Source of the DNA: a virus
Reading direction: 5' to 3' (one strand)
IMG/VR virus record: IMGVR_UViG_3300021185_003136
Span: 1-44,847 of that record
Length of the DNA: 44,847 nt
A program made the position numbers and the translations under genes. The notes under the pieces are model-generated. The model searched no databases, was not told the DNA's origin, and saw only the letters and a program-made list of their open reading frames with translations. Position 1 is the first letter of the stretch. Each line of letters begins with the position of its first letter. Below, in pieces: positions 1-44,847 of this stretch.

Positions 1-159
1 TCAGATACAAGCCAACATGATCATTGGTTCAATCAATGTTATATGTTTAGTAATGTGGATGACACAGTACAATCAGCTGAATTTTTAGAAAACAATACTA
101 GTACGGATGGACCTAATATACATATAGGTGGATTAATAAAATTAAACTTTAAACAATAA
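1..159 (+). CDS. 3' end of an unidentified late protein (partial)
   Basis: An open frame runs from base 1 to a TAA at 157-159 and gives the last 52 residues of a protein that starts upstream of the window. The visible tail is polar, with an acidic, Asn/Thr-rich stretch followed by a short beta-like ending (GGLIKLNFKQ). It lies 14 bases before the next gene and just upstream of the tail sheath gene, so a virion protein is a reasonable guess from position alone. I recognise no domain in the fragment. The reading frame is secure; the function is unknown. Confidence 0.6.
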   Translation, partial: SDTSQHDHWFNQCYMFSNVDDTVQSAEFLENNTSTDGPNIHIGGLIKLNFKQ

Positions 160-173
160 AAAAAAGGAATGTT

Positions 174-449
174 ATGTCAGAAAAGACAAAATTTACAGAA
201 GAAGAATTAACAAAAATTACAGATCTACGTAACCGAACTACACGTATAACATCTGAACTTGGACAAGTGCAACTACAGAAATCGTTAATTTCAGAAGAAT
301 TGCAGCAACTAGAAGAACTGTCGACTAATATTTTAGTGCAATTTAAGAATTTACGAGCAGAAGAAACTGAATTTGTTGGAAAATTAAATGAAAAATATGG
401 TAAAGGAACTGTTGATATAACAACAGGAGAGTTTGTTCCGGAAAGTTGA
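174..449 (+). CDS. Small coiled-coil protein upstream of tail sheath, function unknown
   Basis: This gene encodes a 91-residue hydrophilic protein. Residues 8-70 are rich in Glu, Leu, Gln and Lys with heptad-like spacing, which predicts one long alpha-helical coiled coil. The end (GKGTVDITTGEFVP) looks like a short beta hairpin. An AGGA-type ribosome-binding site (AAAAAGGAATGTT) precedes the ATG. There are no cysteines, signal peptide or membrane segment. Its place directly before the sheath gene suggests a structural or assembly role, but this is only positional inference. Small coiled-coil proteins of this kind are common in marine T4-like phages. Confidence 0.75.
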   Translation: MSEKTKFTEEELTKITDLRNRTTRITSELGQVQLQKSLISEELQQLEELSTNILVQFKNLRAEETEFVGKLNEKYGKGTVDITTGEFVPES

Positions 450-468
450 TAGTTTGAGTTATTAACTT

Positions 469-479
469 AATATTTATTA
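469..479 (+). promoter_or_regulatory. Late-type promoter box before tail sheath gene
   Basis: AATATTTATTA lies in the short gap between the coiled-coil gene and the sheath gene, 33 bases before the sheath ATG. The core ATATTTAT recurs in the gap ahead of six other late genes (2314, 2898, 4008, 11940, 13723, 37848), 17-33 bases before the start codon. Function as a late promoter is inferred from this placement. Confidence 0.45.
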
Positions 480-509
480 GAAATTGATTTATAAAATAGG
501 AGCATACAA

Positions 510-2297
510 ATGGCCGAAAAGATAGTATCACCGGGCGTATTTACCAATGAAGTTGACCAGTCGTTTTTGCCGGCAGGTGTAGCAGCAATTGGTGCCGCGG
601 TTATTGGACCGACAGCAAAAGGACCTGCATTGGTTCCAACCACTGTATCTAGTTATTCAGAATTTGTTAACATCTTTGGTGGAACATTTGATTCCGGATC
701 CGGAGCTAGTAAAGATTCTTACAAATATTTAACTAATTATTCTGCACAAGAATATTTGAAATACGCAGATACGTTAACAGTTGTGCGTGTATTGGATGGA
801 ACATTTACCGCAGCAACTGCATCGATTAAAACTCAAGGATCAGGATCTCAATCAGATGGAACAGGAGATGGTACTGTGACAGGTGGTGGAGCAGAGTGTT
901 TCGCTTTAACAACTTTATCTCATGGAGCTGATCAAGATAGCGATGGCGGGACTTTAGGTACCAATGAATTGTTACCAAATGGGACTGCAAATAATTTGCG
1001 ATATGAAATAAGTAGTGTGAGTGCTAATAAAGGTAGTTTTAATGTAACGATTCGTCGTGGAGATGATACTTCTAAACGTAAAATTGTGCTAGAACAGTAT
1101 AATAGCGTTAATTTAGATCCAAATTCTACAAATTACATTGCACGAAGAATTGGAGATCAAGTAGCTGAGTATAAAAGCAATGGCAATGATCCGTATATTG
1201 AATATTCTGGAGATTATCCAAATCGTTCAAGCCTAGTGCGTGTTACTGTTGGAAAGAAAACTTTAAATTATTTGGATGAAAATGGCGCAGTAAGAGACGG
1301 TGATTTATCTGGATCACTTCCGCAGCCAATGTCATCATCATTTGGTGGTGGATCAGATGGCGATGTTGAACATCCAAAGGCAATGTATGAAAATATATCA
1401 GATAGTAATGTTCAAGGTATTAAATTTGAATCTACTGCTCAAGCAGAATACGTTGATGCAATTCGACTATTGAAAAACCAAGATGAATATGATATCAACT
1501 TATTATCATTACCAGGTTTATGTGATAGTGAACCAAACCATGCAAAAGTAATTACTCAAGCAATTGATATGGTGGAAAGCAGAGGAGATTGTTTCCTAGT
1601 AATTGATCCAGTAAAACATGGAACATCCACAATAACCGATGTAACTGAGAAGGCAGAAGCAAGAGATTCAAACTATGTTGCCGAATATTGGCCATGGGTA
1701 AAAATACCTGACAATGATTTAGGAAAAAATGTATGGGTACCAGCATCTACTGTAATACCTAGTGTATATGCATTTAATGATCGAGTGGCAGCTCCATGGT
1801 TTGCACCTGCAGGTTTAAATAGAGGTGGTATTGATATTGCAGTGCAAGCAGAACGCAAATTGACTCATGCTAACAGAGATACATTATACGAATCCAATGT
1901 GAATCCTATTGCAACGTTCCCTAATGCAGGTGTTACTGTATTTGGTCAAAAGACATTGCAGAAAAAAGCTTCTGCATTAGATAGAGTAAATGTACGAAGA
2001 TTGTTGATAGCGGCTAAGAAATTTATTGCATCATCTACCAAATTCTTGGTATTTGAAAATAATACCGGAGCAACTAGAAACAGATTCTTAAGTATTGTGA
2101 ATCCATATTTTGAAAGCATACAACAGAGACAAGGTTTATATGCATTTAAGGTGGTAATGGATGAATCAAATAATACACCAGATGTTATTGATAGAAATGA
2201 AATGAGAGGCCAAATATTTATGCAGCCTGCTAAAACGGCAGAATTCATTGTTGTTGACTTTAATATCATGGCAACTGGAGCATCCTTTCCAGAATAA
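510..2297 (+). CDS. Contractile tail sheath protein (T4 gp18-like)
   Basis: The gene encodes a 595-residue tail sheath subunit, which polymerises around the tail tube and contracts to drive it through the host envelope. The N-terminus (SPGVFTNEVDQS) and the following GPTAKGPALVPTTVSSYSEF region are typical of phage sheath proteins. So is the C-terminal part around residues 440-590, with NRDTLYESNVNPIATFP, the VNVRRLL helix and a closing beta segment. An insertion-like Gly/Ser/Asp-rich region (about residues 105-150) is probably a surface-exposed variable domain. T4 gp18 is 659 residues, so this is slightly shorter. The start is supported by TAGGAG ten bases upstream. The tail tube gene follows directly, as in most myoviruses. 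Confidence 0.95.
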   Translation: MAEKIVSPGVFTNEVDQSFLPAGVAAIGAAVIGPTAKGPALVPTTVSSYSEFVNIFGGTFDSGSGASKDSYKYLTNYSAQEYLKYADTLTVVRVLDGTFTAATASIKTQGSGSQSDGTGDGTVTGGGAECFALTTLSHGADQDSDGGTLGTNELLPNGTANNLRYEISSVSANKGSFNVTIRRGDDTSKRKIVLEQYNSVNLDPNSTNYIARRIGDQVAEYKSNGNDPYIEYSGDYPNRSSLVRVTVGKKTLNYLDENGAVRDGDLSGSLPQPMSSSFGGGSDGDVEHPKAMYENISDSNVQGIKFESTAQAEYVDAIRLLKNQDEYDINLLSLPGLCDSEPNHAKVITQAIDMVESRGDCFLVIDPVKHGTSTITDVTEKAEARDSNYVAEYWPWVKIPDNDLGKNVWVPASTVIPSVYAFNDRVAAPWFAPAGLNRGGIDIAVQAERKLTHANRDTLYESNVNPIATFPNAGVTVFGQKTLQKKASALDRVNVRRLLIAAKKFIASSTKFLVFENNTGATRNRFLSIVNPYFESIQQRQGLYAFKVVMDESNNTPDVIDRNEMRGQIFMQPAKTAEFIVVDFNIMATGASFPE

Positions 2298-2312
2298 AAA
2301 TCTGAAAAGTAT

Positions 2313-2323
2313 GATATTTATAT
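2313..2323 (+). promoter_or_regulatory. Late-type promoter box before tail tube gene
   Basis: GATATTTATAT in the 44-base gap between the sheath and tube genes matches the recurrent ATATTTAT core. It ends about 20 bases before the tube ATG, with AGAGGAAA as ribosome-binding site in between. The promoter role is inferred from recurrence. Confidence 0.4.
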
Positions 2324-2341
2324 AAAAGAGGAAATTAAAAG

Positions 2342-2830
2342 ATGGCAGAATTACTTGACCCAACCGAAATATTTTATACAGCATATGAGCCTAAAATGGC
2401 TAATAGGTTTATCATGTATATTGAAGGTATTCCAGCATACCTTATAAAAGCTGCATCACGACCATCATTAGATCAAGGAGAAGTTATTCTTGACCATATT
2501 AATGTGGAACGTAAATTGAAAGGTAAAACTAGATGGCAAGATGTTACTGTAACATTGTATGATCCGGTTGTACCTTCAGGAGCGCAGGCAGTAATGGAAT
2601 GGGTACGTTTACATCATGAATCTGTTACAGGTAGAGACGGATATTCAGATTTTTATAAAAAGGATATCACTTTCAATACTTTAGGACCGGTTGGCGATAA
2701 AGTTGAAGAATGGACTTTGAAAGGAGCATTTATATCAGCAGCTAGTTTTGGTGATATGGATTGGGCAACTGAAGATCCTGTACAAATTGAATTGACTCTG
2801 AAATACGATTACGCAATATTACAATTTTAA
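2342..2830 (+). CDS. Tail tube protein (T4 gp19-like)
   Basis: A 162-residue protein, close to T4 gp19 (163 residues), forms the inner tail tube through which DNA passes. Family features include the N-terminal PKMANRFIMYIEGIPAYLIKA segment, the EVILDHINVERKLKGK strand-turn region, W-x-D-V-T-V-TLYDPV, and a C-terminal ending in an alternating hydrophobic strand (QIELTLKYDYAILQF). It directly follows the sheath gene, which is the expected order. A ribosome-binding site (AGAGGAAA) precedes the ATG. A predicted terminator lies about 30 bases after the stop, so the sheath-tube pair is probably one transcription unit made in large amounts. Confidence 0.95.
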   Translation: MAELLDPTEIFYTAYEPKMANRFIMYIEGIPAYLIKAASRPSLDQGEVILDHINVERKLKGKTRWQDVTVTLYDPVVPSGAQAVMEWVRLHHESVTGRDGYSDFYKKDITFNTLGPVGDKVEEWTLKGAFISAASFGDMDWATEDPVQIELTLKYDYAILQF

Positions 2831-2859
2831 AATATACTTCTCTCCCGAAGTTGCGAGGC

Positions 2860-2888
2860 AGGGCGTCATTAATTTGGCGTCCTTTCTT
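2860..2888 (+). terminator. Intrinsic terminator after tail tube gene
   Basis: AGGGCGTC (2860-2867) and GGCGTCCT (2876-2883) form an 8-bp RNA stem with two G-U pairs around the loop ATTAATTT, followed by TTCTT. The GC-rich block stands out against its AT-rich surroundings. It lies between the tube stop codon and the next late-type promoter box, the expected place for a terminator. Confidence 0.7.
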
Positions 2889-2896
2889 ACACTTAA

Positions 2897-2907
2897 CATA
2901 TTTATAT
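2897..2907 (+). promoter_or_regulatory. Late-type promoter box before gp26-like gene
   Basis: CATATTTATAT follows the terminator hairpin by about ten bases and precedes the next ATG by 29 bases, with AAAGGAAC as ribosome-binding site. A terminator followed at once by a promoter-like box marks a transcription-unit boundary, and strengthens the reading of this box as a promoter. Confidence 0.5.
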
Positions 2908-2933
2908 TAAATAAAAGTTATTAAAGGAACATT

Positions 2934-3794
2934 ATGTCACAACAAGTTAACGATGATTATCCAGTTAAACCATTATCCGATAAACAACTCAAAGATATTG
3001 CCATGGCAAAATACGAGTCTAATGTTACGGAAGAGCCAAAATCATATGACTTCCCAACTGAGATAGTTGAATTGCCATCAAAGGGTAAATTATATCCAAC
3101 AGATTCGCCATTACATTCTGGTACAATTGAAATGAAATACATGTCAGCAAAGGAAGAAGATATTCTTACCAATGATTCATTTATTAAACAAGGTGTAGTA
3201 CTAGACAAATTATTTAAAGCTTTGATAGTGTCTCCGATTAATTATAATGATTTATTGTTATGTGATAAAAATGCAGTGATGATAGCGGCCCGTGTATTAG
3301 GTTATGGTAAAGATTATGATATAACTGCCATTAATCCAAAGACAGGTGAGGAGCATAAGGTAACCGTTGACTTAACGACATTAGCAGAAAAAGAAATTGA
3401 CTGGTCAGCTCATACATTAGGAAAAAATGAATTCAAATTAGAATTACCGGCTAGCAAACGAACAGTAACATTGCAATTATTAACTCAAGGGCAGCAACGT
3501 AAAATAGATGCGGAACTCAAAAATTTGGCTAAACTTAAACGCAATGCCACATTAACAACCACATTGAAACATGTTATAATTGCCATCGACGGAGAAGTGG
3601 ATCCAGTAAAAGTTCGCAAATTCATTGATACAGAACTATTAGCCATCGATTCTAGGGCTGTGCGTACATATCTTAAAAGTATCACTCCGGAAATAAATTT
3701 ATCAGTGGAAGTGCCGGATGGAGAGTCCGGCGATACCTTTCGTAGTCCCGTTGCCATCGGATTGGACTTTTTTTGGCCTGACGCGGAAATATAA
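2934..3794 (+). CDS. Baseplate hub/assembly protein (T4 gp26-like)
   Basis: A 286-residue protein resembling the T4 gp26 baseplate family. Recognisable features are EIVELPSKGKLYPTDSPL (about residues 44-62), where LPSKGxxY is characteristic, then MKYMSAKEEDILTN and a C-terminal helical region (TLKHVIIAIDGE...AVRTYLKSI). In T4, gp26 takes part in assembling the central hub of the baseplate. The chain is longer than T4 gp26 (208 residues), with an extended hydrophilic N-terminus. Its last 77 bases overlap the next gene in another frame; that gene looks like the gp51 partner. The assignment rests on motif memory and position rather than an alignment, so it is moderately sure. Confidence 0.65.
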   Translation: MSQQVNDDYPVKPLSDKQLKDIAMAKYESNVTEEPKSYDFPTEIVELPSKGKLYPTDSPLHSGTIEMKYMSAKEEDILTNDSFIKQGVVLDKLFKALIVSPINYNDLLLCDKNAVMIAARVLGYGKDYDITAINPKTGEEHKVTVDLTTLAEKEIDWSAHTLGKNEFKLELPASKRTVTLQLLTQGQQRKIDAELKNLAKLKRNATLTTTLKHVIIAIDGEVDPVKVRKFIDTELLAIDSRAVRTYLKSITPEINLSVEVPDGESGDTFRSPVAIGLDFFWPDAEI

Positions 3795-4008
3795 ACTAAA
3801 CGTTGCAGATCAATTATTTGATTTAACATATCACAGCAAAGGCGCATTTTCTTATACAGAAGTACGTGATATGCCTGTATATATGAGGTTATATTATATA
3901 CGTAAACTTAATAAACTCTTTGAAGACCGTAACAAAGAACAGGAAAAAGCAACTAAACAAATGAAAACCAAATCGCGTTCTATGGCCCCTAAAATCAAAC
4001 GTCGTTAA
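3718..4008 (+). CDS. Baseplate hub assembly protein (T4 gp51-like), overlaps preceding gene
   Basis: A 96-residue protein with the segment FDLTYHSKGAFSYTEVRDMP followed by VYMRLYYIRKLNKL. This pattern is typical of the small T4 gp51-like baseplate hub assembly proteins found after gp26. The C-terminus is very basic (KTKSRSMAPKIKRR). The ATG at 3718 lies 77 bases inside the preceding gene and has a GGAAG element upstream. A downstream TTG at 3751 is an alternative start, because the conserved part begins only near residue 20. The overlap suggests translational coupling with the gp26-like gene. In T4, gp51 is needed for hub formation but is not found in the virion. Confidence 0.6.
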   Translation: MESPAIPFVVPLPSDWTFFGLTRKYKLNVADQLFDLTYHSKGAFSYTEVRDMPVYMRLYYIRKLNKLFEDRNKEQEKATKQMKTKSRSMAPKIKRR

Positions 4009-4017
4009 TATTTATTA
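4007..4017 (+). promoter_or_regulatory. Late-type promoter box before small virion-module gene
   Basis: AATATTTATTA overlaps the TAA stop codon of the gp51-like gene and lies 17-19 bases before the next ATG, with AAAAAGGAT as ribosome-binding site. It is the same box as ahead of the sheath gene. Confidence 0.4.
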
Positions 4018-4033
4018 AAAAGGATATCATGAT

Positions 4034-4279
4034 ATGTCTACAAGTAAATTTGAAAAAGATGCGCTAAAAGAAATCAAACAATTAGACGAAGGATTAGGCC
4101 TCACATTACTTAAGTTTTTCTTTAAAGGAAAGGTTAGAAGAATGTTAAAGCGAATGGAAGATGATCCAGAAGTAGTATCTGCAGTCCAGGGTATAGAATA
4201 TCATGGTAAAGAACTAAAAAAGCAGATCAAAGATTTTGAAAAACGATATGGTAAAAAGCCTAAAACAATAAAAATGTAA
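4034..4279 (+). CDS. Small basic helical protein, function unknown
   Basis: An 81-residue, Lys-rich protein that I do not recognise. Residues 1-25 are predicted helical, followed by a short hydrophobic patch (LTLLKFFF), a basic helix (KGKVRRMLKRM) and a charged C-terminal helix ending in KKPKTIKM. The upstream AAAAAGGAT supports the ATG at 4034; an ATG five bases earlier is out of frame. It sits between the gp51-like gene and the tape measure gene, only three bases before the latter. A tail assembly chaperone or minor tail protein is possible on position only. Confidence 0.65.
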   Translation: MSTSKFEKDALKEIKQLDEGLGLTLLKFFFKGKVRRMLKRMEDDPEVVSAVQGIEYHGKELKKQIKDFEKRYGKKPKTIKM

Positions 4280-4282
4280 CTT

Positions 4283-6316
4283 ATGGCTAACGAAGAAGAA
4301 CTATTTAATAGATCACAGAAATTTGCTCAAGAACTACGTAAAGCAAACCAGGATATATTAGGTTCTACACTCGAAATAAATGATGCCAAAGAATTACAAT
4401 TAGATTTAACAAAAGAAGCTGTAAAGGCTGCAAAACAAGGTAAATTCGAGCAATCAGATGGATTAAAAATTCAAAGAAGTCAAGTCAAAATACTTCAGGA
4501 ACAAGTAAAATTACTATCAAAAACTCGAAAGAATTTTAAAGAAATAAATGCTGAAGCTCAGAACATTGCCGGAAGTTTACAAGGTATAGTAGAAAAACTT
4601 CCAGGTGGTAAGAGATTAAGCAAACTATTTGGTGTTGATAAATTAGGTAAAAACTTTGAAAAGGCGTTAAACGAAACAGCAAAAGTATATATGAATACAG
4701 CTGGTTCTGTTGCAGATAAGACAAATGCCGCGATGAGTGCTTTTGGACCTAACTTGATGGCTGCAATTAATCCACTGACTATTATAGCAGTGCTCGCGGC
4801 AGCCGCGGTAGCAGCTTTCTTAGACTTTGAAAAGAAAGCAAAAGGTGTGGCAGACGCTACTGGTCTCACATTATCACAATCCAAAGCATTAGTAAAAGAA
4901 TCGAAATTAGCGGCTAGAGCACGTGGAGTAGAACTAGCAACATCTATAGATATATTAGCAGTACAGAAAGCTACAGTTAAAGAATTTGGTATTGCTAACA
5001 TGTTATCAGGTAAACAAGCTGCAAATATAGCTGATATAGGAAGATCATTTGGTATAGGAGCATCAAATGCAGCCGCAGTTACAAACGAATTCATGCGAAT
5101 GGGTATGGGCGGTGAAGATGCATCCAATGCATTACTACAAGTATCAGCCGAAGCATTAAAAGCTGGAGTATCTGTTGGCGCAGTAACTGCCGATATAGCT
5201 GCCAATGCCAAAGATGTTGCGAAGTTCTTTGGAGGTAATGTTAAAGCGTTACGTAAAGCAGCAGTAGAAGCGGCCAAATTAGGTATTAGTTTAGCCACAA
5301 TGGCAAAGGTATCAAATGGGTTGCTAAACTTCGAAGAATCTATATCTGCTCAATTTGAATTACAGGCATTAACAGGCCAACAAATTAATTTAGATGCGGC
5401 TCGAGAATTAGCATTAAGAGGTGATATAGCAGGAGCAAGTGCCGAAGTATTGAAACAGGTAGGTAGTATTGCAGACTTTGATAATATGAGTGTTATCGCT
5501 AGAAATAAATTAGCACAAGCAACTGGTATGAGCGTTGATGAACTTCAAAAATCATTGACAATACAAGAAAAATTGGCAAATGCAACAGATGACCAACGTG
5601 CGGCTGCAATGGGATTAAATTTATCAGCCGCAGAAATAGCTAGCAAATCACCAGAACAATTACAAAAATTATTAGCTCAACAAGAAGCATCTGGCCAAAT
5701 TGCCAAAGACTTTGCCGTATTAAAAGATGATTTAGCAAGTGCATTAATACCATTAGGTCAAGTATTATTAACTGTATTTAGCGGAATATCATCAGTTGTT
5801 AGTTATATAGTCGATGGATTTAAAATGTTGGCACCAATATTAAAAGTTATTGGTATATTATTAAGTCCAATATTATTAATGATGGGAGCTATTGCAATGG
5901 TAGCTGCCATCCAAACAGCAATGACAACATTTGCAGCATATCCATTTGTTGGATTTGCATTAGCAACTGCTGCAATTGCTGGAATGGTTGGATATATTGG
6001 TTCGCTTACGAAAGTGGGTGACTTAGGAATTGATCCAAATGGAGGACCAGTTGTAATGTCTCCAAAAGAAGGCGGTGTATTCCAAGGCACACGAAATGAT
6101 GGCGTATCGATGAGCCCATCTCATGGCACTTCTGGCGGTGATTCTACATCTACGGCAAGTAGTACACCTGGACTAGGAAATGCTGCAATTGCAAGTGCAA
6201 TCGCAAAAACAAATGCATTATTACAGCAAATATTAGATACCGGCACAACTATAGAAATGGATGGTCAAGTAGTTGGCGCAACATTGAGAACATCAGATTC
6301 ATTTAGGAGACGATAA
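4283..6316 (+). CDS. Tail tape measure protein
   Basis: A 677-residue Ala-rich protein, largely helical. Residues 1-100 form a charged coiled coil. A hydrophobic stretch follows (about 157-181, AINPLTIIAVLAAAAVAAFL), and a second long hydrophobic region (about 485-575) may form transmembrane segments. The C-terminus is Gly/Ser-rich (GVFQGTRNDGVSMSP, then SGGDSTSTASSTPG). This pattern is typical of tape measure proteins, which set tail length and may help DNA pass the inner membrane. At roughly 1.5 Angstrom per residue the length corresponds to a tail of about 100 nm, like T4. The next gene overlaps by one base (TAATG). This is the functional counterpart of T4 gp29. Confidence 0.8.
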   Translation: MANEEELFNRSQKFAQELRKANQDILGSTLEINDAKELQLDLTKEAVKAAKQGKFEQSDGLKIQRSQVKILQEQVKLLSKTRKNFKEINAEAQNIAGSLQGIVEKLPGGKRLSKLFGVDKLGKNFEKALNETAKVYMNTAGSVADKTNAAMSAFGPNLMAAINPLTIIAVLAAAAVAAFLDFEKKAKGVADATGLTLSQSKALVKESKLAARARGVELATSIDILAVQKATVKEFGIANMLSGKQAANIADIGRSFGIGASNAAAVTNEFMRMGMGGEDASNALLQVSAEALKAGVSVGAVTADIAANAKDVAKFFGGNVKALRKAAVEAAKLGISLATMAKVSNGLLNFEESISAQFELQALTGQQINLDAARELALRGDIAGASAEVLKQVGSIADFDNMSVIARNKLAQATGMSVDELQKSLTIQEKLANATDDQRAAAMGLNLSAAEIASKSPEQLQKLLAQQEASGQIAKDFAVLKDDLASALIPLGQVLLTVFSGISSVVSYIVDGFKMLAPILKVIGILLSPILLMMGAIAMVAAIQTAMTTFAAYPFVGFALATAAIAGMVGYIGSLTKVGDLGIDPNGGPVVMSPKEGGVFQGTRNDGVSMSPSHGTSGGDSTSTASSTPGLGNAAIASAIAKTNALLQQILDTGTTIEMDGQVVGATLRTSDSFRRR

Positions 6317-7740
6317 TGCCATTAATTAACATGACATCAGATTTATCTCGTAGTGATAGCCCTCAAAAAATTAATAAAATTATTGGACGTCCATCACCTA
6401 CGGCAATTATAAGAGATGTTGAACGAGTAACCAAATTTATAATATCACCAAAAGGTTTATTATTTACCGGTAAGCAATTTCTTCTACAGATGATGAATCC
6501 TAACACAGAAAATGTGGCAGGAAAGGCTAGCGTAGGTTTAACTAAAATATACGATCCTATATCACCTATAACAAATACAGCCGGCGCGCCGTTAGGTCTG
6601 CGTACTGATCGACACATGCCGCCAATTGTTAGATCTGCATTATCAACATATGAAGGCATTCATAAAGCACGTGTACCATCACAGCAACAAGTATCTAGCA
6701 ATCGGTTAATACGATTAAATAACGAATTACTGCCAGATCCAATACAACCTATAGGCGAGGAATCAGGTCCTAGGAAATTATTAAAAAAGATACAAGAAAT
6801 AAGTAATAAAATACGTGGATTTGAAGGGCAGACAATTAATACGTTATCTGGACTTACAGGACCTCAATCTCTTGGAGGTATTGGAGCTACTACCATAAGA
6901 AGATATTCAGATACATCTTTATCTGCTCAATTAAAATTTACGTCAACAGAGCCTAATAATCGTGGAGTTTATAAAAACGATCCAGTAGAATCAAAAGAAG
7001 ATCGTGTAGAAAAGCCTTTCTTTGATGGCGGCGATAACCGCGATCAGGCAGATATAAATCAGTATAATCAAATCATGTATGGTCAAATACCAGATCGTAG
7101 CAATCAGCCAAGCATACCATCAAGTATTGTACGATTTGACCGGTTGCGAAAAAATGGATCTGGAAATGTAAAATCATATTATGATGATGAATCTGCTCGT
7201 GAAAGTAATTTTGGTAACACATTACGATTAATTGATACAATAAATGATAGCGTAGATGAATCTCTAATAGATTTTCGTTTCAATGATATAGCATTTAAAG
7301 CTTATCTAGGAGCCGTTTCAGATAACTTTGCACCATCTTGGAATACCTCAGAGGATCAAGGCCGCGCCGACACAAGATACCAGTACTCAGGTTTTGAACG
7401 AACTGTTACATTTGATTTCATGGTAGCAGCATATAGCAAGGATCAGTTAGAGACAATATGGCGTAAACTACAAGACTTGGCTCGTATAACATATCCAGTA
7501 TATGGATCTCAAGGATTTTTTGGACAGACAGTTAATGTGACTATTGGAAAATTGTTTGACGACCGGCCAATGATTATACAGGATTTAGGATATGACTGGG
7601 ACAATGAAACGCCATGGGAAATTGATGAAGATTATCAATCACCTTTATATACTACAGTATCAATGACGTGTGTAGTATTAGGCGACCGTCCACAAAACGA
7701 TAGCGTGTTATATGATATAAAGGGATTGAGTAATGAATAG
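6316..7740 (+). CDS. Baseplate/tail-tube-end protein (gp48/gp54-like position)
   Basis: A 474-residue structural protein. The C-terminal part (about residues 319-474) is the most recognisable: FRAYLGAVSDN-like (FKAYLGAVSDNFAPSW), YSGFERTVTFDFMVAAYS, then LQDLARITYPVYG and TIGKLFDDRPMIIQDLGYDW. I associate this arrangement with proteins that cap or start the tail tube in distant T4-like phages. The N-terminal 300 residues are low-complexity and poorly conserved in appearance. Neighbours are the tape measure, a gp53-like protein and the hub, so it belongs to the baseplate. It overlaps both neighbours (TAATG upstream, eight bases downstream). Whether it corresponds to T4 gp48 or gp54 cannot be decided by eye. 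Confidence 0.55.
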   Translation: MPLINMTSDLSRSDSPQKINKIIGRPSPTAIIRDVERVTKFIISPKGLLFTGKQFLLQMMNPNTENVAGKASVGLTKIYDPISPITNTAGAPLGLRTDRHMPPIVRSALSTYEGIHKARVPSQQQVSSNRLIRLNNELLPDPIQPIGEESGPRKLLKKIQEISNKIRGFEGQTINTLSGLTGPQSLGGIGATTIRRYSDTSLSAQLKFTSTEPNNRGVYKNDPVESKEDRVEKPFFDGGDNRDQADINQYNQIMYGQIPDRSNQPSIPSSIVRFDRLRKNGSGNVKSYYDDESARESNFGNTLRLIDTINDSVDESLIDFRFNDIAFKAYLGAVSDNFAPSWNTSEDQGRADTRYQYSGFERTVTFDFMVAAYSKDQLETIWRKLQDLARITYPVYGSQGFFGQTVNVTIGKLFDDRPMIIQDLGYDWDNETPWEIDEDYQSPLYTTVSMTCVVLGDRPQNDSVLYDIKGLSNE

Positions 7741-8020
7741 ATATCAATTTACAAAAACTGATCAAGACCGATATAAAACGACTCGCTATCCAAAGTTTGC
7801 AAAACAGCAATCTGATCTTTATATTATATCACGTGAAGGCGATCGTTTAGATCTACTAGCAAATGAATTTTACAAAGACCCAAGATATTGGTGGGTATTG
7901 GCAGAAGCAAATAATGTAGGTAAAGGTACAATGATAGTGCCATCAGGGTTACAATTACGAATACCATTTCCAATTACTGATTTGCTTGACCGACTACGAG
8001 AGGTTGAGGAAACCAAATAA
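7733..8020 (+). CDS. Baseplate wedge protein with LysM-like domain (T4 gp53-like)
   Basis: A 95-residue protein with a LysM-like core: DLYIISREGDRLDLLANEFY, then KDPRYWWVLAEANN, a Gly-containing turn and LQLRIPFPI. The pattern (a threshold-type strand, helix with LA-x-EFYxD, YWWxLAxAN, then P-x-G-x-x-L-x-IP) matches T4 gp53 and related wedge proteins. In those, the LysM-like fold binds within the baseplate rather than peptidoglycan. It starts inside the end of the previous gene (eight-base overlap) and its TAA overlaps the ATG of the hub gene, so the three are translationally linked. Confidence 0.8.
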   Translation: MNRYQFTKTDQDRYKTTRYPKFAKQQSDLYIISREGDRLDLLANEFYKDPRYWWVLAEANNVGKGTMIVPSGLQLRIPFPITDLLDRLREVEETK

Positions 8021-9987
8021 TGGCAGGTAATTTTTACTATAGACAATCCAAAGTAACCGCAGAGGATATTTACACTAATAGCCGATTACGTAACAACGCA
8101 TTTGTTACAGTTACTAGTGAGACAGGATTTCGTTTACCGGTTACGGCAACGACTATGGATGCCACATATAATCCGGAAGGTACTGGCAGAGCCGCACCTA
8201 TACTAAAAGATGTGAAAATTTCATTGGAAGGCGAAGCAGCTTCACTACGCCGAGCAGAAGTATCATTTACATGCTTTGATATGGCGTCATTTGAAAAGGC
8301 AGAAAAGGCATTACTATTACCAGGATCAGAAGTTACTATTAAATATGGATACGTCGGGCCAGAGCAGCCATCACAATCTGGCGAATATATTTTCCGTGTA
8401 TACGATTATTCATTTAATATTACCAAAGAAAATTATTTTGAATGTAAATTTAAAGCTGTTGCCAAAGGCACTGGTGCTGAATTTGATTTAATTGATATTA
8501 CAGGTACTGATAAATTTGCAAATCAAGGTTTAGAATTTATTACTGATTATGATGGTGTCGATGAACGGACTGCAGTGCAGAACATGTTTGATTATATAGA
8601 TTACCAAATACAATTAGCTACCGGTACAGATGCAACATCTGCAGATAAAAAATCTTGGTGGCAGTCGTCAGCATTTAATCCTGAACATGGTACATGTGGT
8701 AAGTTGGCCGATGGTGGCCATTTTGGTATATTAGTGGCACCGACAAATTACGAACCTTCAAATCAAATTGATAGCGGAGTAGGTGAACCGGATAAGATTG
8801 TATATGTGACTTTAGAATCAATCGTATCAATAATCAATAAATATGTATTGGCGGATAATGAAAATAATTATCAGATAAAATTTGATGGCGCATATTCAGC
8901 AATTGATATTGAATTTCCAGCCGGCCGTATATGGAGTCCATTTCCTTATAAGACATTATTTCCGTATACAAAAGGAACTCTAGAAAATTCATATAGAACC
9001 CCAGGACGGGTATCACCCGATTCGGCAAATTTCACATACTATATTACATGTGATTCATTTGCAGAATTTGATCAAAGTATATATGATGAATTTCGTATAG
9101 ATAAAAATGTATTGCCGGCAACCGTACGAGCACCCGGAGGTTCTGTAACTGGGTCACCAAAAGGAATATTATTAACACGAGATACATTACGCGAAATACA
9201 AAAAGCCTTTGATAAAGCTGCCTTAGATGAAACCCAATCAACGGAAGATACAGAAAAAGCTACTTCTAAAATGGATTTGGCATCTTTCTTTAAAAAGATA
9301 TTTGCTGTTATACGTGATAGTTCTGGCGGCGATTGGAGCTTGGCATTAGATGTCGATGAAGAGGCAGCTGATGGGACAATTTGGATTGTAAATAAAAAAG
9401 CACCTGTGAAAGAATCTGTTAAGCCTTTAATATTATCACCTACTGCCGGCATTAATGGTGTACGTGCCTTGAAATTATCCGGACAGGTACCAAAAGCTAT
9501 TCAGTCAGAGGCCTTTGGAGGCGCTCCGAACGTGACACCACATCGTACGGCCGCAGATATTATAGCTGAAAATGAAACGCGGTTAGCAGAGGCAACAGCA
9601 AAATTTAATGAAGGTGTGACTCGGTTACGTGATGAGTTACCAAAGGCTCAAGCTAAAATAAATAATTTATCATATTCGCAAGATGCATCAACAGCTGCCA
9701 AAGGTTTGATTAAACAGTTAGTTGAAACCTTACCACCAGATGGTTTAGCAGAAAGAAATAAATTATTAGAACCTACGCCATTTCCATTATCTGTTGAAAT
9801 TGCAATTGATGGTATCGAAGGATTTTCATTCGGAGATACAATAACATCAGATTATTTACCGTCACGTTATAGATTGGAACAAGGAGCTCGAGTGGTATTT
9901 ACTGTAACAAAATATACTCATACAATTAAAGGAAATGATTGGCAAACTGATTTGTCATGCATTTCACGAATAGTAAAGGATGACTAA
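8020..9987 (+). CDS. Baseplate hub protein
   Basis: A 655-residue protein. The N-terminal third (to about residue 150) contains a beta-rich module, with VKISLEGEAASLRRAEVSFTC, LLLPGSEVTIKYGY and YIFRVYDYSFNI, similar to hub proteins that form the ring between tube and central spike. The C-terminal 75 residues (PFPLSVEIAIDGIEGFSFGD, YLPSRYR, then VVFTVTKYTHTI and NDWQTDLSCISR) resemble the closing domain of gp27/late-control-D-like hubs. A charged helix at about 520-560 links the two parts. No lysozyme motif is visible, so any peptidoglycan-cutting spike must be elsewhere. The stop overlaps the next ATG (TAATG). Confidence 0.7.
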   Translation: MAGNFYYRQSKVTAEDIYTNSRLRNNAFVTVTSETGFRLPVTATTMDATYNPEGTGRAAPILKDVKISLEGEAASLRRAEVSFTCFDMASFEKAEKALLLPGSEVTIKYGYVGPEQPSQSGEYIFRVYDYSFNITKENYFECKFKAVAKGTGAEFDLIDITGTDKFANQGLEFITDYDGVDERTAVQNMFDYIDYQIQLATGTDATSADKKSWWQSSAFNPEHGTCGKLADGGHFGILVAPTNYEPSNQIDSGVGEPDKIVYVTLESIVSIINKYVLADNENNYQIKFDGAYSAIDIEFPAGRIWSPFPYKTLFPYTKGTLENSYRTPGRVSPDSANFTYYITCDSFAEFDQSIYDEFRIDKNVLPATVRAPGGSVTGSPKGILLTRDTLREIQKAFDKAALDETQSTEDTEKATSKMDLASFFKKIFAVIRDSSGGDWSLALDVDEEAADGTIWIVNKKAPVKESVKPLILSPTAGINGVRALKLSGQVPKAIQSEAFGGAPNVTPHRTAADIIAENETRLAEATAKFNEGVTRLRDELPKAQAKINNLSYSQDASTAAKGLIKQLVETLPPDGLAERNKLLEPTPFPLSVEIAIDGIEGFSFGDTITSDYLPSRYRLEQGARVVFTVTKYTHTIKGNDWQTDLSCISRIVKDD

Positions 9988-10547
9988 TGCCTAGGCCAGT
10001 TTATACTCCACCAGAAAAGATACAATCTAGTTTATATACATCTGGTAAAGAATGGATGTTCTTGGATACTAATAAAGAGCATATTGGATTATATCATAAA
10101 TATCCAAATGGCGCAGTATATTCAGAAGCCAATTTTGATGAGTTCAGTCAAGAGCTAGTATCTTATGCCCCGGCAATTGAAACCGATTTTGGTGGAATAT
10201 ATTATAATTTAACTCAGAAAAGATTTGATAAATATATTGAGCCAGAATATTACCAGATAATACCAACTGATTCAGATTATGAAAAAGCAAATATTACTCG
10301 ATATTTTGTACAACAACGCAACAACCTATCACAGATATTTGAAATTGATTCAGAATCATATACCAAGGTAAATAACAAAAACCAGGTAGGGATAGATAAA
10401 GGCCGATATCAAAAAATTGCAATTAATTGGTCTATATCTGGGCCAATTGATGATGTGCGAGAAGCTAACCGCCGAGTAATAGCCAACTCCGGAGTTTCTG
10501 AATTATCCCAATATCTCACAAATCTTATTGAATTTTACAAACAGTAA
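9987..10547 (+). CDS. Baseplate-associated virion protein, function unknown
   Basis: A 186-residue protein starting with a Pro-rich arm (MPRPVYTPPEKIQSSLYTSG) and a Tyr/Trp-rich first half (KEWMFLDTNKEHIGLYHKYP). The second half is helical and includes ITRYFVQQRNNLSQIFEID and a C-terminal LSQYLTNLIEFYKQ. I have the impression of similar proteins next to hub genes in other phages but cannot name a family. It is translationally coupled to the hub gene (TAATG) and is the last gene of the tail block, so it is probably a baseplate component. Confidence 0.65.
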   Translation: MPRPVYTPPEKIQSSLYTSGKEWMFLDTNKEHIGLYHKYPNGAVYSEANFDEFSQELVSYAPAIETDFGGIYYNLTQKRFDKYIEPEYYQIIPTDSDYEKANITRYFVQQRNNLSQIFEIDSESYTKVNNKNQVGIDKGRYQKIAINWSISGPIDDVREANRRVIANSGVSELSQYLTNLIEFYKQ

Positions 10548-10553
10548 ATTGCA

Positions 10554-10583
10554 TTTGGTAATATGAAATATTTTTCTTATATT
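10554..10583 (+). promoter_or_regulatory. TTTGGTA-type promoter driving the family A polymerase gene
   Basis: TTTGGTA (10554-10560), a 12-base spacer, then TTTCTTATATT (10573-10583). Spacer length and both boxes agree with six other copies in the window. The -10-like TATATT ends seven bases before the ATG at 10591, so transcription should begin at or next to the start codon. Confidence 0.75.
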
Positions 10584-10590
10584 GCTATAC

Positions 10591-11940
10591 ATGCAGATAA
10601 TCGAAGATGAAATAGAGTTACAAAGAGTATTAATATCATTAAAAGCTGGAGCATCATTCTGGATACCAATTTATTCAGATCCATTCCAGCATTATATGAA
10701 TAATCGTATTAGTTTTATATACATATATTCAATTGCAGATGATATTGATTACATATTACCTTTCAATCATATGGACTGTATAAACCTCAATACCGAACGT
10801 TTACAGGACCTTACTAGTAGTCATGATATATATGTCTTAGCTAAGAAACGGTTTGCTCATTTCAATGCTAATAAATGTTATGATGCGGATATGGTTGCAT
10901 GGTGGCAGACTCACCGAATGTTGCCACTAAATGAAACAAATACTGCTGCTCATGATGTATGGAATCGATGGTGGCATAATGAAACAAATATATACGACTG
11001 GTTGCCAATAACATGCCATATAGATCGATGCATTGCAATGCGTATAAAATTTATGGAATCATATGCAACATTTGAAAAGACAGATAAATTTGAAGCATAT
11101 GAACAAATGATTACAGATAATTTATATGCAATTGAAAATTCTGGATTACAGGTAAATCATGCAAAATTTCTAGAAAAATTTAAATCAAATGGCATTCATA
11201 ATCATAAAGCGTATTCTGAATATAACATGTATACAACTACCGGCCGGCCTTCTAATAAATTTGGAGGCGTAAATTACGCGGCTTTGAATAAAGAAGATGG
11301 TTGCCGCGAATCATTTGTAAGCCGTTGGGAGAAAGGTATGTTATTGGAAATGGACTTTGATGCATATCACCCACGCCTAATAGCAGATATTATAGGATAC
11401 GATTTGCCAGAAGGCTCTATACATGAATATTTTGGTAAACAATATTTTGGAAAGGAAGAGTTATCTGAATCTGAATATGAAGATTCTAAAAAAATTACAT
11501 TCCGGTTATTATATGGTGGTATAGATAAAGACTTTGAAACAATACCATTTTTTGGTAAGGTCAAAGAATTTATAAAGGTGTTATGGGCTAAATTCAAAAA
11601 GAATGGATATGTGGTTACTCCGTATTTTAAACGGCCATTATATGCTAAACATTTACATGATATGAATCCTAACAAATTGTTTAACTATTTGTTACAGGCA
11701 TCAGAAACAGAAAACAATTTACATGTGATAAACGATGTCAATGCATTGATATCAGAATATAATTCAAAATTGATATTATATACATATGATTCATTGCTAT
11801 TTGACTTTGATTTACGTGATAGTAAAGAGTTAATGATAAAAATAAAAAATGTAATGTCGCGCTCAGGCAAATATCCAGTTAAAATCAAAGCCGGGGTAAA
11901 TTATCATACTATGTCCGACATGACTTCTAAAATTGTTTAA
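10591..11940 (+). CDS. Divergent family A DNA polymerase, exonuclease-dead
   Basis: A 449-residue protein with the full order of PolA-family motifs. These are TTTGRPSN (about 216-223), motif A DFDAYHPRLIAD (D255), motif B KKITFRLLYGG (K300, F304, Y308), GYVVTPYFKRPLY, LFNYLLQASETE, and motif C LYTYDSLLF (D400). The two metal-binding Asp residues are present. Differences from E. coli Pol I are His for the motif A steric-gate Glu, Tyr for Arg754, and Y-D-S for H-D-E in motif C. The first 150 residues look like a decayed 3'-5' exonuclease fold whose D-x-E is replaced by P-I-Y. I chose ATG 10591 over an in-frame TTG at 10582, which lies inside the promoter. The start has no Shine-Dalgarno element. 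The phage also carries a family B replicase at 25729. Confidence 0.8.
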   Translation: MQIIEDEIELQRVLISLKAGASFWIPIYSDPFQHYMNNRISFIYIYSIADDIDYILPFNHMDCINLNTERLQDLTSSHDIYVLAKKRFAHFNANKCYDADMVAWWQTHRMLPLNETNTAAHDVWNRWWHNETNIYDWLPITCHIDRCIAMRIKFMESYATFEKTDKFEAYEQMITDNLYAIENSGLQVNHAKFLEKFKSNGIHNHKAYSEYNMYTTTGRPSNKFGGVNYAALNKEDGCRESFVSRWEKGMLLEMDFDAYHPRLIADIIGYDLPEGSIHEYFGKQYFGKEELSESEYEDSKKITFRLLYGGIDKDFETIPFFGKVKEFIKVLWAKFKKNGYVVTPYFKRPLYAKHLHDMNPNKLFNYLLQASETENNLHVINDVNALISEYNSKLILYTYDSLLFDFDLRDSKELMIKIKNVMSRSGKYPVKIKAGVNYHTMSDMTSKIV

Positions 11941-11949
11941 TATTTATTT
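11939..11949 (+). promoter_or_regulatory. Late-type promoter box before nuclease-like late gene
   Basis: AATATTTATTT overlaps the TAA of the polymerase gene and lies 15-17 bases before the next ATG. The core matches the boxes before the tail genes, so the downstream gene would be transcribed late although its upstream neighbour has the other promoter type. Confidence 0.4.
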
Positions 11950-11963
11950 AAAAGAAAGTGTTT

Positions 11964-13301
11964 ATGAATCAAGAAGATATTATACGCGAGTGGTTTTATC
12001 GACTCCCTAATGGTTATGCACATCCACCTTATTCGAAAAAAGAAATGGACGTATTACATGAAGTTCTGGTAGAGAATAACATGAACGGTTCTGTGTTTGT
12101 AAAAGAATCGGATCAGTTAGACCAAGCGTTTAATAACGCGGCCCCGGTTAAAGATGAAGAAACAGATGACATTTCAGAAAATTGGATATGGGAAGAATCG
12201 TTAGAGGATATTGAAGAAATTGAGTTACAGGAACAAGATCTTGCCCCATCACCAACGACAGATGAATTGGCTGCATTATTATCTGATACGGATAGAAAAT
12301 ATTCTGATAAAATCTTAAGGCGAGTAGGTGAACTATTAAATGTTGATACATTGTCTAGTGAATTAGTAGAAAAGGAAATGGTATCAATAATGGGTAGTGA
12401 TGCTACTCATGTAGATGATATTTTAGATATAGTAATGAAGCCTGGAACAGACCAGCCTAAGTTTGCTGCATATATGCAAAATAGGACAATACCATATACA
12501 GTATTTATGGGTAGCCCGACATCATTAATAGACGCGTTTAAAGATCCTACTGGTCTATCAGCCAAAGCATTAGAACGATTGGCTATGTATAAATGGCCAT
12601 CTATGCCAGCAATAGGACCTATAGAGGTAATGTTGGCATTATTATTGAAAGATGGCGAACGACCAACCGGTAAAGAGGCCGGCGATCTAAGAGTTGCTGG
12701 TAAACCATTTGAAGTAAAAGGATTTAGTGCTAGGTTAAAGGGACAAAAAGGATTTGGCTCAGCAGCCGGTGTTAGAAAGGCATTTATATCAGCGTATAAT
12801 AATCTAGATCGCATACGACCAATTAACGCTCCAGCTGAGCAATCGGCATGGGGTTCGGGTCAATGGTTAAATACATTAGATGAATTGAATGAGAGAACAT
12901 TGGAAGTGGCAGAATATAATGATGTTATTGATGCAATGAAAGCTGGATTTTTAGCAGCATATACAAACATGTCATCAAGCGATTTGGATTGGATATCTTC
13001 ATATGTAGATCAGTCCGGAAAAATAAATAGAGGCGGATTTATTCGTAAATTGGCTGAATCGGCATTTGCATATTATATAGGTGTAGAAGATATTGATGTA
13101 TTTTGTGTTACAAATGCCACATTGGCAAAAGGAGGACCTGCAATTGCTAGTTCAAAGGTATTAATGTTCGATCCATCTAGTTTCCCAAAATATTTAGGAT
13201 CTCAGATTGGGATAGTAATGCCATCATATGCTGATTCAGCTGGCCCTCAAGGTGTAGCTTTTGGCCTTAAATTAGGAACTAAAACAAAAGCATTGACGTA
13301 G
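11964..13301 (+). CDS. Late protein with a PD-(D/E)XK-nuclease-like core
   Basis: A 445-residue protein. The first 40 residues (EDIIREWFYRLPNGYAHPPY) resemble the N-terminus of structural proteins in marine T4-like phages. Residues about 62-95 form an acidic linker. The middle contains GPIEVMLALLL (E221), then GDLRVAGKPFEVKG (D241, E250-x-K252) and ARLKGQKGFGSAAGVRKAF. The E...GDL...ExK order is the signature of PD-(D/E)XK nucleases, so a DNA-cutting activity is possible. The start is ATG 11964, with AGAAAG upstream, rather than GTG 11958. The late-type box suggests expression with virion genes. A virion-borne or DNA-processing nuclease is an inference; the motif might be a structural remnant. 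Confidence 0.6.
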   Translation: MNQEDIIREWFYRLPNGYAHPPYSKKEMDVLHEVLVENNMNGSVFVKESDQLDQAFNNAAPVKDEETDDISENWIWEESLEDIEEIELQEQDLAPSPTTDELAALLSDTDRKYSDKILRRVGELLNVDTLSSELVEKEMVSIMGSDATHVDDILDIVMKPGTDQPKFAAYMQNRTIPYTVFMGSPTSLIDAFKDPTGLSAKALERLAMYKWPSMPAIGPIEVMLALLLKDGERPTGKEAGDLRVAGKPFEVKGFSARLKGQKGFGSAAGVRKAFISAYNNLDRIRPINAPAEQSAWGSGQWLNTLDELNERTLEVAEYNDVIDAMKAGFLAAYTNMSSSDLDWISSYVDQSGKINRGGFIRKLAESAFAYYIGVEDIDVFCVTNATLAKGGPAIASSKVLMFDPSSFPKYLGSQIGIVMPSYADSAGPQGVAFGLKLGTKTKALT

Positions 13302-13310
13302 GAAGAAATA

Positions 13311-13697
13311 TTGAAAACACAATTGTTATGCACATTTGCGCACAGGAAAGATTTGGAGTTGATTATTGATTATGTAGCAAAGTCATACACAATTTCAGAA
13401 AATAGAATATTTGTATTTTCAGATGCAGATGATAGGTCAGATTTATATGTGACATATAATGTGGAACCTGATGATTATGGTAAAACACCAAATACTATAA
13501 TGATACATAGAAAAAAAGAAACCAATACATTATATACAGTTAATGCATTGAATGCAATTATTAAAAAAGCAAATAACGGTATATTGGATAAAAAATTTAT
13601 TATCAATTGGCCAGTGTATGAAAATTCATTGATGTTAAATGATGGAAATGATGTACGGCATATACATTTAAATTTATACAAAAGAATTGATTTATAA
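13311..13697 (+). CDS. Conserved-looking small phage protein, TTG start, function unknown
   Basis: A 128-residue protein beginning at TTG 13311, supported by a good ribosome-binding site (TAGGAAG) six bases upstream; no ATG is suitably placed. It has an N-terminal alpha/beta pattern (QLLCTFAHRKDLELIIDYV, then RIFVFSDADD and LYVTYNV). A middle part has TIMIHRKKETNTLYTVNALN, followed by KFIINWPVYENSLML. I have seen similar short proteins in marine T4-like phages without a known function. It follows the nuclease-like gene by nine bases, so they are probably co-transcribed. Confidence 0.65.
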   Translation: MKTQLLCTFAHRKDLELIIDYVAKSYTISENRIFVFSDADDRSDLYVTYNVEPDDYGKTPNTIMIHRKKETNTLYTVNALNAIIKKANNGILDKKFIINWPVYENSLMLNDGNDVRHIHLNLYKRIDL

Positions 13698-13721
13698 TTA
13701 GGATAATTAAAAAATATTCAT

Positions 13722-13732
13722 TATATTTATAT
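13722..13732 (+). promoter_or_regulatory. Late-type promoter box before small gene
   Basis: TATATTTATAT in the 53-base gap lies about 20 bases before the ATG at 13751. The same ATATTTAT core occurs before the other late genes. Confidence 0.4.
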
Positions 13733-13750
13733 TAAATAAGAGAGCAAGTT

Positions 13751-13984
13751 ATGGCATATTATACAGTTAATCAATCACCATTTAATGGCGGAGAAATTCT
13801 TACCGAAAATTCAATACGTGCTAATTGGGATGTATACTTTGGTCATCCGGAATCGCTTATTGATATATTCTTAAACACAAAACGAGTGGAGACTGCGAAC
13901 CGATATTTGACAGATATCAATGTTCCATGGCGTGTTTCTGAAATTAATATTGTGGATGGTAATACGCAATGGACTATAGCTTAA
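13751..13984 (+). CDS. Small protein, function unknown
   Basis: A 77-residue protein with an aromatic-rich N-terminus (MAYYTVNQSPFNGG). It then has IRANWDVYFGHPESLIDIFL and a C-terminal part with VPWRVSEINIVDG. There is no membrane segment, cysteine or recognised motif. It has its own late-type promoter box and is followed by a promoter of the other type, so it may be a single-gene transcription unit. Late expression suggests a minor structural or assembly role, but nothing in the sequence shows this. Confidence 0.6.
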   Translation: MAYYTVNQSPFNGGEILTENSIRANWDVYFGHPESLIDIFLNTKRVETANRYLTDINVPWRVSEINIVDGNTQWTIA

Positions 13985-14028
13985 CAAATGACAAATAACA
14001 AATAAATTTAAACTTTTTTCATAAAACA

Positions 14029-14058
14029 TTTGGTAGCGTGAAATAAGTTTCTTATATT
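14029..14058 (+). promoter_or_regulatory. TTTGGTA-type promoter driving SSB-recombination operon
   Basis: TTTGGTA (14029-14035), a 12-base spacer, then TTTCTTATATT (14048-14058). Predicted transcription starts about 35 bases before the SSB ATG, leaving an A-rich leader with AAAAGGAA as ribosome-binding site. It matches the other copies in spacing and both boxes. Confidence 0.8.
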
Positions 14059-14100
14059 AAGTAATAATAAATAACCATTAATAATTAAAAAAGGAAAAAA

Positions 14101-14865
14101 ATGGCAATTAATTTAGACGCGATTAAATCGAAGCTCAATCAATTACAATCAACCGGCGCTCGCCGAGACAATCTATGGAAACCTGAACCAGGTAAACAAG
14201 TAGTAAGAATTGTACCTTATCAACATGATAGAGATAATCCATTTCGAGAGCTTTATTTTCATTACAATTTAGGAAAGAAAAACTACTTATCACCGGTAAC
14301 AAATGGAAAGCCGGATCCGGTAGTAGAATTTTGTGAAAAATTGAAAGCATCTGGTAATTCTGATGAATGGAAATTAGGTAAACAAATGGAGCCTAAGATG
14401 AGAACATATGTGCCTGTTATTGTGAGAGGTAAAGAGTCTGAAGGCGTTAAGATGTGGGGCTTTGGTAAGACAGTTTACCAAGAGTTATTAGGATTTATAA
14501 CAGACCCAGATTATGGCGATATTACAGATCCAAGTGGTGGTAGAGATATTGTAGTAGAGTTTACTCCTGCAGAAGGCCCGGGCCAATATCCTAAAACGTC
14601 GATTCGTGTAAAGCCTAATGTTACTTTAATGACAGAAGATAAAAATATTGCTGAACGTATAGCGAAACAGCAACCTGATTTATCGGTAATCTTTAAAGAA
14701 CCATCATATGATGATCTTAAAGCAGCATTAGAAACGTATCTGAACCCAGAAGGTGAGTCAGAAACAGAAACAGTTACAAAACAAGCAACTCCAGAACCGG
14801 CGCCAGCTGGTGTAAACAAAGTAGATGATGTATCTGCTGCGTTTGATGAGTTGTTTAACGATTAA
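14101..14865 (+). CDS. Single-stranded DNA-binding protein (T4 gp32-like)
   Basis: A 254-residue protein that coats single-stranded DNA during replication and recombination. The N-terminal basic segment (LDAIKSKLNQLQS), the W-x-P-x-PGKQVVRIVPY strand and FRELYFHYNL are characteristic of gp32-type proteins of T4-like phages. The C-terminus is a flexible, acidic tail ending in DDVSAAFDELFND, the usual docking tail for replication partners. The His/Cys zinc ligands of T4 gp32 are not evident: only one Cys is near the expected place, so this form probably folds without zinc. T4 gp32 is 301 residues. The gene leads an operon with uvsX, a FEN nuclease and the helicase. Confidence 0.9.
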   Translation: MAINLDAIKSKLNQLQSTGARRDNLWKPEPGKQVVRIVPYQHDRDNPFRELYFHYNLGKKNYLSPVTNGKPDPVVEFCEKLKASGNSDEWKLGKQMEPKMRTYVPVIVRGKESEGVKMWGFGKTVYQELLGFITDPDYGDITDPSGGRDIVVEFTPAEGPGQYPKTSIRVKPNVTLMTEDKNIAERIAKQQPDLSVIFKEPSYDDLKAALETYLNPEGESETETVTKQATPEPAPAGVNKVDDVSAAFDELFND

Positions 14866-14875
14866 AAGGTTATAA

Positions 14876-16015
14876 ATGGCAAAATCTAAAAGTGAATTAG
14901 CAGATTCCCTGGCTACAGAGTTAGCGGATTCTTTAAATAAAAAGTTTAAAAATACGGGATATCAAACCGCATTCTTCTTGGATGGTGATACAAAGGCACC
15001 GAGTGAAGTTCGTGGCTGGGTTGGTAGCGGTTCATCGATGCTTGATCTTGCAATTTCAAATCGTAAAGAAGGCGGCTTCCCGGTTGGTCGAATATCTGAA
15101 ATTACAGGACTCGAAGCATCTGGTAAATCATTATTAGCAGCACATGCATTAGCAAATTGCCAGAAAGAAGGTGGCTTAGCCGTTTATATTGATACCGAGA
15201 ATGCAATTAGTAGAGAGTTTCTAGAAGCAATTGGACTTGATCTTGAAAAGATGTTATATGTTCCATTAGAAACAATTGAAGATATTTTTGAGGCAATTGA
15301 AAGTATAGTTGTAAAAATACGAGAATCTAATAAAGATCGCTTAGTTACAATTGTAGTAGATTCAGTAATGGGAGCTTCAACAAAAATTGAAATGGCTAAG
15401 GAATTTGATAAAGATGGTTATGCGACTAGTAAAGCTATTATTTTATCAAAAGGTATGCGAAAACTTACTAACATGATTGGTCGTGAAAAGATTTGTTTAA
15501 TATTTACAAATCAATTAAGGACTAGATTGGGAGTAGCATTTGGCGATCCATATACTACCTCTGGTGGTAAAGCTATTCCATTCCATGCCTCGGTACGGTT
15601 ACGATTAAAATCAGTTGGTCAAATCAAAGTCAAGAAGGACGGTGTCGATCAAGCAATCGGAATCAAGACTAGATGCCAAGTGGTGAAAAACAGAATGGGG
15701 CCTCCATTAAAAACTGTTGATTATGATATCTATTTTGAATCAGGTATTGATAATTACGGCGGATGGCTTAATATTATGAAACAATTTAAGTTAGTAAAAA
15801 CTGCAGGAGCGTGGTATACATTTACTAGACAGGACGGAACTGAAGTTAAATTCTTATCAAAAGATTTTGAGAAGAAACTAGAAGAGCTAGATGGTCTTAA
15901 GGATGAAATATATACGCAGATCTGTGATGCTTATATACTTAAATATAAACCAGGCGAAGATTTTGGAATAGACGATGTTACGATATCAGAAGAATTTGTT
16001 AACGAAGAAAGCTAA
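14876..16015 (+). CDS. uvsX: UvsX/RecA-type recombinase
   Basis: A 379-residue RecA-superfamily ATPase that forms filaments on single-stranded DNA and catalyses strand exchange for recombination-dependent replication. It has a Walker A motif GLEASGKS (78-85), catalytic Glu in YIDTENA (E108) and Walker B LVTIVVDSVMG (157-167). A TNQLRTRLGV segment matches RecA motif and loop regions. T4 UvsX is 391 residues. It lies ten bases after the SSB gene, with AAAGGT upstream of the ATG, and its stop overlaps the start of the next gene (TAATG). SSB and UvsX work together in strand exchange, consistent with co-expression. Confidence 0.95.
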   Translation: MAKSKSELADSLATELADSLNKKFKNTGYQTAFFLDGDTKAPSEVRGWVGSGSSMLDLAISNRKEGGFPVGRISEITGLEASGKSLLAAHALANCQKEGGLAVYIDTENAISREFLEAIGLDLEKMLYVPLETIEDIFEAIESIVVKIRESNKDRLVTIVVDSVMGASTKIEMAKEFDKDGYATSKAIILSKGMRKLTNMIGREKICLIFTNQLRTRLGVAFGDPYTTSGGKAIPFHASVRLRLKSVGQIKVKKDGVDQAIGIKTRCQVVKNRMGPPLKTVDYDIYFESGIDNYGGWLNIMKQFKLVKTAGAWYTFTRQDGTEVKFLSKDFEKKLEELDGLKDEIYTQICDAYILKYKPGEDFGIDDVTISEEFVNEES

Positions 16016-17064
16016 TGGATTCTAAATATCTTAACATACTACGAGAAATGGAAAAGGATCGTGAGCAAGGAACGGTGTCAAGTAAAGATAGCCATCTTTT
16101 AATTATTGACGGGTTGAATACATTCATTAGAGTGTTTTCAGCCGTTCCGGCTCTAAATGATGATGGGCAACATATTGGAGGAGTAACGGGCTTTTTGCGG
16201 TCCGTTGCTGCCAATATCCGTCAACTTAAACCTACTAGATGTGTAATTGTATTTGATGGTAAAGGCGGCTCAAAACGCCGTAAGGCAATATATCCAAATT
16301 ATAAAGCTAACCGGGCAAATAAAACAGCATTTAATAGATATCAGGAATTTGCATCATTAGAAGACGAATCGGCATCGATGAAAAAACAATTTGGTCGATT
16401 AGCTCAATATCTTAATTGTTTGCCAATTACAACGTTATCGGTCGATAACGTCGAAGCAGATGACATAATGGCATATATAGCTAATGAATTATATACAGAA
16501 AAGGAAAACCGAGCGACTATTGTATCAACGGATAGAGATTTTTTACAATTAGTAAATGATCGTATTTCAGTATGGAGTCCTATAAAAAAGAAGTTATATA
16601 CTCCAAGTCTAATGAAAGAAGAATTTGGATTTAGTCCTGAGAATTACTTGTTATACAGAACGTTTATTGGTGATAAATCGGATAATATTCCTGGTATAAA
16701 AGGTGTTGGAACAAAAAGTTTAATTAAACATTTTCCTATAATATGCGAAGACAGAGAAATTTCGGTCGATGAAATAGTCGAATATGCAGATAATGTTGAT
16801 AAGAAATATAAAGTACATGAAACTGTATTGCAGAATAAAGAAACGCTGCAGTTAAATTATGACCTTATGCAATTGAAAGAAGTTAATATACACGGCGGTG
16901 CAAAAATGTTAACTCTAGATAAAGTTAAAGGTAAAGTCGATCGCACAAATACATATGAGTTCAAAAAAATGTTTATGGCGGATAAAATGTATACAGTAAT
17001 AAAAGATTTAGATTCTTGGTTACATAATTCATTTAATGCATTAAATGCTTACACTTCTCTTTGA
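16015..17064 (+). CDS. 5'-3' exonuclease / RNase H of the FEN family (T4 Rnh-like)
   Basis: A 349-residue flap endonuclease-type enzyme that would remove RNA primers and flaps on the lagging strand. Metal-binding acidic residues sit in the expected motifs: IIDGLNTF (D32), VFDGKGGSKRR (D81), VEADDIMAY (E147, D149, D150), STDRDF (D173, D175) and GDKSDNIPG (D220, D223). The last is followed by a helix-hairpin-helix (GIKGVGTKSL). T4 RNase H is 305 residues. The basic segment KRRKAIYPNYKANR is the helical arch region. The ATG overlaps the uvsX stop, so the two are translationally coupled. Confidence 0.92.
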   Translation: MDSKYLNILREMEKDREQGTVSSKDSHLLIIDGLNTFIRVFSAVPALNDDGQHIGGVTGFLRSVAANIRQLKPTRCVIVFDGKGGSKRRKAIYPNYKANRANKTAFNRYQEFASLEDESASMKKQFGRLAQYLNCLPITTLSVDNVEADDIMAYIANELYTEKENRATIVSTDRDFLQLVNDRISVWSPIKKKLYTPSLMKEEFGFSPENYLLYRTFIGDKSDNIPGIKGVGTKSLIKHFPIICEDREISVDEIVEYADNVDKKYKVHETVLQNKETLQLNYDLMQLKEVNIHGGAKMLTLDKVKGKVDRTNTYEFKKMFMADKMYTVIKDLDSWLHNSFNALNAYTSL

Positions 17065-17088
17065 TTTTTGAAAAAAATTTATTATAAT
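17060..17088 (+). promoter_or_regulatory. Probable variant promoter before helicase gene
   Basis: TTTGATT (17060-17066), an 11-base spacer and TTTATTATAAT (17078-17088) resemble the TTTGGTA-type promoter with a one-base-shorter spacer. TATAAT ends five bases before the helicase ATG at 17094. No ribosome-binding site is visible there, so a leaderless transcript is likely if this promoter is active. Confidence 0.45.
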
Positions 17089-17093
17089 TAAGT

Positions 17094-18449
17094 ATGACAG
17101 ACAGATTAAGTTCATACGGATATGCATTTCAAGTAAAGGTTATAACTGCGTTATTAACTGATAAAAGCTTTTTACAGCAGATATCAGATATAATGGTTCC
17201 AAAATATTTTGAATCAGAAGCAAATAACTGGATAGTTGATGTAATCCTTGAATACCATAAAGAATATAAATCTTCACCTACATTAGAAGTAATGAAAGTG
17301 AAAATGGAGGATTTAGATCACGATGTTCTAAAAACTCAAGTCGTAGAACATTTAAAAGATGCGTGGCGATATACTGATGCACCTGACCTCGAATTTATCA
17401 AAGAACAGGCATTAGATTTTTGTAAAAACCAAGAAATTAAAAAAGCAATTTTATCATCGGTAGAATTACTTAAACATGGTAAGTATGAAGAAATAAAAGC
17501 TGCGGTAGATGATGCATTGAAATCTGGTGGAGATAAAGATATTGGTCATGAATATATGACTAATATAGAAGAACGTTATAGCGAAGCCGTACGCCATGTC
17601 CAAGAAACTCCATGGGAAGTAATTAATGAATTAACAGATGGTGGCTTAGGTAAAGGTGAGCTTGGTGTTATGGTAGCGCCTGCAGGTATTGGTAAATCTT
17701 GGGCTTTAATGAATATCGGAGCAAATGCAGTTAAGAAAGGAAAGACTGTATTGCATTATACATTAGAGTTGAATGAGGCATATGTAGGTTTACGATATGA
17801 CTCTGTTATAACAGGAATAGCTCAGCAGAATCTAAAACATTATATGGACGAAGTTAAAGATCAGTTATCTAAAATAGACGGTGAATTGATTATTAAACAT
17901 TATCCTACAAAATCTGTATCTGTTATGGGCATTCGATCGCATATCGAAAAATGTATAATGCAGGACAAAAAACCAGATGTAGTAATAGTGGATTATGCAG
18001 ATTTGTTAAGAGGACATGGTCAAGAAAAGCGTCATGAGTTAGAAGGTATATATGAAGATTTAAGAGGTATGGCTGGCGAATATGAAATACCTGTATGGAC
18101 CGCATCTCAGGCAAATAGATCTGCATTAGAAGAGGATGTAATTGATGCAAGTAAAGTATCTGAATCGTATGGTAAAGTGATGGTGGCAGATTTCATATTA
18201 TCATTATCTAGAAAAGTTCAAGATAAATTGGCAGGAACTGGTAGATGGCATGTTATTAAAAATAGATTTGGCCCTGATGGTATAACATTGCCAAGTAAAA
18301 TGAATACATCTAATGGACAATTTGACATATATACAGATACATCTGTTCAAGGTAAAGATACTCAAAAGGCAATGGATAATGGTAATGAATTGGCTAGACA
18401 AATGTTAGCTAGAAAGTATCAAGAAACACAAAATTCAGGTTTCGAATAA
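17094..18449 (+). CDS. Replicative DNA helicase (T4 gp41-like, DnaB family)
   Basis: A 451-residue hexameric helicase that unwinds the fork 5'-3' on the lagging strand. The N-terminal domain (1-160) is helical. The RecA-like C-terminal domain has Walker A APAGIGKS (195-202), catalytic Glu in HYTLELNE (E225), and Walker B PDVVIVDYADLL (D300). These are followed by DnaB-type motifs WTASQANRSA and SLSRK...GRWHVIKNRFGPDG. T4 gp41 is 475 residues. No primase gene is seen in the window. The start has no Shine-Dalgarno element and follows a variant promoter. A strong terminator lies 24 bases after the stop. Confidence 0.93.
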   Translation: MTDRLSSYGYAFQVKVITALLTDKSFLQQISDIMVPKYFESEANNWIVDVILEYHKEYKSSPTLEVMKVKMEDLDHDVLKTQVVEHLKDAWRYTDAPDLEFIKEQALDFCKNQEIKKAILSSVELLKHGKYEEIKAAVDDALKSGGDKDIGHEYMTNIEERYSEAVRHVQETPWEVINELTDGGLGKGELGVMVAPAGIGKSWALMNIGANAVKKGKTVLHYTLELNEAYVGLRYDSVITGIAQQNLKHYMDEVKDQLSKIDGELIIKHYPTKSVSVMGIRSHIEKCIMQDKKPDVVIVDYADLLRGHGQEKRHELEGIYEDLRGMAGEYEIPVWTASQANRSALEEDVIDASKVSESYGKVMVADFILSLSRKVQDKLAGTGRWHVIKNRFGPDGITLPSKMNTSNGQFDIYTDTSVQGKDTQKAMDNGNELARQMLARKYQETQNSGFE

Positions 18450-18472
18450 CATGGTCGCGAATATTTATAATT

Positions 18473-18501
18473 GTAATCAGCAAAAACTGGTTACTTTTTT
18501 T
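18473..18501 (+). terminator. Intrinsic terminator after helicase gene
   Basis: GTAATCAG (18473-18480) and CTGGTTAC (18487-18494) pair over eight bases with one G-U, around the loop CAAAAA, followed directly by seven T residues. This is a textbook intrinsic terminator. It ends the SSB-uvsX-FEN-helicase unit. An ATATTTAT box at 18461 lies just before the hairpin and is probably not a working promoter for that reason. Confidence 0.88.
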
Positions 18502-18524
18502 ATCTACAAATTTAAGGAACAATA

Positions 18525-19517
18525 ATGAAATTATTCGAAGAAAGAGTTGCATATAAGCCATTTGAATATCCGGAATATTACACTGAAGGTTGGCTAAAGC
18601 AGGCACAGGCATTTTGGTTACATACCGAAATTGCAATGCAAAGTGATGTTAAAGATTGGAAAGAAAATTTATCTGCATCAGAAAAAAATCTAGTAGGTAA
18701 CATACTATTAGGATTTGCTCAGACAGAATGTGCTGTCTCTGATTATTGGACTGGTATGGTCACCAAATGGTTTCCAAAACATGAAATTAAACAAATGGCT
18801 ATGATGTTTGGAAGCCAAGAAACAATACATGCTGTTGCATATTCTTATTTAAATGAAAGTTTGGGTTTAGAAGATTTTGAGGCATTTCTACACGATGAAG
18901 CAACATCTGCAAAATTTGAAATGTTAATGTCAACAAAGGCTGATTATACACATGAAGATTTGGCAAATAGTGCAGATGCTAGATTAGATGTTGCTACGTC
19001 ATTGGCAATATTTTCTGCATTCGCAGAAGGTGTATCATTATATAGCTCTTTTGCAGTTTTATATAGTTTCCAGATGAGAAATTTGTTAAAAGGTGTTGGT
19101 CAGCAAATGAAATGGTCTGTTAGAGACGAATCTTTGCATAGTAGAATGGGGTGTAAATTATTCAACCATATGTGTGAAGAATATCCAGAGCTAAGAGAAA
19201 GTTCAAAATTCTCAATTGAAAATGCGGCTAGATATATGGTAGACATGGAACTTAAATTTATTGATAAAATGTTTGAAATGGGTGATTTAGAAAATTTAAA
19301 ATCATCTGATTTAAAGGAGTTTATTAAACAGAGAGCTAATGAAAAATTAAAAGAATTGGGTTACAATGAAATATTTGTTGTTAATCAAGAACAGGCTGGT
19401 AATTTAGAATGGTTTTACCATTTAACAGGTGGTCATACACATACAGATTTTTTTGCTATCAGATCTACAGATTATAGTAAAGCTAGCGAAGGTGATGATT
19501 GGGATGATATATTTTAA
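18525..19517 (+). CDS. nrdB: Class I ribonucleotide reductase, small (radical) subunit
   Basis: A 330-residue protein that holds the di-metal/tyrosyl radical cofactor used to reduce ribonucleotides. The ligand set is intact: D41 (SDVKDW), E99 and H102 (QETIH), radical tyrosine Y106, E168 (FAEGVSLY), and E202 and H205 (RDESLH). The C-terminal tail (EGDDWDDIF) is the kind of flexible segment that docks on the large subunit. It is preceded by TTAAGGAAC and follows the terminator; no clear promoter of either type is visible in the short gap, so expression may rely on read-through. The large subunit gene follows nine bases downstream. It supplies deoxynucleotides for phage DNA synthesis. Confidence 0.95.
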   Translation: MKLFEERVAYKPFEYPEYYTEGWLKQAQAFWLHTEIAMQSDVKDWKENLSASEKNLVGNILLGFAQTECAVSDYWTGMVTKWFPKHEIKQMAMMFGSQETIHAVAYSYLNESLGLEDFEAFLHDEATSAKFEMLMSTKADYTHEDLANSADARLDVATSLAIFSAFAEGVSLYSSFAVLYSFQMRNLLKGVGQQMKWSVRDESLHSRMGCKLFNHMCEEYPELRESSKFSIENAARYMVDMELKFIDKMFEMGDLENLKSSDLKEFIKQRANEKLKELGYNEIFVVNQEQAGNLEWFYHLTGGHTHTDFFAIRSTDYSKASEGDDWDDIF

Positions 19518-19526
19518 GAGGTTTAT

Positions 19527-21296
19527 ATGAAGAATTATGCAGAACATTTAGGATGGGAATTAGATGTAGACTTCCCAGGGTGGGCAAATACCCCAGTATA
19601 TATTGCTACTATAAGTAATGGTTATTTACAAAAGGATGAAACACCTAAAGATGCTTATTGGAGAGTTTGTACCACAGTAGCCAAGCGTTTAGATAAGCCG
19701 GAATTGGCCACCAAGTTTTTTGATTATATATGGAAAGGTTGGCTATGTTTGGCTTCTCCAGTATTATCAAATACAGGCACAGAGCGAGGACTGCCAATAT
19801 CATGTTTTGGTATTGATGTGGCCGATTCTATACATGATATTGGTAAAAAGAATCTGGAAATGATGTTATTAGCCAAACATGGAGGTGGAGTCGGAATTGG
19901 TATTAACCAGATACGACCTGCAGGTGCTAAAATCACCGGTAATGGTACTTCAGATGGAGTTGTACCTTTCTGTAAGATATATGACTCATCTATACTTGCC
20001 ACTAACCAAGGATCTGTACGAAGAGGCGCGGCCAGCGTTAATTTAAATATTGAACATGATGATTTTATAGATTGGTTAGAAATTAGAGAACCTAAAGGTG
20101 ATGTTAATCGCCAATCATTAAATATGCATCAATGTGCGGTGGTTGGTGATAAATTTATGCGAAAATTAGAATCTGGTGATCCTGAATCTAGAAAGAAATG
20201 GGGCGCTTTACTACAGAAACGTCGGCAGACAGGCGAGCCTTATATAATGTATAGAGGTAATGTTAATAAACAAAATCCTGAAGCATATAAGAAAAATGGA
20301 TTAAAAGTTTATATGACAAACATATGTAGTGAAATTGTATTACATACAGATGAGAGCCATTCATTCGTTTGTTGTTTAAGCTCACTCAATCTTTCAAAAT
20401 ATGACGAATGGAAGGATACAGATTTAATTTATACAGCCACATGGTTCTTGGACGGTGTATTAGAAGAATTTTTACAAAAAGCAAAATATCGACAAGGATT
20501 TGATAACGCGGTACGTAGTGCAGAAAAAGGCCGAGCATTAGGTTTAGGTGTGCTAGGATGGCATACATATTTACAGCAACGTGGTATTCCATTTGAAGGG
20601 TTACCTGCTCAATTCGAAACTAGAAGAATTTTTGGCCAAATACAAACCGAATCTAACCAAGCATCTCGCGATCTAGCTTCGGAATACGGTGAACCATTAT
20701 GGTGCGTAGGAACAGGTATGCGAAATACTCATTTAAGAGCAGTAGCTCCTACAGTATCAAATAGTAAATTAGCCGGCGGCGTAAGTAGTGGTATAGAGCC
20801 AATACCAGCTAATGTATTTACTGACCAGAGTGCCAAAGGCACATTTATACGTCGTAATAAAGAACTTGAAAAGGTATTGCGTAAAGTTGGTATTAATACA
20901 AAAGAAACATGGGATAAAATATTAGCTGATGGAGGTTCGGTGCAGGATCTGAAAATCTTAGATGATTGGTGCTATGTTTTAGGTAAATTAATAAAAACTG
21001 ATGATGTTAAAGACTTGGATGAGCCTATATCTGTAAAGGATGTATTTAAAACTTTTAAAGAAGTAAACCAATTAGAATTAGTTAAACAGGCTGGTATTAG
21101 GCAACAATATGTTGACCAAACAGTATCATTAAATCTTGCATTTCCAACAGAGGCAACGCCAAAATGGATTAACCAAGTGCATTTAGAAGCATGGAAGCAG
21201 GGAGTAAAGACATTGTATTATGTACGTACAGAATCTGTACTGCGAGGTGACATTGCCGCGGCATCAATGTCAGACTGTGTTAGTTGTGAAGGATAA
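19527..21296 (+). CDS. nrdA: Class I ribonucleotide reductase, large subunit, without ATP cone
   Basis: A 589-residue catalytic subunit that reduces ribonucleoside diphosphates. Key residues are present: C93 (PISCFG) and C282 (VCCLSSLNL) as the redox pair, N265-x-C267-x-E269 (TNICSEI) as the active-site centre, the YY pair in TLYYVRTES for radical transfer, and the C-terminal CVSC redox shuttle. The chain is about 160 residues shorter than T4 or E. coli NrdA. It starts directly in the catalytic region, lacking the N-terminal ATP-cone domain that mediates dATP shut-off. Such an enzyme should resist dATP feedback. AAGAGG precedes the ATG. Confidence 0.95.
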   Translation: MKNYAEHLGWELDVDFPGWANTPVYIATISNGYLQKDETPKDAYWRVCTTVAKRLDKPELATKFFDYIWKGWLCLASPVLSNTGTERGLPISCFGIDVADSIHDIGKKNLEMMLLAKHGGGVGIGINQIRPAGAKITGNGTSDGVVPFCKIYDSSILATNQGSVRRGAASVNLNIEHDDFIDWLEIREPKGDVNRQSLNMHQCAVVGDKFMRKLESGDPESRKKWGALLQKRRQTGEPYIMYRGNVNKQNPEAYKKNGLKVYMTNICSEIVLHTDESHSFVCCLSSLNLSKYDEWKDTDLIYTATWFLDGVLEEFLQKAKYRQGFDNAVRSAEKGRALGLGVLGWHTYLQQRGIPFEGLPAQFETRRIFGQIQTESNQASRDLASEYGEPLWCVGTGMRNTHLRAVAPTVSNSKLAGGVSSGIEPIPANVFTDQSAKGTFIRRNKELEKVLRKVGINTKETWDKILADGGSVQDLKILDDWCYVLGKLIKTDDVKDLDEPISVKDVFKTFKEVNQLELVKQAGIRQQYVDQTVSLNLAFPTEATPKWINQVHLEAWKQGVKTLYYVRTESVLRGDIAAASMSDCVSCEG

Positions 21297-21298
21297 AT

Positions 21299-21991
21299 AT
21301 GTTTAAGAAAAATAAAATAAAAATTATTGAAGATTTATTCCTAATGGAACCTTTACCAAAGGATTGGAAAGATTGGGATTTAGACTTTTTTGATCGCGAA
21401 GGATATCAATTAAATAAGATAGAGAAGGCCTACCATGAAGTAAATGATGTGAATATACATACAGAGGATCGAATGGCGCGCCGAGTATCTGAAAATTCAT
21501 TAGACGTAGTTTTACAGCATTGGTTTAGTCAGACAGAGACTCATCCAAATATTTTTATAGACCATGCTCATATTTTACATAGATTTGGATTTGAAGGCCA
21601 GGCACAGAAGCAGTTAATATATCATGCATCTAAATATCCTAAATTAAATAAATTAGTTTATACAACACCAAAGTATGGTTTAGATTTTGCAATTGACTGG
21701 ATCGATCGTGACCAAGTAGTTGAACTATTTCACATCGAATTGGATTGTCGTATGTATAAAAAGTTTGTAGATATTGTATCTAAATTGGAAACATTTATTC
21801 AAACAACTGATTGGGATAGTATTGGCAAAAAATTTATAGACGCTAAACCTGAATGGATTAAATTAGATGAATATGACCAGGCAATTTATAAAGCAAAGTT
21901 TTTTGGTTTAGATAAAATAGGTATTGATTATCAAACAGATCATTATCTTAATAAACCATATCTATTTTCGTATTTAAAAGTTATAGATTAA
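21299..21991 (+). CDS. Protein of unknown function downstream of nrdA
   Basis: A 230-residue soluble protein, Asp/Lys/Tyr-rich, starting two bases after the nrdA stop and therefore co-translated with it. I do not recognise a family. The middle part contains HPNIFIDHAHILHRFGFEG and AQKQLIYHASKYPKLNKLVY, with several His and Asp residues. The C-terminal half is helical with conserved-looking DRDQVVELFHIELDCRMYKK and DEYDQAIYKAKFFGLDKIG. There are no obvious nucleotide-binding loops, membrane segments or cysteine clusters. Linkage to nrdA hints at nucleotide metabolism, but nothing in the sequence proves this. Confidence 0.65.
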   Translation: MFKKNKIKIIEDLFLMEPLPKDWKDWDLDFFDREGYQLNKIEKAYHEVNDVNIHTEDRMARRVSENSLDVVLQHWFSQTETHPNIFIDHAHILHRFGFEGQAQKQLIYHASKYPKLNKLVYTTPKYGLDFAIDWIDRDQVVELFHIELDCRMYKKFVDIVSKLETFIQTTDWDSIGKKFIDAKPEWIKLDEYDQAIYKAKFFGLDKIGIDYQTDHYLNKPYLFSYLKVID

Positions 21992-22012
21992 TGAAAATTT
22001 GTTAGCAAAAGA

Positions 22013-22042
22013 TTTGGTAGAGTCAAATATATTTCTTATATT
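22013..22042 (+). promoter_or_regulatory. TTTGGTA-type promoter driving the QueD-QueE-GroES-FolE operon
   Basis: TTTGGTA (22013-22019), a 12-base spacer, TTTCTTATATT (22032-22042). The predicted start leaves a leader of roughly 20 bases with TAAGAG before the ATG at 22069. The genes behind it are closely spaced up to 25356, so this promoter probably serves the deazaguanine and co-chaperonin genes. Confidence 0.8.
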
Positions 22043-22068
22043 TATATAAATTATAAAAAGTAAGAGTT

Positions 22069-22251
22069 ATGACGAAAAAAGAACAAGTACTAGAATTAAT
22101 TACCGGTTATGCAAATGGTTATATTACCGATGAAGAATGTACTTATCAAAGTGATTTATTATTAAATGAAATATCAGTTATTGATGGAATGGTAACCGAC
22201 CATGAAACTGATACTCGAGTTCCAAAAGAAGAATATTTAAAAAACAATTAG
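22069..22251 (+). CDS. Small acidic protein, function unknown
   Basis: A 60-residue acidic protein with a helical first half (KKEQVLELITGYANGY) and ITDEECTYQSDLLLNEISVI. It is the first gene after a TTTGGTA-type promoter, and the next gene starts four bases after its stop. There is no recognised domain. Small first genes of this kind in phages are often host-takeover or regulatory factors, but this is speculation here. Confidence 0.55.
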   Translation: MTKKEQVLELITGYANGYITDEECTYQSDLLLNEISVIDGMVTDHETDTRVPKEEYLKNN

Positions 22252-22255
22252 TTAC

Positions 22256-22555
22256 ATGGAAAATTTTAAATTTAAAGACGTTGAATCGACATTTGATTTT
22301 CGTAAATTAGCTCATTACGATCAAGAGTATTTACGTACAATGACATTTGAAACGATTAACGAAAGATCAGTAAACAACTCAGGAGTTACATTTAAAGATC
22401 GATATCCATATGCGGATAATTTTACTTTGTTTACAAGTGAAGATGAGATGTACAATTATATGGCAGATTTTAATGGCCACTTAGGTAAAACTGCATCTCA
22501 TTTATTACATGGTAAAAAATATTGGTTGGCATGGACATGGTTTAACGAGGAATAG
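22256..22555 (+). CDS. Small protein upstream of QueD, function unknown
   Basis: A 99-residue protein rich in Phe, Tyr and Asp: KFKDVESTFDFRKLAHYDQ at the start, then DRYPYADNFTLFTSEDEMYN and a Trp-rich end (KKYWLAWTWFNEE). There is no membrane segment or motif that I recognise. It is packed between two genes with gaps of four and two bases, so it is co-expressed with QueD. A role in the modification pathway is possible by association only. Confidence 0.55.
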   Translation: MENFKFKDVESTFDFRKLAHYDQEYLRTMTFETINERSVNNSGVTFKDRYPYADNFTLFTSEDEMYNYMADFNGHLGKTASHLLHGKKYWLAWTWFNEE

Positions 22556-22557
22556 AT

Positions 22558-23001
22558 ATGAGCAAATTTAGAAGTTATAAAGAGTTTAGCGGTTATAGTA
22601 CAGCCTTTAGACAATGGAGAGCAGATTCGCATTGCCGATTTATACATGGGTATGCATTAAAATTTAAAGTATGGTTTGAGGGTGACTTAGATCATCGTAA
22701 TTGGGTCGTGGACTTTGGATGCTTTAAACGTAACGGTGTAAAGGATTGGTTAAAGCATCAATTTGATCATACTACGGTAGTAGCTACAGATGATCCGGAT
22801 CTACTTTTATTTCAAGATATGGCCGCAAAAGATATGATACAATTGCGTGTAATGCCTGATGTAGGTTGTGAAAAATTTGCATCTATGGTGTTTAACTATC
22901 TAGATTCTATAATTGAAAAAGAAACTGAAGGAAGAGCACGAGTATACAAAGTACAGTGTTGGGAACATAGTGAAAATATGGCAGAATATTATGGCGAATA
23001 A
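22558..23001 (+). CDS. queD: 6-carboxytetrahydropterin synthase-like protein (QueD/PTPS family)
   Basis: A 147-residue member of the PTPS/QueD family, which converts dihydroneopterin triphosphate to 6-carboxytetrahydropterin, the second step to 7-deazaguanines. The expected catalytic triad is visible: C26 in SHCRFIHGY, and D70-H71 in QFDHTT. VVDFGCFK and the closing VQCWEHSENMAEYY also match the family. The zinc site is unusual: of the three His ligands, only H30 is clearly kept. The HGH motif reads HGY, and the first ligand position appears to be F17; H25 may substitute. The last 11 bases overlap queE. The function is likely but the metal site suggests a divergent subfamily. Confidence 0.82.
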   Translation: MSKFRSYKEFSGYSTAFRQWRADSHCRFIHGYALKFKVWFEGDLDHRNWVVDFGCFKRNGVKDWLKHQFDHTTVVATDDPDLLLFQDMAAKDMIQLRVMPDVGCEKFASMVFNYLDSIIEKETEGRARVYKVQCWEHSENMAEYYGE

Positions 23002-23767
23002 GCGTATTAAAGATTATAATAAAGTACTTCCTATTAACGAGTTGTATAGATGCGTGCAATCTGAAGGAAGTCGATTTGGTAGACCAACTATTGCTATTCG
23101 CGTAACTGGTTGTACTCATAGATGTTATTTTGGTGAAGGAGGATGGTGCGATTCTTGGTATTCATCCATACATCCAGAAAAGGGTAAATACTCATTTAAC
23201 GATATTATTAAAATATATGATGAAAATCCTCATGTAAAAGAAATGATGTTAACTGGCGGATCACCTACAATGCAACCAGCATTAGTAAACGAATTAACAC
23301 ATTTTGCAAATGAAAGAAATATTATCATTACTATTGAAACTGAAGGATCTCATTTTGTTGAGACCGATTATCCTATTGATCTCATTAGCCTTAGTCCTAA
23401 GTTTAGTAATAGCGTCCCTGTTGTTGGCGCTGTTACACCAGGTGGGCAAATTGTCGACGAAAAATTTATTCACGTCCATAACAGGAAACGTTTAAATACA
23501 GATGCTATTAATCAAATGATTAGTTTTCATACAGATTATCATTATAAGCCAGTATGGGATGGTACTCTAGAAAATTTAAATGAAATAGAATCATATCGTT
23601 TAGAATTAGGAATACCTAAAAATAAGACATATATTATGCCGGCGGGTGATACGCGAGAACAATTAATTAAAATGTATCCAATGGTGTTTGAATTATGTGC
23701 CGAGCATGGTTATAACATGACAGGTAGAGATCATATCATTGCATTCGATACAGAACGATCAGTTTAA
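22991..23767 (+). CDS. queE: 7-carboxy-7-deazaguanine synthase-like radical SAM enzyme (QueE)
   Basis: A 258-residue radical SAM protein that would rearrange 6-carboxytetrahydropterin to 7-carboxy-7-deazaguanine. The N-terminal LYRCVQSEGSRFGRPTIAIR is the QueE signature for substrate binding. The cluster motif is atypical: C41-x3-C45-x7-C53 with a YFGEGGW insertion, instead of C-x3-C-x2-C. The usual TGGEP reads TGGSPTMQ (88-95). Later motifs TIETEGS and LSPKFSN fit the family. I chose ATG 22991, which overlaps the end of queD by 11 bases, because the upstream in-frame extension lies inside queD and is not QueE-like. It is followed by groES after 11 bases. Confidence 0.85.
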   Translation: MANKRIKDYNKVLPINELYRCVQSEGSRFGRPTIAIRVTGCTHRCYFGEGGWCDSWYSSIHPEKGKYSFNDIIKIYDENPHVKEMMLTGGSPTMQPALVNELTHFANERNIIITIETEGSHFVETDYPIDLISLSPKFSNSVPVVGAVTPGGQIVDEKFIHVHNRKRLNTDAINQMISFHTDYHYKPVWDGTLENLNEIESYRLELGIPKNKTYIMPAGDTREQLIKMYPMVFELCAEHGYNMTGRDHIIAFDTERSV

Positions 23768-23778
23768 AGGAAAGTTAT

Positions 23779-24075
23779 ATGAAAATGAAACCAATGGGAG
23801 ATTTTATTCTCTTAAAAAAACATGAAGGTCAAGAAACGACCAAAGCTGGTATTATTCTAACTAGTAATACTACTAATCATGCAAAGGCCGATGTAGTAGC
23901 ATGCGGTCCTGGATTATTTACTCAGACCGGCGATCGCATCCCTATTACGGTAGTGCCTGGCGATGTAGTTATGATAACCAATCAATCTGCAAAAGATCAT
24001 AATCAAATTAAATTAGATGATGAAACATATTTACTATTACGAGAATCAGATATAGTAATGGCATCGACAAATTAA
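23779..24075 (+). CDS. groES: GroES-type co-chaperonin
   Basis: A 98-residue co-chaperonin, the lid of the GroEL folding chamber, equivalent in role to T4 gp31. Family features include PMGDFILLKK at the start and the mobile loop with the GroEL-binding tripeptide I25-I26-L27 (AGIILTSNTT). VVACGPG, VPGDVVMI, and the closing DDETYLLLRESDIV follow. The host GroES usually performs this job; T4 replaces it to fold its large capsid protein. This phage also carries its own GroEL (33529), so the partners are encoded far apart, in different operons. The ribosome-binding site is AAAGGAAAG. Confidence 0.93.
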   Translation: MKMKPMGDFILLKKHEGQETTKAGIILTSNTTNHAKADVVACGPGLFTQTGDRIPITVVPGDVVMITNQSAKDHNQIKLDDETYLLLRESDIVMASTN

Positions 24076-24094
24076 GTTAATAAATAAAAGTCCA

Positions 24095-24117
24095 GATGGT
24101 GTCGTAGTTCCACCGTC
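24095..24117 (+). other. Small RNA hairpin between groES and folE
   Basis: GATGGTG (24095-24101) pairs with CACCGTC (24111-24117) over seven bases with one G-U, around a nine-base loop. No T-run follows, so it is not a classical terminator. It could be an RNA-processing site or a stabiliser of the upstream message. The stem is visible; the function is unknown. Confidence 0.4.
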
Positions 24118-24143
24118 ATAAATAAATTAAAACAAAGGATATA

Positions 24144-24824
24144 ATGTCAAAAAAGAAAAAACAAGTAACGGACATGGAAATTGCTAAACCCGGCTTCGCG
24201 AATGGATTAGCTAGTAGTACACCATTATCTGAGTCAGAAAAAGAAATGATGATTATGGATGCTGCAGATGCATTTGGTAAATTTTTAGATGCTCTTAGAT
24301 GTGATTGGAGAAATGATCCAAATTCAGATAATACACCAAAACGTGTTGCTAAAGCATATGTTAATGATCTATGGGCCGGACGATATCAAGGACCACCTTC
24401 GATTACAGGATTTCCTAGCGATGGATATGATGGTATAGTGCAAGAGAGTAACATACCATTAACTAGCATGTGTTCACATCACCATCAAACTATTACCGGT
24501 AAGGTTCATATCGCATATATAGCATCAGAACAAGGTACTGTTGTTGGGTTAAGCAAACTTAATAGAATTGTAGAATACTTTGGCCGACGAGGTGCTATTC
24601 AAGAACAATTGACAGTTGCAATACATAATGCAGTTAATCAGATATGTGAAGGTAATTTAGGCGTTGCTGTTTGTATAGACGCTGGCCATAATTGTGTATC
24701 ATGTAGAGGCGTTGGTCACCAAGGAGCATCGATGCAGACTGCTAAATTATCTGGCTCTTTTCTAGATAAGCCAGAAGCGAGAGCTGAATTTTATAAAAAT
24801 ATTGAATTATCGAGTAAAAAATAA
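24144..24824 (+). CDS. folE: GTP cyclohydrolase I (FolE type)
   Basis: A 226-residue enzyme that opens GTP to 7,8-dihydroneopterin triphosphate, the first step to folate and to 7-deazaguanines. Zinc ligands are in place: C110 and H113 (SMCSHHHQTITGK) and C184 (HNCVSCRGVGHQG). Other GCH1 signatures are NTPKRVAKAY, VGLSKLNRIVEYFGRR and IQEQLT. The N-terminal 25 residues are a non-conserved extension. AAAGGAT precedes the ATG. Together with QueD and QueE in the same gene block, the enzyme most likely feeds deazaguanine synthesis rather than folate. One base separates its stop from the phosphoribosyltransferase start. Confidence 0.95.
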   Translation: MSKKKKQVTDMEIAKPGFANGLASSTPLSESEKEMMIMDAADAFGKFLDALRCDWRNDPNSDNTPKRVAKAYVNDLWAGRYQGPPSITGFPSDGYDGIVQESNIPLTSMCSHHHQTITGKVHIAYIASEQGTVVGLSKLNRIVEYFGRRGAIQEQLTVAIHNAVNQICEGNLGVAVCIDAGHNCVSCRGVGHQGASMQTAKLSGSFLDKPEARAEFYKNIELSSKK

Positions 24825-24825
24825 T

Positions 24826-25356
24826 ATGAAAGAACGATTTAAAACCGGCATGGAAATATTAATACCAGAATATAAAATAGAGCGTAGAGTGCGCGCAATG
24901 GCACATCGTATATCAGAAGAACATAAAGCATCCGGAAATGCGTATCCTCCTGTAATTATCTGCGTACTTAATGGCGCATTCATGTTCTTTTCAGACCTTG
25001 TTAAGGATATGGGTATTGATGTGCAATTAGATTTTATTAGAGCAAAATCATATGAAGGCCAGGACAATTCCGGTGGCGTATTGATTACGAAAGATTTAGA
25101 ATTAGATCTTCAAGGAAAGCGTGTCTATATCGTTGAAGATATAATCGATACAGGCGCCACAATGATTGAAATTTTACAACGCGTTAACGACCGTATGCCA
25201 TCGGAAGTCAATATCATTACATTAGTACAACGTAAAAATGCGACGATGCCAGTTAAACATTATTGTTTTGAAATAGATAATGAATGGATCGTAGGATATG
25301 GTTTAGATGATAATTCATTGAAACGCAATTACAGAAATGTATATAAATTAAATTAG
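24826..25356 (+). CDS. hpt: Hypoxanthine/guanine phosphoribosyltransferase
   Basis: A 176-residue purine salvage enzyme that joins hypoxanthine or guanine to PRPP. The PRPP loop reads VEDIIDTGATM. VIICVLNGAFMFFSDLV, the flexible-loop region DFIRAKSYEG and the purine-binding DNEWIVGYGLDD are all typical of bacterial Hpt (about 178 residues). ATG 24826 was chosen because an in-frame upstream TTG (24802) lies inside folE. The gene is effectively fused to folE in the operon. Since FolE uses GTP, and a DNA guanine transglycosylase would release free guanine, a recycling role is attractive; this is an inference from context. Confidence 0.9.
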   Translation: MKERFKTGMEILIPEYKIERRVRAMAHRISEEHKASGNAYPPVIICVLNGAFMFFSDLVKDMGIDVQLDFIRAKSYEGQDNSGGVLITKDLELDLQGKRVYIVEDIIDTGATMIEILQRVNDRMPSEVNIITLVQRKNATMPVKHYCFEIDNEWIVGYGLDDNSLKRNYRNVYKLN

Positions 25357-25363
25357 TTATATT

Positions 25364-25555
25364 ATGAAGAAAGAGAGTTGGATGTACCCAGATACTAAAG
25401 TAAAATATCCAGATGCAAAAAAGCATCAATTAGTAAGTTTTATTAAATCTGCGGTAAGAATTTTAGGATATTGTTTTATTCCATTTAATTTGGTAGTTTC
25501 AACAATTTTACTTATATTAAGTGAAGTGGTAGGAATTATAGAAGAGCTTGTTTAA
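25364..25555 (+). CDS. Small membrane-associated phage protein
   Basis: A 63-residue protein with a polar, Lys-rich start (MKKESWMYPDTKVKYPDAKK) and a hydrophobic, probably membrane-embedded second half (about 27-60), including ILGYCFIPFNLVV and STILLILSEVVGIIEELV. I recall very similar short proteins with a GY-x-FIPFN-x-V core in many aquatic phages, with no known function. Its TAA overlaps the next ATG. A TTTGGTA-type promoter lies inside the coding region at 25489. Confidence 0.7.
   Translation: MKKESWMYPDTKVKYPDAKKHQLVSFIKSAVRILGYCFIPFNLVVSTILLILSEVVGIIEELV
25489..25518 (+). promoter_or_regulatory. TTTGGTA-type promoter inside a coding gene, upstream of DNA polymerase
   Basis: TTTGGTA (25489-25495), a 12-base spacer, TTACTTATATT (25508-25518). 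It differs by one base from the consensus in the second box and lies within the C-terminal codons of the small membrane protein gene. It would start a transcript just before the 56-residue gene and the family B polymerase. Confidence 0.6.
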
Positions 25556-25725
25556 TGTTTAAAAATTTGTTTAAGACTAAATTACAACGATTGCAAGATA
25601 AGCATAAGTTGTTACTACGCAAGTCATTTGAGGCATCTAAAACAGATAGGACTTTAAGTGACCAGTATTTATCACAAGCTAGCAAAATAGAAGATAAAAT
25701 ATTAGAAATTCAAGAAAAGTCATAA
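25555..25725 (+). CDS. 56-residue helical protein (DUF6435/Lacal_2735-like)
   Basis: This short gene starts at an ATG overlapping the previous stop (TAATG) and ends three bases before the polymerase ATG. The product is basic at the N-terminus (MFKNLFKTKLQRLQDKHKLL) and continues as two helices (LRKSFEASKTDRTLSDQYLS, then QASKIEDKILEIQEKS). The pattern of a short LFK start, a long KLxxK helix and an SDxxxxxA-x-x-I-E-x-KI second helix resembles a tiny family that I know chiefly from flavobacteria and relatives. The reading frame is well supported by packing; the family match is tentative and the function unknown. Confidence 0.6.
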   Translation: MFKNLFKTKLQRLQDKHKLLLRKSFEASKTDRTLSDQYLSQASKIEDKILEIQEKS

Positions 25726-25728
25726 CAA

Positions 25729-28209
25729 ATGTATCAAGCAGTAGCATATCATAAACGTACTAATAAAGTACATATTTGGGATGATAGAAAGGGGCATTTT
25801 ACTATCAATTATAAACCATATGCATATCGTAAAGCCACTTATGGTAACATGGTAGCATTAGATGGCCAGACAGTGCAGCGAGTAGATAATCCTGATCGCG
25901 AAGAGCGCGGATTGTATGAGGCAGACATCAATCCAGAAATGCGTACTTTAATTGACACGTATACAGATTCAGATGAGGCATCAGTAGGTCATAGAACATT
26001 GTTTATTGATATTGAGGTAGATATTGCCTCCGGATTTCCTACTCCAGAAGAAGCTCAAAATGAAGTTACTTCCATTGCAATATATGATGAGGCAGGTGAT
26101 CAAAGGCATGTATGGATATTAGATAAAGATAATGTAGTTGAAAATGTATCTAAGCCAGGATATGAAGTAGTGTCATGTAATAATGAGCATACTTTGTTAC
26201 AAAAATTCTTATACAAATATTACGAAATACAGCCTACCATTATAACCGGATGGAATATTGATTTCTTTGATATACCATATCTTTATAATCGTATGGTACA
26301 AATATTAGGAGAAGAACAGGCTAGATCATTGTCTCCTATCAAAGATGTCATTTGGTTAAAACATAGAAACAGATATCGTATATCTGGAGTATCATGTTTA
26401 GATTATATGGCATTATATAAGAACTTTACATATTCTCAAGAGTCAAGTTATTCATTGGAAGCCATATCTCAGAAGGAATTAGGTAAAGGTAAAATGAAGT
26501 ATGAGGGTACGTTAGATGACCTTATGCGTAATGACATTCAAGGTTATATTGATTATAACATGAATGATGTGGATCTGGTCTGGGAAATCGATCAAAAAAT
26601 GAAGCTGATTGATTTGGCTCGTGGTATATGTCATAAAGGCCATGTTCCATATGAAGACTTCTTATTTCCGACTAGATACTTAGATGGTGCTGCATTAACA
26701 TATATGAAGCGTATGAACATTGTATCTCCTAGCCGTCCGCCTAGGTCTAATGAAGAATTAAATTTATTAGGAGCATATGTCAAGCCACCAAATGCAGGTC
26801 GTTATAAATGGGTATATGACCTTGATTTAACATCGTTATATCCTAGTATCATCATGACACTTAATATATCACCAGAAACCAAAGTAACTAAGTTAGAAAA
26901 ATTTGACTCTAAGGCATATGTTAAGAATACCGGAACTCATTATTCAGATGAATGGAACGGTTGGGAAACATCTCAAGACTTAAGAAAATATCTAGAATCA
27001 AATAAATATTCGATAGCAGCAAATGGAGTTGTATACGATACTCAGATAAAAGGTTTCCTGCCATCTATTTTGGATAAATGGTTTAATGAGCGTGTTGAAT
27101 ATAAAAACTTAAGAAAGAAGTATGAAAAGGAAGGAGATGAAGCTAAAGCAGAATATTTTGATAGGATGCAGTTAGTGACTAAGATTCTTCTTAACTCGTT
27201 CTATGGAGTATTAGGTAACCCCAGCTTCCGATTCTTCGATCCAGATAATGCAATTGCAATTACCAGTACTGGTCAGCAATTAATTAAGTTCACAGCCGAT
27301 ATTGGTAACCAGTTTTACTTTAAAGAGTTAGGAAAAAAGAAAGATTATAATATATACATTGATACAGATTCTGTATTCTTTTCATCATTACCGCTAATAG
27401 AAAAACGGTATCCTAATTATGATATTACAGATGAGAAGTTTATGTCTGATAAGACAATTGAAATAGCAGATGAAGTTCAAGGCTTTATGAATAAATCATA
27501 TGATATATATGGTAAGAAATTTCATAATGTCGATACTCATAGATTTGATATCAAGAAAGAAAATGTTGCTAAAGCAGGATTATGGATTGCTAAGAAGCGT
27601 TATGCTCAATGGATAATTAATGTGGAAGGCCATACTGTATCAAAGCTAGACGTGAAAGGTTTGGATGTGGTGCGATCATCTTTCCCTCCTTCATTTAGAA
27701 AGTTCATGGCAGAGGTCTTAGAAGACATGTTAAATGACATTGATAAACCAGAATTAGATCAGAAGATATTAGATTTTAAAGAACATATGAAAACATTAGA
27801 ATTAATTGATGTTATGTTTCCTATTGGTGTTAAAAATATTAAAAAGTATATACGTAAAGGCGATAAGCCATTTGCGGTCCGTATGAAAGGTACTCCGGTA
27901 CATGTTAAATCTGCGCTAAATTATAATGACATGTTAAAACATCATAAAGTTAAAACTATACGTGGTATTATAAACGGCGAAAAGATTAAGTGGACATACC
28001 TTAAAAATAATTCAATGGGATTGGATACAATGGCATTGAAAGGTTATGATGATCCTAAACCAATCGCAGACTTTGTACAAGGTCATATAGATTATGATAA
28101 AGTATTTAAATCTGCATTTGCAAATAAGTTAAACGATTTTTATAGTGCCATGAATTGGGGATTGATCCCAGAAAATAATAATTTAGGAAAGTTTTTTGCA
28201 TTCGGCTAA
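25729..28209 (+). CDS. Replicative family B DNA polymerase (T4 gp43-like)
   Basis: An 826-residue replicase with proofreading. The exonuclease domain has Exo I FIDIEVD (D94, E96), Exo II GWNIDFFDIPYL (D178/D181 region) and Exo III YNMNDVDLV (D280 region). The polymerase domain has motif A YDLDLTSLYPSI (D366), motif B KILLNSFYGVLGN (485-497), and motif C IYIDTDSVFF (D545, D547). All catalytic Asp residues are present. The C-terminus ends in a hydrophobic GKFFAFG, probably a clamp-binding tail. T4 gp43 is 898 residues. Clamp and clamp-loader genes lie downstream. It is the second DNA polymerase in the window and certainly the main one. Confidence 0.97.
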   Translation: MYQAVAYHKRTNKVHIWDDRKGHFTINYKPYAYRKATYGNMVALDGQTVQRVDNPDREERGLYEADINPEMRTLIDTYTDSDEASVGHRTLFIDIEVDIASGFPTPEEAQNEVTSIAIYDEAGDQRHVWILDKDNVVENVSKPGYEVVSCNNEHTLLQKFLYKYYEIQPTIITGWNIDFFDIPYLYNRMVQILGEEQARSLSPIKDVIWLKHRNRYRISGVSCLDYMALYKNFTYSQESSYSLEAISQKELGKGKMKYEGTLDDLMRNDIQGYIDYNMNDVDLVWEIDQKMKLIDLARGICHKGHVPYEDFLFPTRYLDGAALTYMKRMNIVSPSRPPRSNEELNLLGAYVKPPNAGRYKWVYDLDLTSLYPSIIMTLNISPETKVTKLEKFDSKAYVKNTGTHYSDEWNGWETSQDLRKYLESNKYSIAANGVVYDTQIKGFLPSILDKWFNERVEYKNLRKKYEKEGDEAKAEYFDRMQLVTKILLNSFYGVLGNPSFRFFDPDNAIAITSTGQQLIKFTADIGNQFYFKELGKKKDYNIYIDTDSVFFSSLPLIEKRYPNYDITDEKFMSDKTIEIADEVQGFMNKSYDIYGKKFHNVDTHRFDIKKENVAKAGLWIAKKRYAQWIINVEGHTVSKLDVKGLDVVRSSFPPSFRKFMAEVLEDMLNDIDKPELDQKILDFKEHMKTLELIDVMFPIGVKNIKKYIRKGDKPFAVRMKGTPVHVKSALNYNDMLKHHKVKTIRGIINGEKIKWTYLKNNSMGLDTMALKGYDDPKPIADFVQGHIDYDKVFKSAFANKLNDFYSAMNWGLIPENNNLGKFFAFG

Positions 28210-28231
28210 ATATTCAAAAAAAAGGAATATT

Positions 28232-28480
28232 ATGGAAACATTAATTACAGTTTTAAGTACCATTGGGGTTGGGGCGTTATCGTTTGCAGTTTCAAGAGTG
28301 ATAAGGTTGGCCAGACAGGTTAATGAGTTGAAAGCACGCCAAGAGAATAGCGATATAGCTCTTGAAAATTCATGTAGAGATTTCTTCGGAAATTTAGATG
28401 GATTAACTTCTTCTATAGATAGAAGATTTGATAAAGTATGGGCAGATGTTCATATTTTAAATAGTAAAAAAAGTAAATAA
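28232..28480 (+). CDS. Small membrane-anchored coiled-coil protein
   Basis: An 82-residue protein with one N-terminal transmembrane helix (about residues 3-24, ITVLSTIGVGALSFAVSRVI) and a charged helical remainder (VNELKARQENSDIALENSC), ending in a Lys-rich tail. ATG 28232 is supported by AAAGGAAT; an in-frame TTG upstream lies within the polymerase gene. The topology suggests an inner-membrane anchor with a cytoplasmic coiled coil. I do not recognise a family. It is the last gene before the next promoter. Confidence 0.65.
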   Translation: METLITVLSTIGVGALSFAVSRVIRLARQVNELKARQENSDIALENSCRDFFGNLDGLTSSIDRRFDKVWADVHILNSKKSK

Positions 28481-28496
28481 CATTTAATTAAAAAGA

Positions 28497-28526
28497 TTTG
28501 GTTGTTTGCAAAAACTTTCTTATATT
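28497..28526 (+). promoter_or_regulatory. TTTGGTA-type promoter driving the GT-DpdA-clamp operon
   Basis: TTTGGTT (28497-28503), a 12-base spacer and TTTCTTATATT (28516-28526). Only one base differs from the consensus. The leader is short (about 12 bases, A-rich), with no strong ribosome-binding site before ATG 28545. It heads a tightly packed unit running through the transglycosylase to the clamp loader. Confidence 0.7.
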
Positions 28527-28544
28527 AATAAAAAATAAAAAGAT

Positions 28545-28964
28545 ATGTACGGAAAAAGTTACTGGTATGGTAAAGAGGTAGAAGGCAGATTGTCTGATAT
28601 CGAAACGGTTTTTGTTAGAGGTCAATTACCTGAAAATTATAAAGAATATCCTCATGTATATTTTACAATTGAATATATTGAAATGTGTTGTACTCATGGT
28701 AATTGGGATGATATTCATAATATCCTTGAAACAAAACAGTATGTGACTATTGAGGCCAATTCAAAAACGATGTCAAAAGTCCCGATGTCTATTTTCAATA
28801 GAGTTCATGTGATATATAGAATTCAAGATGATAATTTAGCTAAACTAAAAAATACAGATACGTTATCAGTAGATGCTGGTTGGTATAGAGTACACCAAAT
28901 TACAAAATGTAATATGATGGAAATTAACCCAGATGATTACAAATTTGATAGAACAGAAGAGTAG
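28545..28964 (+). CDS. Unknown protein, first gene of the GT-DpdA operon
   Basis: A 139-residue protein with mixed alpha/beta composition, containing VYFTIEYIEMCCTHGNWDD, then ILETKQYVTIEAN and FNRVHVIYRIQDDNL, with a closing acidic tail. It contains three Cys residues (two adjacent) and several His, but no clear metal motif. The stop is followed one base later by the ATG of the glycosyltransferase, so expression is linked to that gene and to the guanine transglycosylase. I recognise no family. Because of its position it is the best unknown candidate for an accessory role in the base-modification system. Confidence 0.6.
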   Translation: MYGKSYWYGKEVEGRLSDIETVFVRGQLPENYKEYPHVYFTIEYIEMCCTHGNWDDIHNILETKQYVTIEANSKTMSKVPMSIFNRVHVIYRIQDDNLAKLKNTDTLSVDAGWYRVHQITKCNMMEINPDDYKFDRTEE

Positions 28965-28965
28965 T

Positions 28966-30168
28966 ATGAAAAGAAATTTATTTTATTTTGGCCTTGAGCC
29001 TTTAAAGGCCCGATATACATACCAGTTATGTAAAGAATGGATGCCAAAGACATTTGCAGAATATCCGGATCTTAATTTTGTAGATATTGAAGGAGAGTTT
29101 GATCCAGATTGTGAAATCAAAGTAGGTGCGGTATTAGATGCAATTGGTAGAGGTAAATACTGTTTATCTCAATGTCAAAACTTCTTAAACCTACTGTATA
29201 ATGACAAAGTACAGGATGGTGATATAATATTCTTGCAAGACTATTGGACACCAGGAGTCGAAGCCATATGGTATGCATTAGACCTGTATGGCTATAAGAA
29301 TGTGAAAGTATATACAATGTGTCATGCGCAGTCAGTTGATGAATATGATTTCACATATCCAATGCGTGATTGGATGCGTCCTTATGAATTAGGATTGGAT
29401 AAACGATTGACTGGTATATTTGTAGGAAGTACGGTTCATAAAGAACAACTTCGTGAAGCAGGATTTGAAGCTCCTATACATGTCGTATCATTACCAATAC
29501 ATTTAGAAGCTACTCATGATATATTAGAAGGATGTGCAGAATTCGATAAGAAAAATGTAATTGTATATTCATCTCGTTTAGATAAAGAAAAGAATCCTTT
29601 CTTTATGATGAGAGTAGCCAAGCAATTTTTAAATGAAAATCCAGATTATGAGTGGCATGTTACTACTTCCGGTAAATCGTTTAGAAGCATGTTACCTGGA
29701 GTCTTAGATGCAATGAATGAGTTGGCTGAAGTGCAACCTAGATTCAAATTGCTATCCGGTTTAACTAAACAAGAATATTATACCGAGTTAGCTACATGCA
29801 AAGTGCAATTTAATTCATCATTACAAGATTATGTATCATGGACAGTGATTGAGTCAACTACATTTGGTGCTGATATAGTATTTCCAGATTTTCGAAGTTT
29901 CCCAGAATTTATTGATCAAGACAGATTATATAAACCATTTGATGTACAGTCCGCGGTAGATACCATATGGGATGCTATCAATGATCCTAGAACGCATTTT
30001 GATATTGGTAATACATCTGACTTAGGTAGAAGAATGGAAGGATATATTATAGCAAATGACTATGATAAAGAACTTAATGTATGGCATGAAAAAGAATATT
30101 GTGAAGAACTGTTATGTCAGGACTTTGATAAATTAGTACAACGAACAACTCAAATGGAATTATTTTAA
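28966..30168 (+). CDS. GT-B glycosyltransferase coupled to the transglycosylase gene
   Basis: A 400-residue protein with the two-domain GT-B layout. The N-terminal domain has NLFYFGLEPLKARYTYQLC and GDIIFLQDYWTPGVEAI. The second domain starts at NVIVYSSRLDKEKNPFFMMR, typical of GT4-type enzymes, and continues with YEWHVTTSGKSF, then YTELATCKVQFNSSLQDYVS and TVIESTTFGADIVFPDFRSF for nucleotide-sugar binding. ATG 28966 follows the previous stop by one base and has AGAAGAG upstream; an ATG at 28933 lies inside the previous gene. Its TAA overlaps the ATG of the DpdA-like gene (TAATG). The substrate is unknown: DNA base, lipid or protein are all possible. Confidence 0.82.
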   Translation: MKRNLFYFGLEPLKARYTYQLCKEWMPKTFAEYPDLNFVDIEGEFDPDCEIKVGAVLDAIGRGKYCLSQCQNFLNLLYNDKVQDGDIIFLQDYWTPGVEAIWYALDLYGYKNVKVYTMCHAQSVDEYDFTYPMRDWMRPYELGLDKRLTGIFVGSTVHKEQLREAGFEAPIHVVSLPIHLEATHDILEGCAEFDKKNVIVYSSRLDKEKNPFFMMRVAKQFLNENPDYEWHVTTSGKSFRSMLPGVLDAMNELAEVQPRFKLLSGLTKQEYYTELATCKVQFNSSLQDYVSWTVIESTTFGADIVFPDFRSFPEFIDQDRLYKPFDVQSAVDTIWDAINDPRTHFDIGNTSDLGRRMEGYIIANDYDKELNVWHEKEYCEELLCQDFDKLVQRTTQMELF

Positions 30169-31352
30169 TGAAAGATTTGATTTATTACCCGTCATTATCT
30201 GCAGGAGGATGTGCAGGAGACTTCAAAAAGAATAAAGAAGTTAAGCCTGGACTTACATGTAGATTTTATGATAAAGAATTTCCAGAACCATGGAGACATC
30301 CATATTTCCTAATCACGGCCGGCCACCATTACAAATGGATGGATGCTAGAGATAGATATGGCTTAGAAGATGATGTATTAGTATTAGGAGATTCAGGAGG
30401 ATTCCAGTTAGCCACTGGCGCTATTAAATGGGATCCTGCATTTAAGAAAACTATATTTGATTGGTTAGAGACCAATTGTGATTTAGGAGTTAACTTAGAT
30501 ATTCCGCCTCGTGCAAAGTACGATGGAAAGTTTTACGAATGTATGGATATTAGTTATGATAACTTTACATATTTTGCAGATAACCAGACTGGTAAATGTA
30601 AATTTTTAAATGTTATTCAAGGTAACAATGTAGACGAGTATGAGGCCTGGTATCAAAAAATGAAAGACTTTGAATTCAATGGTTGGTGTATTGGAGGTGC
30701 TCAAAAGCGTGTTACTATGTTTATGTCGGCGTTAGTTCCTATGATTAAAAATAGAGAATTTGAAAAAGCTCGTAATCAATTTATACATGTATTGGGTATA
30801 TCAAAGATATCCGATTTCTTTATGTTGAGTTTCCTTCAAAAGATGGTAAACAAATACCATGGAGGTAGAATACAAGTATCTACAGATTCATCGTCACCTG
30901 GTTTATATCCTGTATATGGAACATATTTACATTCACCTCAATTGAGTAAAATGACCTTCACGGATTTATATTTTCCTAAAGGAGAAAATTTACCTTATAA
31001 TGCAGATGACCTAGTTCCTAATCCGTTAGGACATCCGGTATCGGAAGGATTTACTTTTGGTGACGTGTCAAATTATAAAGGCGATGTTACAATGAAAATG
31101 ACATTAAATAATTTATTTGTTTTTAACGATACAGTTAAACAAGTAGAAGAAATTGTGAAATGTCATAACGAGTTGTTGCAAACAGTAGTTCCGAGAGACT
31201 TCTATTCAGTGTTAATGAGCATGGAAGAGATGTTTAAGGATCCAGATAAGGCTATACATATCTATAACAAGAATAGACAGTTATATGATAGGTTTGGTGG
31301 TAGTACAAGAGATTTAGTAAATAATGAAGTGTTTAATCAATTCTTCGAATAA
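30168..31352 (+). CDS. dpdA: DpdA-type DNA guanine transglycosylase (TGT fold)
   Basis: A 394-residue relative of tRNA-guanine transglycosylase. TGT-barrel landmarks appear in order: LGDSGGFQ (D75), NVIQGN (148-153, TGT IVQGG), NGWCIGGAQK (171-180, TGT AIGG), HVLGIS (207-212), and STDSSSPG (D240), where TGT has its nucleophilic Asp. The C-terminal CxCxxC...H zinc site of tRNA enzymes is absent, as in phage DpdA proteins, which exchange guanine in DNA for a 7-deazaguanine. FolE, QueD and QueE genes in the window supply the precursor. It overlaps the glycosyltransferase gene (TAATG), and the sliding clamp gene follows, so modification is expressed with replication functions. Confidence 0.85.
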   Translation: MKDLIYYPSLSAGGCAGDFKKNKEVKPGLTCRFYDKEFPEPWRHPYFLITAGHHYKWMDARDRYGLEDDVLVLGDSGGFQLATGAIKWDPAFKKTIFDWLETNCDLGVNLDIPPRAKYDGKFYECMDISYDNFTYFADNQTGKCKFLNVIQGNNVDEYEAWYQKMKDFEFNGWCIGGAQKRVTMFMSALVPMIKNREFEKARNQFIHVLGISKISDFFMLSFLQKMVNKYHGGRIQVSTDSSSPGLYPVYGTYLHSPQLSKMTFTDLYFPKGENLPYNADDLVPNPLGHPVSEGFTFGDVSNYKGDVTMKMTLNNLFVFNDTVKQVEEIVKCHNELLQTVVPRDFYSVLMSMEEMFKDPDKAIHIYNKNRQLYDRFGGSTRDLVNNEVFNQFFE

Positions 31353-31362
31353 AAGAGAACAA

Positions 31363-32079
31363 ATGGAAAAGAGAAAATTAACTAGTTTTATTGACAAGTA
31401 TTATTTAGCAGGAAGTGCTAATTCAGTAGGGTTAAATGTTAAAGACAAGACATTGTCATGTGAGTTTATTACAGATGACCAGAACGTTGTTGGTTCAGTA
31501 TCAATGAATGATTTTGAAGTAGAAGACGGTACATTAGGAGTGTATACAACTTCTCAATTAACAAAACTGTTAACTGCATTAGATGAGAATATCGATGTGA
31601 AAGTTAACAAAGCAGATGATGCCGCATTTTCAATTAATGTGGCTGATAAGACAACTAATGTAACTTTCATGTTAGCCGATTTATCAGTTATTAGACAGGT
31701 TCCTCAAATGAAAGGACTTCCTGATTTTGGTGTTAAAATTAAATTAACAAAGGACTTTGCGGATAAGTTTATTAAATCAAAGAACGCGTTACCCGAAACT
31801 GAAAACTTTGCAGTAGAGAGTAATGATTCTGGTACTAAGATGATATTGAATTATTCAACTCTTAATACCAATAGAATTACATGGCCAATTGTTCCAGAAA
31901 AATCTGAAACATTAAATGCAACTTGCTTCTCAGCTAATTTATTCAAAGAAATTTTATCTGCTAATAAAGATGCAGATGAAGGTTATATTGAAGTATCTCA
32001 GGCCGGCCTAGCTAAAGTATCATTTACCGGTAAGACATATACATCTACATATTATTTAGTACAATTACAAACAGCTTAA
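31363..32079 (+). CDS. Sliding clamp (T4 gp45-like)
   Basis: A 238-residue trimeric processivity clamp that holds the polymerase on DNA; in T4 it also activates late transcription. The repeated beta-alpha-beta pattern and strands such as VGSVSMNDFEVED, TTNVTFMLADLSVIRQVP and ATCFSANLFKEILSANKD match gp45 (228 residues). The gene follows dpdA by ten bases. I chose ATG 31363, preceded by AAAGAGAA, because the in-frame ATG at 31324 lies inside dpdA. The order clamp, dUTPase, clamp-loader large subunit is close to the T4 order 45-44-62 with one insertion. Confidence 0.92.
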   Translation: MEKRKLTSFIDKYYLAGSANSVGLNVKDKTLSCEFITDDQNVVGSVSMNDFEVEDGTLGVYTTSQLTKLLTALDENIDVKVNKADDAAFSINVADKTTNVTFMLADLSVIRQVPQMKGLPDFGVKIKLTKDFADKFIKSKNALPETENFAVESNDSGTKMILNYSTLNTNRITWPIVPEKSETLNATCFSANLFKEILSANKDADEGYIEVSQAGLAKVSFTGKTYTSTYYLVQLQTA

Positions 32080-32080
32080 A

Positions 32081-32518
32081 ATGAAAGTAAAATTTAAAAA
32101 GTTAGTTGATACAGCAGTTACACCTGGTTATGCAAAGCCAGGTGATGCTGGAATGGATATTACCGCGATTGCTCATAAAATTAATACAGAGCATAATTTT
32201 ATAGAATATCATACCGGATTATCATTTGAAGTCCCAGATGGATATGTAGGATTATTATTTCCTAGATCATCTGTTTCAAAGAAAGATCTAAACCTTGCTA
32301 ATTGTGTAGGTGTTGTAGATTCCGGGTATAGAGGTGAAATAACATTCCGGTATAAGTTTGATAGTGATAGTTATTTTGCAAACGTTAAACGATATCAAGA
32401 TGGTGATAGAGTCGGTCAATTAGTTATAATGCCTTATCCAGAAATTGAATTAGAAGAAGTCAATGAATTGGCTGAAAGTTCAAGGGGTACAGGCGGTTAT
32501 GGTTCAACAGGTAATTAA
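32081..32518 (+). CDS. dut: dUTPase (trimeric, Dut)
   Basis: A 145-residue enzyme that hydrolyses dUTP to dUMP and keeps uracil out of DNA. All five motifs are visible: PGDAGMDITA (19-28), PRSSVSKK (61-68), GVVDSGYRGEI (77-87, with D80 and Y83), DRVGQLVI, and the C-terminal P-loop-like RGTGGYGSTG (134-143). It is placed one base after the clamp stop codon and seven bases before the clamp loader, so it is expressed with the replisome. Length and motifs are standard. Confidence 0.96.
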   Translation: MKVKFKKLVDTAVTPGYAKPGDAGMDITAIAHKINTEHNFIEYHTGLSFEVPDGYVGLLFPRSSVSKKDLNLANCVGVVDSGYRGEITFRYKFDSDSYFANVKRYQDGDRVGQLVIMPYPEIELEEVNELAESSRGTGGYGSTGN

Positions 32519-32525
32519 ATAAAAT

Positions 32526-33455
32526 ATGTTTGGAAATCAAGAAAATACATTATGGGTTGAAAAGTTCCGCCCAGGTACATTAGAAGGATATGTAGGTAAT
32601 GAACATATCATAGATAAAGTTAAATTATATTTGGAAAATGGCGACGTACCGCACCTATTGTTTTATGGCCAGGCAGGTACTGGTAAAACTACTCTTGCTA
32701 AGATTATAGCAAATGGTCTTGATGCAGATATCATGTATATCAATGCATCAGATGAAAACAATGTGGATACTGTGCGTACCAAGATAAAGAATTATGCAAG
32801 TACTATTGGATTTAAAAAATGGAAGATTGTTATATTAGATGAAGCTGATTACATGACTCCTAATGGCCAAGCCGCTTTACGTAATCTAATGGAAACATTT
32901 TCTAAAACAACTAGATTCATATTAACATGTAACTATGTTGAAAAGATTATTGATCCTATACAATCTCGATGTCAAGTATTTGGAATAACGCCTCCTAATA
33001 AAAAAGAAGTTGCTAAACGTATAGTTGAAATCCTTAACGAATTACAAGTTAAATATGATAACAAAGACCTAGTCACTATTATAAACGCCGGCTATCCTGA
33101 TATAAGAAGGGTACTAAATAGCTGTCAGCGGCAGGTTATCAATAATGAATTAAAAATTGATGCAACTAGTGTTATACAAGCAAATTATATGACCAAGTTG
33201 TTAGATATTTTAAAATCTAGCTCTGACAAGAAAACGGCATTTAAAGATATTAGACAATTAATAGCAGATAGTAAAGTTAAAGATTTTACAGCTTTGCATA
33301 AATACTTATTTGATGAGTTAGATAATTATGCAACTGGTCATATAGCTAGCATCATATTAATATTAGCTGAATCGCAATATCAAGATTCATTTGCAGTAGA
33401 TAAAGAATTACATATCATGTCTACAATTGTAAAAATGTTAAACGAGATAAAATAA
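32526..33455 (+). CDS. Clamp loader large subunit (T4 gp44-like AAA+ ATPase)
   Basis: A 309-residue AAA+ ATPase that opens the clamp and loads it on primed DNA. It has Walker A GQAGTGKTT (48-56), Walker B VILDEADYM (D105-E106-A-D108), sensor 1 ILTCNY and the SRC motif at 147-149, used for subunit contact. The C-terminal helical collar follows. T4 gp44 is 319 residues. The small subunit gene (gp62-like) is expected next but is displaced by groEL, with an extra promoter in between. Confidence 0.95.
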   Translation: MFGNQENTLWVEKFRPGTLEGYVGNEHIIDKVKLYLENGDVPHLLFYGQAGTGKTTLAKIIANGLDADIMYINASDENNVDTVRTKIKNYASTIGFKKWKIVILDEADYMTPNGQAALRNLMETFSKTTRFILTCNYVEKIIDPIQSRCQVFGITPPNKKEVAKRIVEILNELQVKYDNKDLVTIINAGYPDIRRVLNSCQRQVINNELKIDATSVIQANYMTKLLDILKSSSDKKTAFKDIRQLIADSKVKDFTALHKYLFDELDNYATGHIASIILILAESQYQDSFAVDKELHIMSTIVKMLNEIK

Positions 33456-33468
33456 ATATTTCATATAA

Positions 33469-33498
33469 TTTGGTAGAGTGAAATATTTTTCTTATATT
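33469..33498 (+). promoter_or_regulatory. TTTGGTA-type promoter driving groEL
   Basis: TTTGGTA (33469-33475), a 12-base spacer, TTTCTTATATT (33488-33498). It has a full match to the consensus and a leader of roughly 24 bases, with AATAAGAA before the ATG. It allows groEL, gp62-like and the DUF1599-like gene to be transcribed separately from the clamp operon. Confidence 0.82.
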
Positions 33499-33519
33499 TA
33501 AATAAATAAAAAAAAATAA

Positions 33520-35154
<1,635 letters not shown>

Positions 35155-35601
35155 ATGAAGAAACCGGCATCAATTTTTGATCATTTAGCTAATATAACTA
35201 ATAAGAAAACGGCTTGGAGCGCGTTGTCCGAATCAGATCGTAAATCGTTCTCCCCGTATCTTATTAATAGGTGGCTATCTATGCATCCAGACTTAATAGA
35301 AATTGTAGATATGTTTCAACAATATACAATAGGTCCATTAAGTAAGAAACATGTGTATCAATTGTATCATGATATATTACCTAAACAACGTATGTTTGCC
35401 AAGTACATAAAAGGAAAAAAAATGGACAAATATAATCCTGAGTTAGTTAAATTTTTGGCAAATTGCCTGCAATGTGGTAAAACAGAAGCTGAAGAATTTG
35501 TTGGTATATTATTGCCTACTGATCCTGGTCGTGATAACTTAATTAAGTTACTTAAAACATATGGTCATACTGATAAAGAAATAAAAAAGTTATTGAAATG
35601 A
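35155..35601 (+). CDS. Clamp loader small subunit (T4 gp62-like)
   Basis: A 148-residue protein. SIFDHLANITNKKTAW, FSPYLINRWLSMHPDLIEIV and YQLYHDILPKQRMFAKYIKG give the gp62 pattern: an N-terminal helix with I-T-x-KK, a Y-x-P-x-x-x-NR-x-LS core, and a basic helix before W/KYIKG. T4 gp62 is 187 residues and works with four gp44 copies. The second half (PELVKFLANCLQCGKTEAEE) is a helical extension. The ATG directly abuts the groEL stop codon, and its own stop overlaps the next start (ATGA). Separation from the gp44-like gene by groEL is unusual. Confidence 0.78.
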   Translation: MKKPASIFDHLANITNKKTAWSALSESDRKSFSPYLINRWLSMHPDLIEIVDMFQQYTIGPLSKKHVYQLYHDILPKQRMFAKYIKGKKMDKYNPELVKFLANCLQCGKTEAEEFVGILLPTDPGRDNLIKLLKTYGHTDKEIKKLLK

Positions 35602-35996
35602 AGACAGTTAAAGATAGACCTAGGGTACAAATAAATGAATTATCTGTTAATGATATTCATAAAACGGCTGTACAATATTGCGAAGATCGGTATCCAAAAA
35701 CATGTTCAGAATTCAAACGTATTCAGCAAGAACAATACATTCTGTTTTGTAAAAAGCAAAGAAATTATGGACCATCTAATATATCTGTAGGTACAAGTTT
35801 AGAAAATAAAGATGATGTTAAATTATCATTAACAGGGTTATGGTTTCGTATAAATGATAAAATACAACGACTTAAGCAGTTAATTGTATTAGGTCATCGC
35901 GATGAAGTAGGAGAACCTGAAACTGATACATTTCAAGACCTTTCAATATACGGCGTGATCGCCCAGATAGTTTCTTCAAAAGTTTGGGGTAAATAA
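35598..35996 (+). CDS. DUF1599-like protein (nucleotide-modification-associated domain)
   Basis: A 132-residue protein overlapping the previous stop by four bases. The pattern ILFCKKQRNYGPSNI, then LTGLWFRINDKIQRLKQLI and EVGEPETDTFQDLSIYGVIA resembles the DUF1599/Nmad1 family (KK-x-x-DYG, R-x-x-DKI-x-R, E-x-x-x-D-x-x-DLA-x-Y). That family has been linked to modified nucleotides in phages and bacteria and is distantly similar to MazG-type helices. The Asp/Glu set needed for metal binding is plausible (E113, D117, D120 area). It could handle a modified or non-standard nucleotide, in line with the deazaguanine genes. The family call is from pattern memory. Confidence 0.6.
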   Translation: MKTVKDRPRVQINELSVNDIHKTAVQYCEDRYPKTCSEFKRIQQEQYILFCKKQRNYGPSNISVGTSLENKDDVKLSLTGLWFRINDKIQRLKQLIVLGHRDEVGEPETDTFQDLSIYGVIAQIVSSKVWGK

Positions 35997-36026
35997 TTTG
36001 GTACTTTGTAAAATATTTCTTATATT
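35997..36026 (+). promoter_or_regulatory. TTTGGTA-type promoter with start codon at the predicted +1
   Basis: TTTGGTA (35997-36003), a 12-base spacer, TTTCTTATATT (36016-36026). The ATG of the nuclease gene lies at 36033, six bases after the -10-like box, with no ribosome-binding site between. A leaderless or nearly leaderless message is expected. Confidence 0.78.
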
Positions 36027-36032
36027 TAATAT

Positions 36033-36968
36033 ATGAATAAATTTTTAAAATATGGAACCCGGGAGCCTGTACCCGGAGAGCGCAGAATATCATATTCGCA
36101 ATTTGCTATGTACGAGACATGTCCTAAGCATTGGGAGTTAGCATATGCCAAAGGCCTGCGTACATTTAGTCAGAGCATACATACAATATTTGGTACAGCA
36201 ATGCATGAAACATTGCAGCATTATCTAACTGTAATGTATGAGTCATCGGTTAAAGAAGCAGATGCATTGGATCTCAATGCCATGTTGAAACAGCAAATGT
36301 ATGATCTTTATAAAGAAGCCGTTTCAAAGATGGACAATCATTTTTCCGATAAATTTGAAATGAATGAATTTTACGACGATGGTGTTGCAATTATTGATTG
36401 GTTCAAGAAAAAGCGTGGCGCATATTTTAGTCGTAAGAACGAAGAATTGATAGGCATCGAAGTTAAAATTTATCATCCAGTTGATGAAGACAATGATAAC
36501 ATAATGATGCTAGGTTATCTAGATATTGTTATCCGCGATAAACGAGATGGTAAAATAACCATTATCGATCTTAAGACTAGCACAATGGGGTGGAATAAAT
36601 ATCAAAAAGCTGATAAGACAAAGACATCTCAATTGGTATTGTATAAAAAATATTTTGCTGAGCAATATGGGTATGATGTAGAAAAGATTGATATTAAATA
36701 TATGATTCTTAAACGTAAATTGATTGAAGGAGCAATGTTTCCTCAGAAACGCGTTACAGAATTCATGCCAGCTAGCGGCAAACCAACTCGTAATAAATTG
36801 GCTCGGTCTATAAAAGGCTTTGTAGAAGCTAGTTTCTTAGATGATGGCGAATATAATCTAAATAAACAATATCCTGCTATAGCAGGTAAGAATAAGAAAA
36901 ATTGCAAATACTGTGAATTCAAAGATCGCGAAGATCTATGTCCAATGTCAAATAGAATAAAGGAGTAA
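36033..36968 (+). CDS. RecB/Cas4-like PD-(D/E)XK nuclease with Fe-S cluster
   Basis: A 311-residue nuclease. The motifs in order are SYSQFAMYETCPKHWELAY (C30), FGTAMHETL (H58), GIEVKIYHP, LGYLDIVIRD (D164), ITIIDLKTST (D179-x-K181), and SQLVLY (Q200). The C-terminal C291-x2-C294 and C303 (NCKYCEFKDREDLCP) combine with C30 to form the four-cysteine Fe-S cluster typical of Cas4/AddB-type nucleases. A role in recombination, DNA end processing or host DNA breakdown is likely. The gene starts at the predicted transcription start of its promoter and leads a four-gene unit. Confidence 0.88.
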   Translation: MNKFLKYGTREPVPGERRISYSQFAMYETCPKHWELAYAKGLRTFSQSIHTIFGTAMHETLQHYLTVMYESSVKEADALDLNAMLKQQMYDLYKEAVSKMDNHFSDKFEMNEFYDDGVAIIDWFKKKRGAYFSRKNEELIGIEVKIYHPVDEDNDNIMMLGYLDIVIRDKRDGKITIIDLKTSTMGWNKYQKADKTKTSQLVLYKKYFAEQYGYDVEKIDIKYMILKRKLIEGAMFPQKRVTEFMPASGKPTRNKLARSIKGFVEASFLDDGEYNLNKQYPAIAGKNKKNCKYCEFKDREDLCPMSNRIKE

Positions 36969-36972
36969 CAAA

Positions 36973-37203
36973 ATGTCAAAACAAATTGTAGACGCATTAC
37001 AAGCAAAGTACATAGCTCAGAAATTAGAAGCTATAGCAAATTTACAAAATTACTTATCCAATCCGGTAGGCGTTGGCGAACATCCAAATATTGTTGATGA
37101 ATGTGACAAATTAGTTGATACAATTGGGCATGCAAATGATAAATTGCAAACGTTAAAAGAAATGTTTGAGCCTGCATCAACAGCTACTAAATCAAAATCA
37201 TAA
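36973..37203 (+). CDS. Small helical protein, function unknown
   Basis: A 76-residue protein consisting of two amphipathic helices (VDALQAKYIAQKLEAIANLQ and VDECDKLVDTIGHANDKLQT) separated by a short Pro/Gly turn, with a Ser/Thr/Lys-rich tail. It is packed four bases after the nuclease gene, and its stop overlaps the next ATG (TAATG). It resembles small helical proteins of T4-like phages, but I cannot name one. It might bind the nuclease; this is speculation. Confidence 0.55.
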   Translation: MSKQIVDALQAKYIAQKLEAIANLQNYLSNPVGVGEHPNIVDECDKLVDTIGHANDKLQTLKEMFEPASTATKSKS

Positions 37204-37604
37204 TGAAAGTTGCTTTAATTGGTAGTAGAGACTACGCAAATATTCGTAGAATAAAAGATACACTATTTCAATTAAAGCAGAAATTCCGTGATGAGTTAAT
37301 AGTAATATCCGGAGGTGCTAAATACGGAGCTGATAAATTTGCAAGGAAGTATGCTTTAGAGTTTGGAATACGGTATAAAGAATTTAACCCAGCCCATACA
37401 ACAAAAAATTTATACTCCGCGATGTCAGATGATTATTATAATAGACCATATCATGTATCACAATTTCATCATCGTAACATGTTGATTGCACGTGACTGTG
37501 ATGTGATGATAGCATTTATCAGTAAACAAGAATCGTCTAATGGTTCAATGAGTGCTATTAAAAAAGCTAAAAAATTAAATAAACCAGTAACAATTATTGT
37601 ATGA
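37203..37604 (+). CDS. SLOG-fold (DprA/YspA-like) nucleotide-binding protein
   Basis: A 133-residue Rossmann-like protein with MKVALIGSRDYANI at the start, VISGGAKYGADKFARKYALE (about 34-53), and CDVMIAFISKQESSNGSMSA (98-117) near the end. GSRD and SGGAxGAD are the hallmarks of the DUF2493/SLOG family. These bind nucleotides or nucleotide-derived ligands and in bacteria often occur in ligand-sensing or defence contexts. The phage role is unknown: it may bind or degrade a signal, or handle modified nucleotides. It overlaps the next gene by four bases (ATGA). Confidence 0.82.
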   Translation: MKVALIGSRDYANIRRIKDTLFQLKQKFRDELIVISGGAKYGADKFARKYALEFGIRYKEFNPAHTTKNLYSAMSDDYYNRPYHVSQFHHRNMLIARDCDVMIAFISKQESSNGSMSAIKKAKKLNKPVTIIV

Positions 37605-37822
37605 TAGAAATTTTAGGATGGGCAAGTACCGCATTAATATTATTAGGATTTATCCTTAATGCGAAAGGCAAACTGTATTACGCAATGATTACATGGATAA
37701 TTGGCGATATTGGGTGGATTGTATATGATTTCTTTATCAATAATTTTAGCCACTTGGCATTAAGTTTAGTTATTATCGCGATAAATGTTTATGGTATAAT
37801 TAATTTAAAAAAACATAGGTAA
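37601..37822 (+). CDS. Small three-helix membrane protein (half-PnuC-like)
   Basis: A 73-residue hydrophobic protein with three probable transmembrane helices: EILGWASTALILLGFIL, YYAMITWIIGDIGWIVYDFF and LALSLVIIAINVYGIINL, ending in KKHR. The GW...LLGxxLNAK...W-x-IGxxxWxxY...N-x-YG pattern resembles half of a PnuC-type nicotinamide riboside or SWEET-like transporter. This could dimerise or trimerise to form a channel. A holin is an alternative, but the IGDIGW and VYGI motifs favour the transporter-like family. It shares a four-base overlap with the SLOG gene, and a terminator starts at its stop codon. Confidence 0.65.
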   Translation: MIEILGWASTALILLGFILNAKGKLYYAMITWIIGDIGWIVYDFFINNFSHLALSLVIIAINVYGIINLKKHR

Positions 37823-37845
37823 AAAGGTGTTTAAGAACGCTTTTT
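37822..37845 (+). terminator. Intrinsic terminator after the membrane protein gene
   Basis: AAAAGGTGTT (37822-37831) pairs with AACGCTTTTT (37836-37845) over ten bases (two G-U), around a TAAG loop. The T-run forms the end of the stem. It closes the nuclease-SLOG unit and is followed at once by a late-type promoter box, giving a clean switch between transcription units. Confidence 0.8.
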
Positions 37846-37846
37846 G

Positions 37847-37857
37847 CATATTTATAA
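37847..37857 (+). promoter_or_regulatory. Late-type promoter box before sugar cluster
   Basis: CATATTTATAA lies one base after the terminator and 24 bases before the glycosyltransferase ATG, with TTCGGAGAA as ribosome-binding site. It has the same core as the boxes before the tail genes, so the sugar cluster is probably expressed late. Confidence 0.5.
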
Positions 37858-37878
37858 TAAAGTTATTCGGAGAATTTA

Positions 37879-39336
37879 ATGGAACCAATAAAGTTACCTA
37901 AGCTTAGGAAGATAGATCCTAACAAACCAAAAAAGAAAAAAATATTATTATTATCGGATGACCTCCGAATGCATTCTGGTATAGGGACAATGTCTCGAGA
38001 ATTTGTACTTGGTACATGTGATAAATATGATTGGGTGCAATTAGGAGCAGCTATCAAACATCCAGACCATGGAAAAGTTATTGACATAAGCTCAGACGTC
38101 CAGAAAGAGACAGGCGTAGATGACGCATCTGTAAAATTATATCCACATAATGGTTATGGAAATGCCAATGTATTGCAGGAAATAATGAATATAGAAAAGC
38201 CTGATGCGATACTACATTTTACAGATCCTAGGTTCTGGGGTTGGTTATATCAAATAGAACATCAATTACGACAACATGTTCCGTTAATGTATTACAATAT
38301 TTGGGACGATTTACCATACCCGCATTGGAATGAATCATATTACGAATCATGTGATTTGTTAATGAATATATCACGACAAACTCAGAACATTGTAAAGAAT
38401 GTGTTACAGAAACATCCTAAACCTGATTGGGCAGTGCAATGGGTACCTCATGGTGTAAATACCAAACAATTTTTTCCGATTAATTCATTGCATGCAGATT
38501 GGGATAGTTATAATAAATTTGCAACTAATTTTAAAAATTCCCATGATGCCGAATTTGTAGTATTCTGGAATAACAGAAATATAAGACGTAAACAGCCTGG
38601 TGATTTAATACTTGCATATAAAGAATTCTGTGATAAATTACCAAAAGAAAAATCTGCCAAGTGTGTGCTTTTAATGCATACTCAGATAAGCGATGATAAT
38701 GGAACGGATCTTTTTGCTGTTAAAAAGGCACTATGTCCTGATTATAAAATTGTATTTAGTGATAAGCCAGTCGATTCAAAAACGTTGAATTATTATTATA
38801 ACCTGGCAGATGTGACTGTTAATATTGCTTCTAATGAAGGTTTTGGTATATCATGGTGTGAATCGCTTCATGCAGGTACGCCGATTGTTAACAATGTGAC
38901 AGGTGGATTACAAGATGGTTGTAGATTTGAAGAACAAGATGGTAAATGGATTGAATTTACTACTCATTTCCCAAGTAACCATGATGGTACATTTACAGTG
39001 CATGGCGAATGGTGTAAACCAGTATTTCCAAGTAATCGATCGGTACAAGGATCACCAATGACTCCTTATATATTCGATGATAGAGTCGATTTCCGAGATG
39101 TTGCGAATGCAATATACCATTGGTATGATATGGATACAGATGATCGAGAAGAATGTGGTAGAGTCGGACATGACTGGGTATGTGGTGATGAGTCAAATAT
39201 GTCTGCAGCTGGTATGAGCCGGCTAATGAGTAATGCCATTGATGATTGTTTTGAAAATTGGACACCACGTAAGCGATTTACGGTATATAAAATTGAACAA
39301 GAAAAGAAAATAGAAAATCCAGGAGTTATAATATAA
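37879..39336 (+). CDS. GT-B glycosyltransferase with LPKL-type N-terminal tag
   Basis: A 485-residue protein. After a basic N-terminus (IKLPKLRKIDPNKPKKKK), the first domain begins KILLLSDDLRMHSGIGTMSR, the Gly-rich acceptor loop of GT4-type enzymes. The second domain has VVFWNNRNIRRKQPGDLILA, then YYYNLADVTVNIASNEGFGI and WCESLHAGTPIVNNVTGG, with the Glu residues that bind the nucleotide sugar. The substrate is unknown. The N-terminal LPKLRK recurs as LPKLKK in the C-terminus of the next protein. It is the first gene of a late sugar operon and overlaps the next by TAATG. Confidence 0.85.
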   Translation: MEPIKLPKLRKIDPNKPKKKKILLLSDDLRMHSGIGTMSREFVLGTCDKYDWVQLGAAIKHPDHGKVIDISSDVQKETGVDDASVKLYPHNGYGNANVLQEIMNIEKPDAILHFTDPRFWGWLYQIEHQLRQHVPLMYYNIWDDLPYPHWNESYYESCDLLMNISRQTQNIVKNVLQKHPKPDWAVQWVPHGVNTKQFFPINSLHADWDSYNKFATNFKNSHDAEFVVFWNNRNIRRKQPGDLILAYKEFCDKLPKEKSAKCVLLMHTQISDDNGTDLFAVKKALCPDYKIVFSDKPVDSKTLNYYYNLADVTVNIASNEGFGISWCESLHAGTPIVNNVTGGLQDGCRFEEQDGKWIEFTTHFPSNHDGTFTVHGEWCKPVFPSNRSVQGSPMTPYIFDDRVDFRDVANAIYHWYDMDTDDREECGRVGHDWVCGDESNMSAAGMSRLMSNAIDDCFENWTPRKRFTVYKIEQEKKIENPGVII

Positions 39337-40652
39337 TGAAACCATTTATAGTAATACAAGGTCCAGTTGCGACACGGTCAGGTTATGGAAACCATACAAG
39401 AGATTTAGTTACGGCATTAATTAAAGCAGATAAATATGAAATTCAAATTATATCACTGCCATGGGGATCATGCCCGACAAATGCTTTAAAGCTAGATAAT
39501 GCAGAACATGCAGAAATTCTGAAGCGAATTGCCCGTGGTAATATTAACAAACAACCTGACGTGTTCATCCAAGTATCAGTGCCAAATGAGTTCCAAGCTC
39601 ATGGTAAATATAATATAGGAGTAACAGCTGGAATTGAAACGACACAAGTATCTCATGATTTCATTGAAGGTTGTAACCGAATGGATATGAATATTGTTAC
39701 ATCAGAACATTCAAAAGACGGGTTCATAAAAACAGTGTATGACAAAGTTAATGATAAGACAAAACAAAAAGAAGGAACACTGCAATTAACAAAACCTATT
39801 CAAGTATTATTTGAAGGATTAGATTTAAATGTGTATAAGAAAACTGATAATATTCATGAAACTGTAACTTCTGAATTATCAGAGATAAAGGATGATTTTT
39901 GTTTTTTATATACAGGACATTGGCTTAAAGGTGCATTGGGCCAGGATCGTAAAGATGTAGGTATGCTGATTAAAACTTTTTGCGAATCGTTTAAAAATAA
40001 GCAATTAAAGAACCGACCTGCATTAATACTCAAAACATCCCATGCTACATTTTCTATCATTGATAGAGATGATATAACAAAAAAAATCCAACAGATTCTA
40101 GAACCATATGGTAATAAAGCTCCAAATATTTATTTACTCCATGGCGATTTAACAGATGAAGAAATGAATTCATTATATAACCATCCGAAGGTAAAGGCAA
40201 TGATTTCATTTACAAAAGGAGAAGGTTTCGGCCGGCCATTATTAGAATTTGGAATAACTGGTAAACCTATTATAGCTAGTGACTGGTCTGGTCATAAAGA
40301 TTTTCTAAAATATGCAACAATGTTACCTGGCGAATTGACTCAAGTGCATAAGTCGGCAGCAGATAAATTTATACTAGATTCAGCAAAATGGTTTACTGTT
40401 AATTATGCATATGCGTCCAAAGTAATACAAGATGTAACAGATAATTACAAAAAATATCATGAAGTAAGTCGTAAACAATTACATCATGTGAAATCTAATT
40501 TTTCATTAAATAAGATGTCTGAAATGTTTTGTGATATTGTTGATCAAGGATTGAAAGGTATTCCGCAACAAATGTCTTTGAATCTTCCAAAACTTAAAAA
40601 GGTTGGTACTCCGCCTAAATTAAAACTCCCAAAACTTAAAAAGGTTAACTAA
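39336..40652 (+). CDS. GT-B glycosyltransferase with repeated LPKLKK tail
   Basis: A 438-residue protein. It has an N-terminal domain with GPVATRSGYGNHTRDLVTAL and a C-terminal domain with FLYTGHWLKGALGQDRKDVG, LLHGDLTDEEMNSLYNHPKV, and ISFTKGEGFGRPLLEFGITG followed by KPIIASDWSGH. The latter is the nucleotide-sugar site of GT4-type enzymes. The last 24 residues contain two LPKLKKV units 14 residues apart, probably a short binding or tethering tag. The gene is coupled to both neighbours by TAATG overlaps. The sugar and acceptor are unknown; virion or cell-surface glycans are the likeliest targets. Confidence 0.85.
   Translation: MKPFIVIQGPVATRSGYGNHTRDLVTALIKADKYEIQIISLPWGSCPTNALKLDNAEHAEILKRIARGNINKQPDVFIQVSVPNEFQAHGKYNIGVTAGIETTQVSHDFIEGCNRMDMNIVTSEHSKDGFIKTVYDKVNDKTKQKEGTLQLTKPIQVLFEGLDLNVYKKTDNIHETVTSELSEIKDDFCFLYTGHWLKGALGQDRKDVGMLIKTFCESFKNKQLKNRPALILKTSHATFSIIDRDDITKKIQQILEPYGNKAPNIYLLHGDLTDEEMNSLYNHPKVKAMISFTKGEGFGRPLLEFGITGKPIIASDWSGHKDFLKYATMLPGELTQVHKSAADKFILDSAKWFTVNYAYASKVIQDVTDNYKKYHEVSRKQLHHVKSNFSLNKMSEMFCDIVDQGLKGIPQQMSLNLPKLKKVGTPPKLKLPKLKKVN
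40587..40646 (+). repeat. Two copies of an 18-base direct repeat encoding LPKLKKV
   Basis: The 18-base unit CCAAAACTTAAAAAGGTT occurs at 40587-40604 and 40629-40646, 42 bases (14 codons) apart, in frame at the 3' end of a glycosyltransferase gene. Both copies encode PKLKKV preceded by Leu. The identity at DNA level suggests a recent tandem duplication. Confidence 0.85.
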
Positions 40653-41164
40653 TGGATTATGATGAAATATCGCCTATAACAGGTAATCGCAGTGTATTAA
40701 TTGAAGCTGACACTGCTACTAATATCGAGTCACGTATTTGCATGGAATCTGGATATACAACAAAAGATACACTTTTAATCGGATCACAGGCCACTGCAGA
40801 TTATGAAGCCGCAGGAATGACTGAATTCATGCGTGATGTAAAATATGAAGATGCAAATTTAGGGACAGTATGGTATCCTGCATTTATACAAATGCAACAT
40901 GCAATGTTATACTGCGAACGACCTGATACTTCATCTAATACGTTAGTATGGAGAGTGGCACGAGTAGTGGAAATTGATGCTAAATTACGATTACAGTATC
41001 CAATACCGGGTAAAGATGGCGAATATTATACATCTAGATTAGACGTTGAAAATGCTTTAACATTTGAAAAATTGCAATTTAAAGCTGCATTAGACCAATG
41101 TTATGCATATGCAAAGGGTGATTGGTCGCCTACAGAAGATACTGCTCATATAGAAAAAGGTTAA
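40652..41164 (+). CDS. Protein of unknown function inside the sugar cluster
   Basis: A 170-residue protein starting MDYDEISPITGNRSVLIEAD, followed by NIESRICMESGYTTKDTL, an aromatic middle (LGTVWYPAFIQMQHAMLYCE) and a helical C-terminus (FEKLQFKAALDQCYAYAKGD). The PITGN start with later single Cys residues vaguely recalls a degenerate zinc-ribbon, but no CxxC pair is present. I have the impression of similar proteins in other marine T4-like phages without function. It is coupled to the preceding glycosyltransferase by TAATG and followed after one base by another glycosyltransferase. Confidence 0.6.
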   Translation: MDYDEISPITGNRSVLIEADTATNIESRICMESGYTTKDTLLIGSQATADYEAAGMTEFMRDVKYEDANLGTVWYPAFIQMQHAMLYCERPDTSSNTLVWRVARVVEIDAKLRLQYPIPGKDGEYYTSRLDVENALTFEKLQFKAALDQCYAYAKGDWSPTEDTAHIEKG

Positions 41165-41165
41165 T

Positions 41166-41798
41166 ATGAAAATAAGTTATGCAATTACTGCTTGGAATGA
41201 GCATAAAGAGTTAGAAACGTTATTAACTCATTTGGTATGGAAAAAGCGTGCTTGTGATGAAATTGTTGTACAGACCGATAATGGTAAAACAACACCTGAA
41301 GTATATGATGTGTTAGAAAGATTTGATTCTAAAACTCAGCATGTCGATTACCATCATTATTCGCATCCATTAGATAAAAACTTCGCTCAGTATAAGAATA
41401 AACTAAATTCTAATTGCTCCGGTGATTGGATATTTCAAATTGATGCAGATGAGCTCCCAAATGAATATCTTATTCAGGCATTACCGTTCATTTTAGAGGC
41501 TAATCCAGATACAGAGGCTTATTGGCTACCAAGAGTCAATACGGTAGCAGGTATTACAGATGCCCATATACAAAAATGGGGCTGGAGAGTAGATACTAAT
41601 GGATGGGTAAACTTTCCAGACTGGCAAATGCGTTTATATAAAAATTCGGAACATATATATTGGATAAAGCCTGTACATGAGCAATTGAAAGGGTATACCA
41701 AATTCACTAGCCTCCCAGCCGAAGAAAAATTTGCTTTATACCATGAGAAAAATATCGGTAGACAAGAAACTCAGAATGAATTTTATAATACAATATGA
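41166..41798 (+). CDS. GT-A (family 2-like) glycosyltransferase
   Basis: A 210-residue enzyme with the short GT-A layout: MKISYAITAWNEHKELETLL at the start, DEIVVQTDNGKT, and GDWIFQIDADELPNEYLIQA with the metal-binding D-x-D (IDADE). WQMRLYKNSEHIYWIKPVHE and a C-terminal YHEKNIGRQ-type segment follow, as seen in family 2 transferases related to LPS core enzymes. It uses a nucleotide sugar and a divalent metal. The stop overlaps the next start (ATGA). Confidence 0.85.
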   Translation: MKISYAITAWNEHKELETLLTHLVWKKRACDEIVVQTDNGKTTPEVYDVLERFDSKTQHVDYHHYSHPLDKNFAQYKNKLNSNCSGDWIFQIDADELPNEYLIQALPFILEANPDTEAYWLPRVNTVAGITDAHIQKWGWRVDTNGWVNFPDWQMRLYKNSEHIYWIKPVHEQLKGYTKFTSLPAEEKFALYHEKNIGRQETQNEFYNTI

Positions 41799-42817
41799 TC
41801 AAAATCAAATTATATGAATTAGATAAGCATCGCAACGAATGTGCATTTAGACCATATCTTTGGGCTCAACATGTATTACGAGATATTGGAATTGAATTTA
41901 CAAACAGTGATTCATACGACTATGCATGGATCGCTCAAGATAGTTTTCTAAACAAGAAAGTGTCTTTACAAGAATCCGTTGATACTGGCTTAGAATTTTT
42001 ATCAAAAATTACCGGTGATTATATGTTACTTGACGGTCAAGATTCCACATCATTGATAGGAGCATATGAAGTTTTCAAAGAATCAAATGCATTACTATTA
42101 CTTAAAAACAGTCTGTTAAAAGACCGGTCATTATATAAACAAGGCTCACAGTTAGGAAGATATTATTGGGGCCCAGGAGAATACAAACTGCAAGACTTTG
42201 ACCAATATTCAGATCGTATAGTATTATCAGGTACAAATTGGTTAGCAACTCATTGGGCAGGAATAAATGTGCAATGGTACGATTTACCAAAAAAACAATA
42301 TGACGTATCTGCGATGTTTCAATATCCGCAAGGCGTAGATGTATATGAACATGGCCATTTACAAAGTATTCATTATGATAACCATAGAAAGCCAATGATG
42401 GATGTTTTAGATAAGCTAAATTATAACATTGCAAAATTAGAAAACGGTGTACGAGTATCACATCAAGAATATTATCAACGTATATCAAACGCAAAAATAA
42501 TGTTAGCACCATATGGTTACGGAGAAATGGCTCCTAGAGATTTAGATGCTGCCCAATTTGGTGCAGTACTTATAAAGCCTGATATGAGTTATATTGATAC
42601 ATGTTTAGATCCGTTTATTGATGGAGAAACATATATCGCATGTAAACATGATTATTCAGATCTCCAAGAAAAAGTTGAGGAAGTATTAGGAAATTACAAT
42701 GATTATCTTTATATTATAGAGAATGCAAGAAAGAGGTTTACAGACCTATATAAACCAGAAAATATTGCATTACATGTTTACAATATATTTAAAAACTTAA
42801 ATGGGGTTACTGTTTAA
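41795..42817 (+). CDS. Probable glycosyltransferase (GT-B/exostosin-like C-terminal domain)
   Basis: A 340-residue protein. The C-terminal half has ISNAKIMLAPYGYGEMAPRD, then AAQFGAVLIKPDMSYIDT and PFIDGETYIACKHDYSDLQE with a final helix, matching the sugar-nucleotide domain of GT-B/exostosin-like transferases. The N-terminal half (ELDKHRNECAFRPYLWAQHV, YAWIAQDSF, GDYMLLDGQDST) is less typical and should hold the acceptor site. It is flanked by overlaps with both neighbours (ATGA, TAATG) and so belongs to the same operon as the other glycosyltransferases. Confidence 0.72.
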   Translation: MIKIKLYELDKHRNECAFRPYLWAQHVLRDIGIEFTNSDSYDYAWIAQDSFLNKKVSLQESVDTGLEFLSKITGDYMLLDGQDSTSLIGAYEVFKESNALLLLKNSLLKDRSLYKQGSQLGRYYWGPGEYKLQDFDQYSDRIVLSGTNWLATHWAGINVQWYDLPKKQYDVSAMFQYPQGVDVYEHGHLQSIHYDNHRKPMMDVLDKLNYNIAKLENGVRVSHQEYYQRISNAKIMLAPYGYGEMAPRDLDAAQFGAVLIKPDMSYIDTCLDPFIDGETYIACKHDYSDLQEKVEEVLGNYNDYLYIIENARKRFTDLYKPENIALHVYNIFKNLNGVTV

Positions 42818-43779
42818 TGAAATTTGCGTTAATATTAGAATCTAGTGTACAACGATCATATAATGTTCGTAATAAATGCGCGTATAAATATGGTACAGAT
42901 GAAATATATGAATGGCATTCGAGTATAAGAGTAGGCAATGAGATGACTTCAATGGGGCCATTTGCATATCCATTTATATTTGAAGGAGATTATATAAATT
43001 GGGAAGAACAGGGTAATTTACCTAAAGTTGACTATGACGTTATCTTTTGTGCATTAGAAAAGTATCCAGAAAAATACAATGTTTCAAAAATACGTAAAGC
43101 ATATCCAAATGCTTTAATAGTTGGGACAGTTAAAGAATTATATTTTATTCGCGATTATCAAACAAGAGTTGATTTTTTTAATGAATGTGATGTTGTCTGC
43201 GTTCCATATAAAGATTCTTGGTATTCTATGTTTCCTGATATACGTAATGATGTAAATAAGCCAATCAACTGGTTACCTCAAGGTTATGATATAGATTTTT
43301 TATATGAACATTTCTATGAAGAAGAGAGAAATGAAACTATATTTTCATATATAGCCCCCCATCCGCCAAGGCGATATTGCACAGAACAATTTGCAAATAA
43401 CATGTCAATGAAATATAACATTCCTGTAGTAAGGCAGGAAATTCCTTATACTGGTATAGGATGTAACCAATGGTTGAATTTTTTAGAATTATTTAAGAAA
43501 TTTACATTTTGTTTTAATCTAGACCCGGAACCTCAATTTGGTCAACAAGGAGTGCAATCGGCAATATTAGGTGTAGTAAATATAGGAGGCATTAACGATT
43601 CTCATTTTAGTTTACATCCTAATACGGCTCATAATGATTTAGAAAAATTAGAAAATGAATTTGTAAAATATATAGAAGATATTGATTATAGAAATAAACA
43701 AATTCAAAATTCATTTGAAACAGCAAATGAACTTTATTCATTTCATTCAGTTAAAAATAAATTTGAGAATATAATATGA
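42817..43779 (+). CDS. Probable glycosyltransferase-like protein
   Basis: A 320-residue protein with a Rossmann-like first half (DYDVIFCALEKYPEKYN, YPNALIVGTVKELYF, CDVVCVPYKDSWYSMF). The second half contains INWLPQGYDIDFLYEHFYEE, FTFCFNLDPEPQFGQQGVQS and AILGVVNIGGIND, which looks like a GT-B donor-binding half in degenerate form. There is no DxD motif. Family assignment is by overall layout and context (glycosyltransferases on one side, an epimerase on the other). It overlaps the epimerase gene by four bases. Confidence 0.55.
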   Translation: MKFALILESSVQRSYNVRNKCAYKYGTDEIYEWHSSIRVGNEMTSMGPFAYPFIFEGDYINWEEQGNLPKVDYDVIFCALEKYPEKYNVSKIRKAYPNALIVGTVKELYFIRDYQTRVDFFNECDVVCVPYKDSWYSMFPDIRNDVNKPINWLPQGYDIDFLYEHFYEEERNETIFSYIAPHPPRRYCTEQFANNMSMKYNIPVVRQEIPYTGIGCNQWLNFLELFKKFTFCFNLDPEPQFGQQGVQSAILGVVNIGGINDSHFSLHPNTAHNDLEKLENEFVKYIEDIDYRNKQIQNSFETANELYSFHSVKNKFENII

Positions 43780-44765
43780 AAAAAATTTTAATAACGGGAG
43801 TAGCCGGTCTATTGGGAAGTAGATTAGCAAATTGGATTATCACAAATACAAATCATACAGTTATTGGTATAGATGATCTATCCGGCGGTTATAAAGAAAA
43901 TGTACATGAAAATGTTATATTTTATAAACAAGATATATCAGATGGCGTACGATCCATTTTTGAAACTCATAATCCAGATTATGTATACCATATGGCTGCA
44001 TATGCCGCAGAAGGGTTGAGTCCATTCATTAGAAAATATAATTATAAAAATAATTTATTAGCTACTGCAGAAATAGTAAACAATTGTATTAAATATAATG
44101 TACAAAGATTGATATTTACATCGACATTGGCGGTATACGGAAAAGGAACTCCGCCATTCTCAGAAGACGATGATTTACGACCAATTGACCCATATGGTGT
44201 GGCTAAATTAGGCTGCGAAATGGATATTCAGATTGCCGGAGAACAACATGGATTAGATTGGTGTATTATTAGACCACATAACGTTTATGGCATCAATCAA
44301 AATATTTGGGACAAATATAGAAATGTATTAGGCATATGGATGTATCAACATCTAAATAATAAACCATTGACAATTTTTGGGGATGGTAGCCAAACGAGAG
44401 CATTTAGTTATATTGATGATTGTTTAGAGCCATTTTGGAAGGCAGCTGTAGATGAAAGATCATTGAACCAAATAATTAATGTAGGTGGTATAAAAGAATA
44501 TACAATTAATGAAGCATCTGATATTTTAATTGAAGTTATGGGCGCCGGAAATAAACAATATTTAGAAGCGAGACATGAAGTTAAACACGCATATCCGACA
44601 TATCAAAAATCAATTGATTTGTTAGATTACAATGAAATGACAAGCCTGAAAGAAGGATTGACAGAGATGTGGAAGTGGGCACAGAAACAACCTAACCGTG
44701 ATAGATTTCATTGGGGTAACTATGAAATAGAAAAAGGTATATATAATTACTGGAAAAATAAATAA
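43776..44765 (+). CDS. NAD-dependent nucleotide-sugar epimerase/dehydratase (extended SDR)
   Basis: A 329-residue Rossmann enzyme. It has an NAD-binding G-x-x-G-x-x-G in LITGVAGLLGSRLA, then DD at GIDDLSGG, and HMAAYAAEG. The catalytic residues lie in TSTLAVYGKG and YGVAKLGCE (Ser/Thr plus Tyr-x3-Lys), followed by WCIIRPHNVYG and FGDGSQTRAFSYIDD, which bind the nucleotide sugar. Most similar in layout to UDP-glucose/GlcNAc 4-epimerases. It would supply an activated sugar to the adjacent glycosyltransferases. It overlaps the preceding gene by four bases. Confidence 0.92.
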   Translation: MKKILITGVAGLLGSRLANWIITNTNHTVIGIDDLSGGYKENVHENVIFYKQDISDGVRSIFETHNPDYVYHMAAYAAEGLSPFIRKYNYKNNLLATAEIVNNCIKYNVQRLIFTSTLAVYGKGTPPFSEDDDLRPIDPYGVAKLGCEMDIQIAGEQHGLDWCIIRPHNVYGINQNIWDKYRNVLGIWMYQHLNNKPLTIFGDGSQTRAFSYIDDCLEPFWKAAVDERSLNQIINVGGIKEYTINEASDILIEVMGAGNKQYLEARHEVKHAYPTYQKSIDLLDYNEMTSLKEGLTEMWKWAQKQPNRDRFHWGNYEIEKGIYNYWKNK

Positions 44766-44766
44766 T

Positions 44767-44847
44767 ATGAAAGACTATTTTGATAAAATATATTGCATTA
44801 ATTTAAGTCATCGTAAAGATAGATGGCAAGAAAGTTTAATAGAATTT
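44767..44847 (+). CDS. Start of a glycosyltransferase family 25-like gene (partial)
   Basis: The first 27 residues are visible and run off the end of the window. The start FDKIYCINLSHRKDRW matches the N-terminus of family 25-type glycosyltransferases (F-D-x-I-Y-x-I-N-L-x-x-R-x-DR-W). The ATG lies one base after the epimerase stop, so it continues the sugar operon. The assignment rests on this short segment only. Confidence 0.6.
   Translation, partial: MKDYFDKIYCINLSHRKDRWQESLIEF

Follow-up and report, generated by a model that had tools for sequence, protein, structure and literature searches.

A glycosyltransferase gene overlapping dpdA in a 7-deazaguanine pathway locus of a marine phage points to a possible sugar-bearing guanine analogue

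Genes for the 7-deazaguanine precursor

The window, that is, the whole 44.8 kb stretch of DNA analysed, is a marine phage fragment that encodes QueD-like, QueE, FolE and TGT-fold proteins. A sequence-only reading had observed genes of a 7-deazaguanine pathway here, and this observation is confirmed. Every gene that it listed was borne out, but it did not report a glycosyltransferase (GT) and a phosphoribosyltransferase. It also described the pathway as "dispersed". This is loosely right; however, the order queD-queE-groES-folE-hprt-...-GT-dpdA is conserved between the window and its relatives.

The QueD-like 6-carboxytetrahydropterin synthase (147 aa; 22558..23001, + strand) matched Pfam PTPS at 4.5e-17 and the QueD-like family phrog_2389 at 4.5e-36. 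C26, D70 and H71 are all present as claimed. Its zinc motif is atypical and reads SHC...HGY instead of the canonical three-histidine AAH...HGH, a variant common to a phage group including immuto, phiST, ACP17 and BUCT-ZZ01. The next gene encodes QueE, the 7-carboxy-7-deazaguanine synthase (258 aa; 22991..23767, + strand), and starts with the ATG at 22991. The proposed QueE-like radical SAM protein was supported by a match to phrog_2076 (7.5e-46) and by radical-SAM cysteines spaced Cx3Cx7C; matches to the NCBIfam QueE models were 2.9e-13 and weaker, all below cut-off. QueE is 67% identical to that of Flavobacterium phage immuto and 61% to that of phiST. FolE, GTP cyclohydrolase I (24144..24824, + strand; Pfam 2.4e-41), has C110, H113 and C184, all three as named from the sequence.

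Two further genes lie among these. GroES (23779..24075, + strand; Pfam Cpn10 3.3e-18) sits within the que cluster and keeps this position among kin; we assign it no role in modification. An HGPRT-type phosphoribosyltransferase (24826..25356, + strand) matched TIGR01203 at 1.2e-43, scoring 148.8 bits where the cut-off is 150; a phosphoribosyltransferase occurs in 26 of 32 GT-anchored loci. Relatives also encode a small PTPS-like protein, whose gene lies outside the window. It has neither a PTPS Pfam nor a PDB match, and its profile matches QueD weakly (90.6%). The 139-aa gene upstream of the GT (28545-28964) was considered as a small partner and rejected: it does not resemble the small PTPS-like family, and no Pfam family matched it.

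The transglycosylase and the adjoining glycosyltransferase

The TGT-fold protein (394 aa; 30168..31352, + strand) was not matched in a Pfam TGT search of the window, and we therefore placed it by structure and profile comparison. Against the NCBIfam DpdA model it scored 16.5 bits, with a cut-off of 200. Its AlphaFold model (pLDDT 90.7) has the TGT (beta/alpha)8 fold, with Foldseek matches to ArcTGT 1j2b (2.7e-9), to DpdA 7ui4 (1.1e-8) and also to bacterial TGTs. Catalytic D75 and D240 are invariant across 35 diverse relatives and align with DpdA2, and hhalign against a DpdA2-like profile gave 98%. The motifs DSGGFQ and STDSSS were found as read from the sequence, and the tRNA-type zinc site CxCxxC is indeed absent. 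It is absent also from the GT-containing relatives compared. Because the QueC-containing relatives GR7B, Voja-6, NCTB, Motura and L174 retain CxCxxC, absence of the site is not universal in the wider group. A comparison of DpdA residues between GT-containing and QueC-containing phages, which is confounded by ancestry, revealed no new basic residue suited to binding a carboxylate. On these comparisons the protein is best described as a divergent DpdA, a probable sister subfamily and distant relative of DpdA2. The assignment of a DpdA-type enzyme to a 7-deazaguanine DNA-modification pathway holds, and it extends to close relatives.

The stop codon of a GT4-type glycosyltransferase gene (400 aa; 28966..30168, + strand; start position taken from relatives) overlaps the dpdA start codon (TAATG). 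The protein matched Pfam Glycos_transf_1 at 1.4e-6. Its predicted model (pLDDT 91.8) has a GT-B fold and matches the structures of MshA and BshA. An R-x4-K donor site (R204, K209) and the (D/E)x7E signature (D288x7E296) are both present, and the enzyme is predicted to transfer a sugar from a nucleotide sugar. Compared with the GT4 enzymes BshA and MshA, it shares the predicted GT-B fold and the (D/E)x7E signature, but sequence identity is only 12-14% and those enzymes use different small-molecule acceptors (malate for BshA). The earlier interpretation was right about the pathway class and the missing QueC; it was incomplete because it missed this dpdA-overlapping gene.

Coupling of the glycosyltransferase with dpdA and distribution of QueC

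All close relatives with contigs long enough to show it have the GT next to dpdA. We scanned viral loci from both sides of the pair; a first GT alignment was too diverse for scanning. With the GT as anchor, and counting only loci of 18 kb or more, DpdA and QueE were present together with the small PTPS-like protein in 32/32 loci, and FolE in 31/32. When the scan was anchored on DpdA2 (loci of at least 16 kb), the GT was found in 32/33. In bacterial and archaeal assemblies a TGT/DpdA gene lies near 19 of the 21 GT loci, two of them on opposite strands. Unsupervised clustering of the neighbours at 49 loci recovered DpdA (49), GT (49), the small PTPS (47), FolE (45) and QueE (40), and the commonest replication gene occurred at about 20. 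The GT is found with two different DpdA subfamilies and in both gene orders, and in the GT tree, supported branches record at least 5 switches of DpdA partner. One glycosyltransferase clade comprises at least 589 contigs. The module is common and also turns up in sequenced isolates, whose hosts are Pseudomonas aeruginosa, Acidovorax, Xanthomonas, Sinorhizobium and Synechococcus. No link between DpdA and a glycosyltransferase was found in the literature searched. In the relatives the GT is as constant as the transglycosylase, which points to a further, sugar-bearing modification.

QueC, whose presence would mark preQ0 biosynthesis, had not been seen in the sequence, and our search of the window and of 127 kb of a close relative found none. 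QueC was absent from 5/5 GT-containing isolate genomes and matched in 9/9 GT-less isolate relatives with DpdA-type genes (Fisher p 0.0005, not corrected for kinship). In about 77 GT-containing contigs, QueC matches were partial only. This exclusion is drawn from related phages, and many of the contigs are incomplete. In one divergent group, PhiXhv, the GT stands beside Gat-QueC, so the link between the GT and a carboxylate is not strict. The sequence-only reading had left two bases open, 7-carboxy-7-deazaguanine (CDG) and preQ0. The near mutual exclusion of GT and QueC favours CDG as the end base; preQ0 could still be the base, because hosts often have QueC.

A possible sugar ester of 7-carboxy-7-deazaguanine

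From the enzymes, their catalytic residues, the fixed gene coupling and the absence of QueC, we infer that the locus is probably a phage DNA-hypermodification module. The phage would make CDG and, with no QueC, CDG itself would be the base used. After replication, the DpdA-type enzyme would excise guanine with its aspartate nucleophile and insert the 7-deaza base into DNA. The GT4-type enzyme would then transfer a sugar from a nucleotide-sugar donor onto the inserted base, most simply as a glycosyl ester at the CDG 7-carboxylate. The freed guanine may be salvaged by the HGPRT-type phosphoribosyltransferase, and the bulky base would shield phage DNA from restriction. We regard the route itself, from CDG synthesis through exchange into DNA to addition of a sugar, as rather probable. 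Since the transglycosylase is usually accompanied by the glycosyltransferase, in hundreds of viruses, these phages probably sugar-coat a carboxylated guanine analogue, a DNA modification that none of the literature searched describes. That their DNA holds glycosylated 7-deazaguanine specifically as a CDG sugar ester, formed by the DpdA and GT4 pair, is put forward more tentatively.

Alternatively, DpdA inserts preQ0 (or CDG) with the help of a host QueC and the GT modifies this base or a later derivative, without any CDG ester. We think this unlikely but deserving of weight. The queuosine pathway, with QueC, is encoded in many of the hosts that DpdA phages infect (PMC6884629), the DpdA of phage 9g inserts preQ0 made by E. 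coli, and PhiXhv pairs a cousin of the GT with Gat-QueC. However, this would leave the near mutual exclusion of GT and QueC, in isolates as in contigs, without a reason, and a nitrile has no acceptor atom for a sugar. It is improbable that the GT has nothing to do with the base and instead glycosylates material of the virion or of the host surface, with its place beside dpdA due to coincidence or shared regulation and with DNA containing plain CDG or preQ0. GT4 enzymes with other uses are frequent in phages, but the coupling holds for two DpdA subfamilies and for both gene orders, and it recurs across many lineages of phages and in bacterial assemblies.

Very little weight falls on a transglycosylase that acts on tRNA in a pathway boosting queuosine-type tRNA modification. 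The fold is common with tRNA enzymes and the top Foldseek match is an archaeal tRNA TGT; the DpdA-type protein, however, has no zinc site, later queuosine enzymes were not found among the window genes scanned, and DpdA2 relatives act in phage DNA, with 7-deazaguanines present in the DNA of phages nt-1 and 6E351A (PMC6884629, PMC12028318). That FolE and the QueD-like protein serve folate or pterin metabolism in an accidental assembly can hardly be credited, since QueE plays no part in folate synthesis and kin keep the gene order, even though phages can have FolE by itself for folate and the QueD zinc motif is atypical.

Some features count against a CDG sugar ester. Glycosyl esters would be unusual for a GT4 enzyme, and BshA and MshA, the nearest structural relatives, glycosylate hydroxyls. 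The DpdA residue comparison, in which no new carboxylate-binding residue emerged, belongs here too. The non-canonical QueD zinc motif and the small PTPS gene outside the window weigh against the CDG-sugar reading as well. A 5-hydroxymethylpyrimidine was considered as GT acceptor and rejected, as PF00303 (ThyA-like dCMP hydroxymethylase) occurs neither in the window nor in its kin G001-G004, BUCT-ZZ01, X1 and ACP17.

Cellulophaga phage phiST is said, in 2023 work by Cui et al., to carry CDG. It likewise has FolE, QueD and QueE and no QueC, and its small PTPS-like family is that of the 127 kb relative, but it has a different mini-TGT with an adjoining kinase-like gene and MazG, and no glycosyltransferase. 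Compared with the phage DpdA/preQ0 pathway (9g, CAjan, nt-1/KVP40; Hutinet et al. 2019, PMC6884629), the locus likewise brings together, in a single phage, FolE, QueD and QueE with a DpdA of the TGT fold, with a predicted DNA base exchange. It differs in that the window and the 127 kb relative contain neither QueC nor Gat-QueC, the DpdA belongs to a probably separate subfamily with a distant relationship to DpdA2, and the GT overlaps dpdA. Glycosyltransferases do act on 7-deazaguanine derivatives in mannosyl- and galactosyl-queuosine of tRNA and in huimycin (PMC8654956, PMC12518689, PMC7439116), which are tRNA or a free natural product rather than DNA and have other acceptor groups.

The pathway class is already known, and the glycosylated branch looks new. 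As in T-even glucosylation of hydroxymethylcytosine, a sugar on a modified phage base would act as a restriction shield; T4 places its sugars on 5-hydroxymethylcytosine, whereas for the window phage a search for ThyA-family enzymes found none and a purine analogue is predicted as the acceptor. Sugar hypermodification of DNA is known on pyrimidines, and a guanine analogue that bears a sugar would add purines to its range. If true, this would be, as far as we are aware, the first case of a purine base in DNA that carries a sugar, and it would be spread through hundreds of uncultured phages as well as several isolates. The absence of QueC from many phages that produce 7-deazaguanine precursors would be explained, type IV restriction would gain a new target, and the modification would be relevant to CRISPR or sequencing work on such phages.

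7-Deazaguanine genes and an adjoining glycosyltransferase

The window, a single IMG/VR record of 44,847 bases, belongs to a T4-like phage encoding a sheath protein, UvsX, NrdA/B, a family B polymerase and a clamp loader. The QueD-like (22558-23001), QueE (22991-23767) and FolE (24144-24824) genes named in the sequence-only reading are real, each giving a strong family match; the zinc motif of QueD is atypical. The TGT-like (DpdA-type) protein of that reading (30168-31352) had no match to Pfam TGT and barely matched the NCBIfam DpdA model. Its AlphaFold model (pLDDT 90.7, from an alignment of 35 diverse relatives) matched archaeal TGT, the DNA preQ0 insertase DpdA (7ui4) and bacterial TGT in Foldseek. 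As previously noted, it carries DSGGFQ and STDSSS, whose aspartates are invariant among its relatives, and lacks a tRNA-type zinc site, with no CxCxxC left. An HGPRT-type phosphoribosyltransferase gene directly follows folE. GroES (23779-24075, within the que cluster) and GroEL (33529-35154, downstream) are both phage-encoded.

The earlier reading overlooked a glycosyltransferase gene (GT) at 28966-30168. Its predicted structure (pLDDT 91.8) is of GT4 type, matching MshA and BshA. The gene ends, and dpdA starts, within one TAATG. The order queD-queE-groES-folE-hprt-(polymerase)-GT-dpdA is kept in close relatives, and GT adjoins dpdA in every one whose contig extends far enough. For one of these, a 127 kb relative (L082), a Bacteroidota host is suggested by a Por_Secre_tail domain, which serves type IX secretion sorting, in a protein of 981 aa (L082:14230-17175, minus strand); QueE, too, is closest to Flavobacterium and Cellulophaga phages.

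Association of the glycosyltransferase with DpdA

A viral contig scan anchored on GT, not on DpdA, found at least 589 relatives. The 80 loci retrieved represent a single GT clade, and 32 of them measure 18 kb or more. All 32 carry DpdA, QueE and phrog_17812, a small PTPS-like protein; FolE was present in 31 and a phosphoribosyltransferase in 26. These loci, like those counted below, are not independent of phylogeny. The transglycosylase of phages X1, ACP17 and BUCT-ZZ01 is DpdA2-like, matching KVP40 and relatives. When the scan was anchored on it, 32 of the 33 loci measuring 16 kb or more carried GT, usually as queE-prt-folE-dpdA2-PTPS-GT-queD. A DpdA-like gene lay near GT in 19/21 loci from assemblies of bacteria and archaea, among them Magnetospirillum, Devosia, Shimia and Sulfitobacter. 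On a tree of 57 glycosyltransferases, the DpdA partner has to change from one of the two subfamilies to the other six times, and supported branches force five of these changes. In unsupervised neighbour clustering of 49 diverse loci, DpdA, GT, small PTPS, FolE, QueE, QueD and phosphoribosyltransferase outranked all replication genes, the DpdA and GT counts being partly set by the way the loci were found.

On the Sulfitobacter chromosome (L370:9354-12548), a YhhQ-like transporter (Vut_1 match slightly under cut-off), GT and DpdA lie in succession; similar GT-DpdA pairs occur in Magnetospirillum, Devosia and Shimia.

QueE and TGT/DpdA accompany GT in isolates BUCT-ZZ01 (host Synechococcus), X1 (Xanthomonas), ACP17 (Acidovorax), Paride/PA5oct (Pseudomonas) and Phosso (Sinorhizobium). 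FolE is present in all except Paride, whose examined stretch showed none. In Paride/PA5oct the TGT and GT genes share one base, and in Phosso TGT lies at another genome site, away from GT. In an uncultured phage, a tryptophan-halogenase-family protein (L077:11275-12495) immediately follows the TGT gene.

QueC and the glycosyltransferase

The lack of visible QueC was borne out: PF06508 had no match in the window, nor was QueC found in the 127 kb relative or the five GT-carrying isolate genomes (156-469 kb), X1 giving a sub-threshold match only. In contrast, nine GT-less isolates with DpdA-type genes gave a match above cut-off (GR7B, Moby, pf16, KVP40, NCTB, Motura, Voja-6, 2.275.O and immuto; partial in NCTB and Moby). 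The match in phage 9g falls within its Gat-QueC. In about 77 GT-carrying metagenomic contigs, no match went beyond a partial PP-loop stretch of some 50-92 residues. Two contigs with DpdA and no detected GT (L340 and L174) matched QueC. With kinship ignored, Fisher's p was 0.0005 for the 5 versus 9 isolates and 0.005 once PhiXhv, phiST and 9g were added. This distribution of genes suggests that GT acts on a compound made before the QueC step, 7-carboxy-7-deazaguanine (CDG). A host QueC could still supply that step.

The phrog_17812 family of small PTPS-fold proteins, whose function is not annotated, turns up repeatedly in 7-deazaguanine phages where QueC is scarce or missing, whether GT is present or not. 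The protein has a QueD-like HRH motif and no catalytic cysteine. It is encoded at L082:9507-9863 (minus strand) and in L093, L095, L096 and L375-L379; Vibrio phage Bakedbeans (L376:5212-6363) and Chryseobacterium phage MA9V-3 (L378:5428-6309) have it as the C-terminal domain of a longer protein. Five of six isolates with this protein and no GT had no QueC match at all; the sixth, D479, had a partial one. In QueC-poor, GT-less L093, L377, L378 and L379, a mini TGT-fold-like protein adjoins a kinase-like gene, with MazG also in phiST; this arrangement could point to base exchange at the nucleotide level instead of in DNA. In Xanthomonas phage PhiXhv-15 (L097, 6654-10740), a divergent GT4 cousin is clustered with Gat-QueC, a PIG-L deacetylase and a Gfo/Idh oxidoreductase, possibly for a glycosylated, deacetylated archaeosine-type base.

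Proposed pathway

FolE, QueD and QueE produce CDG, and TGT-family enzymes swap guanine for a 7-deaza base using an aspartate nucleophile. On evidence that is comparative or predicted throughout, the window DpdA would put CDG into DNA, and the GT4 enzyme would then add a sugar, perhaps onto the carboxylate; residue analysis revealed no carboxylate pocket in DpdA. The window's kin have no ThyA-family gene from which GT could be provided with a hydroxymethyl pyrimidine. Guanine released by the exchange would be recycled by HGPRT, which is plausible because phosphoribosyltransferases recur in the loci.

7-Deazaguanine DNA modification is already known as a class. DNA of the DpdA2 phages nt-1 and 6E351A contains 7-deazaguanine bases at 0.1% and 15% of G, respectively (PMC6884629, PMC12028318). 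Our literature search, outside which key papers on the topic lay, found no paper on the QueC-less, glycosyltransferase-coupled branch. We call this branch, as predicted from its genes, a new variant within the known class.
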